From: Agathobacter sp.
GTDB lineage: Bacteria > Bacillota > Clostridia > Lachnospirales > Lachnospiraceae
Direction of reading: 5' to 3'
Assembly: GCA_022772675.1 (NCBI GenBank)
Contig: JALEZW010000011.1
Span: forward strand, 1-64,000
DNA length: 64,000 nucleotides
This document shows, in pieces, positions 1 to 64,000 of the stretch. Within the stretch, counting starts at the first letter, position 1; the number at the start of each line of letters is the position of its first letter. Under the pieces are notes generated by a model. It was not told where the DNA came from. It saw nothing but the letters and a program-made list of their open reading frames with translations, and ran no database searches. The position numbers and the translations under genes were made by a program.

Positions 1-9
1 GGAATCCGT

Positions 10-132
10 TGATTTTCCAAGGAAAATCACAGGGTCATCAATCAAAGATTGACGACAGTCCTCATGTGTGTGCGGGTCAACAAGTCAGAGCTCTTATCCT
101 GCAAGCAGGAACGAGTTCTGACCTTTTGACCC
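10..132. repeat. Three consecutive hairpins, the last a nested three-tier palindrome
   Basis: Hairpin 1: arms 10-18 and 21-29, a perfect 9 bp stem with a 2 nt loop. Hairpin 2: arms 34-43 and 47-56, 10 bp with one wobble position. Hairpin 3 is nested: outer arms GGGTCAA (74-80) and TTGACCC (126-132), middle arms 84-93 and 113-122 (10 bp, one wobble), inner arms TCCTGC (97-102) and GCAGGA (105-110). It lies beyond the terminator of the gene at 271-837, so it is probably not needed for that transcript. Its apex resembles that of the palindrome at 46685-46788, suggesting a dispersed family. Whether it acts as RNA, as DNA, or as a bidirectional terminator for a gene left of the window cannot be decided here. 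Confidence 0.6.
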
Positions 133-177
133 TTGTATCATTCTATTATACAGCAGTTACCATAGAATACTCAACCT

Positions 178-205
178 AAAAATGGACAGGTTAAAAAACC
201 TGTCC
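178..205 (-). terminator. Rho-independent terminator after the SipW-type gene cluster
   Basis: Arms 184-192 and 197-205 form a perfect 9 bp stem (GGACAGGTT with AACCTGTCC). On the minus strand it is followed by ATTTTT. It lies about 65 nt after the stop of the gene at 271-837 and closes the locus transcribed from 11.3 kb down. Confidence 0.8.
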
Positions 206-270
206 TCTGCTGTTACTGTTTTCACATTCTTTGTACTACTAAACAACGCAGCTTTTCTATCTCTTTTTCT

Positions 271-837
271 CTATTCAATCATAACTCCATGCCAGGGATC
301 TGTACCAGAATTAAAATCCGGATTAAAATAAGATGCCTGTATCGCTTCAGCAGTCAGATCAATCTTAAAGGTCTTGCCGGAAATGAAATTTCCCCAGCCG
401 GTGGGAATGGTCACATGTTGAAACAATGTAATACTCGTACCGGGATAAACAATATGGGGATAATAGTAATATCCATTGATATACTTCCATCCATGAACAT
501 CGTAAGAAAGCTCTGAAAGATGTTTTGCAAGTTCTGCATCCGGGCTCTTCGCATGTACGCGAACGCGGATATATGCCGGCTGTGAATCCGCTGCCACCTT
601 TACAATCGGCTGCTTGCTGATTACATCCCCCGGATGGATTCCATCATAGGAAATACCGTCTGAATATTCCTTTTCCCCTGTAGAAACCGTCTTCTCCACC
701 AGACTGATCTTCACTTTTCCCATGGTAATAACATTCGTGGCACTATCATGATCCGTAAAATATGCAAGGGTACCGCCGATGGCTATGGTGAGAACCATAG
801 CCATTGCAGCAATGCTTAATGAAATTTTTCGTTTCAT
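271..837 (-). CDS. SipW-type signal-peptide protein, TasA/camelysin-like (188 aa)
   Basis: Small secreted protein predicted to be a fibre or matrix subunit processed by a SipW-type signal peptidase. The N-terminus has a charged start, a hydrophobic core and the GGTLAYFTD motif (about residues 21-29) typical of SipW-dependent export signals. The remaining ~155 residues look like the compact beta-rich TasA/CalY fold: a HPGDVISKQPIVKV stretch followed by YIRVRVHA matches the conserved strand pattern of these proteins. There is no membrane anchor or sorting motif. It is last in its unit, 38 nt after the SipW-type gene at 876-1688 and before a strong terminator, and should be co-expressed from the direct-repeat promoter at 1743-1776. 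Family assignment rests on the signal motif and length; a role as fibre subunit is inference. Confidence 0.8.
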   Translation of the reverse strand: MKRKISLSIAAMAMVLTIAIGGTLAYFTDHDSATNVITMGKVKISLVEKTVSTGEKEYSDGISYDGIHPGDVISKQPIVKVAADSQPAYIRVRVHAKSPDAELAKHLSELSYDVHGWKYINGYYYYPHIVYPGTSITLFQHVTIPTGWGNFISGKTFKIDLTAEAIQASYFNPDFNSGTDPWHGVMIE

Positions 838-875
838 AAAATAATCTCTCCAATATCAGAGGTTCACCGTTATTT

Positions 876-1688
876 CTAATTCTTAACAAGATTTAATAAC
901 TCTGTAACTGCCTCGTCAATAGTCAAGTTTCTGGCCTGAACCATGTATCCGCTTACATTAACCTTAAGGTCCGGAAGCTTCTTTAAATCAGACGGAGTTA
1001 CCTTTCCATCTTTATCAATTACATAGTAATTCTCTTCCGGATCAAAGGTCTCCTTTGTAACACTCTCCTGTACATAATACTTTATAACTTCATTTTCATC
1101 CTCAGATGACTTAAGAGCCTGCTTATTACCTGCAGCATTTTCGTAATCTTCCTTTGTAACCTCTTTCCAGACCGTTGTGGTCTTAGATTTTTCGTTGAAC
1201 TCAACCTTAATCTGCTTATCAATCTGAATATGATCGAAGATGGGAGCCGTCTTAGTGTCAGCCTTTACAACATCCTTATATACAAAAAATTTGTAGTCAG
1301 CCCCCTTTACCGGAACCTCTTTCCAGTTTACGGTATTAAATCCCTCTGCCCCTTGATAGATCACAGTGGCATCCTGTTTAAACGTATCATAATCGACTGC
1401 CGTATTGTCCTTTGAAAAATCAACCTTTACCGCTACATATGCATCAACAGAATCCTTAAGATTTTCAAGAACCGGCTCCTTGACAATCAGATCCCCCGGC
1501 ATATACTTAGATGCAGTCTTTTCATCAAATTTCTCATCGATTCTTCCTCCAAGGTTCTTATCCTCACCGGTAAATACGTTCTCAACGGTACTTGTTCTGG
1601 ATGTCAGGTATGCAAGAGTACCACCGATTGCAAGAGTACCTGCCAATGCTGCTGCACAAGCTGTAAGAGCTGTTTTCTTCTTATTCAT
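876..1688 (-). CDS. SipW-type signal-peptide protein (270 aa)
   Basis: Secreted protein with an N-terminal Lys-rich segment, an Ala-rich hydrophobic core and the motif GGTLAYLTS, the hallmark of SipW-processed TasA-like proteins. The sequence MPGDLIVKEPVLEN followed by AYVAVKVDF (roughly residues 65-90) matches the conserved edge of the TasA/CalY beta-sandwich. It is longer than typical camelysin (about 200 aa) owing to a Lys/Glu-rich central segment around residues 150-225. I choose the ATG at 1688 because AAGGAG lies 7 nt upstream; an in-frame TTG two codons earlier is less likely. It is first in a two-gene unit with 271-837 behind a direct-repeat promoter (1743-1776). Role as matrix or fibre protein is inferred. 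Confidence 0.82.
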   Translation of the reverse strand: MNKKKTALTACAAALAGTLAIGGTLAYLTSRTSTVENVFTGEDKNLGGRIDEKFDEKTASKYMPGDLIVKEPVLENLKDSVDAYVAVKVDFSKDNTAVDYDTFKQDATVIYQGAEGFNTVNWKEVPVKGADYKFFVYKDVVKADTKTAPIFDHIQIDKQIKVEFNEKSKTTTVWKEVTKEDYENAAGNKQALKSSEDENEVIKYYVQESVTKETFDPEENYYVIDKDGKVTPSDLKKLPDLKVNVSGYMVQARNLTIDEAVTELLNLVKN

Positions 1689-1742
1689 TTTCAATCTCCT
1701 TGTTTACTGATTTCTGACACACTATGTATCATTTACGGTAAT

Positions 1743-1776
1743 AGTATATCCTAAAGCAGTCACACAAGAGTCACAC
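1743..1776 (-). promoter_or_regulatory. Direct-repeat promoter A (GTGTGAC x2, 11 bp apart, then -10)
   Basis: On the minus strand the heptamer GTGTGAC occurs at 1776-1770 and 1765-1759, a period of exactly 11 bp. Ten nucleotides later is the -10 box TATACT (1748-1743). No TTGACA-like -35 is present at the usual distance. The same arrangement occurs at 7284-7316 and 11303-11336. Direct repeats with one helical turn spacing just upstream of -10 are the known operator type of SARP (OmpR-wHTH + BTAD) activators, and such a regulator is encoded at 7403-8602. Confidence 0.7.
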
Positions 1777-1808
1777 CCAGGGAGTTTTTTATGAACAGAT
1801 ACTTTGAA

Positions 1809-2486
1809 TCAATAAATCTGCAGTCCCTCACTGGTGGGATGATCCCACGCCTGATTCACAGCAGCTGTGCCATGTGCCTGCACCGCATCCACCAGTACAT
1901 CCACCTGTAAATTTCCCTCCTCTGCCAGCTTCGGAAGCACCGCATTCTCCTTAAGTTTCACCCCCTCCAGCAAATAATCCGTACACTGATCCGGTTCAAC
2001 AGGTGCCGTAAAATAGTAATATCCGTCATCCCCGGGAACCCAGTCCCCTTCTACATCGTTTTCCTGCGTCAGTTCACCGGTGCTGCTGCTTCTTAGATTC
2101 AACTGATAATCAATATACGGAGCCGGGTCAAAAGCCACCACCACCGATTTTTCTTCCTTGGGATTTTCCTTCATCCAGGTGGCTGCAAGCTGTACCCTTA
2201 CATAGACAGGAACAATGTTAAGGTTTCCTTCCCCCTTACTGTTTGTGCGGCTGTTTTTCACACGAACCTGTTTTACAATTTCCCCCTCCCGGATATCTTT
2301 CGGCTCAAAATGTTCCTCCACAACCACATTGACAATTCCGGGATCAAAGGGATTTGCCACTCCAGGTGTTCTACATGTAAGAAATGCAAAGGTTCCACCT
2401 AATGCTAAAACTGTAATAAACACAGCTGCACCGACAGAAAAAAACAGCTTCTTATTTTTCAGGATTCTTTTTACCGGAATTTTCAT
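1809..2486 (-). CDS. SipW-type signal-peptide protein (225 aa)
   Basis: Secreted protein with signal sequence ending in GGTFAFLTCR (near residue 32 of the chosen frame), a variant of the SipW-dependent motif. Later it has a valine-rich strand (VVVEEHFEP) and the VPVYVRVQLA stretch expected of a TasA-like fold. Start chosen at ATG 2486, where GGAGG lies 5 nt upstream; an ATG four codons earlier has no spacing for a ribosome binding site. The start lies inside the 3' end of the sipW-like gene (35 bp overlap), so the two are translationally linked. The order VWA protein, signal peptidase, this protein resembles the yqxM/tapA-sipW-tasA logic of Bacillus, in which the peptidase sits beside its substrates. 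No anchor is seen. Confidence 0.8.
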   Translation of the reverse strand: MKIPVKRILKNKKLFFSVGAAVFITVLALGGTFAFLTCRTPGVANPFDPGIVNVVVEEHFEPKDIREGEIVKQVRVKNSRTNSKGEGNLNIVPVYVRVQLAATWMKENPKEEKSVVVAFDPAPYIDYQLNLRSSSTGELTQENDVEGDWVPGDDGYYYFTAPVEPDQCTDYLLEGVKLKENAVLPKLAEEGNLQVDVLVDAVQAHGTAAVNQAWDHPTSEGLQIY

Positions 2487-2979
2487 TCTCCCCTCCATCC
2501 TTTTCTGCAGACCAGATCAGATCCCCCATATATATGAGAATCATGTCTGTAATAATAGCTGCAATATAAATAATCTTCCCCATGGGCTGACTTACCCTGT
2601 CAGCAAGGTAACCAGCTATAGGAATATTAAATACAGGTTTACCAATTACATTATCAAAGGAAACTGCACTGCCATCCTCAATATTATTGGCATCCCCTTT
2701 TGTTGTAAAACATTTGTTTTTTTCATCAATTTTCACCACCCGGTGGGTCACAAGCGTATTGTCATCCAGATAAAACGTCACCGGATCCCCTGCTTTAATG
2801 GAGGAAGCATCCATATGCCTTACATACAAAAGTGATCCCACCGAATAAGCCGGCTCCATACTTCCACTTAATACAATCATTGGTTCTATCCCAACAAGCT
2901 TTGGCACATACATAATTGCAATAAAGGCAAGAAGTACAATCAAAACCGCTGTTGTCGTAAAATTCCATACTTTTTTCAT
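2452..2979 (-). CDS. sipW: Signal peptidase I, SipW (ER-type)
   Basis: Membrane signal peptidase predicted to cleave the SipW-type precursors encoded around it. Of 175 aa, the N-terminal segment WNFTTTAVLIVLLAFIAIMY is a transmembrane helix. The catalytic Ser lies in VLSGSMEPAY (about residues 36-45). A His in LVTHRVVKID takes the place of the Lys used by P-type bacterial enzymes, which is the diagnostic of the ER/SipW class with a Ser/His pair. A second membrane helix (IIYIAAIITDMILIYMG) is near the C-terminus. Start at ATG 2979 with GGAGGAG upstream, 4 nt after the stop of the VWA gene; longer upstream frames overlap that gene and were discarded. Substrates are inferred to be the proteins at 271, 876, 1809 and 10577. 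Confidence 0.93.
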   Translation of the reverse strand: MKKVWNFTTTAVLIVLLAFIAIMYVPKLVGIEPMIVLSGSMEPAYSVGSLLYVRHMDASSIKAGDPVTFYLDDNTLVTHRVVKIDEKNKCFTTKGDANNIEDGSAVSFDNVIGKPVFNIPIAGYLADRVSQPMGKIIYIAAIITDMILIYMGDLIWSAEKDGGENENSGKKNPEK

Positions 2980-2983
2980 CTTT

Positions 2984-5900
2984 CTACTCCTCCATATTAG
3001 GTACATCAGCTGACTGATCCGGTAAGTGCGTATCCAGGATTTCACCGCCGGACCGGAATACATTTTTTACATGTGTCGTATCCCCAAACCAGGATGGAAA
3101 ATGTTCTATATCCGTGTCAATATTGTTTTTAAAAGTCAGCACAACATCCGCGAAGGTTTCTTCTCTATCTCCATTTTTTTCTGATTCACCCACTCGCACA
3201 ACACCTGCCCGGAATTTTCCGAGATAAAAGATTCCATCCATCTCCTTAAATGCCTGCCCGGTCTCTCCCTCTGAACTAAAGTTATTCTTTGTCTCCCCTG
3301 TACCACGGTCCACCCAGGTTTCATTTATTTTATTCAGATTATATTTCCATGTCCACTGTGTATCTTCCACAACCCTGTAGACACCGGCTTTCAAGCCAAC
3401 AATCTTTTGGCTGTCATTTCCGTTTACAGTAACAAAAAAACTTTCAAGCAGCTCGGCGGTCCCATCCGTAACGGACTCCTTCGCCGCATTCTCCGGATAA
3501 CGTTCCACCCGGAATACGGTAGACTGCTCTGCTTCAATCAATTCTTTCTGATTTGCGGAATAAGGAAGGTTGCTTAGAAAATCGCGATTGTATTTCTTTT
3601 GAATGACTAATGTCCCATCAACCACCTTCACATGATAGGTTCCTGTTGCAGAAGCAGACCGTTTTCCACTTTCTGAAGCCCTCTGCATACTTGCCGTATA
3701 AAAATTGCCATCACTGCTCATAGACTTCGCTGCCTCTTCTGCCTCCTTCGTATCGTCTGCAATATTTGGTGCTGCAATCACTTTAAAATAATAGGTTGTA
3801 TCTGTCTCCGGTGAGAGGCCGCCGATATATTTGCCAAGGTTCGATATTGTCTTCGGAACTTCCGTATCTGACGCATAGACCTTTTTTCCTTCTGCATCCG
3901 TACACTGATAAGAAATCGTCACAGAGGATGCATCTTTTTTCTGTTCTGGAAAAATACGGTCAATCTGATTCCGGGTAAAATAACGGGCTAAAGACTGCCC
4001 CAGAAAAATCGTATCCTCAGTACTGCCAGCCTGAACAATCAGCCGGACATTTACCTTCGGCTGTTCAAAATAATACCATTTTCCCAAAACCTGAACTCCT
4101 GATTCCGGTCCGTTGGTATTGACTGCGTTACCACCAAGATAATCCTCATCCGCCTGCAGGTAAATCGTTGCTTTCCAATCTTCCAGAGCATCTACATTCC
4201 AGGAAACATAACTGCCATTTTCATCCCTTCCTATTGATCCGCCTCCTGCATCGATCACTTTAAACTTAGGATTAATATAATCTCTTACTTCACCACTATA
4301 ATACTCAAACTCCCAGTTTTCATCAATAATCAGTTTACCGATTCTCTGGAACAAATCTTCCATATTAGAAGCACTCCCCTTGAAATAGAGAGGATTCCCA
4401 TCTTCATCATACGATGCCGCATTTGTAAGAAGTCTCTCAGCAATTTCCATATAGTCACTGATATCAATTCCAACAGAAATCACTTTCACACCATCTATTG
4501 CCTTTAACCGGGTGGCATAGCCCTCTTCCCCGTTTAAATCAGTTTCCACATTGCTTCCGTTTGGACATCCATCTGTAAACAGTACCACATAACGCTTTCT
4601 GGAAGGTTCCTGATTGTCTTTATTATTTTCTGATTTTTCCCTATCGACCTGTTTTTCAGTAACCTCAGCAGTCTCCACTGATATCTGAGAATCCTCCTGA
4701 CTGTTAACCGGCTCACTAGTTTCTTTCGTTTCTGTTACCGCAGCACCTGAAGTCTCAGTTGTAAATAACCTGCCTGAAGATTCCGAATCACCCGGGGCAT
4801 CCGCTTGTTCTGTCTTGGTATTCTCGGTCTCTGTATTGATACCATCTTCCTTACTATCTTCCGGTATTTCAGTCACGGTTTCTGCCACCTTTTTCGTCAT
4901 TACAGTATCTGTATCAGCATCCATTACGTCTGCTGCATTCCGTGCCGCTCTTTCTTCCTCCAATGCTGCATTTACCATTTCCAACGCATACTGCATTCCA
5001 AGATCCTGACGGGTTCCACCACTGATTTTCCCATCCAGATGTTCTATTTCCATAAGCAGTTTTTCCACATTATCTGATGTCAGTTTTAAAAGTTTACCAT
5101 CTAAAAGCTGACCTGCTTCTCTATTAAAGTAAATAAGCCCGATCCGGTTATTCTCTGAAATCTTTGCCATACTTACAATAAAGTTTCTGGCAGAAGCCTT
5201 TAACTCATTGATACGCGGGCTTGGGTTATCCGAAGTGTAAAACTGGATATTACTGGAAATGCTGCAGGAATACGTATAGCGTTCGTTCCACTGTCCATAG
5301 GCATTCTGTACCCGGGTGACTTTTTCACTTATCGTCCCCTGATTCTTTGACCCGCTCATATACTCATTGGAAGAATCATAATATATCCAGTTATTTCCAT
5401 TCCATACAGTCTTATATACCGTTGCCTGCACATTATTGGATACAAAGTAATAGGAACGATTCCGATCCAGCATTTCTCCCTCATCCCGCTGATAAGGCTG
5501 CAGACTGGATGGAAAGTACATGGAACCGGATGCATCCAGAACAAGAATAATGTCTACCGGATTTTCCGTAACAGACTTCTTAGAAAGCTTTGCCTCGGCA
5601 GCAAGATTGATTTTGTAGGTGCGATCCTGCCAGTTCACAAGCTTTGCGCTCTTGGATAAGGTGACCCCCAGCTCGGAAGACTTACTATTATACACCGTAT
5701 TATTTCTCACCAGGGACTGATTTCCGTCTGTATCCTTTTCCATAAGACTAAATATCAGGTTGTCAGAAGCATTTCCGGAAACAAGTAAGGTGTAATTTCT
5801 TCCATCTCCACAATATCCCTCCGGAACCGTAGTCTCCTTTAATGTGTAGACACCGGTAGCCAGATCACGGAATGTCACCTTGCCATTTTCATCAGTAAAC

Positions 5901-7237
5901 TGTTCCCCTCCAACCACCTGATCCTTTGAATCATAAAGAGTAAAACCGGCTCCATCTACAAAATCTCCCTGGGGAGTTTTCTTAGTCAGTGTATAATCTC
6001 CCTTGATATCCTTATTCGTATTGATGGTGGGAAGATTAAATTTAATTTTACAATTTGACTCCCCGCCTCCCCTCTCTAAATAGAAGAAACGAAGGGTATG
6101 CTTACCATTGTCAAGAACACAGTCCAGTCCCAATTCTTTAAAGGAAACAGACTCCCCCGGAGCAAAATAGTTTCCGTCATTACCGGGTTTTCCCTCATAT
6201 GGTTTAAATAAACCACAATTATATATGACCTTCTGATTTGCAAAATCAATCTTCCCGGAGCACTTCTCATGGATTCCTCCCAAATCTAATGCCAGTTTGT
6301 CATCCACAAACACCCAGACATCATCATCGCCGGAAAACTCAAATACACAGTCCTTACCATTATATTTTCCATCTTCGCTCATAGTGAAATCCGTTTGAAA
6401 CTGCATACTGAAATTTACATTTTCTTTTTCATTCTTTGCAGACAGAGGGAAAAATCCGTGAGTATTGTCATCTGCTATTTTGATTTGTCTGCTGCTGTCA
6501 TGATACTTATAGTCATATTGGTCACTGTCCAGTACATAATAACCATCTGAATAGATAAACTCTGTATCGATACCAGCATAGACCTTACGGCCATCATCCG
6601 AAAGTTCTTTGTTAAAAGGGTCGTATACAGATAAGTTAAACTGCGGTTTATTGTTTTCCCCCAGTATATTGCCCACAAGATTCTGATAGGCCACAGCCTC
6701 ACCATTCGCTTTCCATTCTCTTCTGGCTGCATCCAGTGAGTTATAGGCATTTTCACCATCATGGTTATCTTTTGCCCAATTGGGAATACTCTGATTCACG
6801 TCATAAAAGAGAGATGTCATCTGGTATCTGCTGTTTTCCGGATAACGGACATCCTCTCGTCCCTTGCTACAGGTGGACCAGTCCACAAAAAGCATTGCCG
6901 GAACATTTTGTCTGCAGTCATGATGTTCTACTGTTGCGCCCCAATCCTTCCAGGACCACTTCTCATTATCCAGCCAGTATACATCGCCATTATGCAGTTT
7001 CTTATACTGCTCATAGGCCAGTTTCACCGTCTGCCTGTTGACTTCATCTCTGTCAAAATCAATCAGGTCGGTCTTAAAGTATGTAGTACTTCCCTCCTGG
7101 GGTTCAGGCGTCACATCATTCTTTGTGCTCTCATTGATTTCTGATGCCACTGTTTGTGAATATCCGGCCAGCAGCACAGATGCACACAGTGTCGATGCAA
7201 TGGTTCTTTTGAGTAATATTCCTGCAGACGTCTTCAT
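2984..7237 (-). CDS. Large secreted VWA / fibro-slime / SpaA-like surface protein (1417 aa)
   Basis: Giant extracellular protein, probably an adhesin or fibre-associated protein. Signal peptide at residues 1-33 (ending near SQTVASE). Order: fibro-slime/PA14-like domain around 230-400 with the motif FSGDDDVWVFVDDKLALDLG; a SpaA/prealbumin-like domain about 415-475 (GAGFTLYDSKDQ... YTLKETTVPEGY); a von Willebrand A domain from about 560 with MIDAS motif DASGS near residue 567. The VWA domain is split by an acidic Thr/Glu-rich low-complexity insert (about 770-880) before its LFTDG strand. Beta-rich C-terminal region follows. There is no LPXTG motif and no C-terminal membrane helix, unusual for such a protein. 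RBS GGGAGG precedes ATG 7237. It is first in a unit with sipW and a SipW substrate, under promoter B. Confidence 0.85.
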   Translation of the reverse strand: MKTSAGILLKRTIASTLCASVLLAGYSQTVASEINESTKNDVTPEPQEGSTTYFKTDLIDFDRDEVNRQTVKLAYEQYKKLHNGDVYWLDNEKWSWKDWGATVEHHDCRQNVPAMLFVDWSTCSKGREDVRYPENSRYQMTSLFYDVNQSIPNWAKDNHDGENAYNSLDAARREWKANGEAVAYQNLVGNILGENNKPQFNLSVYDPFNKELSDDGRKVYAGIDTEFIYSDGYYVLDSDQYDYKYHDSSRQIKIADDNTHGFFPLSAKNEKENVNFSMQFQTDFTMSEDGKYNGKDCVFEFSGDDDVWVFVDDKLALDLGGIHEKCSGKIDFANQKVIYNCGLFKPYEGKPGNDGNYFAPGESVSFKELGLDCVLDNGKHTLRFFYLERGGGESNCKIKFNLPTINTNKDIKGDYTLTKKTPQGDFVDGAGFTLYDSKDQVVGGEQFTDENGKVTFRDLATGVYTLKETTVPEGYCGDGRNYTLLVSGNASDNLIFSLMEKDTDGNQSLVRNNTVYNSKSSELGVTLSKSAKLVNWQDRTYKINLAAEAKLSKKSVTENPVDIILVLDASGSMYFPSSLQPYQRDEGEMLDRNRSYYFVSNNVQATVYKTVWNGNNWIYYDSSNEYMSGSKNQGTISEKVTRVQNAYGQWNERYTYSCSISSNIQFYTSDNPSPRINELKASARNFIVSMAKISENNRIGLIYFNREAGQLLDGKLLKLTSDNVEKLLMEIEHLDGKISGGTRQDLGMQYALEMVNAALEEERAARNAADVMDADTDTVMTKKVAETVTEIPEDSKEDGINTETENTKTEQADAPGDSESSGRLFTTETSGAAVTETKETSEPVNSQEDSQISVETAEVTEKQVDREKSENNKDNQEPSRKRYVVLFTDGCPNGSNVETDLNGEEGYATRLKAIDGVKVISVGIDISDYMEIAERLLTNAASYDEDGNPLYFKGSASNMEDLFQRIGKLIIDENWEFEYYSGEVRDYINPKFKVIDAGGGSIGRDENGSYVSWNVDALEDWKATIYLQADEDYLGGNAVNTNGPESGVQVLGKWYYFEQPKVNVRLIVQAGSTEDTIFLGQSLARYFTRNQIDRIFPEQKKDASSVTISYQCTDAEGKKVYASDTEVPKTISNLGKYIGGLSPETDTTYYFKVIAAPNIADDTKEAEEAAKSMSSDGNFYTASMQRASESGKRSASATGTYHVKVVDGTLVIQKKYNRDFLSNLPYSANQKELIEAEQSTVFRVERYPENAAKESVTDGTAELLESFFVTVNGNDSQKIVGLKAGVYRVVEDTQWTWKYNLNKINETWVDRGTGETKNNFSSEGETGQAFKEMDGIFYLGKFRAGVVRVGESEKNGDREETFADVVLTFKNNIDTDIEHFPSWFGDTTHVKNVFRSGGEILDTHLPDQSADVPNMEE

Positions 7238-7283
7238 TCTGAGACCTCCCGATCAAATTTTTATGTATACCATAACTTAGTTT

Positions 7284-7317
7284 ACTATAACAACTGTAAG
7301 TCACATAAAGGTCACAT
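7284..7317 (-). promoter_or_regulatory. Direct-repeat promoter B (ATGTGAC x2, 11 bp apart, then -10)
   Basis: Minus strand: ATGTGAC at 7317-7311 and 7306-7300, period 11 bp, then exactly 10 nt, then the -10 box TATAGT (7289-7284). No -35 box at the normal place. The leader to the VWA gene start is about 40 nt. Geometry is identical to the sites at 1743-1776 and 11303-11336. Confidence 0.7.
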
Positions 7318-7402
7318 TGCAGCAATTTATATCGATAGGATTTTTGTTCAGATAGATATGAGAACAAAATATAACAGTTCGGTGTGATTCCGAACTGTTA
7401 TT

Positions 7403-8602
7403 TCAATCTGCCTGTTCTTCGATCTGTGACACCTGTTCAATATTAACTTTAAAATTTATTTTTGAATATTTCGGATTTCTTTGATATAAACTCGATATGA
7501 TCCGTTTTGCCACCTGCATGGCATGCTCTTTCGTACAGTTTGGGAGCAAAAGAATAAACTGGGAATCACTATACCTGGTGGTCACATCTCCTGCCCGCAG
7601 GCACTCACTCATTATCTCCTCAATTGCCCCCATTGCCTGTCTGATTCGATACCTCGCAATTTCCTCCGTTGCACTTTCCGGTGCTTCCACAGTTATTAAA
7701 AGAAGATTTTCCGGATCTGTTGACCTTGTACTTTTTCTGACTTCCAGATGATAAATCTCTTTAAATACCGGATACCCGCAGAAAAAGGCTCCAGACTGTT
7801 TTTCTTCCTCAATATCTTCTTTCACTTCTTCTATATCATATGTTGTTTTCCCTTTAGGGACAGACATCAGTTCTAGGTACACACTATCCAGAAGCGGTGT
7901 TGCCCGAACCCCAAGCTCTTTCTCCAGAATCTTCTTTGTCTTCTCATAAGAATCCATTGCCAGCTTTGTCTTTCCACAGCCTATGCGGGCACGAATCTGA
8001 TATGTATAAAGTTCTTCATCTGCACACTCTGATTTCAGTGCTTCTGTGCAGAGATTCTCAAGGGATTCATACCTTTCCTGATCCAGGTAGATTTCTGCCA
8101 GTTCCTTTACGGCAGATAAATAAAGAGAGTGATAATAGGTGCTCAGTGTCAAAACCCAGTACATATCCGTAAGTTTTCCCATAAAATCTCCCTGATACAG
8201 GGAAAGCGCACTCTCAAAATACCGGATTGCCTGCTGCTTATCTGCCTGCTTTTTTGCAAGATTGATGAGCTTTTCAAACTCTTCACAGTCTATCTGCACT
8301 TCCACTTCCGGATTCCAGCGGTAGGATCCTCTGTTTGTCAAAATAAAATCTTCATTTCCAAACAGGTTCGATAGGCTCTTTCGCAAGCGATAGATAAGAT
8401 TTTTAAGAGCTCCCGCTGGATTGTCAGTTTCCTCCTCCTGCCAGATGGCAGATGCAATATTCTCTGTTGTCAATGTTTTGCTGCGGTACAATAATATGTA
8501 GATAAAGAGCCGTGACAGCATAATGGAACGGAGTTTCTCATCATCTGCCATATTTTTTCCATCTGTAACCCGGAACTTTCCCAATGTGGTGACTCTCAAC
8601 AT
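7403..8602 (-). CDS. SARP-like transcriptional regulator: wHTH + BTAD + degenerate GGDEF (399 aa)
   Basis: Cytoplasmic DNA-binding regulator. Residues ~1-95 form an OmpR-like winged helix (LGKFRVTDG ... IASAIWQEE ... LKNLIYRLRKSL ... GSYRWNP). Residues ~100-245 match a bacterial transcriptional activator (BTAD) TPR-like domain, rich in helical repeats and ending in GVRATPLLDSVY. The C-terminal ~130 residues resemble a nucleotidyl-cyclase/GGDEF fold: RAGDVTTRYSDSQFILLLPN sits where R-GGDEF-LLP is expected, but the signature is SDSQF, so it cannot be a diguanylate cyclase. Start chosen at ATG 8602 with GGAGAGAAGG just upstream; a 24-residue longer frame lacks a convincing RBS. It lies between the surface-protein units and is the obvious candidate to bind their 11-bp direct repeats. 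That link is inference. Confidence 0.85.
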   Translation of the reverse strand: MLRVTTLGKFRVTDGKNMADDEKLRSIMLSRLFIYILLYRSKTLTTENIASAIWQEEETDNPAGALKNLIYRLRKSLSNLFGNEDFILTNRGSYRWNPEVEVQIDCEEFEKLINLAKKQADKQQAIRYFESALSLYQGDFMGKLTDMYWVLTLSTYYHSLYLSAVKELAEIYLDQERYESLENLCTEALKSECADEELYTYQIRARIGCGKTKLAMDSYEKTKKILEKELGVRATPLLDSVYLELMSVPKGKTTYDIEEVKEDIEEEKQSGAFFCGYPVFKEIYHLEVRKSTRSTDPENLLLITVEAPESATEEIARYRIRQAMGAIEEIMSECLRAGDVTTRYSDSQFILLLPNCTKEHAMQVAKRIISSLYQRNPKYSKINFKVNIEQVSQIEEQAD

Positions 8603-8732
8603 GTACCTTCTCTCCCATGTCGGCAAATCCAAAATATGTTCAGTAACCGGCCGACCTCCCCCTCCTTTCCACACGATAGATACAAAATATGGTCTTTACC
8701 TTTATCATTATATAAAATAATAAATTTTTTAT

Positions 8733-9746
8733 TCAGCTTTTCTTTTTCCTGTAAATTACAACAGCAGCCACCACAAGCACTGCCACAGAGCCTATAAGAA
8801 CATATACAATCCAGCTTTTATAATCTTCCTTTTCGATGGATGCCAGTGGGACTTTCTCATCCTCAATCTCATCCCCCACCGTATTTCCATCCGGTTCTGT
8901 TTCCGGTAACGGTGGAACATCTCCATTCTCTCCTGCCTGATCCGCCGGCTGTGCTTTTTCCTTCGTCCCCGCAGGATTCTGCTGCTGTCCATTTGCTCCT
9001 GTACCATCTGTCATCTGCCCGTTACCGGTATTTGCAGGATTCTGCATCTGAACTGTAGTTGTCACCACGTTGGTGGTATCATCATAAACGGTCCTGACAG
9101 TAGTTTTCCCGGGAATATAGGTTACTCCCGTATATTTGTAGGAAAAGGTCAGTGTATTCTCAGAATCTTTTGATAAGACCATAGACTCTTCGCTGTCGTC
9201 CGATTCATATTCCTCAACCGTAACCGGAGCAAACGTAATCCTCTCTCCCTCACTGCCATATCCCATTATGGGAGCAGCTACCGCTTCCCCACTCTCCTTA
9301 TCCACAAAGGTAACTGAATAAGGAACCGGATCCACAAGCACCCCATAATCCAGTACATATTCTTCATTATGACGAACCCTGTCAGAAGCCTCCGGTCCCC
9401 AGGAAGCCTCACTCAGCATGGTATATTCCTTGTTTTCTTTTAAAAAACCTGAAAATAAAGCATTAAAATCAGATGTCTGTGCCACAACTCTGCCAAAAGT
9501 CCGATAAAAAACCTCTTCCATGCTCTGTCCACAGGACGCAGTAAGTTTAATATACTCCGATTTTACAGAAACAAGACTTTTCATTTTTACAGCTGTCTCT
9601 ACTTTTTCAACATCAAAACTTCCTGCATTTCCCGCCCGAAACGTAACCGTATAGGTAGATGCCGCCGGAGAAGTCAAAGGACACCATGTAACCGTAAGTA
9701 TCAAAGCCGCCAAAACTGCCGCAGCCTGCTTAAGGATTTTCTTCAT
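8733..9746 (-). CDS. Membrane-anchored surface protein with MucBP-like segment (337 aa)
   Basis: Predicted surface protein. Signal peptide residues 1-29 (hydrophobic core AAAVLAALILTVTW, cut near SPAAS). Residues ~145-205 (PYSVTFVDKESGEAV ... VTVEEY) look like a MucBP/mucin-binding type beta repeat. A Pro/Gly/Asn/Gln-rich linker (~235-300) leads to a C-terminal helix (IVYVLIGSVAVLVVAAVVIY) and KKK tail. VPLAS precedes the helix where a sortase signal would be, but no LPXTG is present, so it may simply be anchored by the helix. Start ATG 9746 overlaps the 3' end of the upstream gene by 17 bp, showing co-translation with 9730-10530. Binding partner unknown. Confidence 0.72.
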   Translation of the reverse strand: MKKILKQAAAVLAALILTVTWCPLTSPAASTYTVTFRAGNAGSFDVEKVETAVKMKSLVSVKSEYIKLTASCGQSMEEVFYRTFGRVVAQTSDFNALFSGFLKENKEYTMLSEASWGPEASDRVRHNEEYVLDYGVLVDPVPYSVTFVDKESGEAVAAPIMGYGSEGERITFAPVTVEEYESDDSEESMVLSKDSENTLTFSYKYTGVTYIPGKTTVRTVYDDTTNVVTTTVQMQNPANTGNGQMTDGTGANGQQQNPAGTKEKAQPADQAGENGDVPPLPETEPDGNTVGDEIEDEKVPLASIEKEDYKSWIVYVLIGSVAVLVVAAVVIYRKKKS

Positions 9747-10530
9747 AATCTTTCCCTTCCTTTCTCTGCTTCATGACTGCAGCTGCCACGAGAATAACTC
9801 CGACAGAAAATACAACTGTAAAAAATACATATTCCATGCTGTCCCCGGTTTTTACCAGTTTTGTCTTCTTAATATTGATGAATCTTTTTTGATGCTTAAT
9901 AACCTCCCTGTCCTTATCCTTTGTTACCGGATGCTTCACATCACATGCCCGAAAACTTAATGCCAGCTGTGCCACAGCATCTGTATAATCATTGCTGCTT
10001 CTATTATCATTTCCCTCGCCTTCCAGCTTAAGAGTCAGATAAAGCTTCGTCCCCTCTCCTGCATCCGTTTCTGCCAGGAACGTGTATTCCTCAAGTTCAT
10101 CCAGCCCGGCCAGCCCATCATGGCTTCCCCTGCCGGATGCATCATAACCACCGGTCTTGGACTGCAAAAGGGATACTGCTTCTTCTCCCTCTCCCACAAA
10201 AAGATTAAACTTATATGCTCCTCCGGAGGACTTATTATCATTTTCCAGTGTGTCAAGGGTCTTCTGTGAAATATAAAATCGAACTTTATCTTTACTTCCA
10301 TTGTGCAGATAAATCGTCTGTGTTCTCTCATCTCCCGGTGCCATATCCTTAAAAGCGTCCAGAGACAGGGATTCCACAGGGATTTTTTCGCTCTCATCTA
10401 AATAGTAGGTAAATTCTTTTTCCTCATTCAGGCAGACCGTGGGAACCGGCTCCGCAGCATCCACTGCCCTTTGCACGCCTGTACCTGCCAAAATCAAAAC
10501 CATCAGAAAAAAACCTATCTTTTTCTTCAT
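9730..10530 (-). CDS. Surface protein with TasA-like region and LVKTG-type C-terminal tail (266 aa)
   Basis: Signal peptide 1-27 (MKKKIGFFLMVLILAGTG ... VDAAE). The following region, with MAPGDERTQTIYLHNGSKDKV (~residues 47-67), resembles the PGD-strand-N pattern of TasA/camelysin domains. The C-terminus has KKTKLVKTGDSMEY, then a hydrophobic helix and a charged tail, the layout of a cell-wall sorting signal but with Val in place of Pro (LVKTG for LPXTG). ATG 10530 is chosen because AAAGGAG lies 7 nt upstream; a longer frame from 10599 would start inside the upstream gene without a site. It lies between a SipW-type gene and the MucBP-like gene in one operon. Likely an anchor or base for the fibre; this role is inference. 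Confidence 0.72.
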   Translation of the reverse strand: MKKKIGFFLMVLILAGTGVQRAVDAAEPVPTVCLNEEKEFTYYLDESEKIPVESLSLDAFKDMAPGDERTQTIYLHNGSKDKVRFYISQKTLDTLENDNKSSGGAYKFNLFVGEGEEAVSLLQSKTGGYDASGRGSHDGLAGLDELEEYTFLAETDAGEGTKLYLTLKLEGEGNDNRSSNDYTDAVAQLALSFRACDVKHPVTKDKDREVIKHQKRFINIKKTKLVKTGDSMEYVFFTVVFSVGVILVAAAVMKQRKEGKDYEENP

Positions 10531-10576
10531 GACAACTCCTTTATTCACGAAATTAAACCGTATCATAATTTCAGAA

Positions 10577-11242
10577 TTATGACCTGGTTTCTGACACACT
10601 CATCAGAATCTCCTTCTCAAAATGCGGAAACACACCCCATTCCGCTGCAATTGCATCATCGCTGTTATCCGCCTGCACTGCAGCCGCATCTATATCCAAG
10701 AGGAAATGTGCGTCAGCATATTGATTTCCCATATCCGTATCAAAAGTAATTTCATCAAGAAAAGAAGCCGTCTCTCCATAGGCCAGTGGTTTCGAATAAT
10801 ACAGCACCGCTTCCTCACTGTCACAGTAAGCCACGATCCAGTCTCCGATTTTTATCTGATTTTCATAGGATTTCACAAGAGGATAGGCTTTCCCATTCAT
10901 CTTTAATACAACATGGCTCTTTTTCGCCTCTGCATCCGCAAGTGTATCCTTTGACCATCCAAAATGGACCGTTACCCTGGTGTACAGGTCATAACCGCCC
11001 TTCCTGTCGTTCAAGACCCGGTAATCCAGTGAAGTGGTTCCTCCCGGAACCACTTTGATTTCTGAAATAGTGCTGCCATTATTTTTTGTATCACCGGACA
11101 AAACTGAAATTCCCAGTGATTTCTCCGAGATATTCTGAAGTACGGTTCCTGACTCCACATATCCGGATGCAAATGTCCCCACCATTGCTGCAGAAGCAAT
11201 AAGCCCCGCTGCTGCAAGAAGAAGCAGATACTTTTTCTTCAA
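10577..11242 (-). CDS. SipW-type-like secreted protein, TTG start (221 aa)
   Basis: First gene of the promoter-C unit. I place the start at TTG 11242: GGGAGG lies 8 nt upstream and the translation then begins LKKKYLLLLAAAG, a proper signal peptide. The next in-frame upstream start would add 27 hydrophilic residues and include the promoter. The signal ends AAMVGTFASGYVESG, close to the SipW motif G-T-[LF]-A-x. The mature part has VVPGGTTSLDYRVLNDRKGGYDLYTRVTVHF, a TasA/CalY-like pattern, and ends without an anchor. Possibly the major or initiating subunit of a second fibre branch; its fold assignment is from pattern only. Confidence 0.72.
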   Translation of the reverse strand: MKKKYLLLLAAAGLIASAAMVGTFASGYVESGTVLQNISEKSLGISVLSGDTKNNGSTISEIKVVPGGTTSLDYRVLNDRKGGYDLYTRVTVHFGWSKDTLADAEAKKSHVVLKMNGKAYPLVKSYENQIKIGDWIVAYCDSEEAVLYYSKPLAYGETASFLDEITFDTDMGNQYADAHFLLDIDAAAVQADNSDDAIAAEWGVFPHFEKEILMSVSETRS

Positions 11243-11302
11243 AACAAATTCCTCCCGTGGTGATTCCACAATTTGCTGCGTTACACCGTAACCATTTTGA
11301 TC

Positions 11303-11336
11303 ATTATAGATCTCTATCGTCACACAGAGGTCACAC
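11303..11336 (-). promoter_or_regulatory. Direct-repeat promoter C (GTGTGAC x2, 11 bp apart, then TATAAT)
   Basis: Minus strand: GTGTGAC at 11336-11330 and 11325-11319, period 11 bp, 10 nt spacer, then a perfect -10 box TATAAT (11308-11303). No -35 box. It lies between the metF stop (11351) and the TTG start at 11242. Same geometry as promoters A and B. Confidence 0.72.
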
Positions 11337-11350
11337 TGGAAAAGAGTTTG

Positions 11351-12217
11351 TTATGCAGTATAAATATGTGACAGATTATGCATGATTGCCGCTGCTACAT
11401 CCGGCTTATTCATAGAATAAATGTGAATATGGCTGGCACCATTTGCAATCAGATCAATAATCTGTTCCGTGGCGTAGGCGATTCCCGCCTGTTTCATAGC
11501 CGCCGGGTCATCTCCAAACCGGTCAACGATACTTAAAAATTTTGCAGGAACCAGATTTCCGGTAAGAGAAATTGCCCGTTTTACCTGGGATGCATTCGTC
11601 ACCGGCATGATTCCGGCTGTTATCGGTACATCAATCCCCTTTGCCAACGCTTTGTAGAGAAAACGGTAATAGATATTGTTGTCAAAAAACATCTGGGTGG
11701 TCAGGAAATCACATCCTGCATCCACTTTTTCTTTCAAATAATTTAAATCTTCATCCATGTTAGCAGCTTCCGGATGCCCCTCCGGATAACAGGCTCCACC
11801 GATACAGAAATCACCTTCCTCTTTAATCTCACGGATCAATTCAATGGCATGGTGGTATTGATTGGGAAGTGGAAAATCTGCATTTTCCGGAATATCTCCA
11901 CGAAGTGCCAAAATGTTTTCTATGCCCCTGTCTTTGAGTTCCCCGATCACTGTCTGCACCTTTTCCCTGGTAGAAGACACGCAGGTCAAATGGGCAATCG
12001 CCGGAACCCCAAAAGAATTGATGGTATCTGCTATTTCCACTGTATAATCACTGGTTCCTCCGGTTGCCCCGTAGGTGCAGCTGATATAAGCAGGATTTAA
12101 TTTTGCAATTTCTTCAGCTACCGACTTATAATTATCAAGCTGTGAACCTTTCTTCGGTGGAAAGATTTCACAGGAAATGGTTACATCCTTATTCTTTAAA
12201 ATCTCTGATACTTTCAT
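11351..12217 (-). CDS. metF: Methylenetetrahydrofolate reductase
   Basis: Flavoprotein reducing 5,10-methylene-THF to 5-methyl-THF for methionine synthesis or, in acetogens, the methyl branch. The 288 residues are the usual length of bacterial MetF. Seen: SCEIFPPKKG near residue 20 with the catalytic Glu; YISCTYGATGG; LTCVS; NILALRGDIP near residue 95; CIGGACYPEGHPEA near 140; DFLTTQMFFDN near 170; a TAGIMPV segment near 200. ATG 12217 is chosen because GAGGGAG sits 8 nt upstream; the longer frame from 12247 adds ten charged residues without an RBS. It follows a greA-like gene. Nothing links it functionally to the surface genes downstream. Confidence 0.95.
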   Translation of the reverse strand: MKVSEILKNKDVTISCEIFPPKKGSQLDNYKSVAEEIAKLNPAYISCTYGATGGTSDYTVEIADTINSFGVPAIAHLTCVSSTREKVQTVIGELKDRGIENILALRGDIPENADFPLPNQYHHAIELIREIKEEGDFCIGGACYPEGHPEAANMDEDLNYLKEKVDAGCDFLTTQMFFDNNIYYRFLYKALAKGIDVPITAGIMPVTNASQVKRAISLTGNLVPAKFLSIVDRFGDDPAAMKQAGIAYATEQIIDLIANGASHIHIYSMNKPDVAAAIMHNLSHIYTA

Positions 12218-12277
12218 CTTTTTCTCCCTCGTCTTTCTTATATACATCTATACATCCTTTTACCAATAGATCATGTA

Positions 12278-12781
12278 CTAGAACTTCCTCAATTCATCCG
12301 TTCCGTCATCCACAGTATTTTCAATCTTTTTTATCTGCACAAAATAGGAATAGCTGTCATTTACATGGACCTCACACCGGTCTCCCACCTTGTGACCAAA
12401 AATGGCAGAACCAAGAGGTGACTCTCTGCTGATAAGATTCTTCAGAGAATTACTCCTCACCGTTGTCACCAGCTTATAGGTCTCCGTCACATCATCCTCT
12501 TCAAAATAGATATCCACCGTATTGTTCATTCCCACCTCATCCTCCGGGGAATCCTCAGAAACAATCACAGCTGTCTTTATCATTTTTTCCAGATAGCGGA
12601 TCCGGCTCTCATTTTCATTCTTAAATTTCTTGGCTGCCTTATACTCAAAATTCTCGCTTAAGTCTCCCTGAGCCCGGGCTTCCTTAACATCTTCAAGAGC
12701 TTCTTTGCGGACCACCAGCTTTCGATGCTCTATCTCCGCCTCCATCTTTTCAATATCTTTTTTTGTCAGTTCATCATGCAT
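12278..12781 (-). CDS. greA: GreA/GreB-family transcription elongation factor
   Basis: Cytoplasmic factor that stimulates RNA cleavage by backtracked RNA polymerase. The 167 residues split into an N-terminal antiparallel coiled coil (1-80) with acidic tip motif AQGDLSENFEYKAAK, where the two acidic residues D and E are present, and a C-terminal FKBP-like domain with SRESPLGSAIFGHKVGD. Length is near the usual 157-160 aa. RBS GGAGG precedes ATG 12781. This may be a second greA paralogue, since its coiled coil is slightly divergent; other copies cannot be seen in the window. Confidence 0.88.
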   Translation of the reverse strand: MHDELTKKDIEKMEAEIEHRKLVVRKEALEDVKEARAQGDLSENFEYKAAKKFKNENESRIRYLEKMIKTAVIVSEDSPEDEVGMNNTVDIYFEEDDVTETYKLVTTVRSNSLKNLISRESPLGSAIFGHKVGDRCEVHVNDSYSYFVQIKKIENTVDDGTDELRKF

Positions 12782-12885
12782 TTTATTCCTCCAGATAATA
12801 TAATTATAATTTATTTTTGTATTTTATTTGTTTTCGGTATTGCAGGTGTCCCCAAAATTTTTGTAACATATTCAATCAATGCAGC

Positions 12886-13494
12886 TTACATCCATGTAGC
12901 TTCAGCAGACTTTTCCTTTTCCGTACAGACACTGATACGATATCCGTCCCCCGTCATCTCTTCTACATAGCAAGCACCGTGCAATGTGTCCACAGACTTA
13001 AAATCACAGGTAAGGCCTTTTCCTGTCATTTTCACATAGCTCTCTTTTCTGGTCCAAAAGCCCAGTGCAGTCTCTACTGTCATATTCTGTTTCCACAGGT
13101 ATTTTTCCTCCTCCGTCAGAATACGCTCCATAAAACGCTCACACTGTATTCTCTTTTCAAACCTGGAAAGATGCTCCACATCAATGCCCACCGGCTCATC
13201 CGCCAATGCGCAGACCACGCAGTCACCTGCATGACTCAGGTTAAAATATAATGGAATATCCTTAAAGACCGGCTTTCCGTGCTCTCCCTGAACAATGGAA
13301 TGGGCCTGAATATCTACATCCACATCTCCCAGTGCTCTCTTAAGGAGGAGTCCTGCAGCTGCAGACTGACATTTTCCCTGTTCATTTCTCATGGAAAGTA
13401 CCCGTTTTCTCCTGCTCTCGGAAAGCTGTTCCAGCACTCTGTCATTCACCTGGGGGCACAGTGCAGATACATGGCCCGTATATATGTTAAGCAT
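12886..13494 (-). CDS. 4'-phosphopantetheinyl transferase, Sfp type
   Basis: Transfers phosphopantetheine from CoA to the serine of a carrier protein. Motifs: PVGIDVEHLSRFEKRI (about residues 103-118) with Mg-binding Asp and Glu, and FWTRKESYVKMTGKGL (about 148-163), the WxxKES-K signature. At 202 aa it is a compact Sfp member. ATG 13494 overlaps the uppP stop by 8 bp, so the two are probably co-translated; the extended frame inside uppP was rejected. No polyketide, non-ribosomal peptide or carrier-protein gene lies in the window, so the substrate is unknown; it may be fatty-acid ACP or a system elsewhere. Confidence 0.88.
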   Translation of the reverse strand: MLNIYTGHVSALCPQVNDRVLEQLSESRRKRVLSMRNEQGKCQSAAAGLLLKRALGDVDVDIQAHSIVQGEHGKPVFKDIPLYFNLSHAGDCVVCALADEPVGIDVEHLSRFEKRIQCERFMERILTEEEKYLWKQNMTVETALGFWTRKESYVKMTGKGLTCDFKSVDTLHGACYVEEMTGDGYRISVCTEKEKSAEATWM

Positions 13495-14356
13495 GGACGA
13501 CTCCCAAAAGTCCCAGCAAAAGAACCAGAGTACCCAGGATGATCCGGTACCAGCCAAACACCTTAAAGTCATGCTTTTTAATATATCCCATTAAAAACTG
13601 AATGACCAAAAGGGAAACCACAAAGGCAATTATCGTTCCCACTAAAAGGATTACAATCTCATTTACAGAATAATGAAATCCAAATTTAAGCATTTTTAAA
13701 AGACTTGCTCCAAACATAACCGGAATTGCCATGAAAAATGTATATTCCGCTGCCACAGTACGGGACACACCGATTAACAATGCCCCTACAATGGTAGCAC
13801 CGGAACGGGATGTGCCCGGAAATACAGCAGCAATCAGCTGAAACAGACCAATAAATAACGCCGTATCATATCCGATATCTGCCACTGCATTGATTTTTGC
13901 CGGCTTCCCCTTATGTTTATTTTCTATCAGAATAAAAGCGATACCAAAAATAATCAGCATCACAGCTACCATCTGATAGGTGTAAAAATGTTCTTCAATC
14001 CAGTCATCTGCAAGAATTCCCACAACTGCTGCAGGAATCGCAGATACTAGAATATGAAACCACAATTTAAAAATATCCGTCTTAATCCACTTTCCCAATC
14101 CATTCCTGCTGAGTGGTACCTGATTATTCTTCCTGCCGAAGGGCCAGATCTGACTCCAGAACAAAACTACAACTGCAAGGATTGCTCCCAGCTGAATCAC
14201 AACCTCAAACATACTGTAGAAGGATTCGCTCACATCCAGCTTTACTGCTTCATTCAAAAGAATCAGATGTCCGGTACTGCTTATGGGAAGCCACTCCGTT
14301 ACCCCCTCTACCAGTCCAAATAAAACGGCCTTAAGTATCTCTATCAACTCTGTCAT
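13487..14356 (-). CDS. uppP: Undecaprenyl-diphosphatase (BacA/UppP)
   Basis: Integral membrane phosphatase that recycles undecaprenyl pyrophosphate for cell-wall synthesis and gives bacitracin tolerance. Signature motifs: EGVTEWLPISSTGHLIL near residue 17 and VFPGTSRSGATI near 170, each carrying the conserved Glu/Ser/Arg active residues. Multiple hydrophobic helices span the 289 aa, standard length. ATG 14356 is preceded by AAAGGAGG; a longer frame would run into the upstream DUF4445 gene. The 8 bp overlap with the PPTase gene and 19 bp gap from the upstream gene make a three-gene unit. Confidence 0.96.
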   Translation of the reverse strand: MTELIEILKAVLFGLVEGVTEWLPISSTGHLILLNEAVKLDVSESFYSMFEVVIQLGAILAVVVLFWSQIWPFGRKNNQVPLSRNGLGKWIKTDIFKLWFHILVSAIPAAVVGILADDWIEEHFYTYQMVAVMLIIFGIAFILIENKHKGKPAKINAVADIGYDTALFIGLFQLIAAVFPGTSRSGATIVGALLIGVSRTVAAEYTFFMAIPVMFGASLLKMLKFGFHYSVNEIVILLVGTIIAFVVSLLVIQFLMGYIKKHDFKVFGWYRIILGTLVLLLGLLGVVHA

Positions 14357-14375
14357 TTCTTTCCTCCTTTTCCAA

Positions 14376-15890
14376 TCAGAATCCCATCTGCTGCATATAC
14401 GCTTCCGAAAAATCCGGATGCGATGACAATTCAATATACTGCATGCTTTCTTTCATTATCCCAAGTTTTTCTCTTGCCTCACAAGAAATGGCGGCAGAAA
14501 CAGCTCCCTCTCCGGCTGCATTTCCCACGGACTCCGTTACCGGGAGCAGTTCTTTCGGAATCAGTCCGATTTTTGCAGCACTCTCTTTATTTAAATAACT
14601 GCCAAATCCACCGGCCAGGATCACACGGTCAATCTCTTTATACTCTGTTTTGCTTTCCCTTAACAGAATATGAAGGCCTGCCGCAAAGGCTGCCTTGGCA
14701 AGCTGAAGTCCCCGGATATCCTCCTGCGTCATACAGATTTTCCCCGGCACAAGCCACATACATGGCTGTCCCCTGTACTCTCCAAGATACCTTCGGAATG
14801 CGACCGACACCTCCCCAGGTTTTTTCAAAAGACCTGTGTCATCCAGAATTCCCATCTCCAGCATCACCGCCAGCGCATCAATTAACCCGGAACCACAGAT
14901 TCCCCTCGCTTCAATGTCCTCTATTACCTCCAGCCGGAGTCTTCTTTTATCCAGCCACACATGAGAAACAGCGCCAGGGGCTGCCGGCATCCCCATGGTC
15001 ATCTGTGCTCCCTCAAAGGCTGACCCTACCGCAGTGGCACAGCACATATAATGGTTCCCGCTGCCCACCGCCATCTCTCCGTTGGTGCCAACATCCAGAA
15101 GAAGTGTTTTTTTCTTTTCATTTCCATGCATCACGGCAATGAGATCTGCGGTAATATCTCCTCCCAGAAACCCGGCAACTGCAGGTGCAATATACACCTT
15201 ATCACACTCCGGAATTCCTATCCCTTTTCCCGAGAATTCCCTTCCAAAAAACTCCTTCGGCATAAACGGAGTTACTCCGATTAGTGAGGGGGAAATGCCA
15301 GCAGCCAGATGGCTCATGACTGTATTTCCCACTATTGCCAGCCTCTCTATGTTCTCTTTTCGTTTCGTTTTTTCCTGCATCTGTGCCAGCATATGACGTA
15401 TCTGACCGGTAATCTGCTCATGCAGAAGTTCAAGATTTCCTGCGTCTGCCGCCTGAATTCTTGACAACACGTCAGCTCCAAAGCCTCTCTGGGCACTTGG
15501 CTCGCTGACCGTGGCAAGCTTCTGTCCGGTTTTCCCGTCTAAAAGATGGCAGACCACCGTGGTAGTTCCAATATCACAGGCTGCTGCAAGGGAAACCTCC
15601 CCGTCCGGCTTATAATGTCTGCAGATTCCCTCCTCCGCAATCCGTGCTTTTCCGGCATCCAGCTGTTCCCTGGGAATCGTGACATACATATCCTCTTTCG
15701 CCTTTGTCGTACAGGCAAGTACATCCCCTAACCCTTCCACCGTAACTGTACATTTGCCACAGCGTCCTCTGCCTCCACAGGGGGCGTTTACCACGTGAAT
15801 CCCATTGGCCTGCAGAGCTTCCAGGATCGTCTGGTTCTTTTCAAAGGGCACAGTATGTTTTGTTGTTCCAATGGTTATATTTATTTGCAT
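14376..15890 (-). CDS. [2Fe-2S] ferredoxin + ASKHA (DUF4445) protein, RACo-like
   Basis: Related to reductive activators of corrinoid proteins (RACo/RamA type), which use ATP to reduce cob(II)alamin. Residues 1-90 are a plant-type ferredoxin domain with NAPCGGRGRCGKC and a fourth Cys in VLACTTKA. The rest is the DUF4445 ASKHA domain: AACDIGTTTVVCHLLDG, LLLDVGTNGEMAVG, GICGSGLIDALAVM and ILAGGFGSYLNK are nucleotide-binding elements. 504 aa from ATG 15890; this ATG has no clear RBS and follows a promoter-like sequence by 6 nt (see separate entry). An alternative TTG at 15926 also has only a weak site. No corrinoid protein or methyltransferase gene is nearby, so its partner is unknown. Confidence 0.8.
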   Translation of the reverse strand: MQINITIGTTKHTVPFEKNQTILEALQANGIHVVNAPCGGRGRCGKCTVTVEGLGDVLACTTKAKEDMYVTIPREQLDAGKARIAEEGICRHYKPDGEVSLAAACDIGTTTVVCHLLDGKTGQKLATVSEPSAQRGFGADVLSRIQAADAGNLELLHEQITGQIRHMLAQMQEKTKRKENIERLAIVGNTVMSHLAAGISPSLIGVTPFMPKEFFGREFSGKGIGIPECDKVYIAPAVAGFLGGDITADLIAVMHGNEKKKTLLLDVGTNGEMAVGSGNHYMCCATAVGSAFEGAQMTMGMPAAPGAVSHVWLDKRRLRLEVIEDIEARGICGSGLIDALAVMLEMGILDDTGLLKKPGEVSVAFRRYLGEYRGQPCMWLVPGKICMTQEDIRGLQLAKAAFAAGLHILLRESKTEYKEIDRVILAGGFGSYLNKESAAKIGLIPKELLPVTESVGNAAGEGAVSAAISCEAREKLGIMKESMQYIELSSHPDFSEAYMQQMGF

Positions 15891-15896
15891 TTTTTT

Positions 15897-15926
15897 ATTA
15901 TACCGTATCTGTAAGTCTCTCTGCAA
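15897..15926 (-). promoter_or_regulatory. Promoter-like sequence directly abutting the DUF4445 start
   Basis: Minus strand TTGCAG (15926-15921), 18 nt, TATAAT (15902-15897), then six A residues and ATG 15890. A start site 6-8 nt after the -10 would fall on or beside the ATG, giving a leaderless or nearly leaderless mRNA. The -35 match is only three of six. Confidence 0.4.
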
Positions 15927-15937
15927 GTTCTTTCACT

Positions 15938-15971
15938 GAAAAGGCAGCGAATGAAATCCGCTGCCTTTTTT
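15938..15971 (-). terminator. Terminator after purA
   Basis: The minus strand reads AAAAGGCAGCGGA, TTTCA, then TTCGCTGCCTTTT: a strong GC-rich stem with A-run before and T-run after. It lies 20 nt past the purA stop. On the plus strand the same hairpin is followed by six T, so it would work in both directions. Confidence 0.75.
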
Positions 15972-15990
15972 ACAACATATTTACAACATA

Positions 15991-17283
15991 TTACTTTTTA
16001 AGTGGAGATTCACGATAAATAATATCCTCACGCCCCGGTCCGTTGGAAACCATTGTAATCGGATAACCAATCTGTTCCTCGATAAACTCTACATATTTGC
16101 GGCAGTTCTCCGGCAAATCCTCATATTTCTTAATTCCACGGATATCACATTTCCAGCCCGGGAGTGTCTTAAGTACCGGTTTTGCTTTCTCAAGAAGACT
16201 GGTAACCGGGAATTCCGTAGTCACTTCTCCATCGATCTCATATCCAACGCAGACCGGAATCTCATCCAGATATCCCAGTACATCCAATACGGTAAATGCC
16301 ACATCCGTTGTCCCCTGCAGACGGCAGCCATATTTACTTGCCACACAGTCAAACCATCCCATTCTTCTTGGACGTCCGGTTGTTGCACCAAACTCACCGC
16401 CATCACCGCCACGGCGTCTGAGTTCGTCTGCCTCATCTCCAAAAATCTCGCTGACAAAGGCTCCTGCACCTACTGCTGAAGAATATGCCTTGCAGACGGT
16501 CACAATCTGTTGAATTTCATAAGGGGGAATTCCCGCTCCGATTGCACCATAGGCAGCCAGTGTGGAAGATGATGTAACCATCGGGTAAATTCCATGATCC
16601 GGATCCTTTAAGGTACCAAGCTGTCCCTCTAAGAGAATCGTCTTTCCCTCTTTGATTGCCTTGTCAAGATATAAGGATACATCACATACATACGGTGCCA
16701 CCATGTCACGGTACTCATGGAGTGTGTCAAGAAGCTCATCCGTGTCAATCTTTGGCTTATGATACAGATGCTCTAAAAGCACATTCTTCTGCTCTGCCAC
16801 ACGGACAACCTTTTCCTTTAACAGCTCCTCATCAAAAAGCTCACTGACCTGGAAACCAATCTTTGCATATTTATCTGAATAGAAAGGAGCAATACCTGAC
16901 TTGGTGGAACCGAAAGACTTACCTCCCAGACGTTCCTCCTCATACTGGTCAAACAGGATGTGATACGGCATCACAATCTGTGCACGGTTAGAAACCAGAA
17001 TCTTAGGCATCGGAACATTGCGGTCCGTAATGGATTTAATCTCCTTGAACAGAACCGGAATGTTTAGTGCCACACCATTTCCGATAATACTGGTGGTATG
17101 ACTGTAAAAAACGCCGGATGGAAGGGTATGTAATGCGAACTTTCCATAATCGTTTACGATTGTATGCCCTGCGTTTGCACCTCCCTGAAACCGGACAATG
17201 ATATCGGCCTGCTTTGCCAGCATATCCGTAATCTTCCCTTTGCCTTCGTCGCCCCAGTTAGCGCCAACCACTGCTTTAACCAT
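15991..17283 (-). CDS. purA: Adenylosuccinate synthetase
   Basis: Joins IMP and aspartate using GTP, the first step from IMP to AMP. Motifs: VVGANWGDEGKGKITD at residues 5-20 (GTP P-loop type), GGANAGHTIV, GSTKSGIAPFYSDK, GATTGRPRRMGWFD around residue 305 with conserved Arg residues. 430 aa, the usual length. ATG 17283 has GGAGGAA upstream; the longer frame is leader sequence. It stands alone with its own promoter (17374-17402) and a leader with two mutually exclusive hairpins. Confidence 0.97.
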   Translation of the reverse strand: MVKAVVGANWGDEGKGKITDMLAKQADIIVRFQGGANAGHTIVNDYGKFALHTLPSGVFYSHTTSIIGNGVALNIPVLFKEIKSITDRNVPMPKILVSNRAQIVMPYHILFDQYEEERLGGKSFGSTKSGIAPFYSDKYAKIGFQVSELFDEELLKEKVVRVAEQKNVLLEHLYHKPKIDTDELLDTLHEYRDMVAPYVCDVSLYLDKAIKEGKTILLEGQLGTLKDPDHGIYPMVTSSSTLAAYGAIGAGIPPYEIQQIVTVCKAYSSAVGAGAFVSEIFGDEADELRRRGGDGGEFGATTGRPRRMGWFDCVASKYGCRLQGTTDVAFTVLDVLGYLDEIPVCVGYEIDGEVTTEFPVTSLLEKAKPVLKTLPGWKCDIRGIKKYEDLPENCRKYVEFIEEQIGYPITMVSNGPGREDIIYRESPLKK

Positions 17284-17333
17284 TCTTTTATTCCTCCTGC
17301 ATGCCTTTAAACTTTCATGTATTTTACACACGA

Positions 17334-17369
17334 AAACGGACAGGTGTAAAAACCCATCTGTTTTTACTT
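17334..17369 (-). promoter_or_regulatory. purA leader with alternative hairpins (candidate attenuator)
   Basis: Soon after the predicted start site the minus strand has GTAAAAAC, AGATGG, GTTTTTAC: an 8 bp perfect hairpin. The second hairpin pairs AACAGATGGGT with ACCTGTCCGTT (11 positions, one mismatch, two wobble) and is followed by TTTTCG. The two share the AACAGATGGGT segment and cannot form together, the layout of an antiterminator and terminator. It could instead be only a terminator of degV, whose stop is at 17435. No known riboswitch consensus recognised. Confidence 0.4.
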
Positions 17370-17373
17370 TATG

Positions 17374-17402
17374 ATTATAATGGATTTAACGTGAAATTAC
17401 AA
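17374..17402 (-). promoter_or_regulatory. purA promoter
   Basis: Minus strand TTGTAA (17402-17397), 17 nt spacer, TATAAT (17379-17374). The -10 is perfect, the -35 matches four of six. Predicted start near 17367, giving a leader of about 84 nt. Confidence 0.65.
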
Positions 17403-17434
17403 CCCACACAGTAAAAAACTTCTACAAAATCCCA

Positions 17435-18310
17435 CTATTCTACTGTCTCCGGAACCTCTTTGGAGCAGGCAATTGCCAGTGCCCCCGGTCCGATATGACA
17501 GGAGACAGCTAAGGAAAGGGGATTTAATACCAGTTCATTGCCTGGGAACACTTCCTGCACCTCTGACTTAAACTGCTCTGCAGCCTCCCTGTCAAAGGTG
17601 TATGCCAGTTCCAGATGGATCTTTGAACCATCCGGATTATGAAAACGCTTGTCAAAATCGTTTTTCATAGCCTCAATCATAATGGATTTGGCCTGCTTTA
17701 CAGTACGTGCCTTTGCAAATGCATCCAGCTTCTCCCCCTGAATCTGCAAAACCGGTTTCAATTTAAGCAGGGTGCCGAGGGCTGCTGCCGCCGGAGTAAT
17801 TCTGCCACCCTTTTTCAGATACTCCAATGTATCTACCATAATATAGATTGACGATTCAAACTTATCACGTTCCAAAATCCCCTTAATTTCTTCCGCACTC
17901 ATTCCTTTTTCCACCAGCTTGACTGCATCTAAAACAGACTGGCGCATGGTAACGGAAATACGCTGATTATTCACCACCTGCACTCTTCCCTCATACTCCT
18001 GTGCCAGCATCATAGCCGTCTCACAGGAACTGCTGAGTCCCGAAGACATGGGAATATGGACAATCTCATCGTACTGCTTTAACAGTTCATCCCATTTATC
18101 TGTGACCTCCCCTACAAGAGGCATAGAAGTCTTGATCTCTACTCCCTCTTTCAGCTTGCTGTAAAACTGCTCCTGGGTCAGATCCACAGCTTCATAAAGC
18201 ATCTGTCCATCAATATAAAAAGGCATTGGAATCACTACAACTCCCAGACTTTTCGCTTCTTCTGCCGTGATACCGCTGTTACTGTCGGTTACAACAATCA
18301 CTCGACTCAT
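17435..18310 (-). CDS. DegV family fatty-acid-binding protein
   Basis: DegV/FakB-type protein that holds a fatty acid for phosphorylation by FakA kinase. 291 aa, normal length. Seen: N-terminal VIVVTDSNSGI (residues 3-13) with the TDS motif, KTSMPLVGEV near residue 62, HIPMSSGLSSSCETA near 87, LEYLKKGGRITPAAAALGTLLKLKPVL near 160 and a C-terminal HIGPGALAIA. Start at ATG 18310, with AGGGG 8 nt upstream; a GTG three codons before is possible. It stands alone, after the groEL terminator. The lipid specificity cannot be read. Confidence 0.92.
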   Translation of the reverse strand: MSRVIVVTDSNSGITAEEAKSLGVVVIPMPFYIDGQMLYEAVDLTQEQFYSKLKEGVEIKTSMPLVGEVTDKWDELLKQYDEIVHIPMSSGLSSSCETAMMLAQEYEGRVQVVNNQRISVTMRQSVLDAVKLVEKGMSAEEIKGILERDKFESSIYIMVDTLEYLKKGGRITPAAAALGTLLKLKPVLQIQGEKLDAFAKARTVKQAKSIMIEAMKNDFDKRFHNPDGSKIHLELAYTFDREAAEQFKSEVQEVFPGNELVLNPLSLAVSCHIGPGALAIACSKEVPETVE

Positions 18311-18436
18311 ATCATTCACCCCTGATCTTATCTTATTACATAAACAATATCAGTATATCATAGGACAAAAAAAATGAAAAGCCTTGATTTGCAAGGCTTT
18401 TCAAGTCTATATAATATAGTTTTAAGAACTACATAA
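18311..18436. other. Spacer between degV and the repeat array
   Basis: Holds the groEL terminator (18367-18402) and the degV upstream region; nothing else recognisable. No confident degV promoter was found by eye. Confidence 0.5.
18367..18402 (-). terminator. Terminator of the groESL operon
   Basis: The minus strand has GAAAAGCCTTG, CAAAT, CAAGGCTTTTC, then ATTTTTTTTG: an 11 bp stem and an eight-T run. It lies about 320 nt after the groEL stop, beyond the 80 bp repeat array, so the array should be transcribed as 3' UTR. Confidence 0.88.
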
Positions 18437-18716
18437 GGCGCTGTGCGTAGGTCGTACGCCAGGCAAGCTGGCATACTAAGGTGCACTGCGCATGTGAGTT
18501 GCTCACTTCGTTCGCAGGCGCTGTGCGTAGGTCGTACGCCAGGCAAGCTGGCATACTAAGGTGCACTGCGCATGAAAGTTGCTCACTTCGTTCGCAGGCG
18601 CAGTGCGTAGGTCGTACGCCAGGCAAGCTGGCATACTAAGGTGCACTGCGCATGAAAGTTGCTCACTTCGTTCGCAGGCGCAGTGCGTAGGTCGTACGCC
18701 AGGCAAGCTGGCATAC
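18437..18716 (-). repeat. 80-bp tandem repeat array, 3.5 copies, in the groEL 3' UTR
   Basis: Units start at 18437, 18517, 18597 and 18677 (last one 40 bp), each beginning GGCGC on the plus strand. Copies differ at few positions: CTGTGCG versus CAGTGCG and GTGAG versus GAAAG. Each unit holds two hairpins: GTACGCCAG/CTGGCATAC with loop GCAAG, and GCGCAGTGC with GCACTGCGC around a 26-nt loop. The copy nearest groEL has a 12 bp version of the first stem (arms 18691-18702 and 18708-18719). The array ends six bases before the groEL stop. Open frames through it (Cys/Ala/Thr-rich) are repeat translations, not genes. No spacers, so not a CRISPR array. Confidence 0.95.
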
Positions 18717-18722
18717 GACATA

Positions 18723-20360
<1,638 letters not shown>

Positions 20361-20437
20361 TTAATATTCTTTCCTTCATCTGTCCCTCACAGACAGGCAC
20401 AACACGTTATTCCTTAAAAAATATGTTCATTTCAAAT

Positions 20438-20743
<306 letters not shown>

Positions 20744-20746
20744 TTA

Positions 20747-20773
20747 CTAGCACTCAACGTGTTTGAGTGCTGA
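20747..20773 (-). promoter_or_regulatory. CIRCE operator (HrcA binding site)
   Basis: AGCACTC (20749-20755), nine bases, GAGTGCT (20765-20771): the conserved inverted repeat bound by the HrcA heat-shock repressor, with seven of nine consensus bases per arm. It lies in the groES leader just after the promoter, so HrcA would block groESL until heat or protein stress. hrcA itself is not in the window. Confidence 0.95.
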
Positions 20774-20787
20774 TTTGTTCTGTTAAT

Positions 20788-20816
20788 AAAATATCACTGT
20801 TGTTTTTCATTGTCAA
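20788..20816 (-). promoter_or_regulatory. groESL promoter
   Basis: Minus strand TTGACA (20816-20811), 17 nt spacer, TATTTT (20793-20788). Perfect -35. The CIRCE element follows 14 nt later. Confidence 0.8.
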
Positions 20817-20843
20817 CAGTGATATGCAAAGTTTATATTTTTT

Positions 20844-21632
20844 TTATGAAATTAGTCCGTAATGTTCCATTGCATGCCGGATTCCATCCTCATGAATATC
20901 CGTTGTAATGTACTCTGCCGCCTCTTTTGCCGGCTCTGTGGCATTTCCCATGGCAATGCCATGTCCCACATAATTCAACATGTCCAGATCATTGACACTG
21001 TCCCCCACAGCATAAGTATCTTCCCTGTTCACATGCAGGTACTCACAAACCTTTGCAATGCCGGTGGCCTTGGAATTTCCTTTCGGAACAAACTCCACCA
21101 CATTTCCCACATGTTCCAGAAAATCAAACTCATCTCCCAACTCGCGCTTTACCCTCTCATAATCCGTATTCGGCAGTACATCTGCTGAAAATTTGTTCAC
21201 CCGCATATCACTGCTGTACTCCGTCAGCGGTTTTGCAGACTTTCCAAGTTCCTGAAATAAGTACAAAATATACGGATCTTCTTTAAAGCCTTCCTTATCA
21301 ATCCAGTGGTACTCCGGTCCCTCCAGCACCACTGGCATTCTGCAATCCGCGAGGATACGAATGACCCTTTCCGTCAGATTGGCAGAGAGAATATTTTCAT
21401 AAATAACCTGGCGATCTACCTCCACGTGACAGCCGCAGGCAGCTACAATTCCATCAAATCCTATGGAAATAAGCTCCTTGGAGCGGATATTTCCCTTTGA
21501 CCTCCCGCTGCAGAGGAAAATCTTATGCCCCTTCTCCTGCAATTTCTTTAAGGTCGGAATCGTACTCTCCGGAATCACCATATTTTCATCCCATAAGGTT
21601 CCGTCTATATCAAAAAAAAATAATTTGGACAT
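20844..21632 (-). CDS. Cof-type HAD phosphatase
   Basis: Haloacid dehalogenase superfamily sugar-phosphate type phosphatase. 262 aa, as usual for Cof/YbjI group. FFFDIDGTLWDENM (residues 5-18) has the catalytic DxD; FLCSGRSKGNIRS is motif II; KGNSKATGI near 190 holds the motif III Lys; YAVGDSVNDLDMLNYVGHGIAMGNA (about 206-230) is motif IV. Substrate cannot be read. Next to a GGDEF gene, 20 bp apart and probably co-transcribed. Confidence 0.9.
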   Translation of the reverse strand: MSKLFFFDIDGTLWDENMVIPESTIPTLKKLQEKGHKIFLCSGRSKGNIRSKELISIGFDGIVAACGCHVEVDRQVIYENILSANLTERVIRILADCRMPVVLEGPEYHWIDKEGFKEDPYILYLFQELGKSAKPLTEYSSDMRVNKFSADVLPNTDYERVKRELGDEFDFLEHVGNVVEFVPKGNSKATGIAKVCEYLHVNREDTYAVGDSVNDLDMLNYVGHGIAMGNATEPAKEAAEYITTDIHEDGIRHAMEHYGLIS

Positions 21633-21652
21633 CTGTTTCTCCTGTGTTCTAT

Positions 21653-22759
21653 CTATGATTTCTGTTCCAGTTTCGTGCGGTACATTCTTTCATCTGCCTC
21701 TTTCACCACAGATTCGATATGTTTTCCTTTTCCTACTGCCATTCCAACAGCAACCGAATACGGAATTCCGGACACTTCTATCTCCTGGTCCACAATATCA
21801 TTCCACTGCTTCAAGACAGCATCCATCTCTCCCTCGGCAGGGTTTGTGACCACCATGACAAACTCATCCCCGCCAATGCGGTATGCCTTCCGGTTCACAC
21901 CGGTCAACTCCTTTATAAGCTTTGCCGTTCTGTTTATCAGGGAATCCCCCTCCTCATGTCCCAGAGTGTCATTGGTCTGTTTCAGATTATTAACATCCCA
22001 GAAAATCACACCTACCGTAGCATATTTCGGATAATATTTCCTCTCCATCCGAAGATACTTATTCTTATTATAAAGCCCCGTCATATCATCAGTCTCACTG
22101 CGATGTTTCATGTCTGCAGCATATTCTGCATAATCCATGATATTTTCAGATATACTCTGGATTACCGGATTTAAAAGGAACAAAATCATGCAGCGTGGCA
22201 GTACATAGTAAAGTGGAAGCACCAGCCACGGATTTGCATTGGAAGCCTCAAAGTGAATCGTATTGGTTGCAGCATCAAAATATTCCTTTGTCTGCATGGT
22301 TGTAAGGGCCAGCATATTTGCATCGCAAAGCCCCCAGAAATAACCGCCCATTACTATAACAAAAATACTGATCACCGACATAACATAGGTAAAACGCAGT
22401 ATTTTTTTGTCACAGTACTGGGTCGCCAGCAAAAGCGGAAGGACACTGAGCAGTACTACATGATAGGTAAGTGTGACCCCCAGTACCGTGATTGCTAATA
22501 CCGTATGAAATATAATGACATACTTCACCCATTTCTTATGCAAATCCACAACTCGTGAAAAAATAATCGTACCGATTACAATAACTGATGCAATCGATAT
22601 TCCCACTGCCATCAGTTTCATATCAACGATAAATATATGAAGCAGATTCGTCACAAGCATGACTGCCATAACCGCCTGTGTAATCCCCAGGCACTTAATC
22701 GAATATTTGTTAACACGGTAATCCAGATCTGCCTGTTCATATGCCTTACGTTCATCCAT
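21653..22759 (-). CDS. Membrane diguanylate cyclase (GGDEF)
   Basis: Makes c-di-GMP from two GTP. Six or so transmembrane helices span residues ~20-205 (e.g. VMLVTNLLHIFIVDMKLMAV, VLAITVLGVTLTYHVVLLSV), with no recognised sensor. The GGDEF domain starts near residue 225 (DDMTGLYNKNKYLRMERKY); catalytic YRIGGDEFVMVV lies near 302-313. No RxxD inhibitory site is seen five residues before GGDEF. Upstream of a HAD gene in one unit. The membrane part probably senses an unknown signal. Confidence 0.9.
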   Translation of the reverse strand: MDERKAYEQADLDYRVNKYSIKCLGITQAVMAVMLVTNLLHIFIVDMKLMAVGISIASVIVIGTIIFSRVVDLHKKWVKYVIIFHTVLAITVLGVTLTYHVVLLSVLPLLLATQYCDKKILRFTYVMSVISIFVIVMGGYFWGLCDANMLALTTMQTKEYFDAATNTIHFEASNANPWLVLPLYYVLPRCMILFLLNPVIQSISENIMDYAEYAADMKHRSETDDMTGLYNKNKYLRMERKYYPKYATVGVIFWDVNNLKQTNDTLGHEEGDSLINRTAKLIKELTGVNRKAYRIGGDEFVMVVTNPAEGEMDAVLKQWNDIVDQEIEVSGIPYSVAVGMAVGKGKHIESVVKEADERMYRTKLEQKS

Positions 22760-22883
22760 AGGTTTTCCCCCGTTGAAGCGCTGATTTTGCTCTCTGCCTG
22801 TTTATAACATACAGCAAAACCATTACTTACATAATTTCCTGTATATTATAACAGATATCTTTCTATATTAAAAGCCTAACTCA

Positions 22884-24338
22884 TTATTTTCTCCTCCAGG
22901 TACTCCGGGAAAACAGAATCAGAATGGGAAAAATCTCCAGTCTTCCCGCCAGCATGTCAAAAATCAGAACCAGCTTGGAAAAATCAGAAAAAACCGAATA
23001 ATTGGCAGTCGGTCCCACCATATCCAGTCCCGGGCCAATATTGTTAAAGCAGGAAACCACCGCCGAGATATCTGTTGAAATCGACAACTCGTCTACCGAC
23101 ACCAGAAGAATGCTGATTACCATAATCAGAGCATATGCCACCAAATAGGTATTGGTATTTCTTAATACTTCCTCCGCGGTCCGCACGCCATTGACACGAA
23201 CCGTCTCCACACGTCTCGGGTTTAACAGACGACGGATATTTCTCCGCAGATTCTTAAACAGTAAAAGAACTCTCCCCACCTTAAGTCCACCGGCTGTACT
23301 GCCGGCACAGGCTCCTGTAAACATAAGAAACAGCAAAAGCATTTTAGAAAAATTCGGCCATAAATCAAAATCTGTGGTAGCAAATCCTGTAGTGGTCACA
23401 ACTGACACAACCTGAAATGCTGCGTGGCGGATAGTCTCTCCTATGGTTGCATAGTAATCCTTCAAATTCCAGATAACAAGAAGGATGCCTGTAAACACAA
23501 TGGTACAGTAAAGTCTAAGCTCCTCGTCCTTCCAAACCGCTTTTACCTGTTTGATCAGTAAAAGATAAAAGCAGCTGAAATTAATGCCAAACAGGAACAT
23601 AAACACCGTGCAGACATTCTGTATATAGGGACTGTATCCTGCCATGCTGTCATTCTTAATTCCAAATCCACCGGTTCCTGCCGTTCCGAATGCCGTACAA
23701 ACGGCGTCAAAAAGTGACATACCGCCAAGCAGCAGAAACATAAGATCCAATATTGTAAGTAAAATATAGATAAGATAAAGGATTCTGGCTGTGGTCCGCA
23801 TTTTGGGAACCAGCTTTCCCACATTCGGTCCCGGACTCTCCGCCCGGAGAAGGTGCATGGTAAAGCCGCTGCCGGACTCCCTGTTTGGTGCCAGTGCCAG
23901 CAAAAATACAAGCACTCCCATGCCACCCAGCCAGTGGCTGAAGCTTCTCCAGTACAAAAGTCCCCGGGACATTGCCTCTACATTTGATAAAATAGACGCA
24001 CCGGTAGTGGTATAACCGGATGCCATCTCAAAAAGCGCATCTACAAAGTGCGGGATTTCACGGGAAATCCAAAAAGGAAGACAGCCAAAGAAACTGATTG
24101 CAATCCAGCTGATTCCCACACAGACAAATCCCTCCCGTGCAAAAAAGCGATTCTTAGAATTTCTGCACAGGACATAAAGCACAAGGGATATCACAGCCGT
24201 TATCAGAATTGTCACCACAAAACCGGTTACCGCCGGATATTCTCCGTCAAAAATACTAATCAACAATGCCGGAATCATAAATACGATTTCTACCATCAGA
24301 ATCTGGGAAAGAAATTTTCCCATCATTTTATAGTTCAT
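22884..24338 (-). CDS. trkH: Potassium uptake channel TrkH/KtrB family
   Basis: Membrane K+ channel-like subunit. 484 aa with four MPM repeats, each with a filter glycine: TTTGASIL (about residue 115), GTAGTGGFGIKN (about 220), VVTTTGFATTDFD (about 317) and FNNIGPGLDMVG (about 440). Start at ATG 24338: a GAGG site sits 5 nt upstream and the trkA stop 7 nt upstream. The upstream in-frame ATG at 24362 lies inside trkA and has no site. Co-translated with trkA, its cytoplasmic gating partner. Confidence 0.95.
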   Translation of the reverse strand: MNYKMMGKFLSQILMVEIVFMIPALLISIFDGEYPAVTGFVVTILITAVISLVLYVLCRNSKNRFFAREGFVCVGISWIAISFFGCLPFWISREIPHFVDALFEMASGYTTTGASILSNVEAMSRGLLYWRSFSHWLGGMGVLVFLLALAPNRESGSGFTMHLLRAESPGPNVGKLVPKMRTTARILYLIYILLTILDLMFLLLGGMSLFDAVCTAFGTAGTGGFGIKNDSMAGYSPYIQNVCTVFMFLFGINFSCFYLLLIKQVKAVWKDEELRLYCTIVFTGILLVIWNLKDYYATIGETIRHAAFQVVSVVTTTGFATTDFDLWPNFSKMLLLFLMFTGACAGSTAGGLKVGRVLLLFKNLRRNIRRLLNPRRVETVRVNGVRTAEEVLRNTNTYLVAYALIMVISILLVSVDELSISTDISAVVSCFNNIGPGLDMVGPTANYSVFSDFSKLVLIFDMLAGRLEIFPILILFSRSTWRRK

Positions 24339-24345
24339 ATCTGCC

Positions 24346-25707
24346 TCACTGAAAAATATCATTTAACTGCAGAAGGGTCATACCTCCCTTTGCAACAATA
24401 ATTACAGAATCTCCTATCCGATATACAGAATCTCCACTTGGAATCACCGTATTGCTTCCATGGGTAATACAGGCAATCAGAATGTTCTGTCTAAGCTTGA
24501 TTTCACTTAAAGGTGTATCCAGAAATTTAGTCTGCTCATCTGCCACAAACTCCAAAGCCTCCACCTGGCCATCTGCAATATTATGTAAGGTAAGGGCCGC
24601 CCCTTCCGTATTCTGTTTTGCCCGGACATAACGGACAATCTCATTACAGCAAAGTTCCTTTGGGCAAATGACGCTTCCTAAATCCAGGCTGTCATGGATA
24701 CTGCTTTTTTCCAGATGCCCCACTTTCGTAATCACCTGAGGAACTCCACAGTTTTTTGCATAAAGGGAAAGAATCATGTTCATCTCGTCCATTCCTGTCA
24801 TTGTGACAAAAACATCACAATCCTGAATTCCCTCACTCTCCAGCAGAAACTGGCTGCTGGCATCTCCATTTATCACACAAACCTCCGGAGGCAGTCTGTC
24901 TGCCAGTTCCTCACAACGTTCCCGGTCCTGCTCGATCAGCTGAACCATCACCCTGTTTTTTGCAAGCCTTTCGGCAAGATAATAACCAATTCTTCCACCG
25001 CCACAGATCATGACACGCTTTGCCTTATGGGTAATCACACCAAGATTCTGTAAAAGAAGCGTCAAATTCTCTGAGGTTGCCGTGATAAAGACATGGTCTC
25101 CTTCCCGGAGAATAAAGTGCCCTCCCGGAATGGAAACTTCCCCGCCACGGCTGACTGCACATACTAAAACCTTACACTTTACCGTCCTCTCCAGATCCAG
25201 CAGCCGCACATCACAAAGCCCGCTGTCCTTCGCAACCCTAAGTTCCACAATTTCCACACGGCTCTTGGCGAAAGTATCTCTCTGTAAAAAGCCGGGGTAC
25301 TTTATCAGCCGCTCTATCTCACGGGCTGCCTGTTTCTCCGGATTTATGATCAGGGAAAGGGAATACACATCCCTCATGGTAAAAATCTGCTTTCCATACT
25401 CAGGATTTCGGATTCTCGCTATGGTATTGAGAGCCGGATTTAATCCATGGGCCGTCATACAGCAAAGCAGATTCACCTCGTCCGTGGAAGTGGCTGCAAT
25501 CAACAGATCCGCATGCCTTACATCCGCTTTTTCCAAAATAATCATAGACGCACAGTTTCCCTGTACTCCCATGACATCAAACCGTTCGATACTGGAATCC
25601 AGAACACTCTGCTTGGAATCAATCAGCGTAAGGTCGTGCCCCTCCGCTGCAAGCTTCTGCGTTAAGGTAAGTCCTACCTTGCCGTCACCGGCAATAATGA
25701 TTTTCAC
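24346..25707 (-). CDS. trkA: Trk potassium uptake regulator TrkA (two RCK domains)
   Basis: Cytoplasmic NAD(H)/ATP-binding gating ring of the Trk system. Two RCK_N/RCK_C pairs: MKIIIAGDGKVGLTLTQKLA at residue 1 and RVMICGGGRIGYYLAERLA near 231, each a Rossmann GxGxxG with Asp/Glu (LIDS, LIEQD). 453 aa as in other TrkA. Start is GTG 25707, with GGGAG 9 nt upstream; the ATG just before is out of frame. Own promoter at 25751-25778. Confidence 0.95.
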   Translation of the reverse strand: MKIIIAGDGKVGLTLTQKLAAEGHDLTLIDSKQSVLDSSIERFDVMGVQGNCASMIILEKADVRHADLLIAATSTDEVNLLCCMTAHGLNPALNTIARIRNPEYGKQIFTMRDVYSLSLIINPEKQAAREIERLIKYPGFLQRDTFAKSRVEIVELRVAKDSGLCDVRLLDLERTVKCKVLVCAVSRGGEVSIPGGHFILREGDHVFITATSENLTLLLQNLGVITHKAKRVMICGGGRIGYYLAERLAKNRVMVQLIEQDRERCEELADRLPPEVCVINGDASSQFLLESEGIQDCDVFVTMTGMDEMNMILSLYAKNCGVPQVITKVGHLEKSSIHDSLDLGSVICPKELCCNEIVRYVRAKQNTEGAALTLHNIADGQVEALEFVADEQTKFLDTPLSEIKLRQNILIACITHGSNTVIPSGDSVYRIGDSVIIVAKGGMTLLQLNDIFQ

Positions 25708-25750
25708 GTTTCATTTCTCCCTTCCTGGCACTTTCCTAGACCTATTAACC

Positions 25751-25778
25751 AGTATACATTAGTTTTGTTATATTGCAA
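25751..25778 (-). promoter_or_regulatory. trkAH promoter
   Basis: Minus strand TTGCAA (25778-25773), 16 nt, TATACT (25756-25751), with TG just before the -10. Leader about 40 nt to the GTG start. Confidence 0.55.
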
Positions 25779-25822
25779 GAGTACAGACCGGCAAATTCGT
25801 TTCTCCTCTGCTAAACATAAAA

Positions 25823-25862
25823 GAGCCATCCGGTACATCTTTTTCGTTGTATCGAATGGCTC
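25823..25862 (-). terminator. Terminator of the MNT/HEPN operon
   Basis: The minus strand has GAGCCATTCGATACA, ACGAAAAAGA, TGTACCGGATGGCTC then TTTTATG: a 15-position stem with one mismatch and one wobble. It lies 10 nt after the HEPN gene stop. Confidence 0.72.
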
Positions 25863-25872
25863 ACATCTCTAT

Positions 25873-26250
25873 TTATTGTTCATTAAGATAACTCAACAAA
25901 CGATTTTCCAACTCTTTGTAAATGCCAATAGCATCTGACAATTGGGAAACTGTTGCTGCAAATGAATCTTTATAGCGCGAACTGGACTCCCAATCGGTAA
26001 GAGTGCCTGACATCATTCTCAAATCTTTATATTCCGGCCAGCCTGCGTTGACATATTCCTTATATAGTTTTGCAATAGAATGATCATAGGAATACCTCTC
26101 ACCTTTTAGCTCAATAGAACATTTCAGAATTTTCTCAATAGCCTGTTGGATATGATAGCAGCAAATATCCAAATAATATTCATCATTCAATTTTTGCATT
26201 GCAAGAACAGTATCGTAGTCCTTGTGGGCTTTTTCTAATAATAAACACAT
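25873..26250 (-). CDS. HEPN-domain toxin (HepT-like)
   Basis: Likely RNase toxin of an MNT/HEPN toxin-antitoxin module. 125 aa, all helical. The core CYHIQQAIEKILKCSIE (about residues 36-52) is typical of HEPN proteins, and ERYSYDHS (57-64) gives the RX4H catalytic motif. ESSRYKDSF near residue 91 matches the second conserved Arg-Tyr region. It begins one base after the stop of the MNT gene (TGATATG), so the two are translationally coupled. In characterised MntA/HepT pairs the MNT protein AMPylates a Tyr near the RX4H motif; Tyr58 and Tyr60 are candidates here. Confidence 0.85.
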   Translation of the reverse strand: MCLLLEKAHKDYDTVLAMQKLNDEYYLDICCYHIQQAIEKILKCSIELKGERYSYDHSIAKLYKEYVNAGWPEYKDLRMMSGTLTDWESSSRYKDSFAATVSQLSDAIGIYKELENRLLSYLNEQ

Positions 26251-26251
26251 A

Positions 26252-26647
26252 TCAATCCCTTCGTAAAATTAGACCTTTTTTTATCTCGGGCAGCAAATGA
26301 TCCGATTCCGTTATATCGTTATAATAAACAACATCACACGGAATATCAATCAAATCTTCAATGATATTGCGAGTCTGGTGAAATTTATCAAGATCATAGG
26401 ATTCTGTTTTCACAGCTATGTCCAAATCACTTTCATTATTACATAGCATTGTCAATGCGCTGCCAAATAAAACAAGTGTTACATCAGATAAACATTTGGA
26501 ATCAAGTAATTTGAGTATATATTTCTGCATCAAAGGGTAAACTCTATGCAGAATAGCTGCAGCTTTTTCATCACATTCAATGCACAACGGAAATGATTTT
26601 AAATTCCGTAACCGCATGATACTTTCCAAATCTGCTGAATACCGCAT
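26252..26647 (-). CDS. MNT-type nucleotidyltransferase antitoxin (MntA-like)
   Basis: Minimal nucleotidyltransferase, antitoxin partner of the HEPN gene. Active site LFGSALTMLCNNESDLDIAV (about residues 69-88) has GS-X10-DXD exactly. An Asp in PCDVVYYND (about 112-120) can be the third carboxylate. The first 50 residues (MRYSADLESIMRLRNLKSF ...) have no assigned fold, so at 131 aa it is somewhat longer than bare MNT proteins. ATG 26647 follows GAGGTG; the GTG/other longer frame overlaps the presumed operator. Upstream are a promoter and a TTTGAT palindrome. Confidence 0.84.
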   Translation of the reverse strand: MRYSADLESIMRLRNLKSFPLCIECDEKAAAILHRVYPLMQKYILKLLDSKCLSDVTLVLFGSALTMLCNNESDLDIAVKTESYDLDKFHQTRNIIEDLIDIPCDVVYYNDITESDHLLPEIKKGLILRRD

Positions 26648-26680
26648 AACGACACCTCTTATATGAATCAATGAAACCAA

Positions 26681-26697
26681 TTTGATAACTAATCAAA
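26681..26697. promoter_or_regulatory. Palindrome, candidate operator of the MNT/HEPN pair
   Basis: TTTGAT, AACTA, ATCAAA: 6 bp arms, 5 bp centre. It lies between the predicted -10 (26714-26719) and the MNT start, where an autoregulator could bind. Function is inferred from position only. Confidence 0.35.
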
Positions 26698-26713
26698 CAC
26701 AACATTTGTACAA

Positions 26714-26742
26714 ATATTACACCAGAAATAGTGAAAAGTAAA
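26714..26742 (-). promoter_or_regulatory. Promoter of the MNT/HEPN operon
   Basis: Minus strand TTTACT (26742-26737), 17 nt, TAATAT (26719-26714). Moderate match to sigma-A consensus. Confidence 0.5.
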
Positions 26743-26759
26743 GATGACGCAAGCCAACG

Positions 26760-26811
26760 CAAAATAAAAGACCGCCGCCCCATGATAAACTCACAAAGAC
26801 GACAGTCTTTT
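26760..26811 (-). terminator. Terminator of gltBD
   Basis: Arms 26799-26811 and 26766-26778 pair over 13 positions including three G-U pairs (AAAAGACTGTCGT with GCGGCGGTCTTTT), followed on the minus strand by TATTTT. It lies directly after the gltD stop at 26816. Confidence 0.75.
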
Positions 26812-26815
26812 TTAT

Positions 26816-28309
26816 TTACTGCACCGACAGATAAGAGTATCCCATCAGGCTCTCATCCACCTCCCGGGCCACTTCTCTTCCCTCACGGATAGCCCAGACC
26901 ACCAGGGACTGGCCTCTGTGCATATCTCCGGCGGTGAAGACATTCTTCACGTTGGTGGCATAGCAGCCCTCCGCAGTAGCAACATTGGTTCTCTGGTTTA
27001 ACTCCACACCGAATGCCTTGGCAATGTAATCCTCAGTTCCAAGGAAACCTGCGGCAATCAGTACCAGCTCAGCAGGAATCTTCTTTTCGCTGCCGGCTAC
27101 CTCAACCATGTTTCTTCTTCCGGTTTTCTCATCTACCCTGCTCTCCAGTCTCACGATGGTAAGACCATTTAACTTACCGTTCTTATCCTTGTGGAATTCC
27201 TTCACAGTCGTCTGGTAGATACGGGGATCATTTCCGAAGCAGGCGATTGCCTCCTCCTGACCGTAATCGGTCTTTAAGACCTTCGGCCACTCCGGCCACG
27301 GATTGTCTGCTGCACGCTCTGCCGGCGGACATGGCATCATCTCCAGCTGGGTCACCGACTTGGCTCCCTGGCGGATTGCAGTACCCACGCAGTCGTTTCC
27401 GGTATCACCGCCGCCGATGATCACAACGTTTTTGCCCTTGGCAGAAATATATTTGTTGTCCTTAAAATTCGAATCCAGCAGACTCTTGGTTGTACGTGAC
27501 AGATAGTCCACTGCAAAGTAAATACCCTCTGCCTCTCTTCCCGGTGCCTTAATATCTCTCGGATTCTTGGCACCGCAGCAGAGAATCACCCTGTCATACT
27601 CTTTTAACAGCTCTGCTGCCTTAATATCTACTCCCACATTACAGCCGGTGATGAATTTCACGCCCTCTTCCTTCATCACATTGACCTTGCGGTCCACGAT
27701 ACTCTTATCCAGCTTCATATTTGGAATTCCATACATGAGAAGTCCGCCTACACGGTCATCCCTCTCATATACGGTCACATCGTGGCCTCTCTGGTTCAGC
27801 TGGTCTGCTGCTGCCAGTCCGGAAGGACCGGATCCGATTACAGCAACCTTCTTTCCGGTACGCACCTTTGGAATATTCGGTCCTGCATAGCCTTCCTTGT
27901 ATGCAGTCTCAATAATACCGTGCTCGTTATCCCGGACGCTGACTGCATCTCCCCAGTGTCCGCAGGTACATGCCTTCTCACAAAGTGCCGGACATACTCT
28001 TGAGGTAAATTCCGGGAAATTATTGGTCTTGTGCAGTCTGTTATATGCCTGCTGGTAGTTTCCCGTATAGAGCAGATCGTTCCACTCCGGTACCAGATTA
28101 TGAAGCGGGCAGCCGGAGGTCATTCCGGCTACGGTCATACCCGACTGACAGAACGGAACACCACAGTCCATACAGCGGGCAGCCTGCTCTCTTTGTTTTT
28201 CCTCAGAGAGGAAGACATGAAACTCATCAAAGTTTTTGATTCGCTCCTTTGGTTCCACCGAACGCGCTTCACATCTGTCATATTCCATAAATCCTGTTGG
28301 CTTTCCCAT
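26816..28309 (-). CDS. gltD: Glutamate synthase small subunit (NAD(P)H, FAD, 4Fe-4S)
   Basis: Passes electrons from NAD(P)H to GltB for glutamate formation. 497 aa, usual length. N-terminal Cys motifs [14 protein letters not shown] (about residue 42) and [15 protein letters not shown] (about 105) hold 4Fe-4S clusters. FAD-binding [20 protein letters not shown] near 148 and a second nucleotide site [18 protein letters not shown] near 290. C-terminal [22 protein letters not shown]. Lies 14 nt after gltB. Confidence 0.96.
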
Positions 28310-28323
28310 TGTTTCTTCCCTCC

Positions 28324-31300
28324 TTAAGCTCTCGTGCTGGCATAAAATGCCTCAATCTGTGCCTGTTCTGCATTCAGACCCTTTTCTTCCATCTGAACGA
28401 TTGCAAGCTGCATACGGTTATAATCATAAGGAATGACCTTCTTGAACTTCGGCAGATACTCACTGAAGTTATCAAGAATTTCCTTACCCTTTTCAGAATT
28501 GGTGAGGGTTACGTGCTCTTTGATCATCTCTTTGAGTTCCAGAACATCGTACTTATTGGTAACCTCCTCTGTAAATACCATGGATTTATTGGTACGCATA
28601 TAGAGGTCGTTATCCTCATCCAGTACATAGGCAATTCCGCCGCTCATTCCTGCTGCGAAGTTCTTTCCGGTTTTACCAAGAATTACGACACGGCCGCCGG
28701 TCATGTACTCACAGCCATGGTCTCCGACACCTTCCACAACAGCGGTTGCACCGGAGTTTCTGACACAGAAACGCTCACCGGCTACACCATTGATAAATGC
28801 CTTGCCGCTGGTAGCTCCATAGAGAGCCACATTACCTACAATAATATTTTCATCTTTCTTAAAGTTGACTCCTGCCGGTGGATATACAATCAGTTTTCCG
28901 CCGGAAAGCCCCTTTCCGAAGTAGTCGTTGGAATCTCCAACCAGTTCCAGTGTCAGTCCCTTCGGGATGAAGGCACCAAAACTCTGTCCGCCGGCACCGC
29001 TGCACTTGATGATAAAGGTATCGTCGTCCAACGTATCATCATAGGCCTTCGTAATCTCGGAACCAAAGATCGTTCCTAGAGAACGGTTGACATTGGACAC
29101 CTCTGTATCAATCATGCGCTTCTGCTTTTTATCAAGAGCCGGCTTTAACTGCTTCATGAAGACTGTCATATCCTTTGTCTTATCCAGCTCAAAATCATAT
29201 ACCTGCTTCGGATCAAAGATAACATTCTGCCTGGTTCCTGCAAAAGGATTATTTAAAATATTGCTTAAGTCAAGCTTTGCCTCCCGTTCAGACAGATCGG
29301 AACGAACCTTCAAGAACTCACTATGTCCTACCAGTTCATCCACAGTACGGCAGCCAAGCTTTGCCATATATTCCCGCAGTTCCTCTGCGATGAAACGCAT
29401 AAAGTTCTCTACATACTCCGGTTTTCCTGCAAAACGCTTACGAAGCTCCGGATTCTGTGTTGCAATACCTGCCGGACAGGTATCCAGGTTACATACACGC
29501 ATCATCACACAGCCCATACATACCAGTGGAGCTGTTGCAAAACCAAATTCCTCAGCACCGAGACATGCTGCGATTGCCACATCCTTACCACTCATCAGCT
29601 TTCCATCGGTCTCAATACGAACCTTGTTACGCAGCCCGTTCATGATCAGTGTCTGGTGTGTCTCTGCCAGCCCCAGTTCCCATGGAAGACCCGCATTGTG
29701 GATGGAACTGCTGGGTGCTGCACCGGTTCCACCGTCATATCCGGAAATCAGGACTACCTGTGCGCCGGCTTTTGCAACACCGGCAGCGACCGTTCCGACA
29801 CCAGCCTCGGAAACCAGCTTGACGGAAATTCTTGCATCACGGTTGGCATTCTTAAGGTCAAAGATTAACTGCTCCAGATCCTCGATAGAGTAAATATCGT
29901 GGTGTGGTGGCGGAGAAATCAAAGATACACCAGGGGTTGACAGTCTTGTCTTTGCAATCCATGGATATACCTTCTTACCCGGAAGGTGTCCTCCTTCACC
30001 AGGCTTAGCTCCCTGTGCCATCTTAATCTGGATTTCCTGGGCACTGGTTAAGTAGCGGCTTGTGACTCCGAAACGTCCGCTGGCCACCTGCTTGATGGCA
30101 GAGCAGCGGTTTAATCCGTCCGGTCCCACTGTGAGACGATCCTTGTCCTCACCGCCTTCACCGGTATTGGATTTACCATGGAGATGGTTCATGGCGATAG
30201 CCAAAGTCTCATGGGCTTCCTTGGAAATAGAACCATAGGACATGGCACCGGTCTTAAAGCGGGTCACAATGGAATCCACGCTCTCTACTTCCTCTAATTT
30301 GATTCCCTTCTTCGGATAATTGAAATCCATCAGTCCCCGAAGATTGGTGTGCTTCTGTTCCTCATCCACCAGTGCCGTGTACTGCTTGAACATCTCGTAG
30401 TCGCCCCGCTGGGTGGACTGCTGCAGAAGATGGATGGTCGCCGGATTATACAAATGCGCATCCGCACCACTTCTCATCTTATGGCGTCCCTTACTGTCAA
30501 GAGTCACATCCGTCCCCAGTCCCAGTGGATCATAGGCTGCGGAATGCAAGGTATTGACATCATCCTCAATATCCTTGATGGAAATACCACCGATACGGCT
30601 TACGGTATTGGTGAAATATTTATCAATGACATCTTTGTCGATACCCAGTGCCTCGAAAATCTTAGAACCCTGGTAAGACTGAATTGTGGAAATTCCCATC
30701 TTTGCCGCAATCTTAACAATACCGGAAATGATTGCATGGTTATAGTCCTCAACAGCTGCATAGTAATCCTTATCCAGCATATGCTCATCGATTAGCTGCT
30801 TAACCGTATCCAGTGCCAGATATGGGTTAATTGCGCTGGCACCGAAACCAAGCAGTGTAGCAAAATGGTGTACCTCACGTGGCTCTCCGGATTCCAGAAT
30901 CAGGGAAAGGGAGGTACGCTTCTTGGTCTTTACCAGATACTGCTGAAGCGCGGAAACTGCAAGCAGTGACGGGATTGCCACATGGTTGTCATCCACTCCC
31001 CTGTCGGAAAGAATGAGGATATTGGCACCATCACGGTATGCCCTGTCGGCCTCAATATAGAGACGCTCCACAGCCTTCTCCAGACTGGTGTTCTTGTAAT
31101 AGATAATCGGTAACGTAACAACCTTAAAGCCTTCCACCTTCATGTTGCGGATCTTCATCAGATCCGTATTGGTAAGAATCGGGTTATTGATTCTCAGTAC
31201 CTTACAGTTTTCCGGCTTTTCCTCCAGAAGGTTACCGGCGGAACCGATATATACGGTAGTGGAAGTAACTACTTCCTCACGGATGGAGTCAATTGGTGGA

Positions 31301-32877
31301 TTGGTAACCTGTGCAAACAACTGCTTAAAGTAGTTAAACAGCGGCTCCCGGTTTCCGGATAAAGCGGCAAGAGGCGTATCAGTTCCCATGGCTGCGGTAC
31401 CCTCGATTCCATTCTTTGCCATCGGAAGGATAGCATCATGCAGTGACTCATAGGTATAGCCGAATGCCCGCTGCATTCTCTGTCTTTCTTCCTTCGTATA
31501 TTCCGGAACACGCTCGTTGGGAATCTTTAAATCCTTTAACATCACGATATTGTTATCCAGCCACTCACCATATGGACGCTTGTCCGCATATTTTTCCTTC
31601 AGTTCATCGTCGTCAATGACACGTCCCTGAACGGTGTCAACCAGAAGCATCTTACCCGGACGCAGACGGTCTTTCTTCACAATCTTTGTCGGATCAATAT
31701 CAAGGACACCAACCTCAGAAGAAAGAATCAGATAATCATCATCGGTAATATAGTAACGGGATGGACGCAGACCGTTACGGTCAAGCACAGCCCCCATCAG
31801 GTCTCCATCGGAAAACAGGATCGATGCAGGTCCGTCCCAGGGCTCCATCATGGTGGCATAATACTGATAGAAGTCCTTCTTCTTCTGGGACATAACGGAA
31901 TTGTTTGCCCAGGGCTCTGGAATCATGATCATGACTGCCAGGGGCAGATCCATGCCACTCATAACAAGGAACTCCAGTGTATTATCTAACATTGCAGAGT
32001 CAGAGCCTTCCGTATTGACCACCGGAAGTACCTTGGTAATATCCTCCCGGAGTTTTCCGGATACCATGGTTTCCTCTCTGGCAAGCATCTTATCCGCATT
32101 ACCACGGATCGTGTTAATCTCTCCGTTATGTACAATAAAGCGGTTCGGATGCGCTCTCTCCCAGCTTGGATTCGTGTTGGTAGAGAAACGGGAGTGCACC
32201 GTCGCAATGGCAGACTCGTAATCCGGATCCTGTAAATCTGAGAAGAACTGACGCAGCTGCTCCACTAAAAACATTCCCTTATAAACAATCGTTCTGCTAG
32301 AAAGGGATGCTACATAAGTGTCATCATTGGACTGCTCGAATACACGGCGGGCCACATACAGCTTACGGTCAAAATCAAGTCCCTTCTCCACATTTTCCGG
32401 TCTTTTAATAAATGCCTGCATAATATACGGCATACAGTTTCTCGCCTTCTCGGAAAGCTTGTCCGGATGAATGGGAACTTCTCTCCATCCAAGGAACTCC
32501 ATGCCCTCCTTCTCCACGATGACCTCAAACATCTTCTTTGCCTGATTTCTCTTAAGCTCATCCTGCGGGAAGAAAAACATACCAATACCGTAGTCTCTCT
32601 CCTCTCCCAGCTCAATGCCCAGTGGAGCTGTCGCCTTCTTAAAGAATTTGTGAGAAATCTGAAGCAGGATACCGACACCGTCTCCGGTCTTTCCATCGGC
32701 ATCCTTTCCAGCTCTGTGCTTTAAATTCTCAACAATCTTTAAGGCATTCTCCACTGTCTCATGTGTCTTAATACCTTTAATATTTACAACAGCACCAATT
32801 CCGCAGTTATCATGTTCAAAACGCGGATCATATAATCCTTTGGCTGTTGCTGTACTTTCATTCCATTGCTCTTTCAT
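28324..32877 (-). CDS. gltB: Glutamate synthase large subunit
   Basis: Makes two glutamates from glutamine and 2-oxoglutarate. 1517 aa, full length. Glutamine amidotransferase domain type II at the N-terminus with DPRFEHDNCGIGAVV (Cys about residue 25); no N-terminal Met-Cys processing form, the pre-sequence is about 24 aa. FMN/synthase domain around 800-1200 (TRFKTGAMSYGSIS, KLVSEAGVGTVAAGVAKAGA), a 3Fe-4S motif CMGCVMMRVCNLDTCPAG (about 1130) and a C-terminal beta-helix domain with many Gly (KGLSGGKLIVYPP). Under the promoter 32933-32961; upstream structured region described separately. Confidence 0.97.
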   Translation of the reverse strand: MKEQWNESTATAKGLYDPRFEHDNCGIGAVVNIKGIKTHETVENALKIVENLKHRAGKDADGKTGDGVGILLQISHKFFKKATAPLGIELGEERDYGIGMFFFPQDELKRNQAKKMFEVIVEKEGMEFLGWREVPIHPDKLSEKARNCMPYIMQAFIKRPENVEKGLDFDRKLYVARRVFEQSNDDTYVASLSSRTIVYKGMFLVEQLRQFFSDLQDPDYESAIATVHSRFSTNTNPSWERAHPNRFIVHNGEINTIRGNADKMLAREETMVSGKLREDITKVLPVVNTEGSDSAMLDNTLEFLVMSGMDLPLAVMIMIPEPWANNSVMSQKKKDFYQYYATMMEPWDGPASILFSDGDLMGAVLDRNGLRPSRYYITDDDYLILSSEVGVLDIDPTKIVKKDRLRPGKMLLVDTVQGRVIDDDELKEKYADKRPYGEWLDNNIVMLKDLKIPNERVPEYTKEERQRMQRAFGYTYESLHDAILPMAKNGIEGTAAMGTDTPLAALSGNREPLFNYFKQLFAQVTNPPIDSIREEVVTSTTVYIGSAGNLLEEKPENCKVLRINNPILTNTDLMKIRNMKVEGFKVVTLPIIYYKNTSLEKAVERLYIEADRAYRDGANILILSDRGVDDNHVAIPSLLAVSALQQYLVKTKKRTSLSLILESGEPREVHHFATLLGFGASAINPYLALDTVKQLIDEHMLDKDYYAAVEDYNHAIISGIVKIAAKMGISTIQSYQGSKIFEALGIDKDVIDKYFTNTVSRIGGISIKDIEDDVNTLHSAAYDPLGLGTDVTLDSKGRHKMRSGADAHLYNPATIHLLQQSTQRGDYEMFKQYTALVDEEQKHTNLRGLMDFNYPKKGIKLEEVESVDSIVTRFKTGAMSYGSISKEAHETLAIAMNHLHGKSNTGEGGEDKDRLTVGPDGLNRCSAIKQVASGRFGVTSRYLTSAQEIQIKMAQGAKPGEGGHLPGKKVYPWIAKTRLSTPGVSLISPPPHHDIYSIEDLEQLIFDLKNANRDARISVKLVSEAGVGTVAAGVAKAGAQVVLISGYDGGTGAAPSSSIHNAGLPWELGLAETHQTLIMNGLRNKVRIETDGKLMSGKDVAIAACLGAEEFGFATAPLVCMGCVMMRVCNLDTCPAGIATQNPELRKRFAGKPEYVENFMRFIAEELREYMAKLGCRTVDELVGHSEFLKVRSDLSEREAKLDLSNILNNPFAGTRQNVIFDPKQVYDFELDKTKDMTVFMKQLKPALDKKQKRMIDTEVSNVNRSLGTIFGSEITKAYDDTLDDDTFIIKCSGAGGQSFGAFIPKGLTLELVGDSNDYFGKGLSGGKLIVYPPAGVNFKKDENIIVGNVALYGATSGKAFINGVAGERFCVRNSGATAVVEGVGDHGCEYMTGGRVVILGKTGKNFAAGMSGGIAYVLDEDNDLYMRTNKSMVFTEEVTNKYDVLELKEMIKEHVTLTNSEKGKEILDNFSEYLPKFKKVIPYDYNRMQLAIVQMEEKGLNAEQAQIEAFYASTRA

Positions 32878-33201
32878 AGAACTTTCCTTTCCTTTTCATT
32901 CAAAGCGAATCATTGGTTCTCAGCTGTCTATTATTTTACTCCAGCTTCAGCTACTTGTAAATCACTTTTTTCCGTATATTATCTGATAATATTTCAATTT
33001 CTTATTTGCTTAGAAATTGTGTAAACAATTTGGCTGTTTTTTGGTTCAAATATTGGATTATGCAAACAATTTATGGCTATAGAATAGGAAATAAATTTTT
33101 CCTATTCTATAGCCATACTCCTTATTTTATTGAATTGTTTCTATTTTTTCAACAATTATATTCTAATCTATATCCGAAAACAGTGATTCTAAAACCACGC
33201 A
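32878..33201 (-). promoter_or_regulatory. gltB upstream region: two promoters and a 19-bp hairpin
   Basis: This 324-bp stretch has no gene. Promoter P1: TTGAAA (33152-33147), 17 nt, TAAAAT (33129-33124). A perfect 19 bp inverted repeat follows (arms 33073-33091 and 33098-33116, loop 6), starting almost at the predicted P1 start. Promoter P2: TTTACA (32961-32956), 17 nt, TAAAAT (32938-32933), about 55 nt before gltB. Between them two copies of AAATTGTTT-[GA]-CA-[TC]-AA occur on the minus strand. The hairpin lacks a T-run, so it is a poor terminator for the gene at 33202. It could be the 5' part of a leader or of a small RNA. Confidence 0.6.
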
Positions 33202-34356
33202 TTAATACTCTGCCAGCAGCTCCATATGATCATCCTGCAGAAATTTCTCTACATTATACATGACCATCACATCTGATATATCCAGATATTCCTCCATAAT
33301 ATCATCAATACAGTCCGAACAATATCTGAGATCGATCATAATGATCCTGTTGTAATGCTCAGCTAAAAATGGTACAAAGCAGTTGGAATAGGAATCTTTA
33401 AGAAGCAAAAGCGTTTTTTCATTCTTATTTCCGGTATCCACTGTAATTTTTGCAGTATTCCCGTTAAAAAACACCTGGTACTGATCATGAGTCCTTAATG
33501 CATCTTTCCAATACCAGCTGTCTGCCTCTTCTTCTCCATCATCCCAATCCACATGAATGCCTCCACTCTCAACAGGACCATGAAACAATTCTATGGTATC
33601 CTTTTTTACACGCTGGTGACTTTTGTTATAAGAAGTTCCGTAGAAAGAATTCGAAACCACCTCTCTCTGATAACTGGAGAGAGAAACCGGAACTTCTTTC
33701 TTTTTCTCACACCATGCCTCATAGGCATAATAAGCCCCCAGAGTGGTCCAATGGTGGTCTGTCCGGTAATAAATATATTCATTTTCATGTTTCTGCATGA
33801 TATCCGTCAGATCCGTCAGGACCTCAGGCTCCTCCAATTCATCTAAAACAGCACTTATTATCTCCTGCTCATCATAGGGTTCTGCAAATTTCGGAAGTTT
33901 CTTAGATAAGGCTGCAGCCTTTCCAGGGACAAAAAAACAATCCACATGTTCTTTCCCATACTGCTCAGTCATCCGGTTTAAAAATTCGCCAAGAATTCCA
34001 ATGTTATCTTCTGACTGCCGCTCATCAAAATCTCCATCGCTATACTTCTCCAGCAGATAGCCATCTTTTCCTAAATAGATCTTATTGACATCCTTCTGCC
34101 CCAATAACCGATCCGTCCCTACTGCAAGATTTACCCATCTGTCTCTCCCCGGAAATTGATCATTTAAATAATTTTCATAAGTTTCCTGAAAATCTCCAGA
34201 GAGAATGTCTTCTACACATAATTCCGGTCTCTGCTCCAATGGTCTGTTCTCTGTCGCGGAAAATTCCTTTTGTGGAAACAATACCGACAGAAAGAAAGAA
34301 AACGCAAGGGTTCCGACAAACAAAACAATCACTGATATTTTTGCTTTTCGCATCAT
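33202..34356 (-). CDS. DHHW-family protein (AlgX/AlgJ-like partner of MBOAT)
   Basis: Secreted, membrane-tethered protein of the kind that works with an MBOAT acyltransferase to O-acetylate an extracellular polymer. N-terminal membrane helix or signal anchor (ISVIVLFVGTLAFSFFLSVL, residues 6-25). LNDQFPGRDRWV near 65 and YYRTDHHWTTLGAYYAYEAW near 195 hold the DHHW signature. LLLLKDSYSNCFVPFLAEHYN near 315 provides a Ser-like catalytic element. 384 aa as in family. It starts 8 nt after the MBOAT gene. Acetylated polymer unknown. Confidence 0.85.
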   Translation of the reverse strand: MMRKAKISVIVLFVGTLAFSFFLSVLFPQKEFSATENRPLEQRPELCVEDILSGDFQETYENYLNDQFPGRDRWVNLAVGTDRLLGQKDVNKIYLGKDGYLLEKYSDGDFDERQSEDNIGILGEFLNRMTEQYGKEHVDCFFVPGKAAALSKKLPKFAEPYDEQEIISAVLDELEEPEVLTDLTDIMQKHENEYIYYRTDHHWTTLGAYYAYEAWCEKKKEVPVSLSSYQREVVSNSFYGTSYNKSHQRVKKDTIELFHGPVESGGIHVDWDDGEEEADSWYWKDALRTHDQYQVFFNGNTAKITVDTGNKNEKTLLLLKDSYSNCFVPFLAEHYNRIIMIDLRYCSDCIDDIMEEYLDISDVMVMYNVEKFLQDDHMELLAEY

Positions 34357-34364
34357 TTCCTCCT

Positions 34365-35777
34365 TTAAAACCTGAAATATAAAAATGGATTATAGGATGA
34401 ATTCACAAGGAATGCTGTAGAAATAACCAGGACAACTACCACACCGATTCCGGTCAATACCATACTTCCCACCTCAGATTTTTCTTTCAGACAGTTCCAG
34501 ACTTTAACAGGAACCCTGGTAGAACCAATTACTGCAATGATTAGAAGTACAGCAAAGGAAAGCAGCAGATACAGTGTCGTATTGTCAAATCCGCCACAGC
34601 CGTCAATTCCAAACATGGTCTTTAAATATCCCATTCCATCTGCACAATCTCCCCAGGAAAAAATAACCCAGCTGACAACCACAAGAAACATCGTATATAA
34701 ATGCTGTACAAAAGCCGGAAGTTTTTGCAGGAATTTTCCAAGAAACAGTTTTTCTAACACAAGCAGGACCCCAAAGTATAATCCCCAAGCCACAAAATTC
34801 CAAGCTGCTCCATGCCACAAACCTGTCAAAAACCAAACTATAAAAATATTACGCATCTGCCTGATTTTTCCCTTGCGGTTTCCACCAAGGGGAATATAAA
34901 CATACTCCCGAAACCATGTGCCCAGGGAAATATGCCATCTTCTCCAGAATTCTGTAATACTCTTCGACTCATAGGGATGCTCAAAATTTTCAAGAAAATG
35001 GAATCCGAACATACGCCCCAGACCAATAGCCATATCAGAATATCCGGAAAAATCAAAATAAATTTGAAGTGTAAAGGATACTGCCCCAAGCCATGCCGTG
35101 GCTGTGGTCAGATGTGCAATCTGTGTCCCGGAAATCTGGGACCACAATGCTCCAACCTGATTAGCAATCAAAGCTTTCTTTCCCAGTCCGATTATAAAAC
35201 GCTTCACTCCCTCAAAGAAATCATCCAAAGATTCTTTTCTGTTTTCCATCTGGTCAGCCACCGTCTGGTAACGAACAATTGGTCCTGCAATTAATTGTGG
35301 AAACAGAGATACATAAGCACCAAATGTAATGAAATTTTTCTGTACCTTTGCATCATTGCGATAAACATCAATCGTATAGGACATTGTCTGAAATGTATAA
35401 AAGGAAATGCCAATTGGAAGTGCAATATTTAATGTATCAATATCAAGGGAAAAAAGATTATCCATGGTCCCAATCAAAAAATCCGTGTACTTAAAAAAAC
35501 AAAGCAGAGACAGGTTAATTACCACGGATGCAGCCACTGCTATCTTTGCTTTGTTTATTTTCCCGGTTGATTTAAAATGATCTACACACCTTCCGGCAAT
35601 ATAATCCACAACGGTTGACGCAAGAATAAGAAATACGTATACCGGTTCTCCCCATGCATAGAAAATGAGACTGAATAAGAATAATACCAGATTTCTAAAT
35701 TTTTTCGGTGCCAGAAAATAAATTCCCAGCACCAGTGGCAAAAATCGAAATAAAAACAGTAAACTACTGAAAACCAT
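34365..35777 (-). CDS. MBOAT O-acyltransferase (AlgI/DltB-like)
   Basis: Polytopic membrane enzyme moving an acyl group across the membrane to a polymer. 470 aa with about ten hydrophobic helices. WRRWHISLGTWFREYVYIPLGG (about 275-296) and FLTGLWHGAAWNFVAWGLYFG (about 314-334), with the catalytic His in LWHGA, are diagnostic. Neighbour genes DHHW and DUF4358 make this an AlgI-AlgX type acetylation cluster. Confidence 0.95.
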   Translation of the reverse strand: MVFSSLLFLFRFLPLVLGIYFLAPKKFRNLVLFLFSLIFYAWGEPVYVFLILASTVVDYIAGRCVDHFKSTGKINKAKIAVAASVVINLSLLCFFKYTDFLIGTMDNLFSLDIDTLNIALPIGISFYTFQTMSYTIDVYRNDAKVQKNFITFGAYVSLFPQLIAGPIVRYQTVADQMENRKESLDDFFEGVKRFIIGLGKKALIANQVGALWSQISGTQIAHLTTATAWLGAVSFTLQIYFDFSGYSDMAIGLGRMFGFHFLENFEHPYESKSITEFWRRWHISLGTWFREYVYIPLGGNRKGKIRQMRNIFIVWFLTGLWHGAAWNFVAWGLYFGVLLVLEKLFLGKFLQKLPAFVQHLYTMFLVVVSWVIFSWGDCADGMGYLKTMFGIDGCGGFDNTTLYLLLSFAVLLIIAVIGSTRVPVKVWNCLKEKSEVGSMVLTGIGVVVVLVISTAFLVNSSYNPFLYFRF

Positions 35778-35789
35778 CCCACACCTCTC

Positions 35790-36266
35790 CTAAAGTGCCT
35801 TCTTCAATGCCTTCTCCGCTTTCTTATTATCTGACTTACTTCCAAGGCAGATATACCAGACATAAGAGCCGGAACGACCGCATCTTGCATCTTTGACCAG
35901 CTTTTTCTCATCCTTTTTCAGATAGCTGTCGCTCTTCTTTTCTTTCTTGATACTGTCAAATTCTTTTTTAATATCCTTGGCATCAGAAGTACTTCCTGCT
36001 TTTACTATGCAGACACAATATACCTGGCTGCTGTCCGTGGCATAATAAAAATCTTCAACCGACTTGCGGTATGAATATGACAGAAATGTACATTTACTTT
36101 TCTTACTTACCTTTTCTGCGCCTTTGTTACATTTTCCCTTTACCGCATCATAAAGTTTACTGCAGGATACAGAGGATGCCGCCTGTGCCGGAACCTGCAC
36201 GATAAATAATGCTGCCAAAAGGCAAGCCAGCACTGCTGCCAGTTTTTTCTTTCCATTCTTTTTCAT
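35790..36266 (-). CDS. DUF4358-like secreted protein (158 aa)
   Basis: Small exported protein with signal peptide 1-29 (AAVLACLLAALFIVQVPAQA). The mature part is Lys-rich (pI clearly basic) with Cys at the start (SVSCSKLYDAVKGKC) and near the C-terminus. It has the size and the C-terminal KKEFDSIKKEKKSD...  YVWYICLGSKSDNKKA pattern of DUF4358 proteins found beside MBOAT/DHHW genes. No enzymatic motif. Start ATG 36266 with AAGGAGAA. Assignment to DUF4358 is moderately sure; its job is unknown. Confidence 0.68.
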   Translation of the reverse strand: MKKNGKKKLAAVLACLLAALFIVQVPAQAASSVSCSKLYDAVKGKCNKGAEKVSKKSKCTFLSYSYRKSVEDFYYATDSSQVYCVCIVKAGSTSDAKDIKKEFDSIKKEKKSDSYLKKDEKKLVKDARCGRSGSYVWYICLGSKSDNKKAEKALKKAL

Positions 36267-36278
36267 TTTCTTTTCTCC

Positions 36279-38900
36279 TTATCTGTTGATTTTCTTTTCA
36301 TACTCATCGATTTGCCGGATAAAAGCACGGTATCCGCTGATAGGCCAGTGAATGCCATCTCCGCCATTATATTTCAAATATCCATCCGATCCTTTCAGTG
36401 CCTTTGTATAATCAAAAAATCTGCAGTCCTTATCCTTTGCAAATTTTTTTAACTGTTTATTCCATTCAGTAATTCTGGAAAAACCTTTTCTCTTTAAAGC
36501 AGTAGCTCTTGTCACAGGCGAAACTGCCAGGATTACAATTTCTGTCTTAGGACTCTCATCTTTTATCTGCTGAATAATCTCTGAATAATTTTTTAGCATG
36601 TCTCCCATCTTACGGTAAGAAATCTCATTCATACCCAGCATTAGATACAACCGATCCGGCTTTTTGGCAATAACCGTATCAACAGCTGTCTCTCCATGAA
36701 AAGCTCCGTTGGTCTGAAATGATAATGTTCCCAATCCCCGATGTGCCACAACGGATTTCTTTCCTGGAGATTTCATCTCCTTTAAAACATGATATGCAGA
36801 CACTCCTTCCATGATAGAATCTCCCGCAAAAACCACCTTCCCGGGAATATTTTTTGTACAGGCAGATGCCGCTTCTGACAGTGGTGACTTTCTTTCAGTT
36901 TCCGATTTTGATACACGGGCACAAACCTTATAATAGTACTTTGTATTTTTCTTACATTTCTTATCCAAATAGGTAGTCTTTTTTGTCCCGGCTATTTTCT
37001 TATACTTTCCTGTTTTCTTTGTGGAACGGTAAATATCGTAATACCCCGCTCCTTTTCCCTTTTTCCAGGTAATTTCTATGGCTGTGTTACTTTTTGCCTT
37101 CACTTTGGTGATTTTTACCCGGCTTAAAGGCTTCTTTTTCTGCTCCGATGCCGATGTTTGTTCCTCTCCGGAAGGTTCTGTCGTCCCGGAAGGCTCCGTC
37201 GTTTCGGAAGGTTCTGTCGTCCCGGAAGGTTCTGTCGTCCCGGAAGGTTCTGTCGCCCCGGAAGGCTCCGTCGTTTCGGAAGGTTCTGTCGTTCCGGAAG
37301 GTTCTGTCGTAATAGATGGTTTCTGTTGGCCGTCATCTTCCAAGCTGGAAGTCTCCCCTGTTAAGCGAAATGCCGCACTTTTTAAACTGCTCTTTTTAAT
37401 CTTCTTCAGTTTCTTGTTTAAGTTTGTCTTTATGGTGCTCTTTTCCAGCTTATTAACTTTTTTTACTGCCTCTTCATAATCCTTCTTTTCCCTGCTCTGC
37501 ACTGCAGTCTTAACCGCATCCTCCGCCTGATGCTGGCAGATCAAAAGCCTGTCCGTAGCTGCACACAATGTATTCATCCACTGTGCATATCCGGCCATAT
37601 TCAGATGGACATATCCATCACCACTGTATTTTAGATTTAAAGTACCCCCTTTTGTCTTAAGACAGCTGTTAACATCTATGTAATACAAATCTTTTTGGGA
37701 TGCGCAGTAATTTTCCATAAGGCTGTTCAGCTTATTTACATTTTTATTGCTAAGGGACTTTCCCTCATTGCCTGCAGCTACCGGTGTTGTACTCTCAATA
37801 AAAATCACAACCTTGGGACTGTCCTTTTTAATTCCGTCCAGATATGAGACATATCTCTTATAAACCCCTTCCGGCGATTCCCACAAATCGTTCATTCCCA
37901 TGTTAATAAATACTTTTTTCACTCCGGAACGGGCAACTGCCACACGGGCTTTATATGGTGTACCATTATAGGTTACCTTATATTTATCTGAGCTTGAAGC
38001 ATCATTCATAAAAGAATAACAACCTCTTACCATCATGGCAGGATGTCCCAGATAACCCTTTCCCTGGGAATCAAAATACATTTTCTGTCCCACTCCGATG
38101 GAACTTCCAATAAAACCGGAATCTGAAAACCACTGATCCCGTTCTTTTTTTGAGATTGACTTCTTTGAATCACCGGAATTTACTACATGAATCACTTCAT
38201 AATAATGATAAATATCTTCGTTCTGAACAACAGTTACCTTAATAAGTGCTGTTCCCTTTGCTTTCGCACTGATTTTTCCCTGATTATCTACAAAAGCAAT
38301 CTCCGGTTTTGTACTCTGATACGTTATTTTTGCATTTTTTTCCAATCCCTTTAGATGAATGCTGCTGTTTTTCCCCTTTATCAGTTGTTTATGCAGATAG
38401 AGTTTCACTGCTTTAGAATCAGCAGCTCTTTTCCATGCCTTGCCATAATTTTTCACCTTGTAAAACCGGTCATACTTAACATGTACATGAAACTCTGTCT
38501 TCTGTGTTTTTTTTCCACTTTTTACATTCACCTGTACAACTGCACTTCCGCATTCTTTAGGAATCAGTTGTCCTTTTCTGCCAACGGTAACGATATTCGG
38601 CTGATTTGAAATAATTTCAATTTTTGCCTTTTCTCCGGCTTCCCTGAAATCCAGATAATAGGTTGATTCAGGCGTTAATGTCAGTGTTTCCGATAGTACA
38701 GGTACTTTCTTTTCTACCTTGTCTTCCTCGATTTCCGGCTTCTGCTCCGGCCCGATATCAGATTCTTCCACTTCTGTAGTGGTATCTGCATTTCCTGCTG
38801 CCGCCTCTTCCGCCTTAACAGACAACGGATCTGCCATGATTAACGTTGCTGCCAAAGCCAGTGTCAGTAAACGCTTTATCTGTCTGCACTCCACTTTCAA
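36279..38900 (-). CDS. Secreted double-SGNH protein with Ig-like, stalk and FN3 domains (873 aa)
   Basis: Multidomain extracellular esterase-like protein. Signal peptide 1-30. Ig-like Big_2 type regions ~75-235. First SGNH-like domain ~250-450: GFIGSSIGVGQ (Ser block I), VFINMGMNDLWE (block III), GDGYVHLNMAGYAQW (Asp-His). A Lys-rich helical segment ~455-515 is followed by a Thr/Ser/Pro/Glu stalk of PSGTTE-type repeats. FN3 domain ~595-685. Second SGNH ~690-870: VVFAGDSIMEGVS, LMLGMNEISY, GDGIHWPISGY. Start at TTG 38900 with GGAGGAG; GTG 38894 is an alternative. Own promoter at 38929-38958. Probably de-acetylates or acylates the polymer handled by the MBOAT. Confidence 0.82.
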   Translation of the reverse strand: MKVECRQIKRLLTLALAATLIMADPLSVKAEEAAAGNADTTTEVEESDIGPEQKPEIEEDKVEKKVPVLSETLTLTPESTYYLDFREAGEKAKIEIISNQPNIVTVGRKGQLIPKECGSAVVQVNVKSGKKTQKTEFHVHVKYDRFYKVKNYGKAWKRAADSKAVKLYLHKQLIKGKNSSIHLKGLEKNAKITYQSTKPEIAFVDNQGKISAKAKGTALIKVTVVQNEDIYHYYEVIHVVNSGDSKKSISKKERDQWFSDSGFIGSSIGVGQKMYFDSQGKGYLGHPAMMVRGCYSFMNDASSSDKYKVTYNGTPYKARVAVARSGVKKVFINMGMNDLWESPEGVYKRYVSYLDGIKKDSPKVVIFIESTTPVAAGNEGKSLSNKNVNKLNSLMENYCASQKDLYYIDVNSCLKTKGGTLNLKYSGDGYVHLNMAGYAQWMNTLCAATDRLLICQHQAEDAVKTAVQSREKKDYEEAVKKVNKLEKSTIKTNLNKKLKKIKKSSLKSAAFRLTGETSSLEDDGQQKPSITTEPSGTTEPSETTEPSGATEPSGTTEPSGTTEPSETTEPSGTTEPSGEEQTSASEQKKKPLSRVKITKVKAKSNTAIEITWKKGKGAGYYDIYRSTKKTGKYKKIAGTKKTTYLDKKCKKNTKYYYKVCARVSKSETERKSPLSEAASACTKNIPGKVVFAGDSIMEGVSAYHVLKEMKSPGKKSVVAHRGLGTLSFQTNGAFHGETAVDTVIAKKPDRLYLMLGMNEISYRKMGDMLKNYSEIIQQIKDESPKTEIVILAVSPVTRATALKRKGFSRITEWNKQLKKFAKDKDCRFFDYTKALKGSDGYLKYNGGDGIHWPISGYRAFIRQIDEYEKKINR
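37170..37315 (-). repeat. 18-bp tandem repeat coding for PSGTTE stalk
   Basis: About eight copies of an 18-bp unit (plus strand like GGTTCTGTCGTCCCGGAA) encode six-residue repeats PSGTTE, PSETTE and PSGATE. Copies are close to identical, so the number is likely to vary between strains by slippage. Confidence 0.85.
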
Positions 38901-38928
38901 ACTCCTCCTTGCAGTATCTAATATTAAT

Positions 38929-38958
38929 ATTATACACTACAAAATTTAGAAATGGCAA
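38929..38958 (-). promoter_or_regulatory. Promoter of the SGNH-MBOAT cluster
   Basis: Minus strand TTGCCA (38958-38953), 18 nt, TATAAT (38934-38929). Perfect -10. Confidence 0.6.
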
Positions 38959-38972
38959 TATCTTTAAAATAT

Positions 38973-40001
38973 TTATTGAAAATACTGATCTACACCATCC
39001 GCAATTCCCTCTGCAATCTTCTGCTGGTAATCCTCCGTTGCCATCTTTAAATCCTCATCGCGGTTGGTCATATATCCCATCTCCACAATCGTAACCGGCA
39101 CATTACACCAGTTGATTCCGCTCATGGTATCCGTTTCCCAGACATATTCCTTTTTACAGCCTGTTTTTGCCACCAGTGCATTCAGTACAGCCTCTGACAA
39201 TGCTTTACTCTGAGAATGCAAACCGCCATTATAGGGATTTGACGCTGTCTGACAGATCGTCATGGCTCCATTTGTGGAAGAATTCTCCGAACCATTTGCA
39301 TGAACCCGGATAAAGGCATCTGCATTGGCATCATTCGCTACTTTTGCTCTCTCACTGTTACTGATGTTGACATCATTGGAGGTTCTTACCATAATAACCT
39401 GATAGCCACGGTTTAACAGTTCCGTCTGCAGCTTCTGCGATACCATAAGGGTAAGTTCATATTCCGCCAGACCGCTTGCTGTACCTGCAGTTCCGGAAGA
39501 TACTTTTGCCTTGGTCTCTGATGCCCCGGGTCCGATAGGCTCCTTCTCACTATTGGCGTGGGCCTGATGTCCGGCATCAATCACTACAAGCTTTCCTTTT
39601 GAAAGCTCATCCTCCTTTACCAGATACTCAGAAGAAACATAATACACCTGCTCATCTATCAGTACTCTCGTCCAGCCATTCTCCGAGTCCACAACCGATA
39701 CCTCATCCCCTCTGTGCAGTTTTTTATATACTTCAGAATCTGTCCGCGGTTCAGTTCTTACGTTTACGGTCTCTTTTGCATATAAAGTTCCACTCACCTT
39801 AGGAAGTTCTTCCTCTGTTTCACTCGCTTTTTCCGTTTCCGGCACCGGAATCCCGATATTTTCTGCCTCTGTTTCCGTTTCTGTTTCCTGTTTCTCTGCA
39901 GGTTTCCACTCCGGCTCTTTTTGCACCGTCTTAAAGGAGCAGCCTGTCAGTAAAAGCAGAGACAGCATCAAAATAATCCCGCAGTTTTTTTTACTTCCCA
40001 T
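38973..40001 (-). CDS. Lipoprotein N-acetylmuramoyl-L-alanine amidase with SH3 domain
   Basis: Cell-wall hydrolase. Lipoprotein signal [12 protein letters not shown] with Cys about residue 21. A Glu/Thr-rich linker (30-70), then a bacterial SH3 domain ([28 protein letters not shown], ~72-130) and an Amidase_3 domain ~140-340: [16 protein letters not shown] (Zn His), [18 protein letters not shown] (second His) and [17 protein letters not shown] (catalytic Glu). ATG 40001 follows GGAGGAAATT; the ATG four codons earlier overlaps the ribosome binding site. It separates the ABC cluster from the SGNH cluster; no operon link is certain. Confidence 0.93.
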
Positions 40002-40117
40002 AATTTCCTCCATTTATTTAAATGATATGAGGTTTGCCCCCCTCATTTGATACACCAATTACTCTGATTGTATCAATCAAAATCCCTGCCCATACACTGG
40101 TAAAACCTGACACAGTC

Positions 40118-41149
40118 TTATCCATTCAAAAAAATACCTGTCGGTGTTAAATAAGATAGATATCTTACTGCCGGTAAAAAAACCTCCAGCCGGAAAAATA
40201 CAGGATAGATAAGAACACTGACCGCAGTCAGAGCCAGTCCAAAGGCTGCAAAACTTTCCGGTTTATGGGTAAAACTAGTGATAAATACCGTCCAAGGCAC
40301 ACCAATCAGCAGGAATAGTACCAGCCTAATCGTCTCCTCTCCTGCACCGCGGGATTCCGGAAGCATAAGTATCAGCACAAGTCCCACAGCTGCCGGCAGC
40401 GTTACCGCTGCATAAGTTCTTACAAGAGAAAACAAAAAACCTTCTGTCCCTGTAAAACAGCTTCTTACCCACTTTCCACCGGCTTCGTAAACCAGACCGT
40501 TGGAAAAGTACATAGCTGCCATAAGAAATAACACAAAAATCCCCTGCAGGGGATAACATTTTTTTGTACCCTGTCTGCTCTCTCCTGTATCCTTTACCGT
40601 AATTACATCAATTTTGAAAAAGTCACTGTCCGTGTAACTGACATTGGAATCATAAATTACTTTCATACGGTTTTCGCTGTGATTACCAAAAATTCTGCCC
40701 TCATTTCCTATTAAAATTTCGTTGCTGTATAATCTGAAAAATACAGCAAAAACAGTTTCCTTGGCAATCTCTCCCTTTGTTGTATAGGGACTGGCGATAT
40801 AACGGACACAATACCTTAAATCTTCCTTTTTTATCTTCTCATCCATCCCCGGATCCGGTAAAAAGCCACATTCCAGTTTTCCGGATTCCACATCACGATA
40901 CAAATTTTTTTTATCTTTGTACATCCGAAATTTAAAACGGCTGTCAGAACCGGTAAGGAGCGATTCCATTTCTTTCCCATATCTACTCTCCCCGGGCATA
41001 AAACCAACCACAAGATTATCTGCAGAAGGCATATGAATTTCTGAAATCAAATATAACAAAAGCAGCATGGCCAGTAAAAAAATCCATGTGGTTTTCTTTT
41101 TTAAATTTTCTTTCCATAAAAGGAAATACCAGACTAATCCCTTTTGCAT
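40118..41149 (-). CDS. ABC-2 type transporter permease
   Basis: Membrane component of an exporter. One N-terminal helix (TTWIFLLAMLLLLYLISEI, ~18-36), a long extracytoplasmic part and five helices near the C-terminus (GIFVLFLMAAMYFSNGLVY, VTLPAAVGLVLILMLP, LVLFLLIGVPWTVFITSF, FAAFGLALTAVSVLIYPVFF), the ABC2_membrane_3 layout. Start at ATG 41149, overlapping the previous permease by 16 bp; a longer frame overlaps further. Pairs with 41134-42330 and the ATPase at 43910. Substrate unknown. Confidence 0.8.
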   Translation of the reverse strand: MQKGLVWYFLLWKENLKKKTTWIFLLAMLLLLYLISEIHMPSADNLVVGFMPGESRYGKEMESLLTGSDSRFKFRMYKDKKNLYRDVESGKLECGFLPDPGMDEKIKKEDLRYCVRYIASPYTTKGEIAKETVFAVFFRLYSNEILIGNEGRIFGNHSENRMKVIYDSNVSYTDSDFFKIDVITVKDTGESRQGTKKCYPLQGIFVLFLMAAMYFSNGLVYEAGGKWVRSCFTGTEGFLFSLVRTYAAVTLPAAVGLVLILMLPESRGAGEETIRLVLFLLIGVPWTVFITSFTHKPESFAAFGLALTAVSVLIYPVFFRLEVFLPAVRYLSYLTPTGIFLNG

Positions 41150-42330
41150 ATCACAGTTCCAATTGTGGCAGCTACTGCCAGCCATCCAATCATTTCCATA
41201 ATATTTTTAAGTGAACAGGTTCCAAAAAGCAGATTCATATTGTACATATTCCACTGATGAAGCGGCAGCCATTTTCCTGCCTGTGACATCCATTCCGGTA
41301 AATAGGAAAGGGGAATGAAAATACCAGATCCAGCTGCAATGATCAGTTCTACTGCCATAAGTACAAGTATTCCCGTAAAAGAATCTCCGGTAACTGCATA
41401 GATGACATGGTAAAATGCAGCAAAAACAAGGCAAAGTAAATAGAGGCCCGGCAGAATCCACTTGTCCCAGAACAGCAAATCCATGTCCAGTGCATAAGTC
41501 AGAATGCAGCCTGCCCCGAAATAGAGGCAGGCTGTCAACATCAGTATATTTGTCATTACAACGATTCTAACCCACATAAAAGTACGTCCGGTAATCCCAT
41601 AAAGGGTAAGCTTATTCACTACTGCCCGTTCCCGTTTCCGGTAAAGGGGAAAAAAAGTAAGACCAGCAGCAAGCAGAAAAAATAACATTCCCGTGGAACA
41701 ATAATAGGCTGACTGACCATATATTCCAAAGGGAGAACATACCTCGCTTTCAAACAAATCGCTTCGGCAAAACATCTGTTTTACATACTGTTCTGCCATC
41801 TCATTTCCAATGGATCCCTGAGGTACAACGGTCTTTTCAACCCCGGCCTGTTTCAAAACGGAAAATACTCCGGCCTCTGCTGTCCACAGCATAGAAATCC
41901 CGTCTTCCAGCAATTCGGAAAATGCCGTAAGCTCTGTTGTCATCTCTTCCGGAAGATATAGTTTTACGGATGTCTTCCTTCCCATATCCACATCTCTGTA
42001 AAAATGCTCCGGGAAAACCAGGGCAGCCTGAATCCTGCCTTCTTTTATTCTCTCCAATGCCTCATCCTCACTCATATAGGAAAAATGGCAGATACTTTTT
42101 ACACTCTGCATAGATGAGGCAAAATTTGTTAGAAGCTTTAATTCTTCTCCATCCTCCGGAATTACAACGGCAGTATCAATCTGTTTAAGAGCCATCTGTT
42201 TTCCAAATATGTGGCTGCAGATTAGAACACCTGCCATTAATAATACAATCCCGGACAAAAAATATTTAATTGTTTTGCTGAAGACCTTAAAAGCTCTCTT
42301 TTGTTCCAAACACCAGAATTTAAACAGCAT
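41134..42330 (-). CDS. ABC-2 type transporter permease
   Basis: Second membrane subunit of the exporter, same architecture: N-terminal helix (TIKYFLSGIVLLMAGVLIC), extracytoplasmic domain, and C-terminal helices such as STGMLFFLLAAGLTFFPLY and FTGILVLMAVELIIAAGSGIF. 398 aa. It starts directly after the stop of the FDPMTG gene (TAAATG). Forms a heterodimer with the neighbour permease by inference. Confidence 0.82.
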   Translation of the reverse strand: MLFKFWCLEQKRAFKVFSKTIKYFLSGIVLLMAGVLICSHIFGKQMALKQIDTAVVIPEDGEELKLLTNFASSMQSVKSICHFSYMSEDEALERIKEGRIQAALVFPEHFYRDVDMGRKTSVKLYLPEEMTTELTAFSELLEDGISMLWTAEAGVFSVLKQAGVEKTVVPQGSIGNEMAEQYVKQMFCRSDLFESEVCSPFGIYGQSAYYCSTGMLFFLLAAGLTFFPLYRKRERAVVNKLTLYGITGRTFMWVRIVVMTNILMLTACLYFGAGCILTYALDMDLLFWDKWILPGLYLLCLVFAAFYHVIYAVTGDSFTGILVLMAVELIIAAGSGIFIPLSYLPEWMSQAGKWLPLHQWNMYNMNLLFGTCSLKNIMEMIGWLAVAATIGTVICKRD

Positions 42331-43869
42331 TTAGTATGATTCCATATCCTGCATTTCCGAAACAAGACCATAAATATCTGACTCTGAAGCATTACCGATG
42401 TCAAACTCTTCTCCGGAATATTTCTCGATTTCTGCACCTTTTTTAATTGTAACCGTACCGGAAATATCATCCCCTCTGATAGAGAATTCAAAGCCCTTCC
42501 GGTCTGTTTTTAAAGTTCCGCTTATGCGTACATCATCCGTCAAATCCAGTTCATAATCTCCTGTTTTTGCGTTGTACTCCATTTCTAAGACCTTATCTCC
42601 ATCAACATAGAGACGACTCTTCTCTGTCTTTCCGCTTACCTCACCTTCCAGTTCCATTAAGGTTTCCCCATCTGCTTTCAGTTCCATATTCTGCGTTCTG
42701 GTTTTTCCACCCTTAAACAGCAGCTGCAACTCATCCCCTTGTACTTCAAAGGAAACGCAGGCAAGCTTTCCCTTGTAAATATAAAAGGTAATATCCATAT
42801 CCGGCATACCATCAAAGCCGTCCCTTAATTCGTTAAAGGCTTCTCTGACATCTGCCTGATCGTAAATATCCCCCAGTTCCTCACTGGTAAAATCATCCAG
42901 GGCATCCACGAAATCTTTCATGGTATCCTCTGTCACCGTTACCTGATATCCCTTGCACTTTCTGTCTTTTCCATTTACCTCAAAGGAATCTTTTCCGACT
43001 GATTTAAACTTAAGGTCCTTATACTGCCTTGTAAGAATCTTTGCAAGCTTTTCTGTCTGATTTTTCTGCTCTTTCTGTGAAAAAACAGTTTCGCAGGCTT
43101 TATCGATTGCATCTAAAGTATCAGAGCCTAACTGTTCTTTTAAATATCCTGATTTTTCTTCATGATAATCATAGATAAATAATTTATTGCCCAAAAGAGG
43201 AATCTCTGCTTTTACTTTATTCTTATCAATTCCCGCAAGAAACGAAATCTCCGGAGTGTCCTCAACATTTATTTTGCCTGAAAACTGCTTTTCATTTGTT
43301 TTACTGCTATAGGTCACGTTGATGCTGTTGGATTCCGCTTTTCCATCCACACTTACGGTATATGCCTTCTCATTTAACAGATTGATTCCTTTCATGTTTT
43401 CTGCCACTTCCGGAATGTCTGTGAATGTATTAGATACAGCAAGTGCTACTTTTCCGGATGGTCCCAAAAAGGCTCCGCTTTTCACACCTGCAAATGCAAC
43501 TACGCAACAGCAAAGTATTGCTGCAATCACACCAAGGATTGCTGCAAATTTGCCCTTTTTCTTTTTTCCGGTTCCAGTATTTATTCCTGCGGTATTCATT
43601 CCTGCATTGTATTCTGCTCCTGTGTTTGACTGAATCGGTGCTCCCGTCATCGGGTCGAATTTCATTCCCAGTGCGCTTCCCGGCTCTGCCTTTGACTGCA
43701 CCGGCTCCCCCGTCATCGGGTCAAATTTCATTCCCGGTGTGCTTTCCGGCTCTGCCTTTGACTGCACCGGTTCCCCCGTCATCGGGTCGAATTTCATTCC
43801 CGGTGCGCTTTCCGGCTCTGTCTTTGGTTCAATTGGTTTTCCCGTCATTGGATCAAATCTCATTTCCAT
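42331..43869 (-). CDS. FDPMTG-repeat membrane protein (512 aa)
   Basis: Not a family I can name. The N-terminus (cytoplasmic by topology) has four 22-residue repeats built on M[RK]FDPMTG[KEA]P. One membrane helix follows at ~108-132 (FAAILGVIAAILCCCVVAFAG). The ~380-residue outer domain has Lys/Asp/Glu-rich beta segments. It shares SGxFLGxSGKV after the helix, then DRKCKGYQVTV, DITFYIYKGKLACV and LLFKGGKTRTQ with the shorter paralogue at 50282. The gene lies between the permeases and the ATPase, so it probably works with the exporter, perhaps as an accessory or substrate-binding subunit. Confidence 0.78.
   Translation of the reverse strand: MEMRFDPMTGKPIEPKTEPESAPGMKFDPMTGEPVQSKAEPESTPGMKFDPMTGEPVQSKAEPGSALGMKFDPMTGAPIQSNTGAEYNAGMNTAGINTGTGKKKKGKFAAILGVIAAILCCCVVAFAGVKSGAFLGPSGKVALAVSNTFTDIPEVAENMKGINLLNEKAYTVSVDGKAESNSINVTYSSKTNEKQFSGKINVEDTPEISFLAGIDKNKVKAEIPLLGNKLFIYDYHEEKSGYLKEQLGSDTLDAIDKACETVFSQKEQKNQTEKLAKILTRQYKDLKFKSVGKDSFEVNGKDRKCKGYQVTVTEDTMKDFVDALDDFTSEELGDIYDQADVREAFNELRDGFDGMPDMDITFYIYKGKLACVSFEVQGDELQLLFKGGKTRTQNMELKADGETLMELEGEVSGKTEKSRLYVDGDKVLEMEYNAKTGDYELDLTDDVRISGTLKTDRKGFEFSIRGDDISGTVTIKKGAEIEKYSGEEFDIGNASESDIYGLVSEMQDMESY
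43640..43863 (-). repeat. 66-bp tandem repeats, FDPMTG motif (4 copies)
   Basis: Four in-frame copies of a 66-bp unit code for the 22-residue FDPMTG repeats. The middle copies are almost identical at DNA level (differences mainly in the last Pro-Ser/Gly codons), pointing to recent duplication. A two-copy version is found at the start of 50282-51223. Confidence 0.85.
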
Positions 43870-43909
43870 TTTGCTTTCTCCTTTTTATATGCAAATTACT
43901 TGCATTTTG

Positions 43910-44593
43910 TTATTTTTCAAGAAAAAATTTCCTGATTTCTTTCATTCGTAACTGCTTATCTTCCTGCAGTTCCACTAATTTTCCATCTGCCATCAACAGG
44001 CACCGGTCGGCACGCATGATTTCCTGTTCCTCATGGGATGCCATCAGAATCGTCCCATTCATGCTCTGGTATTCCGACAGCCACTCCAGAATACTTTCTT
44101 TAAAGTAAATATCCAAAGCAGCTGTGGGCTCATCCAGAATCAGTACCGGCGGAAGTTCCAGAAAGGCGCAGGCAATGGAAAGTCTCCGTTTCATGCCGCC
44201 TGACAATTTTTCCACCTTTTGAGAGAGCATCTCCTCCAGATGAAACTGTGCGATCACCTGCTGCATATTCTGTTTTTTTCCTGCCGCCCAGAACTTTAAG
44301 TTATCACGTACTGACAATTCCTCAAAAAGGGGATTTTCCTGTGGCACATATCCGCAATATTTCCGATATACACTCCCCTTATTTCCGGCAGATGTTCCAA
44401 AATACGCAACGGTTCCACTGTCCGGTTTCTTTGTCCCGGACAAAATCTGTAACAGTGTGGATTTTCCACAGCCATTCTTCCCGACAATAACAATCCATTC
44501 TCCACAGACTGCCTGAAAGGTAATGTCCGTAAGTACCTGTTTCCTGCGATATCTTTTTGTAATTTCAGACACGGTAACTGCGTATTTTACCAT
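43910..44593 (-). CDS. ABC transporter ATP-binding protein
   Basis: ATPase of the exporter. 227 aa. Walker A GKNGCGKSTLL (about 37-47), signature LSGGMKRRLSIA (about 135), Walker B PPVLILDEPTAALD (about 154) and H-loop MASHEEQEI. Typical ABC-2 class. Its start overlaps the upstream zinc-ribbon gene's stop by 7 bp. Confidence 0.95.
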   Translation of the reverse strand: MVKYAVTVSEITKRYRRKQVLTDITFQAVCGEWIVIVGKNGCGKSTLLQILSGTKKPDSGTVAYFGTSAGNKGSVYRKYCGYVPQENPLFEELSVRDNLKFWAAGKKQNMQQVIAQFHLEEMLSQKVEKLSGGMKRRLSIACAFLELPPVLILDEPTAALDIYFKESILEWLSEYQSMNGTILMASHEEQEIMRADRCLLMADGKLVELQEDKQLRMKEIRKFFLEK

Positions 44594-46653
44594 ACTTCTT
44601 CCATTCCGTCTGCTTTACACCAGTAATCACTTACATCACGGTCGATGCGGCGGTTTTTGTCCTCACCCCGGAAAACATACAAATCTCCGTCTTTTCGGTA
44701 TACAATACGGGTTTCATTAATATAGCTGTAATCGTTCACATCACGGTCCACCAGGATTTCTTTTTTTCCGGCAAAGAGTTTCAGCTTATTATCAGAGTTA
44801 TCAGCAGACTGGTTAAATGCCATATAATTTCCATCCTTTTCCAGTACTACGTCTTTAACGTCCTTAAGAACTGTTTTCGATTTTCCCTTGGAATATACAC
44901 AGAAATCCCCGTCATCGGTATAGTAATAAAAATCATTTCCATCCCAGTATCCGTAGTCATAATCCCTGCTGACACTTCCCAATTTTTTAAATTCTCCTGA
45001 TTTTAACTCGTAAGCAAGCAGTTCACTCTTCCCGCTGTCAATATTGTAGCACGAAACCATAAGGGTTTTTCCATCCTCTGACAGAAGAAAATTTCCTGCT
45101 TCTTCCATATCAGAATCCGTTTTGCATTCTTTTCCGTTGATAAGGGAATAAACCGGAATATTATCATTCGATTCATTATACAGATAATCATCAACATCAG
45201 ACACATAACTGATATCATCCATGGAGCAAACCTTACCCGAATAGATATCTTCCGATTTCTGATAAAAAGCAACCTGACTTGCTGCATCAACGGAAATAAG
45301 TGATACGGAAGATGCCGCCTTCTTTTCCCCACCTTTGGAAGTGTACAGATACAGATCACTTACGGAATATTCATATGGGGTATCTTTTAACTCTTCTCTC
45401 AGCTCAATCCGGTCTGAAACGGACTCATACTCCTCCCGTGCAATTTTATAGGCATCCGAATCCAGTAAATACCAGATATCATTATTGGTATCGATGTAAT
45501 AGTAAATATTGCTATTACTATCATGGTCGTAGTTTAAATATATGGCCATGCCTGTATTATCATCGCTGTAACAGTAGTGTTCATAAAAATAATACAAATC
45601 TTCCCTGTATTTCTCATAATAGTAATCATTATCAATGGCTGACTTTGCCGATGTTTTAGTCAGATAATCCTCTATATCCGGTTCTGAAATTCCTGCATCC
45701 GCCCCTGCATAGGGATCCTCCACCAAATCATAATAAGTTTTCTTTTCATCTACCGTCCGGCTGTAATATACAGTCCCCGAAGCAATATCCGCACTTTCAA
45801 CGTTATTAGCTCCGGAAATTATTTTTTTTGGTTTTTTCCCAGTCTGTGCTATGTAGATATCACTGTCTCCATATTCGCCCTTTTCATATAAGATTTCATC
45901 CTCCGTATAGTCCAGCACAGACAGACAATCATCAATTTCTACAGACTTCTTCTTATCGATATCAAAATAACAGAGTATCTGTTCATCAGAAGATTTTTCA
46001 CTTTTCAGATAATAGGCGATATTACCAGACCGGAAATTTGATTCCACCCGGCTGTCAATTTCAAGGGGTTTCTTCCCATCATAGTAATAGAAATCATAAC
46101 CGCTGTTATCCGTCTCTCTGTAATACAGTGCTTTACCGGAGCCTACTGTCTTATAAGCCTCTACACGGGAGTCAATTTCCTCTATGTATTTCTCATTTTT
46201 TGTTTCATTCCCCGATAATTTGCGGGTATTCACCCGGTATAATCTGTCATTATCATCGCTATCACAGATAAAAAACAGATACTTCATATCCTTGGATAAC
46301 TTTGCATTAAAACTGCAGTCATCATCATGTCCATTATATACTTCAATCGGGTCTTTTTCCTTATCCATATTGCCGGTATAATATAATCTTCCATCCTTAA
46401 CATAGACAAGTTCCTTTTCCGTATCAGGCTTTATCATATGAAAAACCTGATATCCCCCGACTCCCACCAAAACAACAACAAGAGCCGTTACAATAATTCC
46501 AATCAGCTTTGCATGACTTTTCTTTGGCGGATTGATTGGATTGTCAACCGGTTGATTAACCGGCTGGCTGACGGATGCTGCAATCTGATTCCCGCAGCCG
46601 GCACAAAACCGTGCTCCAGGAAGCAGCTCATTCCCACAATTTGGACATTTCAT
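44587..46653 (-). CDS. Zinc-ribbon, membrane helix and propeller-like outer domain (688 aa)
   Basis: Membrane protein with N-terminal zinc ribbon MKCPNCGNELLPGARFCAGCG (residues 1-22, CxxC..CxxC). One membrane helix ~49-72 (LIGIIVTALVVVLVGVGGY). The ~600-residue outer part has many Tyr/Asp-rich repeats (YYRETDNSGYDFYYYDGKKP, LYVFRGEDKNRRI), like the strands of TolB/propeller domains. Repeat number not countable by eye. Ends beside the ATPase start. Function unknown; zinc ribbon in the cytoplasm and a sensor-like domain outside suggests signal or adaptor work. It starts 139 nt after the YARHG gene, with the palindromic element between them. Confidence 0.75.
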   Translation of the reverse strand: MKCPNCGNELLPGARFCAGCGNQIAASVSQPVNQPVDNPINPPKKSHAKLIGIIVTALVVVLVGVGGYQVFHMIKPDTEKELVYVKDGRLYYTGNMDKEKDPIEVYNGHDDDCSFNAKLSKDMKYLFFICDSDDNDRLYRVNTRKLSGNETKNEKYIEEIDSRVEAYKTVGSGKALYYRETDNSGYDFYYYDGKKPLEIDSRVESNFRSGNIAYYLKSEKSSDEQILCYFDIDKKKSVEIDDCLSVLDYTEDEILYEKGEYGDSDIYIAQTGKKPKKIISGANNVESADIASGTVYYSRTVDEKKTYYDLVEDPYAGADAGISEPDIEDYLTKTSAKSAIDNDYYYEKYREDLYYFYEHYCYSDDNTGMAIYLNYDHDSNSNIYYYIDTNNDIWYLLDSDAYKIAREEYESVSDRIELREELKDTPYEYSVSDLYLYTSKGGEKKAASSVSLISVDAASQVAFYQKSEDIYSGKVCSMDDISYVSDVDDYLYNESNDNIPVYSLINGKECKTDSDMEEAGNFLLSEDGKTLMVSCYNIDSGKSELLAYELKSGEFKKLGSVSRDYDYGYWDGNDFYYYTDDGDFCVYSKGKSKTVLKDVKDVVLEKDGNYMAFNQSADNSDNKLKLFAGKKEILVDRDVNDYSYINETRIVYRKDGDLYVFRGEDKNRRIDRDVSDYWCKADGMEEVW

Positions 46654-46684
46654 ATCTCATTTCCTCTCTTCTTAAGTTTTATTG

Positions 46685-46788
46685 TAACTATTCAGAACTC
46701 CGAGCCACCTTACGAATTAGATAATCAGCCTCTTACATGCAAGCATGACGATTCTGATTATCTAATTCTAAGAGGTTCTGAATAGTTA
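46685..46788. repeat. Nested three-tier palindrome (104 bp) inside the operon
   Basis: Outer arms TAACTATTCAGAAC (46685-46698) and GTTCTGAATAGTTA (46775-46788), 14 bp perfect. Middle arms 46714-46728 and 46754-46768, 15 bp perfect. Inner arms CATGC (46736-46740) and GCATG (46743-46747). The apex CTCTTA..TGCAAGCA..ACGA.TTCTGA is shared with the element at 74-132. It lies in the gap between the YARHG and propeller-like genes, so it is transcribed if they form one operon. Confidence 0.8.
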
Positions 46789-46792
46789 TGTT

Positions 46793-48271
46793 TTAGTTTA
46801 GTTTATCCTCGTATTCCTTAATAAACTTTGCATTCTTCATTTCCATATCAGATACCATATACTCATCAAACTCATCCGGTTCATAAATTGGCTCATACCA
46901 GTCTTTTGAATCAAAGTATTCTTGAAGTTTTTCATCCTTAAACATTCTTCCATATCGTGCAAAAATCTCGTTTCTTGCAACCTTGAGCAGCCATTTATCA
47001 TCCTTGATATCCGCTAAATCTTCTTTAGTCAGTTTCCGCTCCGAACTCTGTGGAAGAATATAATCCTCATTTTCTAAATCTGCATCTTCTCTCTGCTCAC
47101 TAAACTCCTTCTGAAACTCCTTAAACTGTTTCAAAAGTTCCGGCAGTTTTTCTGTATCCTCGTGGTAATCGGAATCTGTCATGGATGACATATAGAAGGT
47201 TCCAAAGCAGTCTCCCGCTGAGATGTTCCTGTAATCTTTTGCCATCTTTAAGAAAGCTTCCTCATGAAAAGCACTAATCATAATAACATTCTGATCAACC
47301 ATGAAGAATGGTGCACCAAGTGGATCCGAAACATTGGAAATACCGATTTTTGCGGCAGCCTCTTTCCCTTCCGCCACCTCTTCATCCTCAGCTGCAGATC
47401 CCTCATACTCAAAATCTGCTACATCCGAATAGGTATGGTCTTTACATGCCACTGCCTTTACGCTCCTGCATTCTCCATCCGCAAACATTGATGCCACTGC
47501 CCACGTATCTGCTGCAAGTATCCACCCGTCATCTGTCTTTTTCAGATAAACACCACCAAGTGCTTGTTCACCAACGCTGTCTGCAAAATGTCCTGCCCCC
47601 AGCAGCCCCCCTTTCTTCTCAACAACCTCGTTATCTTCCACCGTATACACATCTGCATACAGGTGATGATTTTTCCCATAGGCGACCACCAGATCTGTTA
47701 CGCCGTCTCCGCTGACATCATAAAGAAGTGCACCTGTCACGCCTTCTGCATCTGTCACTTCCTGAGAATACCGTGCGTCAAATGTATTATCTCTTATATC
47801 GCCCTTTTCATCAATAATCTGTTCTAATTTTTCTTTTAACGCTGAATTAATGTCATCCTCTGACATTTCATTCTTTTCTTCTTTGTCATTTCCCACAGCT
47901 GACCAGCCACTGTCTCCATCCGAAACGCCCGTATCCTGTCTGTCAAGAATCAGAAATTTTACTGCCAGAAGAATCACCAGCATGAGAAGCAGTACTGCCA
48001 CAATGATCAGAACAATCTTTCCTGCTTTTCCTTTTTTCTTTTTTCCTTCTTTTTCCTGTTTCCCTTCTTTTTTCTGTTCCGTCGCCTCCTGCTTCGGTTG
48101 CACAGGCTGCTTAGGCTGCTGCAGCCTTTGAGACTGTACCGTTGGTTTGGAGGGAGCCGATGCCTTTTCGGTCTTTGAAGCTGCGGCAGGTATCACCACC
48201 GGTGCACCACATTTCGTACAGAATTTCTGCCTCTCCGATTCAATAGGAGCACCACATTTTGAACAAAACAT
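46793..48271 (-). CDS. Zinc-ribbon, membrane helix, YARHG-domain protein (492 aa)
   Basis: N-terminal zinc ribbon MFCSKCGAPIESERQKFCTKCG, then a Pro/Gln/Lys-rich linker, a membrane helix ~87-113 (VLIIVAVLLLMLVILLAVKFL), and an outer part with DVSGDGVTDLVVAYG (FG-GAP/dockerin-like). The C-terminus (~415-490) is a YARHG domain: WLLKVARNEIFARYGRMFKDEKLQEYFDSKDWY. YARHG domains are cell-surface, unknown function. Start is ATG 48271, AGGAGG upstream; a 5-codon longer form includes that site. Confidence 0.8.
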   Translation of the reverse strand: MFCSKCGAPIESERQKFCTKCGAPVVIPAAASKTEKASAPSKPTVQSQRLQQPKQPVQPKQEATEQKKEGKQEKEGKKKKGKAGKIVLIIVAVLLLMLVILLAVKFLILDRQDTGVSDGDSGWSAVGNDKEEKNEMSEDDINSALKEKLEQIIDEKGDIRDNTFDARYSQEVTDAEGVTGALLYDVSGDGVTDLVVAYGKNHHLYADVYTVEDNEVVEKKGGLLGAGHFADSVGEQALGGVYLKKTDDGWILAADTWAVASMFADGECRSVKAVACKDHTYSDVADFEYEGSAAEDEEVAEGKEAAAKIGISNVSDPLGAPFFMVDQNVIMISAFHEEAFLKMAKDYRNISAGDCFGTFYMSSMTDSDYHEDTEKLPELLKQFKEFQKEFSEQREDADLENEDYILPQSSERKLTKEDLADIKDDKWLLKVARNEIFARYGRMFKDEKLQEYFDSKDWYEPIYEPDEFDEYMVSDMEMKNAKFIKEYEDKLN

Positions 48272-48321
48272 TTTTATCCTCCTCATATATATCCATGTCT
48301 TTTATGCATCTGTACCCCTGT

Positions 48322-48867
48322 TTAATTATGTTCATCTTCTGTTGTTTCAGGGGATACCGGCACATCCTGCGCTGTCTGTGTCTGTGTTTCTTGCGGTGTT
48401 ACCTGGGATGCCGGATTATAAACCGGAGTACCACAGGATACGCAGAATTTCTGTCCTGCTACAATGGCAGCACCGCAGGCGGTACAGTAGGCAGCAGCCT
48501 GTGGCTGCTCTTTTCTTGGCATCTGCTGACCGCATACCGGGCAGAACATTGACTCCCTGTCAACCATGGAGCCACAGCGTGGACAGGGTATCAGCCCCTT
48601 GATTTCCTGAATCGTACGGTTATACTCTGCAATTTTCTGCTCCGATGTAACAACTGTCTTAACGAAATCTGCCACCTCCGGATCCGGATTTTCTCTGTAC
48701 TTTACCGCATAAACCCGTCCGATCTGCTCATAAGAAGTCTTAATCTTCTGCTCTTCTTCTGAGATTGCTGAATTAAGCTTTGCAACATCTGCCAGATTTT
48801 TCGTTTTCTGGATGGTTCCCTGACCTACATCTGTAATTTTTTTTCCTACCTCATCAAAAAATGACAT
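48322..48867 (-). CDS. Soluble coiled-coil protein with two zinc ribbons (181 aa)
   Basis: Cytoplasmic. Residues 1-88 look like a helical coiled coil (KTKNLADVAKLNSAISEEEQKIKTSYEQ). Two zinc ribbons: CPRCGSMVDRESMFCPVCG (94-112) and YCTACGAAIVAGQKFCVSCG (126-145), each CxxC..CxxC. Acidic Thr/Gln-rich tail. Typical of Clostridial zinc-ribbon proteins beside envelope genes. Role unknown, maybe adaptor to the membrane zinc-ribbon proteins. Confidence 0.75.
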   Translation of the reverse strand: MSFFDEVGKKITDVGQGTIQKTKNLADVAKLNSAISEEEQKIKTSYEQIGRVYAVKYRENPDPEVADFVKTVVTSEQKIAEYNRTIQEIKGLIPCPRCGSMVDRESMFCPVCGQQMPRKEQPQAAAYCTACGAAIVAGQKFCVSCGTPVYNPASQVTPQETQTQTAQDVPVSPETTEDEHN

Positions 48868-48949
48868 CTTTTTTCTCCTTTTCTAATATACCTGTTTTTT
48901 AGTTCTAACGTTTCATTTTTGAAAGTGCATCTCCCTCCTTCTGATTCTG

Positions 48950-49000
48950 TCATCCATCATCAAAGGATCTCATCTTACATTTCGTACAAAACATTTTCAT
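48950..49000 (-). pseudogene. Stub of a zinc-ribbon gene (14-16 codons)
   Basis: Directly after the amidase at 48997 a short frame reads MKMFCTKCKMRSFDDG then stop. MFC-KC matches the start of the zinc-ribbon gene at 46793 (MFCSKCG). The second ATG (48994) has GAGGAG 8 nt upstream, as if the old gene's start site were kept. The other pair of cysteines and the helix are missing. I read it as the leftover 5' end of a deleted paralogue; it could still be translated into a peptide of 14 residues. Confidence 0.55.
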
Positions 49001-50262
49001 TTCTCCTCATTTGTATAATTGTGAAAGCCAAATCCGGCTGCGATTCCTTTCGCATCCGCATCTGCCCATATTGCTTTCAACTCCCCATTCATGGCAGCCT
49101 TTCTCATTTGTTCCACAGTGTGATATCCATGTTCAATGATTATTCCCGGAACACCGGCCTCTTCTGCGCCTCTTAAAACTCCATAATATTGTCCATGGCT
49201 TCCGTGCCTGCACACAACGGCTCCCTGCTCTGTTGTACTGTCATTATAGGCCGTTGTCCATTCCGCTGCTCTGCCCCCGGAAACTTCTGTAAAAGCTTTG
49301 TGAGAAGATATTCCCAGCTGATAGCTTGTCTGTGCCAGGTTCTGTCCCACCGCATTGCAGACATCGCACAGCTGCCCGGAATCCAGCACCAGATCATTTG
49401 CAATGATAATCGGCTTATCAATGGAAACAGGCTGCTCAAAGGTTCCTGCTCCATTGGCATTTTCCTCATTGGCATTGGTATGGACTGACACAAACAAATC
49501 ACACCCCTCTTCTGCCGCATAGGTTCCACGCAGACTGATATGCCCATTATCCAGTGCCGCATCTTTATATCCACCAATGGAAATACTTCCGGAGTCCCGT
49601 GTCATACAAACCGTAATTCCATACTTTGCTTCCAGCAGATTTTTTAACTCTAAAGCCAGATGCAGAGTGAAATCCCCCTCTGCATACCCATCCCCTGCTT
49701 CATTTTTCCCTGCATAATGTCCCGGGTCAATGCAAATTTTTACATTACTGCATAAAACACCCGGTTCATCAGCTGCCACATATACTGACTCATCCCACAA
49801 CTGTGGCAGAACGCGGTATACATATTGCTGCGGCTCAGAGGATTCCAGCTTGTCTGTATATGTATAAGGTTCTCCCCTGTTGTGATCCCCAGTGTTCATT
49901 TTCCCCACATTAGTCCATATATGCTCTCTGTTTTCAATTCTGTTATCAAATTTTTGAACAATATAGCTGCTAATCAGTCCATCCTGATCATCTGCCCATT
50001 CAATGACAATCTGATCTGCACTTATCCGCTGCGCCTTCAATCCTGTTATGTGGATTTCCTTAACTGCAGCAGGATTAGTGCTGCTCTGTGGGGAATCCGT
50101 CACATTCTCTTCTGTTTCCACTTGTTCCGGCTCCTCAGTGAGAATGCTTTCCACTTCCTTTATCGTTTCCCCTTTGGGAAATAAATAAAGAAACACAACA
50201 GCTACTCCCAAAAGGATTGCAATACCTGCAGCCAATAGAATCATCAATACTTTTTTCATCAT
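48997..50262 (-). CDS. N-acetylmuramoyl-L-alanine amidase (Amidase_3), signal-anchored
   Basis: Cell-wall hydrolase inside the zinc-ribbon cluster. N-terminal membrane helix ~5-28 (ILLAAGIAILLGVAVVFLYLF). FN3-like region ~65-160. Amidase_3 domain ~175-415: KICIDPGHYAGKNEAGDGYAEGD (Zn-binding His and Glu), LFVSVHTNANEENANGAG (second His) and IIIEHGYHTVEQMRKA (catalytic Glu). ATG 50262 or 50259; no clear site upstream. Its stop overlaps the zinc-ribbon stub. Confidence 0.9.
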   Translation of the reverse strand: MMKKVLMILLAAGIAILLGVAVVFLYLFPKGETIKEVESILTEEPEQVETEENVTDSPQSSTNPAAVKEIHITGLKAQRISADQIVIEWADDQDGLISSYIVQKFDNRIENREHIWTNVGKMNTGDHNRGEPYTYTDKLESSEPQQYVYRVLPQLWDESVYVAADEPGVLCSNVKICIDPGHYAGKNEAGDGYAEGDFTLHLALELKNLLEAKYGITVCMTRDSGSISIGGYKDAALDNGHISLRGTYAAEEGCDLFVSVHTNANEENANGAGTFEQPVSIDKPIIIANDLVLDSGQLCDVCNAVGQNLAQTSYQLGISSHKAFTEVSGGRAAEWTTAYNDSTTEQGAVVCRHGSHGQYYGVLRGAEEAGVPGIIIEHGYHTVEQMRKAAMNGELKAIWADADAKGIAAGFGFHNYTNEEK

Positions 50263-50281
50263 CTGTTATATCATTTGTTTA

Positions 50282-51223
50282 TTATCTTGCCCGAATCTCA
50301 GTCACCACTTCGTGATTCTGCCGAATCTGAATGTGCTGCATACGGGTCGTTCCTCCCTGAAAAAGCACCTCAATGTCCATCTCTCTGGAATCCATCTCTA
50401 TACATGCAAGCTTACTTTTATAGATATAAAAAGTTACATCTGTCTCTGGAAAATCCTTAGCCATCTCTCTTAAGATGGAAAAAATCTCATCTCTCTCCTC
50501 ATCATCTTCGAAATAATGGTCAAGTTCCCGATCCGCATAATCCTCCAGATCATCCACCAGATCCCTTATAAAATCCTCATCCAGCGTTGTCTCATATCCT
50601 TTGCACTGCCTGTCTTCTCCATCAATTTCAAAGAGTTCTGTTCCGGCAGAGTTAAAATCCAGCGTCTCATATCTGTTTAAGAAAATCTTTCCGATACCAA
50701 TAACATTCTCTTTCTGACCGGCAGCATCATACAGCGTATCACAAAATTCATTAAAACAGTCAATACTGTCCTGCGTCCAGTACTGATACAACAGATCATT
50801 CAAAAAACCTGAGCTGTCTGCTGTATATATTTTCCAGGTCGGAAGTCCCAACAGTGATATGTCACCTGCACATGCCAGTTCCACTCCGTCCCTATTGCCT
50901 TCCGCAGTCTCTACATCCCAATGTTCTGCATTCTGCAGCAACTGTGCAGACTCAATCAATGTATTTACAGCTGCAACCAGAACCTTTCCTGATTTTCCAA
51001 GAAACACTCCGCTGTGAATACCACAAAAAGTAACTGCAAGAAGAACAACCAGACTTGCCAGAACAACCAGAGCCTTTTTCCCCTTTCCCATCTTCCGGTG
51101 TACCTTTTTCACCTTCTGCGCCTGTGGCTCTCCCATTGGCTTGCCGGTCATTGGATCAAACCGCATTTGAGAATTCTCCTTAGGGACAGGCTCTCCTGTC
51201 ATTGGATCATACTTCATTTCCAT
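50282..51223 (-). CDS. FDPMTG-motif membrane protein, shorter paralogue (313 aa)
   Basis: Paralogue of 42331-43869. Two N-terminal motifs (MKYDPMTGEPV, MRFDPMTGKPM), membrane helix ~50-72 (ALVVLASLVVLLAVTFCGIHS), then SGVFLGKSGKVLVAAVN, DRQCKGYETTL, DVTFYIYKSKLACI and VLFQGGTTRMQ. It stops about 85 residues before the longer paralogue would, without the beta-rich C-terminal part. First gene of the cluster, behind the promoter 51263-51291. Confidence 0.78.
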   Translation of the reverse strand: MEMKYDPMTGEPVPKENSQMRFDPMTGKPMGEPQAQKVKKVHRKMGKGKKALVVLASLVVLLAVTFCGIHSGVFLGKSGKVLVAAVNTLIESAQLLQNAEHWDVETAEGNRDGVELACAGDISLLGLPTWKIYTADSSGFLNDLLYQYWTQDSIDCFNEFCDTLYDAAGQKENVIGIGKIFLNRYETLDFNSAGTELFEIDGEDRQCKGYETTLDEDFIRDLVDDLEDYADRELDHYFEDDEERDEIFSILREMAKDFPETDVTFYIYKSKLACIEMDSREMDIEVLFQGGTTRMQHIQIRQNHEVVTEIRAR

Positions 51224-51262
51224 ACATTATTCTCCTTTATCATATGTATATACTCTTTAATA

Positions 51263-51291
51263 AACTTAGCATTTCCTCTTTCATGTGTCAA
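51263..51291 (-). promoter_or_regulatory. Promoter of the zinc-ribbon/ABC cluster
   Basis: Minus strand TTGACA (51291-51286), 17 nt, TAAGTT (51268-51263). Perfect -35, weak -10. It may serve the whole run 51223 to 40118. Confidence 0.5.
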
Positions 51292-51325
51292 CTAAAACCC
51301 ACGTTTTTTGTTACGTCCCCATAAA

Positions 51326-52078
51326 TTATTCCCTGTGCCAGTGCCATTGTAGCAAAAACACTCCAGCCGCCAGCAGCCCCACAGAAATAATCCATGAGAA
51401 CAGATTTCCTTTTACCGTGAAATCCAGTAAGTGCGTCTCCGTGCGGACTATGGCAATCAGATTTGCCGCCATATGTCCTGCCATGGCCCCATAGACGTTT
51501 CCTGCACAGTCCATAAGGATGGCCAACAGGATTCCCACCAGAAATGCATAAAGAAACTGTACAATATTGGTATGCACCACTGCAAAAATCAGTGCTGATA
51601 AAAGAATTGCTGCAAGTTTTGGAATCATTGTCTTTAATCTGCCGTAAATGATGCCGCGAAATACCAATTCTTCCAAAACCGGCGTAAATACTGCAAGACA
51701 GAGTACCTCTGTAATCAGATTTCCCCCGTAAAATCCCGCATTTGCCTTCTGATATCCTGTGGACATTTCCGGCAGACCGGTCATGGTGATGATATTATTC
51801 ACCGCAATACTGATGCATGCTGTAATAAGCACTGCCCACAGCACATGAACGGTTCTCTCTTTCGTCACCCCCACAGGCTGCCTTTTCATTCCTGCGAAGC
51901 CCTGCCCCTGTCTGTACAGCGGAAGCATAAATGGAATGGTGAGTATTGTGGCAATCAGCTGACATAACACAAAATGAGAATTGTCCATTCCAAAAATCCA
52001 CTGCGCTAATGTCATAAAAATCAACATCACTGCGTAGTAAAACAAAAATGGATAGAGAATATACCAAACCTTTTTCAT
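51326..52078 (-). CDS. CPBP family intramembrane metalloprotease
   Basis: Membrane glutamic/metallo-protease of the CAAX/Abi family. 250 aa, about seven helices. VLEELVFRGIIYGRL (~136-150) is the EExxxR motif; LIFAVVHTNIVQFLYAF (~165-181) the HxxxN/B motif. Substrate unknown; it stands between the cluster and the HAD gene. RBS AAAGGAG before ATG 52078. Confidence 0.9.
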   Translation of the reverse strand: MKKVWYILYPFLFYYAVMLIFMTLAQWIFGMDNSHFVLCQLIATILTIPFMLPLYRQGQGFAGMKRQPVGVTKERTVHVLWAVLITACISIAVNNIITMTGLPEMSTGYQKANAGFYGGNLITEVLCLAVFTPVLEELVFRGIIYGRLKTMIPKLAAILLSALIFAVVHTNIVQFLYAFLVGILLAILMDCAGNVYGAMAGHMAANLIAIVRTETHLLDFTVKGNLFSWIISVGLLAAGVFLLQWHWHRE

Positions 52079-52140
52079 AATGTCTCCTTTTTCATGATGT
52101 TATCTACTTACCACGGAAATGTCCATCCCTATGGGATGAT

Positions 52141-52809
52141 TTAGTAACCGGCTTTTCCCGGCAAACCAGCCAGCAGTCCCGGCAGTTCTTCCATGGAATC
52201 ACAGACTCCGATTATTCCTGTCTTTTTCATCTCTTCCACATCGCCAAAGCCGTAGCTTACAGCAATACAGAAAATTCCAAGCTCTGCGGCACCTGCTGCA
52301 TCAAATTCTGTATCCCCCACCAAGCACATGCTCTCCCTGGGAATATCACTCCAGCGCCGCATCACCTCTTCCAGAATCTGGGATTTCTTATCCCGTCTTC
52401 CATCAAAAGTTGCACCTGTCACATCATCAAACAGCTCCAGAATACCAAAATGTTCCAGAATACGTTTACAGGAGACCTCCGGTTTCGAAGAAGCCATGCC
52501 AATCCTGTATCCCCTTTCTCTTAACTGCCGGATACACTGCTCAACTCCCGGATAAAGCCGGCACTCAAAAATTCCGGTTTTGTTATAACGCTCCCTGTAT
52601 TTTTCCACGGCTTCATAAGCCCTTTCCGGGGAAAACCCGTAATATTTTTCGAAACTCTCTGAAAGGGGCGGTCCGATAAAACGATAGAGTTTACCGGTAT
52701 CCTGTTCATGGATTCCATAATATTCCAGCGCATAGAGGGCAGATTTAATAATTCCCTCGGAGGAATCAATCAAGGTTCCGTCCAGATCAAACAAAATGGT
52801 ATCAATCAC
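52141..52809 (-). CDS. HAD phosphatase, phosphoglycolate-phosphatase-like
   Basis: 222 aa. ILFDLDGTLIDSSEGI (5-20) with DxD, GMASSKPEVSC motif II, MCLVGDTEFDAAGAAELG near 167 motif IV; a helical cap between 15 and 85. GTG start at 52809 overlaps the parC stop (GTGA), so translation is coupled. Substrate not readable. Confidence 0.88.
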   Translation of the reverse strand: MIDTILFDLDGTLIDSSEGIIKSALYALEYYGIHEQDTGKLYRFIGPPLSESFEKYYGFSPERAYEAVEKYRERYNKTGIFECRLYPGVEQCIRQLRERGYRIGMASSKPEVSCKRILEHFGILELFDDVTGATFDGRRDKKSQILEEVMRRWSDIPRESMCLVGDTEFDAAGAAELGIFCIAVSYGFGDVEEMKKTGIIGVCDSMEELPGLLAGLPGKAGY

Positions 52810-55037
52810 TTCTTTACTCCTTTTGTGTCGCGGTTTCCCACATGCAGACGGTTTAAAGCCACCTGCTTTCCTTTTACCTCTATCTCTTTATTTTCTCCAT
52901 CGTGCAGTACATAGACAGCCTTAAGTTCATCCTCTGCATTTAAGCGCATGCCACGCACACCCACAGCCCCCTTCTTTTTCTGGGGAATCTGTGCACTGTC
53001 AATCCTAAGGAACATATCCTTCTTCGATTCCATGATAATAGTATCTGTGTCTTCCACCGGACAAACGGTAAGTAAAAGGTCTTCCTCCGCAAGTTTTGTA
53101 GCCGCAGTGGTCTTTTTTGCTACTACAAACTCGCTTCCCTCCACCACCTTTAACATGGCTGTTTTTGTACCAAAGAGCATCCTGCTTCTGCTCACATGCT
53201 CTAAGCTGTCCAGATAGAGGAAACTCTCCTCCCTGCTGTCGTAATTGCAGAGATTATCAATCGGAGTTCCCTTATCACGGAATTTTCCGTAGGGAAGGTC
53301 TAAAACCTTTAGGAGATGCAGCTGCCCTTTATCCGTAAAAATGCAGATTTTATCTGTATTTTTGCAGGTAAAGATAAAACGGAATTCCGCATCTGCCGCC
53401 TCTTTATTTCTCTCATAAACAGAAAGATCCACGATTTTGGCATAGCCGAAGCGATCCATGAGAAAGACCACCTCCTGCTCCTTGATCTTCTGTTCCTCTA
53501 CCACAGCCTCTTTTAAATTATCGATTACCGTTTTTCTTTCTTTTCCATAGGACTTTTTAAAAGTAGTCAGCTCCTTGATGATTACCTTTGCCATAGAAGA
53601 ACGGTGCTCTAAAATATCCTCATATTTTGCAATGTTTAACAGAGTCTCTTCATGCTCCTTCATAAGAGCCTCGATTTCAAGGCCAATCAGCTTGTAAAGC
53701 CGCATCTCCAGAATGGCCTGTGCCTGCCGCTCCGTAAAGTTAAGCTGCTGAGCCATGATTTTTGAAGAGGGATTCTTAAAGGTAATGTTATCCGTATTTC
53801 CCTCTGTCAGGCATGCCTTGGCATCCTTGATATTCCGGCTTCCCCGCAGAATCTCAATAATCAAATCAATCACATTGCAGGCGCGGATCAGTCCCTCTTC
53901 AATTTCTTTTTTATCCAGTTCCTTCTGTAAAAGAGTACGATATTTTCTGTCTGCAATTTCATACTGGAATTTCACATGATGCCTGATGATGGATACAAGA
54001 CCCATAGTTTCCGGTCTGCCATCTGCCACTGCCAGCATATTGACACCAAAGGTATCCTCCAGCTTTGTTTTTTTATAAAGCAGATTGGTAAGAGCTTCAA
54101 CATCCGCTCCTTTTTTTAAGTCCAGGACAATCCGGATTCCCTCTTTGGAGGACTGGTTGGTGATATCCACGATATCGGTGGTTGCTTTTGTCTCCACCAG
54201 ACTGTACACATCATTTAGGAATTTTCCGATGTTTGCGCCAATCATGGTATAGGGGATTTCCGTAATGACCATCTGGTCTTTTCCGCCCTTTCCCTTCTCA
54301 ATCTCTATCTTTCCGCGGATTTTAATTTTACCCACACCGGATTCATAGATAGCAGGAAGATCATCTTTATTGGCAATAATTCCACCGGTGGGAAAATCCG
54401 GTCCCTTAATATACTGCATCATTTCGGCGGTGGTAATGTCAGGATTTTTCATATAGGCGATCACACCGTCAATAACCTCGCCAAAATTATGGGGTGGAAT
54501 AGAAGTTGCCATTCCCACAGCAATTCCCTCGGCACCGTTTATGAGAAGATTGGGGACCTTAACCGGCAGAACCACCGGTTCCTTCTCCGTCTCATCAAAA
54601 TTCGGAATAAAGTCCACTACATCCTTGTCCAGATCCGCCAGATATGCTTCCTGTGTAACCTTCTGCAGCCGTGCCTCCGTATATCGCATGGCAGCGGCTC
54701 CGTCCCCCTCAATGGAACCAAAGTTTCCATGTCCATCCACCAGCGGCAGACCCTTTTTAAAATCCTGTGCCATAACAACCAGGGCCTCATAGATGGAGGA
54801 ATCTCCATGGGGATGATATTTACCCATGGTATCGCCCACAATACGTGCACTCTTTCTGTAGGGCTTGTCATAGCGGATGCCAAGCTCATACATATCGTAT
54901 AGCGTTCGACGCTGTACCGGTTTTAATCCGTCCCGCACATCCGGCAGTGCACGTGCAATAATAACAGACATGGCATAGTCAATATATGATTTCTGCATCA
55001 ACTCCGAATACTCGGTGCGAATGATACTGTGTTCCAT
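52806..55037 (-). CDS. parC: DNA topoisomerase IV subunit A (GyrA-like)
   Basis: Type II topoisomerase cleavage subunit. 743 aa. QKSYIDYAMSVIIARALPDVRDGLKPVQRR (N-term), KYHPHGDSSIYEALVVM and the catalytic Tyr in AAAMRYTEARL (~residue 119). The C-terminal beta-propeller has PQKKKGAVGVRGMRL but no clear GyrA box, favouring ParC over GyrA. It follows the GyrB-like partner by 32 bp. Confidence 0.9.
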   Translation of the reverse strand: MEHSIIRTEYSELMQKSYIDYAMSVIIARALPDVRDGLKPVQRRTLYDMYELGIRYDKPYRKSARIVGDTMGKYHPHGDSSIYEALVVMAQDFKKGLPLVDGHGNFGSIEGDGAAAMRYTEARLQKVTQEAYLADLDKDVVDFIPNFDETEKEPVVLPVKVPNLLINGAEGIAVGMATSIPPHNFGEVIDGVIAYMKNPDITTAEMMQYIKGPDFPTGGIIANKDDLPAIYESGVGKIKIRGKIEIEKGKGGKDQMVITEIPYTMIGANIGKFLNDVYSLVETKATTDIVDITNQSSKEGIRIVLDLKKGADVEALTNLLYKKTKLEDTFGVNMLAVADGRPETMGLVSIIRHHVKFQYEIADRKYRTLLQKELDKKEIEEGLIRACNVIDLIIEILRGSRNIKDAKACLTEGNTDNITFKNPSSKIMAQQLNFTERQAQAILEMRLYKLIGLEIEALMKEHEETLLNIAKYEDILEHRSSMAKVIIKELTTFKKSYGKERKTVIDNLKEAVVEEQKIKEQEVVFLMDRFGYAKIVDLSVYERNKEAADAEFRFIFTCKNTDKICIFTDKGQLHLLKVLDLPYGKFRDKGTPIDNLCNYDSREESFLYLDSLEHVSRSRMLFGTKTAMLKVVEGSEFVVAKKTTAATKLAEEDLLLTVCPVEDTDTIIMESKKDMFLRIDSAQIPQKKKGAVGVRGMRLNAEDELKAVYVLHDGENKEIEVKGKQVALNRLHVGNRDTKGVKK

Positions 55038-55069
55038 GATGATTCTCTCCCTTACTGTATCTTCTCTCT

Positions 55070-56983
55070 TTAAATGTCAAGACTGGCATCGCCTGCATGT
55101 TCATAGATAAAAGCCTTACGCGGTGCCACATCCGTTCCCATAAGCATCTCCGTCACATCGGATGCCATACGGCCATCTTCAATCTCCACACGCTTCATCA
55201 CACGGGTTTCAGGATTTAAGGTTGTCTCCCAGAGCTGGTCGGCATCCATCTCTCCAAGACCTTTGTACCGCTGCAGCGTGAATTTACCTGTATGGGTTTT
55301 TCTGTATTTTTCCAATGCGGCATCATCGTAGAGATATTCTTCCTTTCCCCTGGCAGGAATCACTTTATACAAAGGCGGCATTGCCACATAGACATGTCCC
55401 TCAAAAATAAGCTCCGGCATAAACCGGTAAAACAGGGTAAGGAGCAGGGTGGAAATATGGGCTCCATCCACGTCGGCATCTGCCATAATAATAATCTTAT
55501 CATAGCGGAGTTTCGTGATATCAAAATCATTCCCGTATCCTTCCGAAAATCCGCAGCCAAAGGCATTGATCATGGTCTTAATCTCTGCATTGGCAAGAAC
55601 CTTGTCAATACTGGCTTTTTCCACATTCAAAATTTTTCCGCGGATTGGCATGATAGCCTGATACATCCGGTTTCTTGCCATCTTTGCTGAGCCTCCGGCA
55701 GAATCTCCCTCTACAATAAAGATTTCACATTTAGAGGCATCCCGGCTCTCACAGTTGGAAAGCTTTCCATTGGAGTCAAAAGAAAACTTCTGTTTTGTCA
55801 GAAGATTTGTCTTTGCCTTCTCCTCTGCTTTCCTGATTTTCGCCGCTTTTTCCGCACATCCGATTACAATTTTTAAAGTCTCAAGGTTTTTATCAAAAAA
55901 CAGCGGCACCTCGTCCCCTGTCACCTTTGCCGTTGCACGACTGGCATCCTGATTATCCAGCTTCGTCTTGGTCTGTCCCTCAAATCTTGGATCCGGATGC
56001 TTGATGGAAATAACAGCAGTCATTCCGTTTCGCACATCGGCACCGTTAAAGTTTGCATCCTTTTCTTTTAAAATTCCAAGCTCTCTCGCATAGGAATTGA
56101 TAATAGTTGTAAAAGCTGTTTTAAATCCGGTCAGATGAGCCCCACCCTCGGAATTATAGATATTATTACAGAAACCCAGAATATTTTCATGAAATTCACT
56201 GGTATACTGGAAGGCAGCTTCCACCTCGATTCCCTCACTCTCGCCCTTAAAGTAAATGACATCATGAAGTACTTCCAGCTTACTGTTTAAATCCTTGACA
56301 AACCCCACAATTCCATCCGGCTCGTGAAATTCGATATGCTCAACCTCCGGTTTTCTCCGGTCCTCATAGATAATCGTAAGCTTCGGATTTAAGTAAGCAG
56401 TCTCGTGCATCCGGCTCTTGACCTCATCTTCCTTAAACCTTGTCTTCTCAAAAATCTCCGGATCCGGCAGAAAATTAATCTTTGTTCCTGTCTTTTTTGT
56501 CTTTCCGATTACCGGAAGCAGACCATTTTCCAGTTCCACCACCGGACGTCCCTTCTCATAACGGTCATGGTGGATATAGCCTCCCTGGCTAATCTTAACA
56601 TCCATATAGGTAGAGAGCGCATTGACAACAGATGAACCTACTCCATGCAAACCTCCACTGGTCTTATACACGCTGTTATCAAATTTTCCTCCTGCATGCA
56701 GGGTGGAAAAAACCACCCGGGCTGCTGAAACCCCTTTGGCATGCATTCCCACCGGAATACCACGTCCGTTATCCTCCACCGTACAGGAACCATCTTCCTC
56801 CAAAGTCACCCAGATGGTATCACAGGCACCTGCCAGATGCTCGTCCACAGAATTGTCCACAATCTCATAAATCAGATGGTTTAATCCTTTGGTGGTCACA
56901 CTTCCAATATACATTCCCGGACGTTTCCGTACTGCTTCAAGTCCCTCCAGTACCGCTATGCTGCTTGCGTCATAACCTGACAT
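55070..56983 (-). CDS. parE: DNA topoisomerase IV subunit B (GyrB-like)
   Basis: ATPase subunit, partner of the gene at 52806. 637 aa. GHKL ATPase: YEIVDNSVDEHLAG, VEDNGRGIPVGMH, TSGGLHGVGSSVVNALS. TOPRIM: FIVEGDSAGGSAKMARN (Glu, Asp) and IIMADADVDGAHI. C-term RYKGLGEMDADQLWETT. Naming as parE rather than gyrB is by position with parC; a second gyrBA would be expected elsewhere. Confidence 0.92.
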   Translation of the reverse strand: MSGYDASSIAVLEGLEAVRKRPGMYIGSVTTKGLNHLIYEIVDNSVDEHLAGACDTIWVTLEEDGSCTVEDNGRGIPVGMHAKGVSAARVVFSTLHAGGKFDNSVYKTSGGLHGVGSSVVNALSTYMDVKISQGGYIHHDRYEKGRPVVELENGLLPVIGKTKKTGTKINFLPDPEIFEKTRFKEDEVKSRMHETAYLNPKLTIIYEDRRKPEVEHIEFHEPDGIVGFVKDLNSKLEVLHDVIYFKGESEGIEVEAAFQYTSEFHENILGFCNNIYNSEGGAHLTGFKTAFTTIINSYARELGILKEKDANFNGADVRNGMTAVISIKHPDPRFEGQTKTKLDNQDASRATAKVTGDEVPLFFDKNLETLKIVIGCAEKAAKIRKAEEKAKTNLLTKQKFSFDSNGKLSNCESRDASKCEIFIVEGDSAGGSAKMARNRMYQAIMPIRGKILNVEKASIDKVLANAEIKTMINAFGCGFSEGYGNDFDITKLRYDKIIIMADADVDGAHISTLLLTLFYRFMPELIFEGHVYVAMPPLYKVIPARGKEEYLYDDAALEKYRKTHTGKFTLQRYKGLGEMDADQLWETTLNPETRVMKRVEIEDGRMASDVTEMLMGTDVAPRKAFIYEHAGDASLDI

Positions 56984-57009
56984 AATTCCTACACTCCTTA
57001 TCGCATTTC

Positions 57010-58113
57010 CTATTGGGCGCCATAATTCTGATCTTTCATATGTGCAATTACCATAACTGCAATCCGAAACGTCATGGCATCGTCAAAAGTCCGGATATCC
57101 AGACCGATTGCTTTCTCAATTCTCTCCAGACGGTAGACCAGTGTATTTCTATGCACGTAGAGCTGCCTTGCCGTTTCGGAAATATTTAAATTGTTCTCAA
57201 AGAATTTATTAATGGTGGACATTGCCTCCTCATCCTCTAATATGTCCGGAATTTTGTTCCCAAACACCTCTTTGATAAACATTTCGCACAAACTCATAGG
57301 AAGCTGGTAGATCAAACGCCCGATTCCCAGCTTGCCATAGGAAATCGTATCATATTTTGCATAAAAAACGCGTCCGACTTCAAGGGCCATACGGGCCTCC
57401 TGGTAAGATTCCGTAATTTCCGGAAGCTGTGTTACCACATTTCCATATCCAATGCGCACACGGATCATTGCCTCCATATGGAGATTATCCGACAGGCTCT
57501 CTGCAATTTTCTGAAGTCGTTCCTCCATCTCATCCTCTTTTACATTGGATACATCCTTTACCAGCACCACACTATGCTGATCTACACAGGTCACAAAATC
57601 CCTGGCTCTGATATCAGACAGGTTTTTTACCATCTCAAGAGCCACATCATTATTTTTGCTGCCGGTATCAATCACAAATACTACCCGCGGAACCTCCTGA
57701 ATATGATGCCGTTTGGCTTTTCCATAGATATCCACCACCAGCATATTTCCCAGCAGAATATTCTGCATAAAACTGTTACGGTCAAACTGCTCTGCCATAC
57801 TCACAACAAGGTTTCTGATCTGGCAGACCGCCATCTGTGCGCACACAATCATCTGTTCCTCTGTAATCTTACATACAAGTATAAGCTCCGGCTCTCCGTC
57901 CACCATAATTTTATACAGATGATTATCCTGAAAGACTTGTTTCTCCGCCAGTGATTCTGCAAATTCCACTACAACAGCCTCCATCTCATCCGGCAGATTC
58001 ATTCCATCTGTAAATGCAGCCAGTTTTCCTCTTGCAGAATAAAGAGCAGATTCCATATGACAGATATCTTTGATTTCATTTAATGAATTCTGTAATTTCT
58101 GATTTGAAAGCAT
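57010..58113 (-). CDS. PucR/CdaR-type transcriptional regulator
   Basis: Cytoplasmic regulator of 367 aa. C-terminal PucR HTH: FFENNLNISETARQLYVHRNTLVYRLERIEKAIG (~305-340). The middle part is a GGDEF-like/CdaR fold without active residues; the N-terminus has no named sensor. ATG 58113 has TAGGAG upstream. It sits between parE and a sugar-transport ATPase gene with which it may be linked, but separated by a terminator. Confidence 0.82.
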   Translation of the reverse strand: MLSNQKLQNSLNEIKDICHMESALYSARGKLAAFTDGMNLPDEMEAVVVEFAESLAEKQVFQDNHLYKIMVDGEPELILVCKITEEQMIVCAQMAVCQIRNLVVSMAEQFDRNSFMQNILLGNMLVVDIYGKAKRHHIQEVPRVVFVIDTGSKNNDVALEMVKNLSDIRARDFVTCVDQHSVVLVKDVSNVKEDEMEERLQKIAESLSDNLHMEAMIRVRIGYGNVVTQLPEITESYQEARMALEVGRVFYAKYDTISYGKLGIGRLIYQLPMSLCEMFIKEVFGNKIPDILEDEEAMSTINKFFENNLNISETARQLYVHRNTLVYRLERIEKAIGLDIRTFDDAMTFRIAVMVIAHMKDQNYGAQ

Positions 58114-58185
58114 GAATACTCCTATCATACACTAACTATTAACCCATATTCTCTCCCATACCGGAAAAATATAAAGGTCTTTTAT

Positions 58186-58218
58186 GAAAAACCCGGGTGT
58201 AAATACTCACACCCGGGC
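58186..58218 (-). terminator. Terminator of the sugar-ABC ATPase gene
   Basis: Arms CCCGGGTGT (58192-58200) and ACACCCGGG (58209-58217), loop 8, then TTTTTC on the minus strand. Strong GC-rich terminator, so the ATPase gene is transcribed alone. Confidence 0.9.
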
Positions 58219-58249
58219 TCATGATTTACAACTATTTAATTTTAGCGAA

Positions 58250-59362
58250 CTAGTTGGTAATTGTCAATTCTGTATCTTTGTCAAAAACATGAATCTTGTG
58301 CGGATCAAATGCAAGTTTAATATGATCGCCATAACGTGCAGGAGTATCTGAATCAACTCTTGCTGTCATGTTTGCACCTGCTACTGTGTAATACAGTAAT
58401 ACTTCTGCACCCAGCAGCTCATATCCCGTTACGTCAGACTCAATTACACTGTCACTGTGCTTCTGAAGCATCTCAGGATCATCAGAGATATCCTCCGGTC
58501 TGATACCAAGGATAACCTTCTTTCCATTGTATCCGCCATCTGCCAGCTTCTTGGATTTGTTCTCCGGAAGTGCAACAGAGTACTCACCAAATTTAAGGAT
58601 TGCTTTCTCCCCCTCAATCTTGCACTCAGCATCAATAAAGTTCATCTGCGGGGATCCAATGAATCCGGCAACAAATAAATTATTCGGCTCGTTGTACAAT
58701 TTCTGTGGGGAGTCAACCTGCATGATGACACCATCCTTTAATACAACGATTCTTGTTCCAAGAGTCATAGCCTCTGTCTGGTCATGTGTTACATAGATAA
58801 TAGTAGCACCTAATCTGTTATGAAGAGATGCAATCTCAGATCTCATCTGCACACGAAGCTTTGCATCCAGGTTGGATAACGGCTCATCCATAAGGAATAC
58901 CTTAGGATTACGAACGATTGCACGGCCCATGGCAACACGCTGTCTCTGTCCACCGGAAAGTGCCTTTGGCTTACGATCCAGTAATTTCTCCAGATCCAAG
59001 ATTCTTGCTGCTTCCTCAACTTTAGCCTTAATCTCATCCTTCGGAACTTTTCTTAACTTAAGACCAAATGCCATGTTATCAAATACTGTCATATGCGGAT
59101 ACAGAGCGTAGTTCTGGAATACCATTGCAATATCACGATCCTTCGGCTCAACATCATTCATTACTTTTCCATCAATGATCAGTTCACCGGAAGAAATCTC
59201 CTCAAGTCCTGCGATCATACGAAGTGTGGTAGACTTTCCACATCCGGACGGTCCTACGAAAATGATGAATTCCTTATCCTCTACATCCAGGTTAAAATCC
59301 TTAACTGCCTCAAATCCGTTGGGATATACTTTGCAGACATTCTTTAATGATAAACTTGCCAT
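58250..59362 (-). CDS. msmX: Sugar ABC transporter ATPase (UgpC/MsmX type)
   Basis: Shared ATPase of carbohydrate importers. 370 aa. Walker [19 protein letters not shown] (~37-54), signature [20 protein letters not shown] (~136), Walker [17 protein letters not shown], and a C-terminal TOBE-like regulatory domain ([23 protein letters not shown]). It stands alone without permeases, as usual for MsmX. ATG 59362 after AGGAGG. Confidence 0.92.
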
Positions 59363-59539
59363 TTAAAAAAACCTCCTGATTTTCTATACATTTTCTTTTG
59401 TGAAGTCTACAGGACTTCCTCATGGTTGTATCATACCGAATATCCCAGGAAATTACCACCGTCAATCCGACAAATATTAAGCGGTTTTCCTGTCAAAATG
59501 ACTAATTATAAAATTACAGCACAGATTATTCTATTCTCT

Positions 59540-60181
59540 TCACAGTTTCGAATAACCAAAACCATTCACCATGGCCTCAATCCGCTGCCCTTTCTTACAG
59601 AACGGGCAGTCGTGGGGATTATAAGCTGCATAGCCGGTAACATCATGACCGTCAAACAGAGAATCAATGGGCACACTGTCCACTGAATCCACCGTACTGA
59701 ACAGGGATGCCACCCACTCAATCTCACCGCCATAATACCGGATACACTCCAGGGCTCTGCGGATTGTCTCTCCTGTTGTCGTGGTTGCCAGTAACAATAC
59801 CACGTGTTTTCCTGCTACCGCACCCTTATTATTATCCCGAAACAAAATCTGGTTGTTATTGTTTATCTCCGGTGAAACTACATAGACCGTCTCATGCCGG
59901 TTAGTGGAAATCAGACCGCCCTGTTCAATCTCCTGTCCTAAAAACGCACCTATCACCTCAGTCCCGTCCATACAGACAATGGTATCCACATAATTTGACT
60001 TAGGCATTTTGGAATAAAGAACCTTCGCAGCCTCCCTCGCCTCGGATGTACGGGTTTTGATACTCGTAACGTCCACATAGTAATTTATATGGGAATGACT
60101 TGTTGCAAAATGTCCCGGAATGCAGTGCAGCGTTAAAAGGTTACTCTCTTTTGAATAAAATTTCATTGTACGGTCTTCCAT
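59540..60181 (-). CDS. Phosphoribosyltransferase-like protein with CPxC tail (213 aa)
   Basis: Fold of the orotate-PRTase group: VDVTSIKTRTSEAREAA (hood), NYVDTIVCMDGTEVIGAFL, and HVVLLLATTTTGETIRRALECIRYYGG at the PRPP loop (~122-148). The usual acidic pair before the TTG is replaced by Ala-Thr (VVLLLATTTTG for V-DD-TTG), so catalysis is doubtful. A C-terminal HDCPFCKKGQRIE segment looks like half of a zinc ribbon. ATG 60181 follows GGAGG. It sits 46 bp after the dUTPase gene in the der operon. Confidence 0.7.
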   Translation of the reverse strand: MEDRTMKFYSKESNLLTLHCIPGHFATSHSHINYYVDVTSIKTRTSEAREAAKVLYSKMPKSNYVDTIVCMDGTEVIGAFLGQEIEQGGLISTNRHETVYVVSPEINNNNQILFRDNNKGAVAGKHVVLLLATTTTGETIRRALECIRYYGGEIEWVASLFSTVDSVDSVPIDSLFDGHDVTGYAAYNPHDCPFCKKGQRIEAMVNGFGYSKL

Positions 60182-60227
60182 AATCTTACCTCCTCAAAAA
60201 TACATTACTGAATAAAGTTTAATATAA

Positions 60228-60662
60228 TTATGATAATCCGGTGCTTCCAAATCCCCCGCGATCCTTTGCAGTCAGATGCGAAACCTCCTCAAATACAATC
60301 TGCGGCTGGTTTTTCATAATCCGAAACTGTGCAATCCGGTCATTGACATGAATCACTGTATCTCTTGTGGCATAGACCGGCATCCGCCACATATCATGAT
60401 CCCCGCAATAAGAACCATCCACCACACCAATACTGTTGGTCTGAATGATTCCCCAGTTTTTAAAGGTTGAGCTTCTGGGAACCAGATGTGCCTCATAGCC
60501 TTCCGGCAGTTCCATGGCAACTCCCAGCGGAATCAGTGCAAAATCCCCTGCATGAAGGGTCACTTCCTCTGATGCGCGCATATCAATCCAGTCAGATTTA
60601 CCGTCAATATAATCCAGCTTCTCAATCCTGTCGGTAAAATATTTGATTTTAATTGTCTCCAT
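60228..60662 (-). CDS. dut: dUTP diphosphatase
   Basis: Splits dUTP to dUMP and pyrophosphate, keeping U out of DNA. 144 aa, trimeric type length. Motif [14 protein letters not shown], motif [20 protein letters not shown], motif III region [16 protein letters not shown] with Asp, motif [12 protein letters not shown]. Motif III differs from the common DYRGE by SYCGD. Lies 12 nt after gpsA. Confidence 0.92.
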
Positions 60663-60674
60663 TTTATTTGTCCT

Positions 60675-61685
60675 CTAATCCCACGTCAGATTGTGGTTTT
60701 CCACTCGTTTCTCCCGCACCATCAGATCTTTTACGGCCTCCTTTGCGGGTTTGTCCTCAAACAGGACACGGTTTACTTCCTCAATAATAGGAAGTTCCAC
60801 CTGATATTTTTCTGCCAGTGCCAGCGCTGCTTTTGCCGAGTAAATTCCTTCCACCACCATCTGCACCTCATCAGTGGCCTGCTTCATAGTGTATCCCTGC
60901 CCGATCAGCATACCGGCTTTCCGGTTTCTGCTGTGCCGGCTCGCACAGGTAACAATCAGATCCCCGATTCCTGTCAGACCGTAAAGTGTCTCCACCTTTG
61001 CTCCCATCTGAACCGCCAGCCCCGTAATTTCAGAAATTCCTCTGGTAATCAGGGCTGCCTTCGTGTTATCTCCATATCCCAGACCATCTGCCATACCTGC
61101 AGCCAGTGCAATCACATTCTTTAAAGAACCTCCCAGCTCCATACCCAGCATATCCGGACTTGTATAGACACGGAACACCTCATTCATAAACAGATCCTGA
61201 ATTTTTTCTGCAGTTTCTCTTGACTTTGCTCCAGCCACAACCGTAGTGGGAAGTCCGATTCCCACCTCCTCAGCGTGGGATGGACCGCACATGACAGCCA
61301 CATCTGCACAAGGGATTTCCTGTTCTACCACTTCAGAAATAGTCATAAGTGTCTGTTCTTCAATTCCCTTGGCCACACAGACAATAATCTGTCCTTTCGT
61401 CACAAACTCTGCCATATTTTTCGCCGTACTTCTGGTAAATACCGACGGCACAGCAAGAATCAGAAATTCTTTTCCGGTTATCGCCTCTTTCAGATCTGTG
61501 GTAAATGTAATTTCTTCCGGCAGTTTTACCCCCGGCAGTTTGCTCACATGCTCGTGTTTTTCCCGAAGCATTGCCACTTCCTCTTCCATAATGGACCAGA
61601 CCATCACCTCATGCCCGTTTGCATGAAGAAGCTTTGCAAGGGCAATCCCCCAGCTGCCTGCTCCAATAACAGCAGTCTTTGCCAT
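60675..61685 (-). CDS. gpsA: NAD(P)H glycerol-3-phosphate dehydrogenase
   Basis: Makes sn-glycerol 3-phosphate for lipid synthesis, feeding PlsY in the adjacent gene. 336 aa. AVIGAGSWGIALAKLL (Rossmann, residues 5-20), FLILAVPS, AVMCGPSHAEEV, LGGSLKNVIALAAGMADGLGYG with catalytic Lys ~192, NTKAALITRGISE. ATG 61685 follows AAAGGAG, directly after the plsY stop. Confidence 0.97.
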   Translation of the reverse strand: MAKTAVIGAGSWGIALAKLLHANGHEVMVWSIMEEEVAMLREKHEHVSKLPGVKLPEEITFTTDLKEAITGKEFLILAVPSVFTRSTAKNMAEFVTKGQIIVCVAKGIEEQTLMTISEVVEQEIPCADVAVMCGPSHAEEVGIGLPTTVVAGAKSRETAEKIQDLFMNEVFRVYTSPDMLGMELGGSLKNVIALAAGMADGLGYGDNTKAALITRGISEITGLAVQMGAKVETLYGLTGIGDLIVTCASRHSRNRKAGMLIGQGYTMKQATDEVQMVVEGIYSAKAALALAEKYQVELPIIEEVNRVLFEDKPAKEAVKDLMVREKRVENHNLTWD

Positions 61686-61686
61686 A

Positions 61687-62337
61687 CTATTTTTCTCCTT
61701 TTTTTGATCCCAGTTTATTCTCTGTCCCATTTAACAGCCGCTTAATATTTTCCCGGTGTCTCCAGACAGCCATTCCTGCAAAACAGGCACTTATGATATA
61801 GTACTCTGTCAGCATGCCTCCCTGGAGCTTTAAGTACCCCATCTGACCGAATATAATAACCTGCACCAGATACGCCAGTACCACATAGATGGATCCTAAC
61901 GAAACATATCTGGTAACTCCCACTATCAACAGAAAACCAATCAGACAGGCAATGGCAGCCATGGGACATACTGCAATAATGACTCCTGACGTACAGGCAA
62001 TCCCTTTTCCACCATGAAACTGCATATAAAGCGGAAAATTATGTCCCAGCACAGCTCCAAATCCGGCATAAAGTTCCAGCACCTTTGTATCCACTCCGTA
62101 GGTTCCGGTAAAAATCATTTTCACCAGAAGAGCTGCTAAAACAGCCTTTAAAAAATCTCCAGCAAAGGTAATCAGTCCGGCTTTCCAGCCCAGCACCCTG
62201 AGGGAATTGGTAGTTCCCACATTGCCGCTTCCCTGTTTACGGATATCAATCCCCTTGCTCTTTCCGTACAGATAGCCGGTCTGAAATAAGCCAAATGCAT
62301 AACCAATCAGCAGGGAAATAATTCTTGCGATAATCAT
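61687..62337 (-). CDS. plsY: Glycerol-3-phosphate acyltransferase PlsY
   Basis: Membrane enzyme acylating G3P from acyl-phosphate. 216 aa, about five helices. [19 protein letters not shown] (motif I), [21 protein letters not shown] (motif II), [22 protein letters not shown] (motif III). ATGA overlap with the der stop, co-translated. Confidence 0.97.
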
Positions 62338-63662
62338 GATTCTTTTTCCTTTCTCTCCCGTACAATAAATTTAAGTGCTGTTCCCCGGAAACCAAAGGTG
62401 TCCCTTATCCGGTTCTCCAGATATCTGGTGTATGAGAAATGCATCAGATTCTTATCATTGACAAATATGACAAAGGTCGGAGGCTTTACGGCTGCCTGGG
62501 TCACATAATAAATTTTCAGCCGTTTTCCCTTATCCGTGGGCGGCTGCTGCATGGCAACAGCCTCTGCCACAATTTCATTTAAAACTCCGGTTGCCACCCG
62601 CATGCTGTTGTTTTCCAGTACAATATCGATCAGTTCAAATATTTTATTCAGACGCTGTCCAGATTTTGCCGAAATAAACAGAATTTCCGCATAGGGCATA
62701 AAACTTAATACCTGACGGATTTTTTCCGTGTGTTTCTTTACCGTTGTGTTATCCTTCTCGATGGCATCCCACTTATTTACAGCAATGATAATGCCCTTGC
62801 CCCTGTCATGGGCGATTCCGGCAATTTTAGCATCCTGCTCTGTAACCCCCTCGGTAGCATCTATCACAATAATGACTACATCGGCCCGCTCTACAGCTGT
62901 CACCGCCCGGATAATACTGTAACGCTCGATTTCCTCTTTGATCTTGTTCTTTCTCCTGAGACCAGCTGTATCAATAAATACATATTCCCTGCCATCATAG
63001 GTAATGTCCGTATCAATGGCATCTCTTGTAGTACCTGCAATATCTGATACGATCACCCGGTCCTCATGGGCCAGTTTATTGATGAGGGACGACTTTCCCA
63101 CATTCGGCTTTCCGATGATTGCTACCTTGGGCCGGTCATCCTCTTCTTCGGAAACTGCATCCTCCGGGAAATATTTTACCACCTCATCCAGCATATCTCC
63201 AAGTCCCAGCATGGACGCTGCTGAAACAGGATGCGGTTCCCCGATTCCCAGATTATAAAATTCATAGACATCCGGCATAAACTTCTCAAAGCTGTCAACT
63301 TTATTAACTACGAGAACCACCGGCTTATGGGAACGGCGCAGCATATCTGCCACCCTCATATCCGAATCCTGCAGTCCCTGCCGCACATCTGTAATAAACA
63401 TAATAACATCAGCTGTTGCAATGGCAATCTCAGCCTGCTCACGCATCTGGGAAAGGATCACGTCGGCACTGTCCGGCTCAATTCCTCCCGTATCAATCAG
63501 TGTAAAATTATAATTCAGCCATGTAACATCCGCATAGATTCTGTCTCTCGTCACCCCCGGCGTATCCTTTACAATGGAAATACGTTCTCCCGCCAGTGAA
63601 TTAAACAGTGTTGACTTTCCCACATTCGGACGCCCGACAATAGCTACTACTGGTTTGCTCAT
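62334..63662 (-). CDS. der: Ribosome biogenesis GTPase Der (EngA)
   Basis: Double GTPase for 50S maturation. 442 aa. First G domain: [12 protein letters not shown] (~9-20), DTPGV, NKVD; second: [12 protein letters not shown] (~184), [14 protein letters not shown]-terminal KH-like domain ends [12 protein letters not shown]. Heads the der-plsY-gpsA-dut-PRT unit; promoter at 63751-63779. Confidence 0.97.
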
Positions 63663-63719
63663 TTCTTACCTCCAAAAATTGAACCACCTGCCCTTTTAAA
63701 ATCTGTTTCATAAAACCAC

Positions 63720-63754
63720 AAATAGGGACAGCGTCCAAAACGCTATCCCTATTT
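63720..63754 (-). terminator. 14-bp hairpin between the end gene and der
   Basis: Arms 63720-63733 and 63741-63754 (AAATAGGGATAGCG with CGCTGTCCCTATTT), 14 bp with one wobble. Tail is only TTTGTGGTTTTATG. It may end the partial gene at 63790, but the der promoter's -10 overlaps its right arm, so it can also be a 5' hairpin of der mRNA. Confidence 0.5.
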
Positions 63755-63779
63755 TACAATAAGCATGGAAACTTGTAAA
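63751..63779 (-). promoter_or_regulatory. Promoter of the der operon
   Basis: Minus strand TTTACA (63779-63774), 17 nt, TAAAAT (63756-63751). Same pair as the gltB P2 promoter. Transcripts would start near 63744 within the hairpin. Confidence 0.6.
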
Positions 63780-63789
63780 GTCCTGCTGG

Positions 63790-64000
63790 CTATTGTGTTT
63801 CCCCCATCACTGAATAATGGATATCGGAAGGGGACTTAACCACCCCGCAGTCCACCAGAGTTTCAATAATATGTTCGCAGTCGGGCCCAAAACTCACATA
63901 TAAAGAGCCGCTTTTATACATATTTGCATCTACATCCCCATCCAGTCTATTATGTTCCCCGTTCATCCGCTGGTAAACATCCTGCCAGTCGGCAGATTGA
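63790..64000 (-). CDS. 3' end of an unidentified gene (C-terminal 69 aa)
   Basis: Open frame from the window edge to TAG at 63790-63792. Residues: SADWQDVYQRMNGEHNRLDG, then DVDANMYKSGSLYVSFGPDC, EHIIETLVDCGVVKSPSDIH and YSVMGETQ. The GPDCEHIIETLVDCGVV part loosely resembles the start-site region of MltG/YceG-like transglycosylases, but this is weak. No frame problem. Not the DUF512 gene often found before der, as far as the tail can tell. Confidence 0.6.
   Translation of the reverse strand, partial: QSADWQDVYQRMNGEHNRLDGDVDANMYKSGSLYVSFGPDCEHIIETLVDCGVVKSPSDIHYSVMGETQ

Follow-up and report, generated by a model that had tools for sequence, protein, structure and literature searches.

SARPs are known from actinobacteria, where they act as antibiotic switches. 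They bind direct repeats with an 11-bp period that lie over the −35 region and are set off from the −10 box by about 8 bp; they activate transcription through contacts with sigma region 4 and the beta flap. In Streptomyces, AfsR and the small SARPs read the repeat CGTTYATCG, as at the afsS promoter, and their targets are antibiotic genes; AfsR itself ends in NOD and TPR domains. In Bacillus subtilis, the tapA-sipW-tasA operon combines a SipW-type peptidase with SipW-dependent fibre substrates and is controlled by SinR and AbrB rather than by a SARP. EmbR of Mycobacterium tuberculosis carries an FHA domain, according to PMC10936776. PMC7395162 places the sipW-bsaABCRSD locus of Clostridium perfringens, with its SipW-like peptidase, BsaA-like subunits and a regulator encoded inside the locus, under the two-component system BsaRS.

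The Lachnospiraceae locus described here, which lies in a 64,000-nt stretch of Agathobacter sp. DNA (the window), has the SipW-type peptidase and SipW-dependent fibre substrates of the B. subtilis operon, as well as the BsaA-like subunits and internal regulator of the C. perfringens one, but encodes a SARP-type regulator and carries three operators. It differs from the Streptomyces systems in its repeat (RTGTGACY, with a near-consensus TATAAT) and in its targets, which are predicted fibre and surface genes, and the C terminus of its regulator is a degenerate GGDEF fold in place of the NOD and TPR domains of AfsR or the FHA domain of EmbR. Our evidence, all of it comparative, indicates that in gut clostridia a SARP-like protein very probably turns on surface-fibre genes via a twice-repeated word beside their starts. 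The SARP geometry and the folds are known; what appears to be new is a SARP-type protein with a degenerate GGDEF domain, predicted to control SipW/TasA-type fibres in Lachnospiraceae. Among the literature matches listed, titles and abstract openings revealed no SARP/BTAD regulator of Lachnospiraceae fibres, which is weak evidence of absence.

Minus-strand positions 184–11336 can be read as three putative transcription units, each headed by TGTGAC-N5-TGTGAC-N10-TANNNT. Unit A begins with an exported SipW-substrate-like protein, P10577 (10577–11242; weak TIGR04090 match, E = 0.009), followed by two exported proteins without a Pfam or NCBIfam family at E 0.01: one (9730–10530) with a sortase-like C-terminal KTG, hydrophobic stretch and charged tail, the other (8733–9746) with a putative C-terminal membrane anchor, both features identified by eye. 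The regulator gene (7403–8602) comes last, and a terminator-like hairpin of 12 pairs (7371–7401) lies immediately 3′ of it; if the four genes form one transcript, the regulator gene would also be driven by operator A. Unit B encodes a large surface protein of 1,417 amino acids with PA14/fibro-slime, SpaA and VWA domains (2984–7237; Pfam and NCBIfam), a SipW-like signal peptidase I (2452–2979; TIGR02228, E = 8.1e-32) and a BsaA/TasA-like fibre protein (1809–2498; TIGR04090, E = 2.7e-13, at 50.2 bits below the cut-off of 60). Unit C encodes the SipW-dependent exported protein TasA2 (876–1688; TIGR04088) and the SipW-dependent camelysin/TasA-like protein TasA1 (271–837; PF12389 and TIGR04088), with a terminator-like hairpin behind it (184–205). 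An in-frame ATG does stand at 1688, the gene start originally assigned to TasA2, although the listed open reading frame opens 6 nt earlier, at a TTG at 1694. With TIGR02228 on one protein and TIGR04088 on two, all above cut-off, the locus belongs to the SipW/TasA type, whose products would polymerise into fibres.

The three operators, all on the minus strand, match RTGTGAC-N4-RTGTGAC exactly, as originally noted: GTGTGAC-CTCT-GTGTGAC in operator A (11319–11336), ATGTGAC-CTTT-ATGTGAC in operator B (7300–7317) and GTGTGAC-TCTT-GTGTGAC in operator C (1759–1776). The description of these as identical 11-bp repeats holds for the RTGTGAC heptamer, which recurs with an 11-bp period, and not for the spacers, which differ. 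The claim of a −10 box exactly 10 nt past the second repeat is borne out at each promoter (TATAAT at 11308–11303 for A, TATAGT at 7289–7284 for B, TATACT at 1748–1743 for C), and all three boxes are near consensus. Counted from the TGTGAC hexamer, the distance is 10 nt; counted from RTGTGACY, it is 9 nt. A −35 box is absent, again in line with the original observation: across 64 sites of this type, the best match to TTGACA at 16–18 nt averages 1.83 of 6 positions, compared with 2.61 in shuffled sequence.

Could such a motif arise by chance or composition, at three unrelated promoters? At one or two mismatches the pattern is hardly or not commoner than its controls. In the organism's own genome, one mismatch yields 8 matches each for the motif and its reversed control, and near matches therefore count as background; within the window, a weak control allowing two mismatches reaches three matches in 10 of 100 shuffles. 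The exact TGTGAC-N5-TGTGAC, by contrast, occurs only at the three sites in 2,795,153 bases (73 contigs), so it is not scattered through the genome. Among 397 genomes sampled from the family, the full motif has 46 matches, in 25 genomes, against none for the reversed control. With this difference, the conserved gene order and the exact N10 spacing, we reject a chance origin as vanishingly improbable.

Within the genus, the exact repeat occurs in 22 of 62 genomes (48 matches versus 12 for the reversed pattern, as sums over rows). It follows the regulator: with orthologs defined at 42% identity or more, a threshold picked after seeing the ortholog search, the repeat is found in all 13 ortholog-bearing genomes (38 matches; the orthologs of G006 and G048 are present as pieces) versus 9 of the 49 others (10 matches; Fisher P = 6e-8), and a looser cut of E 1e-30 gives 14 of 17 versus 8 of 45. 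Relatedness inflates these genome counts, and many of the genomes are incomplete. In the ortholog genomes, a TA[TA]NNT box stands at exactly 10 nt in 31 of 38 matches and at any single other distance in at most 7, whereas genomes lacking the ortholog have it at 10 nt in 3 of 10. The 38 include weak matches, namely those in secA-like frames of G009 and G013 and, in G037, a pair on C78 and one match on C56, together with other exact matches that have no −10 box at N10. In relatives, the motif is kept ahead of the same genes and at an unchanged spacing.

The association extends to the family. Among the 397 genomes, 61 have a relative of the regulator at E 1e-40 or better, and these 61 include 20 of the 25 that carry the motif (P = 8e-14). 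The linkage count covers the 37 of 46 sites whose genomes have a regulator match, the other 9 being in genomes with none; 30 of the 37 are within 15 kb of the regulator gene. The TGTGAC form is missing from 41 of the 61 genomes with a relative; the strict motif overlooks variants, the operators of TasA-like genes often having TATGAC as their first repeat. In a permissive profile search of the five motif-bearing genomes without a relative at E 1e-40, G132 proved to have full-length relatives, G067 a fragment, G098 and G306 matches to the C-terminal domain only, and G271 none. At three regulator loci (G008, G009 and G013), no good site lies near the regulator, better sites being present elsewhere in the genome; the exact matches of G009 and G013 are about 8 kb from the regulator, inside a frame that by eye resembles secA.

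The motif also turns up outside the family, in five genomes of a class-wide sample (341 genomes; 16 matches in the five, one control match in the whole sample). Four of these have a full-length regulator, all with Asn at the key position discussed below, and three have a site on the same contig. In the fifth, G620, there is a single atypical site, which we take as chance, along with two relatives that match the SARP part only.

The regulator has the predicted wHTH-BTAD composition, with an N-terminal wHTH (Trans_reg_C, 24.7 bits, slightly below the cut-off of 26.2) followed by BTAD (PF03704, E = 5.3e-21), the domain order of the SARP family, and its top fold matches are EmbR and AfsR. Direct repeats about one turn apart next to the −10 box are also used by OmpR/PhoB-class proteins, and the operators might instead serve another such regulator, for example a response regulator encoded elsewhere, with the SARP-type gene merely one of its targets. 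Precedents exist in two reports: the C. perfringens sipW-bsaA locus is under the response regulator BsaR (PMC7395162), and one site is common to Streptomyces PhoP and AfsR (PMC10972967). Yet co-occurrence and tight linkage in many genera were scored for the SARP-type gene itself, and among the ten proteins encoded at 271–12247 Pfam finds no DNA-binding family besides the regulator's. The bases of the motif, moreover, shift together with the recognition helix of the SARP-type protein. Taken together, these observations leave another regulator improbable and favour the SARP-type protein as the likely reader of the repeats.

This shift emerged from a de novo search for 11-bp repeats near regulators lacking a TGTGAC site (38 loci, later 32), which returned 17 matches in the 38 loci versus 6 in shuffled sequence. 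Five loci of another regulator group, and L176 as a sixth, have TGTAAC-N5-TGTAAC-N10 followed by a TATAAT-like box. No third word appeared besides TGTGAC and TGTAAC in either set of loci. Of the regulators whose residue 68 is V, R, H, I or A, the search for a dedicated word took in L168 (Val) alone; L168 has a TGTGAC site, but its genome also encodes an Asn68 regulator. Across the family, 19 of the 397 genomes carry the TGTAAC form, with 39 matches in all, compared with 3 for controls.

PMC10936776 describes AfsR as contacting the first 8 bp of each 11-bp repeat, with R92 and T88 of its recognition helix touching T−38 and either G−36 or, in the second repeat, the template-strand A−25. In a phmmer alignment without a gap across the helix (residues 62–81, minus strand 8360–8419), Arg72 corresponds to AfsR R92 and Asn68 to AfsR T88, the paper's numbering having been matched by hand to the aligned letters. 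If the −10 box is set at −12 to −7, the variable base falls at −36 and −25, the contact positions of T88, in a numbering that may be off by one. Residue 68 is Asn in the regulators of 33 genomes and Thr in those of 22, with both in 3 (71 of 72 family regulator matches read, 60 of 61 genomes; G214, read afterwards, has Ala and therefore alters neither group). TGTGAC occurs in 20 of the 33 Asn genomes and in none of 19 with Thr only; TGTAAC occurs in 11 of the 22 Thr genomes and in none of 30 with Asn only. The strict motif is missing from 13 of the 33 and from 11 of the 22, respectively, and for 8 of the TGTAAC genomes the matches include no Thr regulator. The TGTAAC sites of G107, G326, G381 and G421 are not close to the regulator found. 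In a quick tree of 67 rows and 340 amino acids, built without the G006 and G048 pieces, one change between the Asn and Thr groups suffices (branch support 38), so the switch may have been a single evolutionary event. Co-occurrence, physical linkage and the joint shift of motif and helix all point to a SARP regulon.

Operators can be followed to their targets in relatives. Scanned with a weight matrix, 60 of the 89 loci yield 96 sites and resampled sequence yields none, a comparison that is partly circular, the matrix having been trained on 64 sites from those loci. By best window match (BLASTP E ≤ 1e-4), 58 of the 96 sites precede relatives of the VWA protein (24), of the TasA-like proteins (21) or of P10577 (13), whose homologues also stand behind operators; 2 of the 96 precede a regulator gene. 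In G029 (L082), three operators again stand ahead of the three genes that they head in the window. Elsewhere, an Ig-like repeat protein and a SpaA/collagen-binding-like protein are among those that follow a site, and several of the ten site-following proteins scanned have no Pfam family. Among 71 sites scoring at least 26, 67 are followed by an open reading frame, and by a crude rule 62 of these 67 have a signal-like start, compared with 242 of 568 control frames. The presence of operators before other exported surface proteins goes beyond the original prediction.

We give a probability of roughly 0.85 to the reading that the 7403–8602 protein is a SARP-type activator that would bind these repeats and switch on units A, B and C together, with its degenerate GGDEF domain as the gate. 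Each of the two RTGTGACY repeats, separated by a single helical turn, would hold one copy of the regulator where a −35 box would otherwise be, and the pair would recruit sigma-A RNA polymerase to the good −10 box much as AfsR does. Activation of unit A would yield one exported subunit, a pair of cell-wall or membrane proteins and the regulator itself, a positive feedback; unit B would contribute the VWA/fibro-slime surface protein, the SipW-like peptidase and the BsaA-like subunit, and unit C two SipW-dependent subunits. The bound protein might conversely repress, covering the promoter until a signal through the degenerate GGDEF domain frees it; in favour of this, the repeats overlap the expected binding place of sigma region 4, and the −10 boxes come close to consensus. 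We consider repression improbable, as −35 boxes are absent, with matches rarer than in shuffled sequence, the exact N10 spacing in 31 of 38 matches is what one would expect of a polymerase-contacting activator, and the geometry is that of AfsR.

The activator reading leaves a role for the C-terminal domain (residues 273–395, minus strand 7418–7786), which lies outside the original prediction. It has a GGDEF-type fold by fold comparison, but where RYGGDEF is expected it reads RYSDSQF; the GG[D/E]EF active-site motif is absent, and the protein does not classify as an active diguanylate cyclase. None of 67 aligned regulator rows has a GGDEF-type motif; among the 66 that reach the position, 48 read YSxxQ and 64 keep the Gln. 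The same degenerate domain is also found at the C terminus of c-di-GMP-type proteins (REC-GGDEF and HD-GYP-GGDEF enzymes). Its probable role is to gate the activator, through a bound nucleotide or a partner protein of the c-di-GMP type, and it hints at how cells might decide on building fibres. More tentatively, and with more doubt than confidence, we suggest a class of SARPs in several families of Clostridia in which the degenerate GGDEF domain would couple fibre and surface transcription to the c-di-GMP network, through a guanine nucleotide or shared-domain pairing, and in which a single recognition-helix residue would determine the DNA word, Asn reading TGTGAC and Thr TGTAAC.

We predict that gut clostridia use a SARP device, with an operator defined to the base, to control their surface-fibre genes, for which no regulator appeared among the literature matches listed. 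The operator lets regulons be read directly off genomes, and the two-letter recognition change is experimentally simple to probe. The shared degenerate GGDEF module may offer an entry to the role of c-di-GMP in these bacteria.

The degenerate GGDEF domain of the SARP-type regulator is a module common to this regulator and to REC-GGDEF and HD-GYP-GGDEF proteins. Proteins of the latter two types, encoded at loci L264, L266, L272 and L274–L291 (for example, L284:2823–4172, plus strand), end in this same degenerate domain. In the genome from which the window derives, a REC-GGDEF-type gene bearing the module (L273, contig C20, around 1611–2440) appears split into two frames of 186 and 97 amino acids.

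Among the regulator genes themselves, a tandem pair lies within one surface-fibre locus (L165:8225–11190), with products sharing 39 and 41% identity with the window regulator. Elsewhere, at L067 (contig C76 of genome G006), two overlapping frames make up the regulator ortholog, and a predicted operator is still present upstream.

By eye, W-Q-G and F(R)S-(F/V)(L/M)EL-like motifs recur in proteins encoded next to the regulator at L187, L188 and L174; at L187 and L188, the genes for these proteins are under a predicted operator of the variant word TGTAAC. Finally, two relatives with Thr68 in the recognition helix (L205 and L209) lack a site and adjoin a frame that, by eye, resembles the start of rpoB, which suggests other roles for parts of the regulator family.
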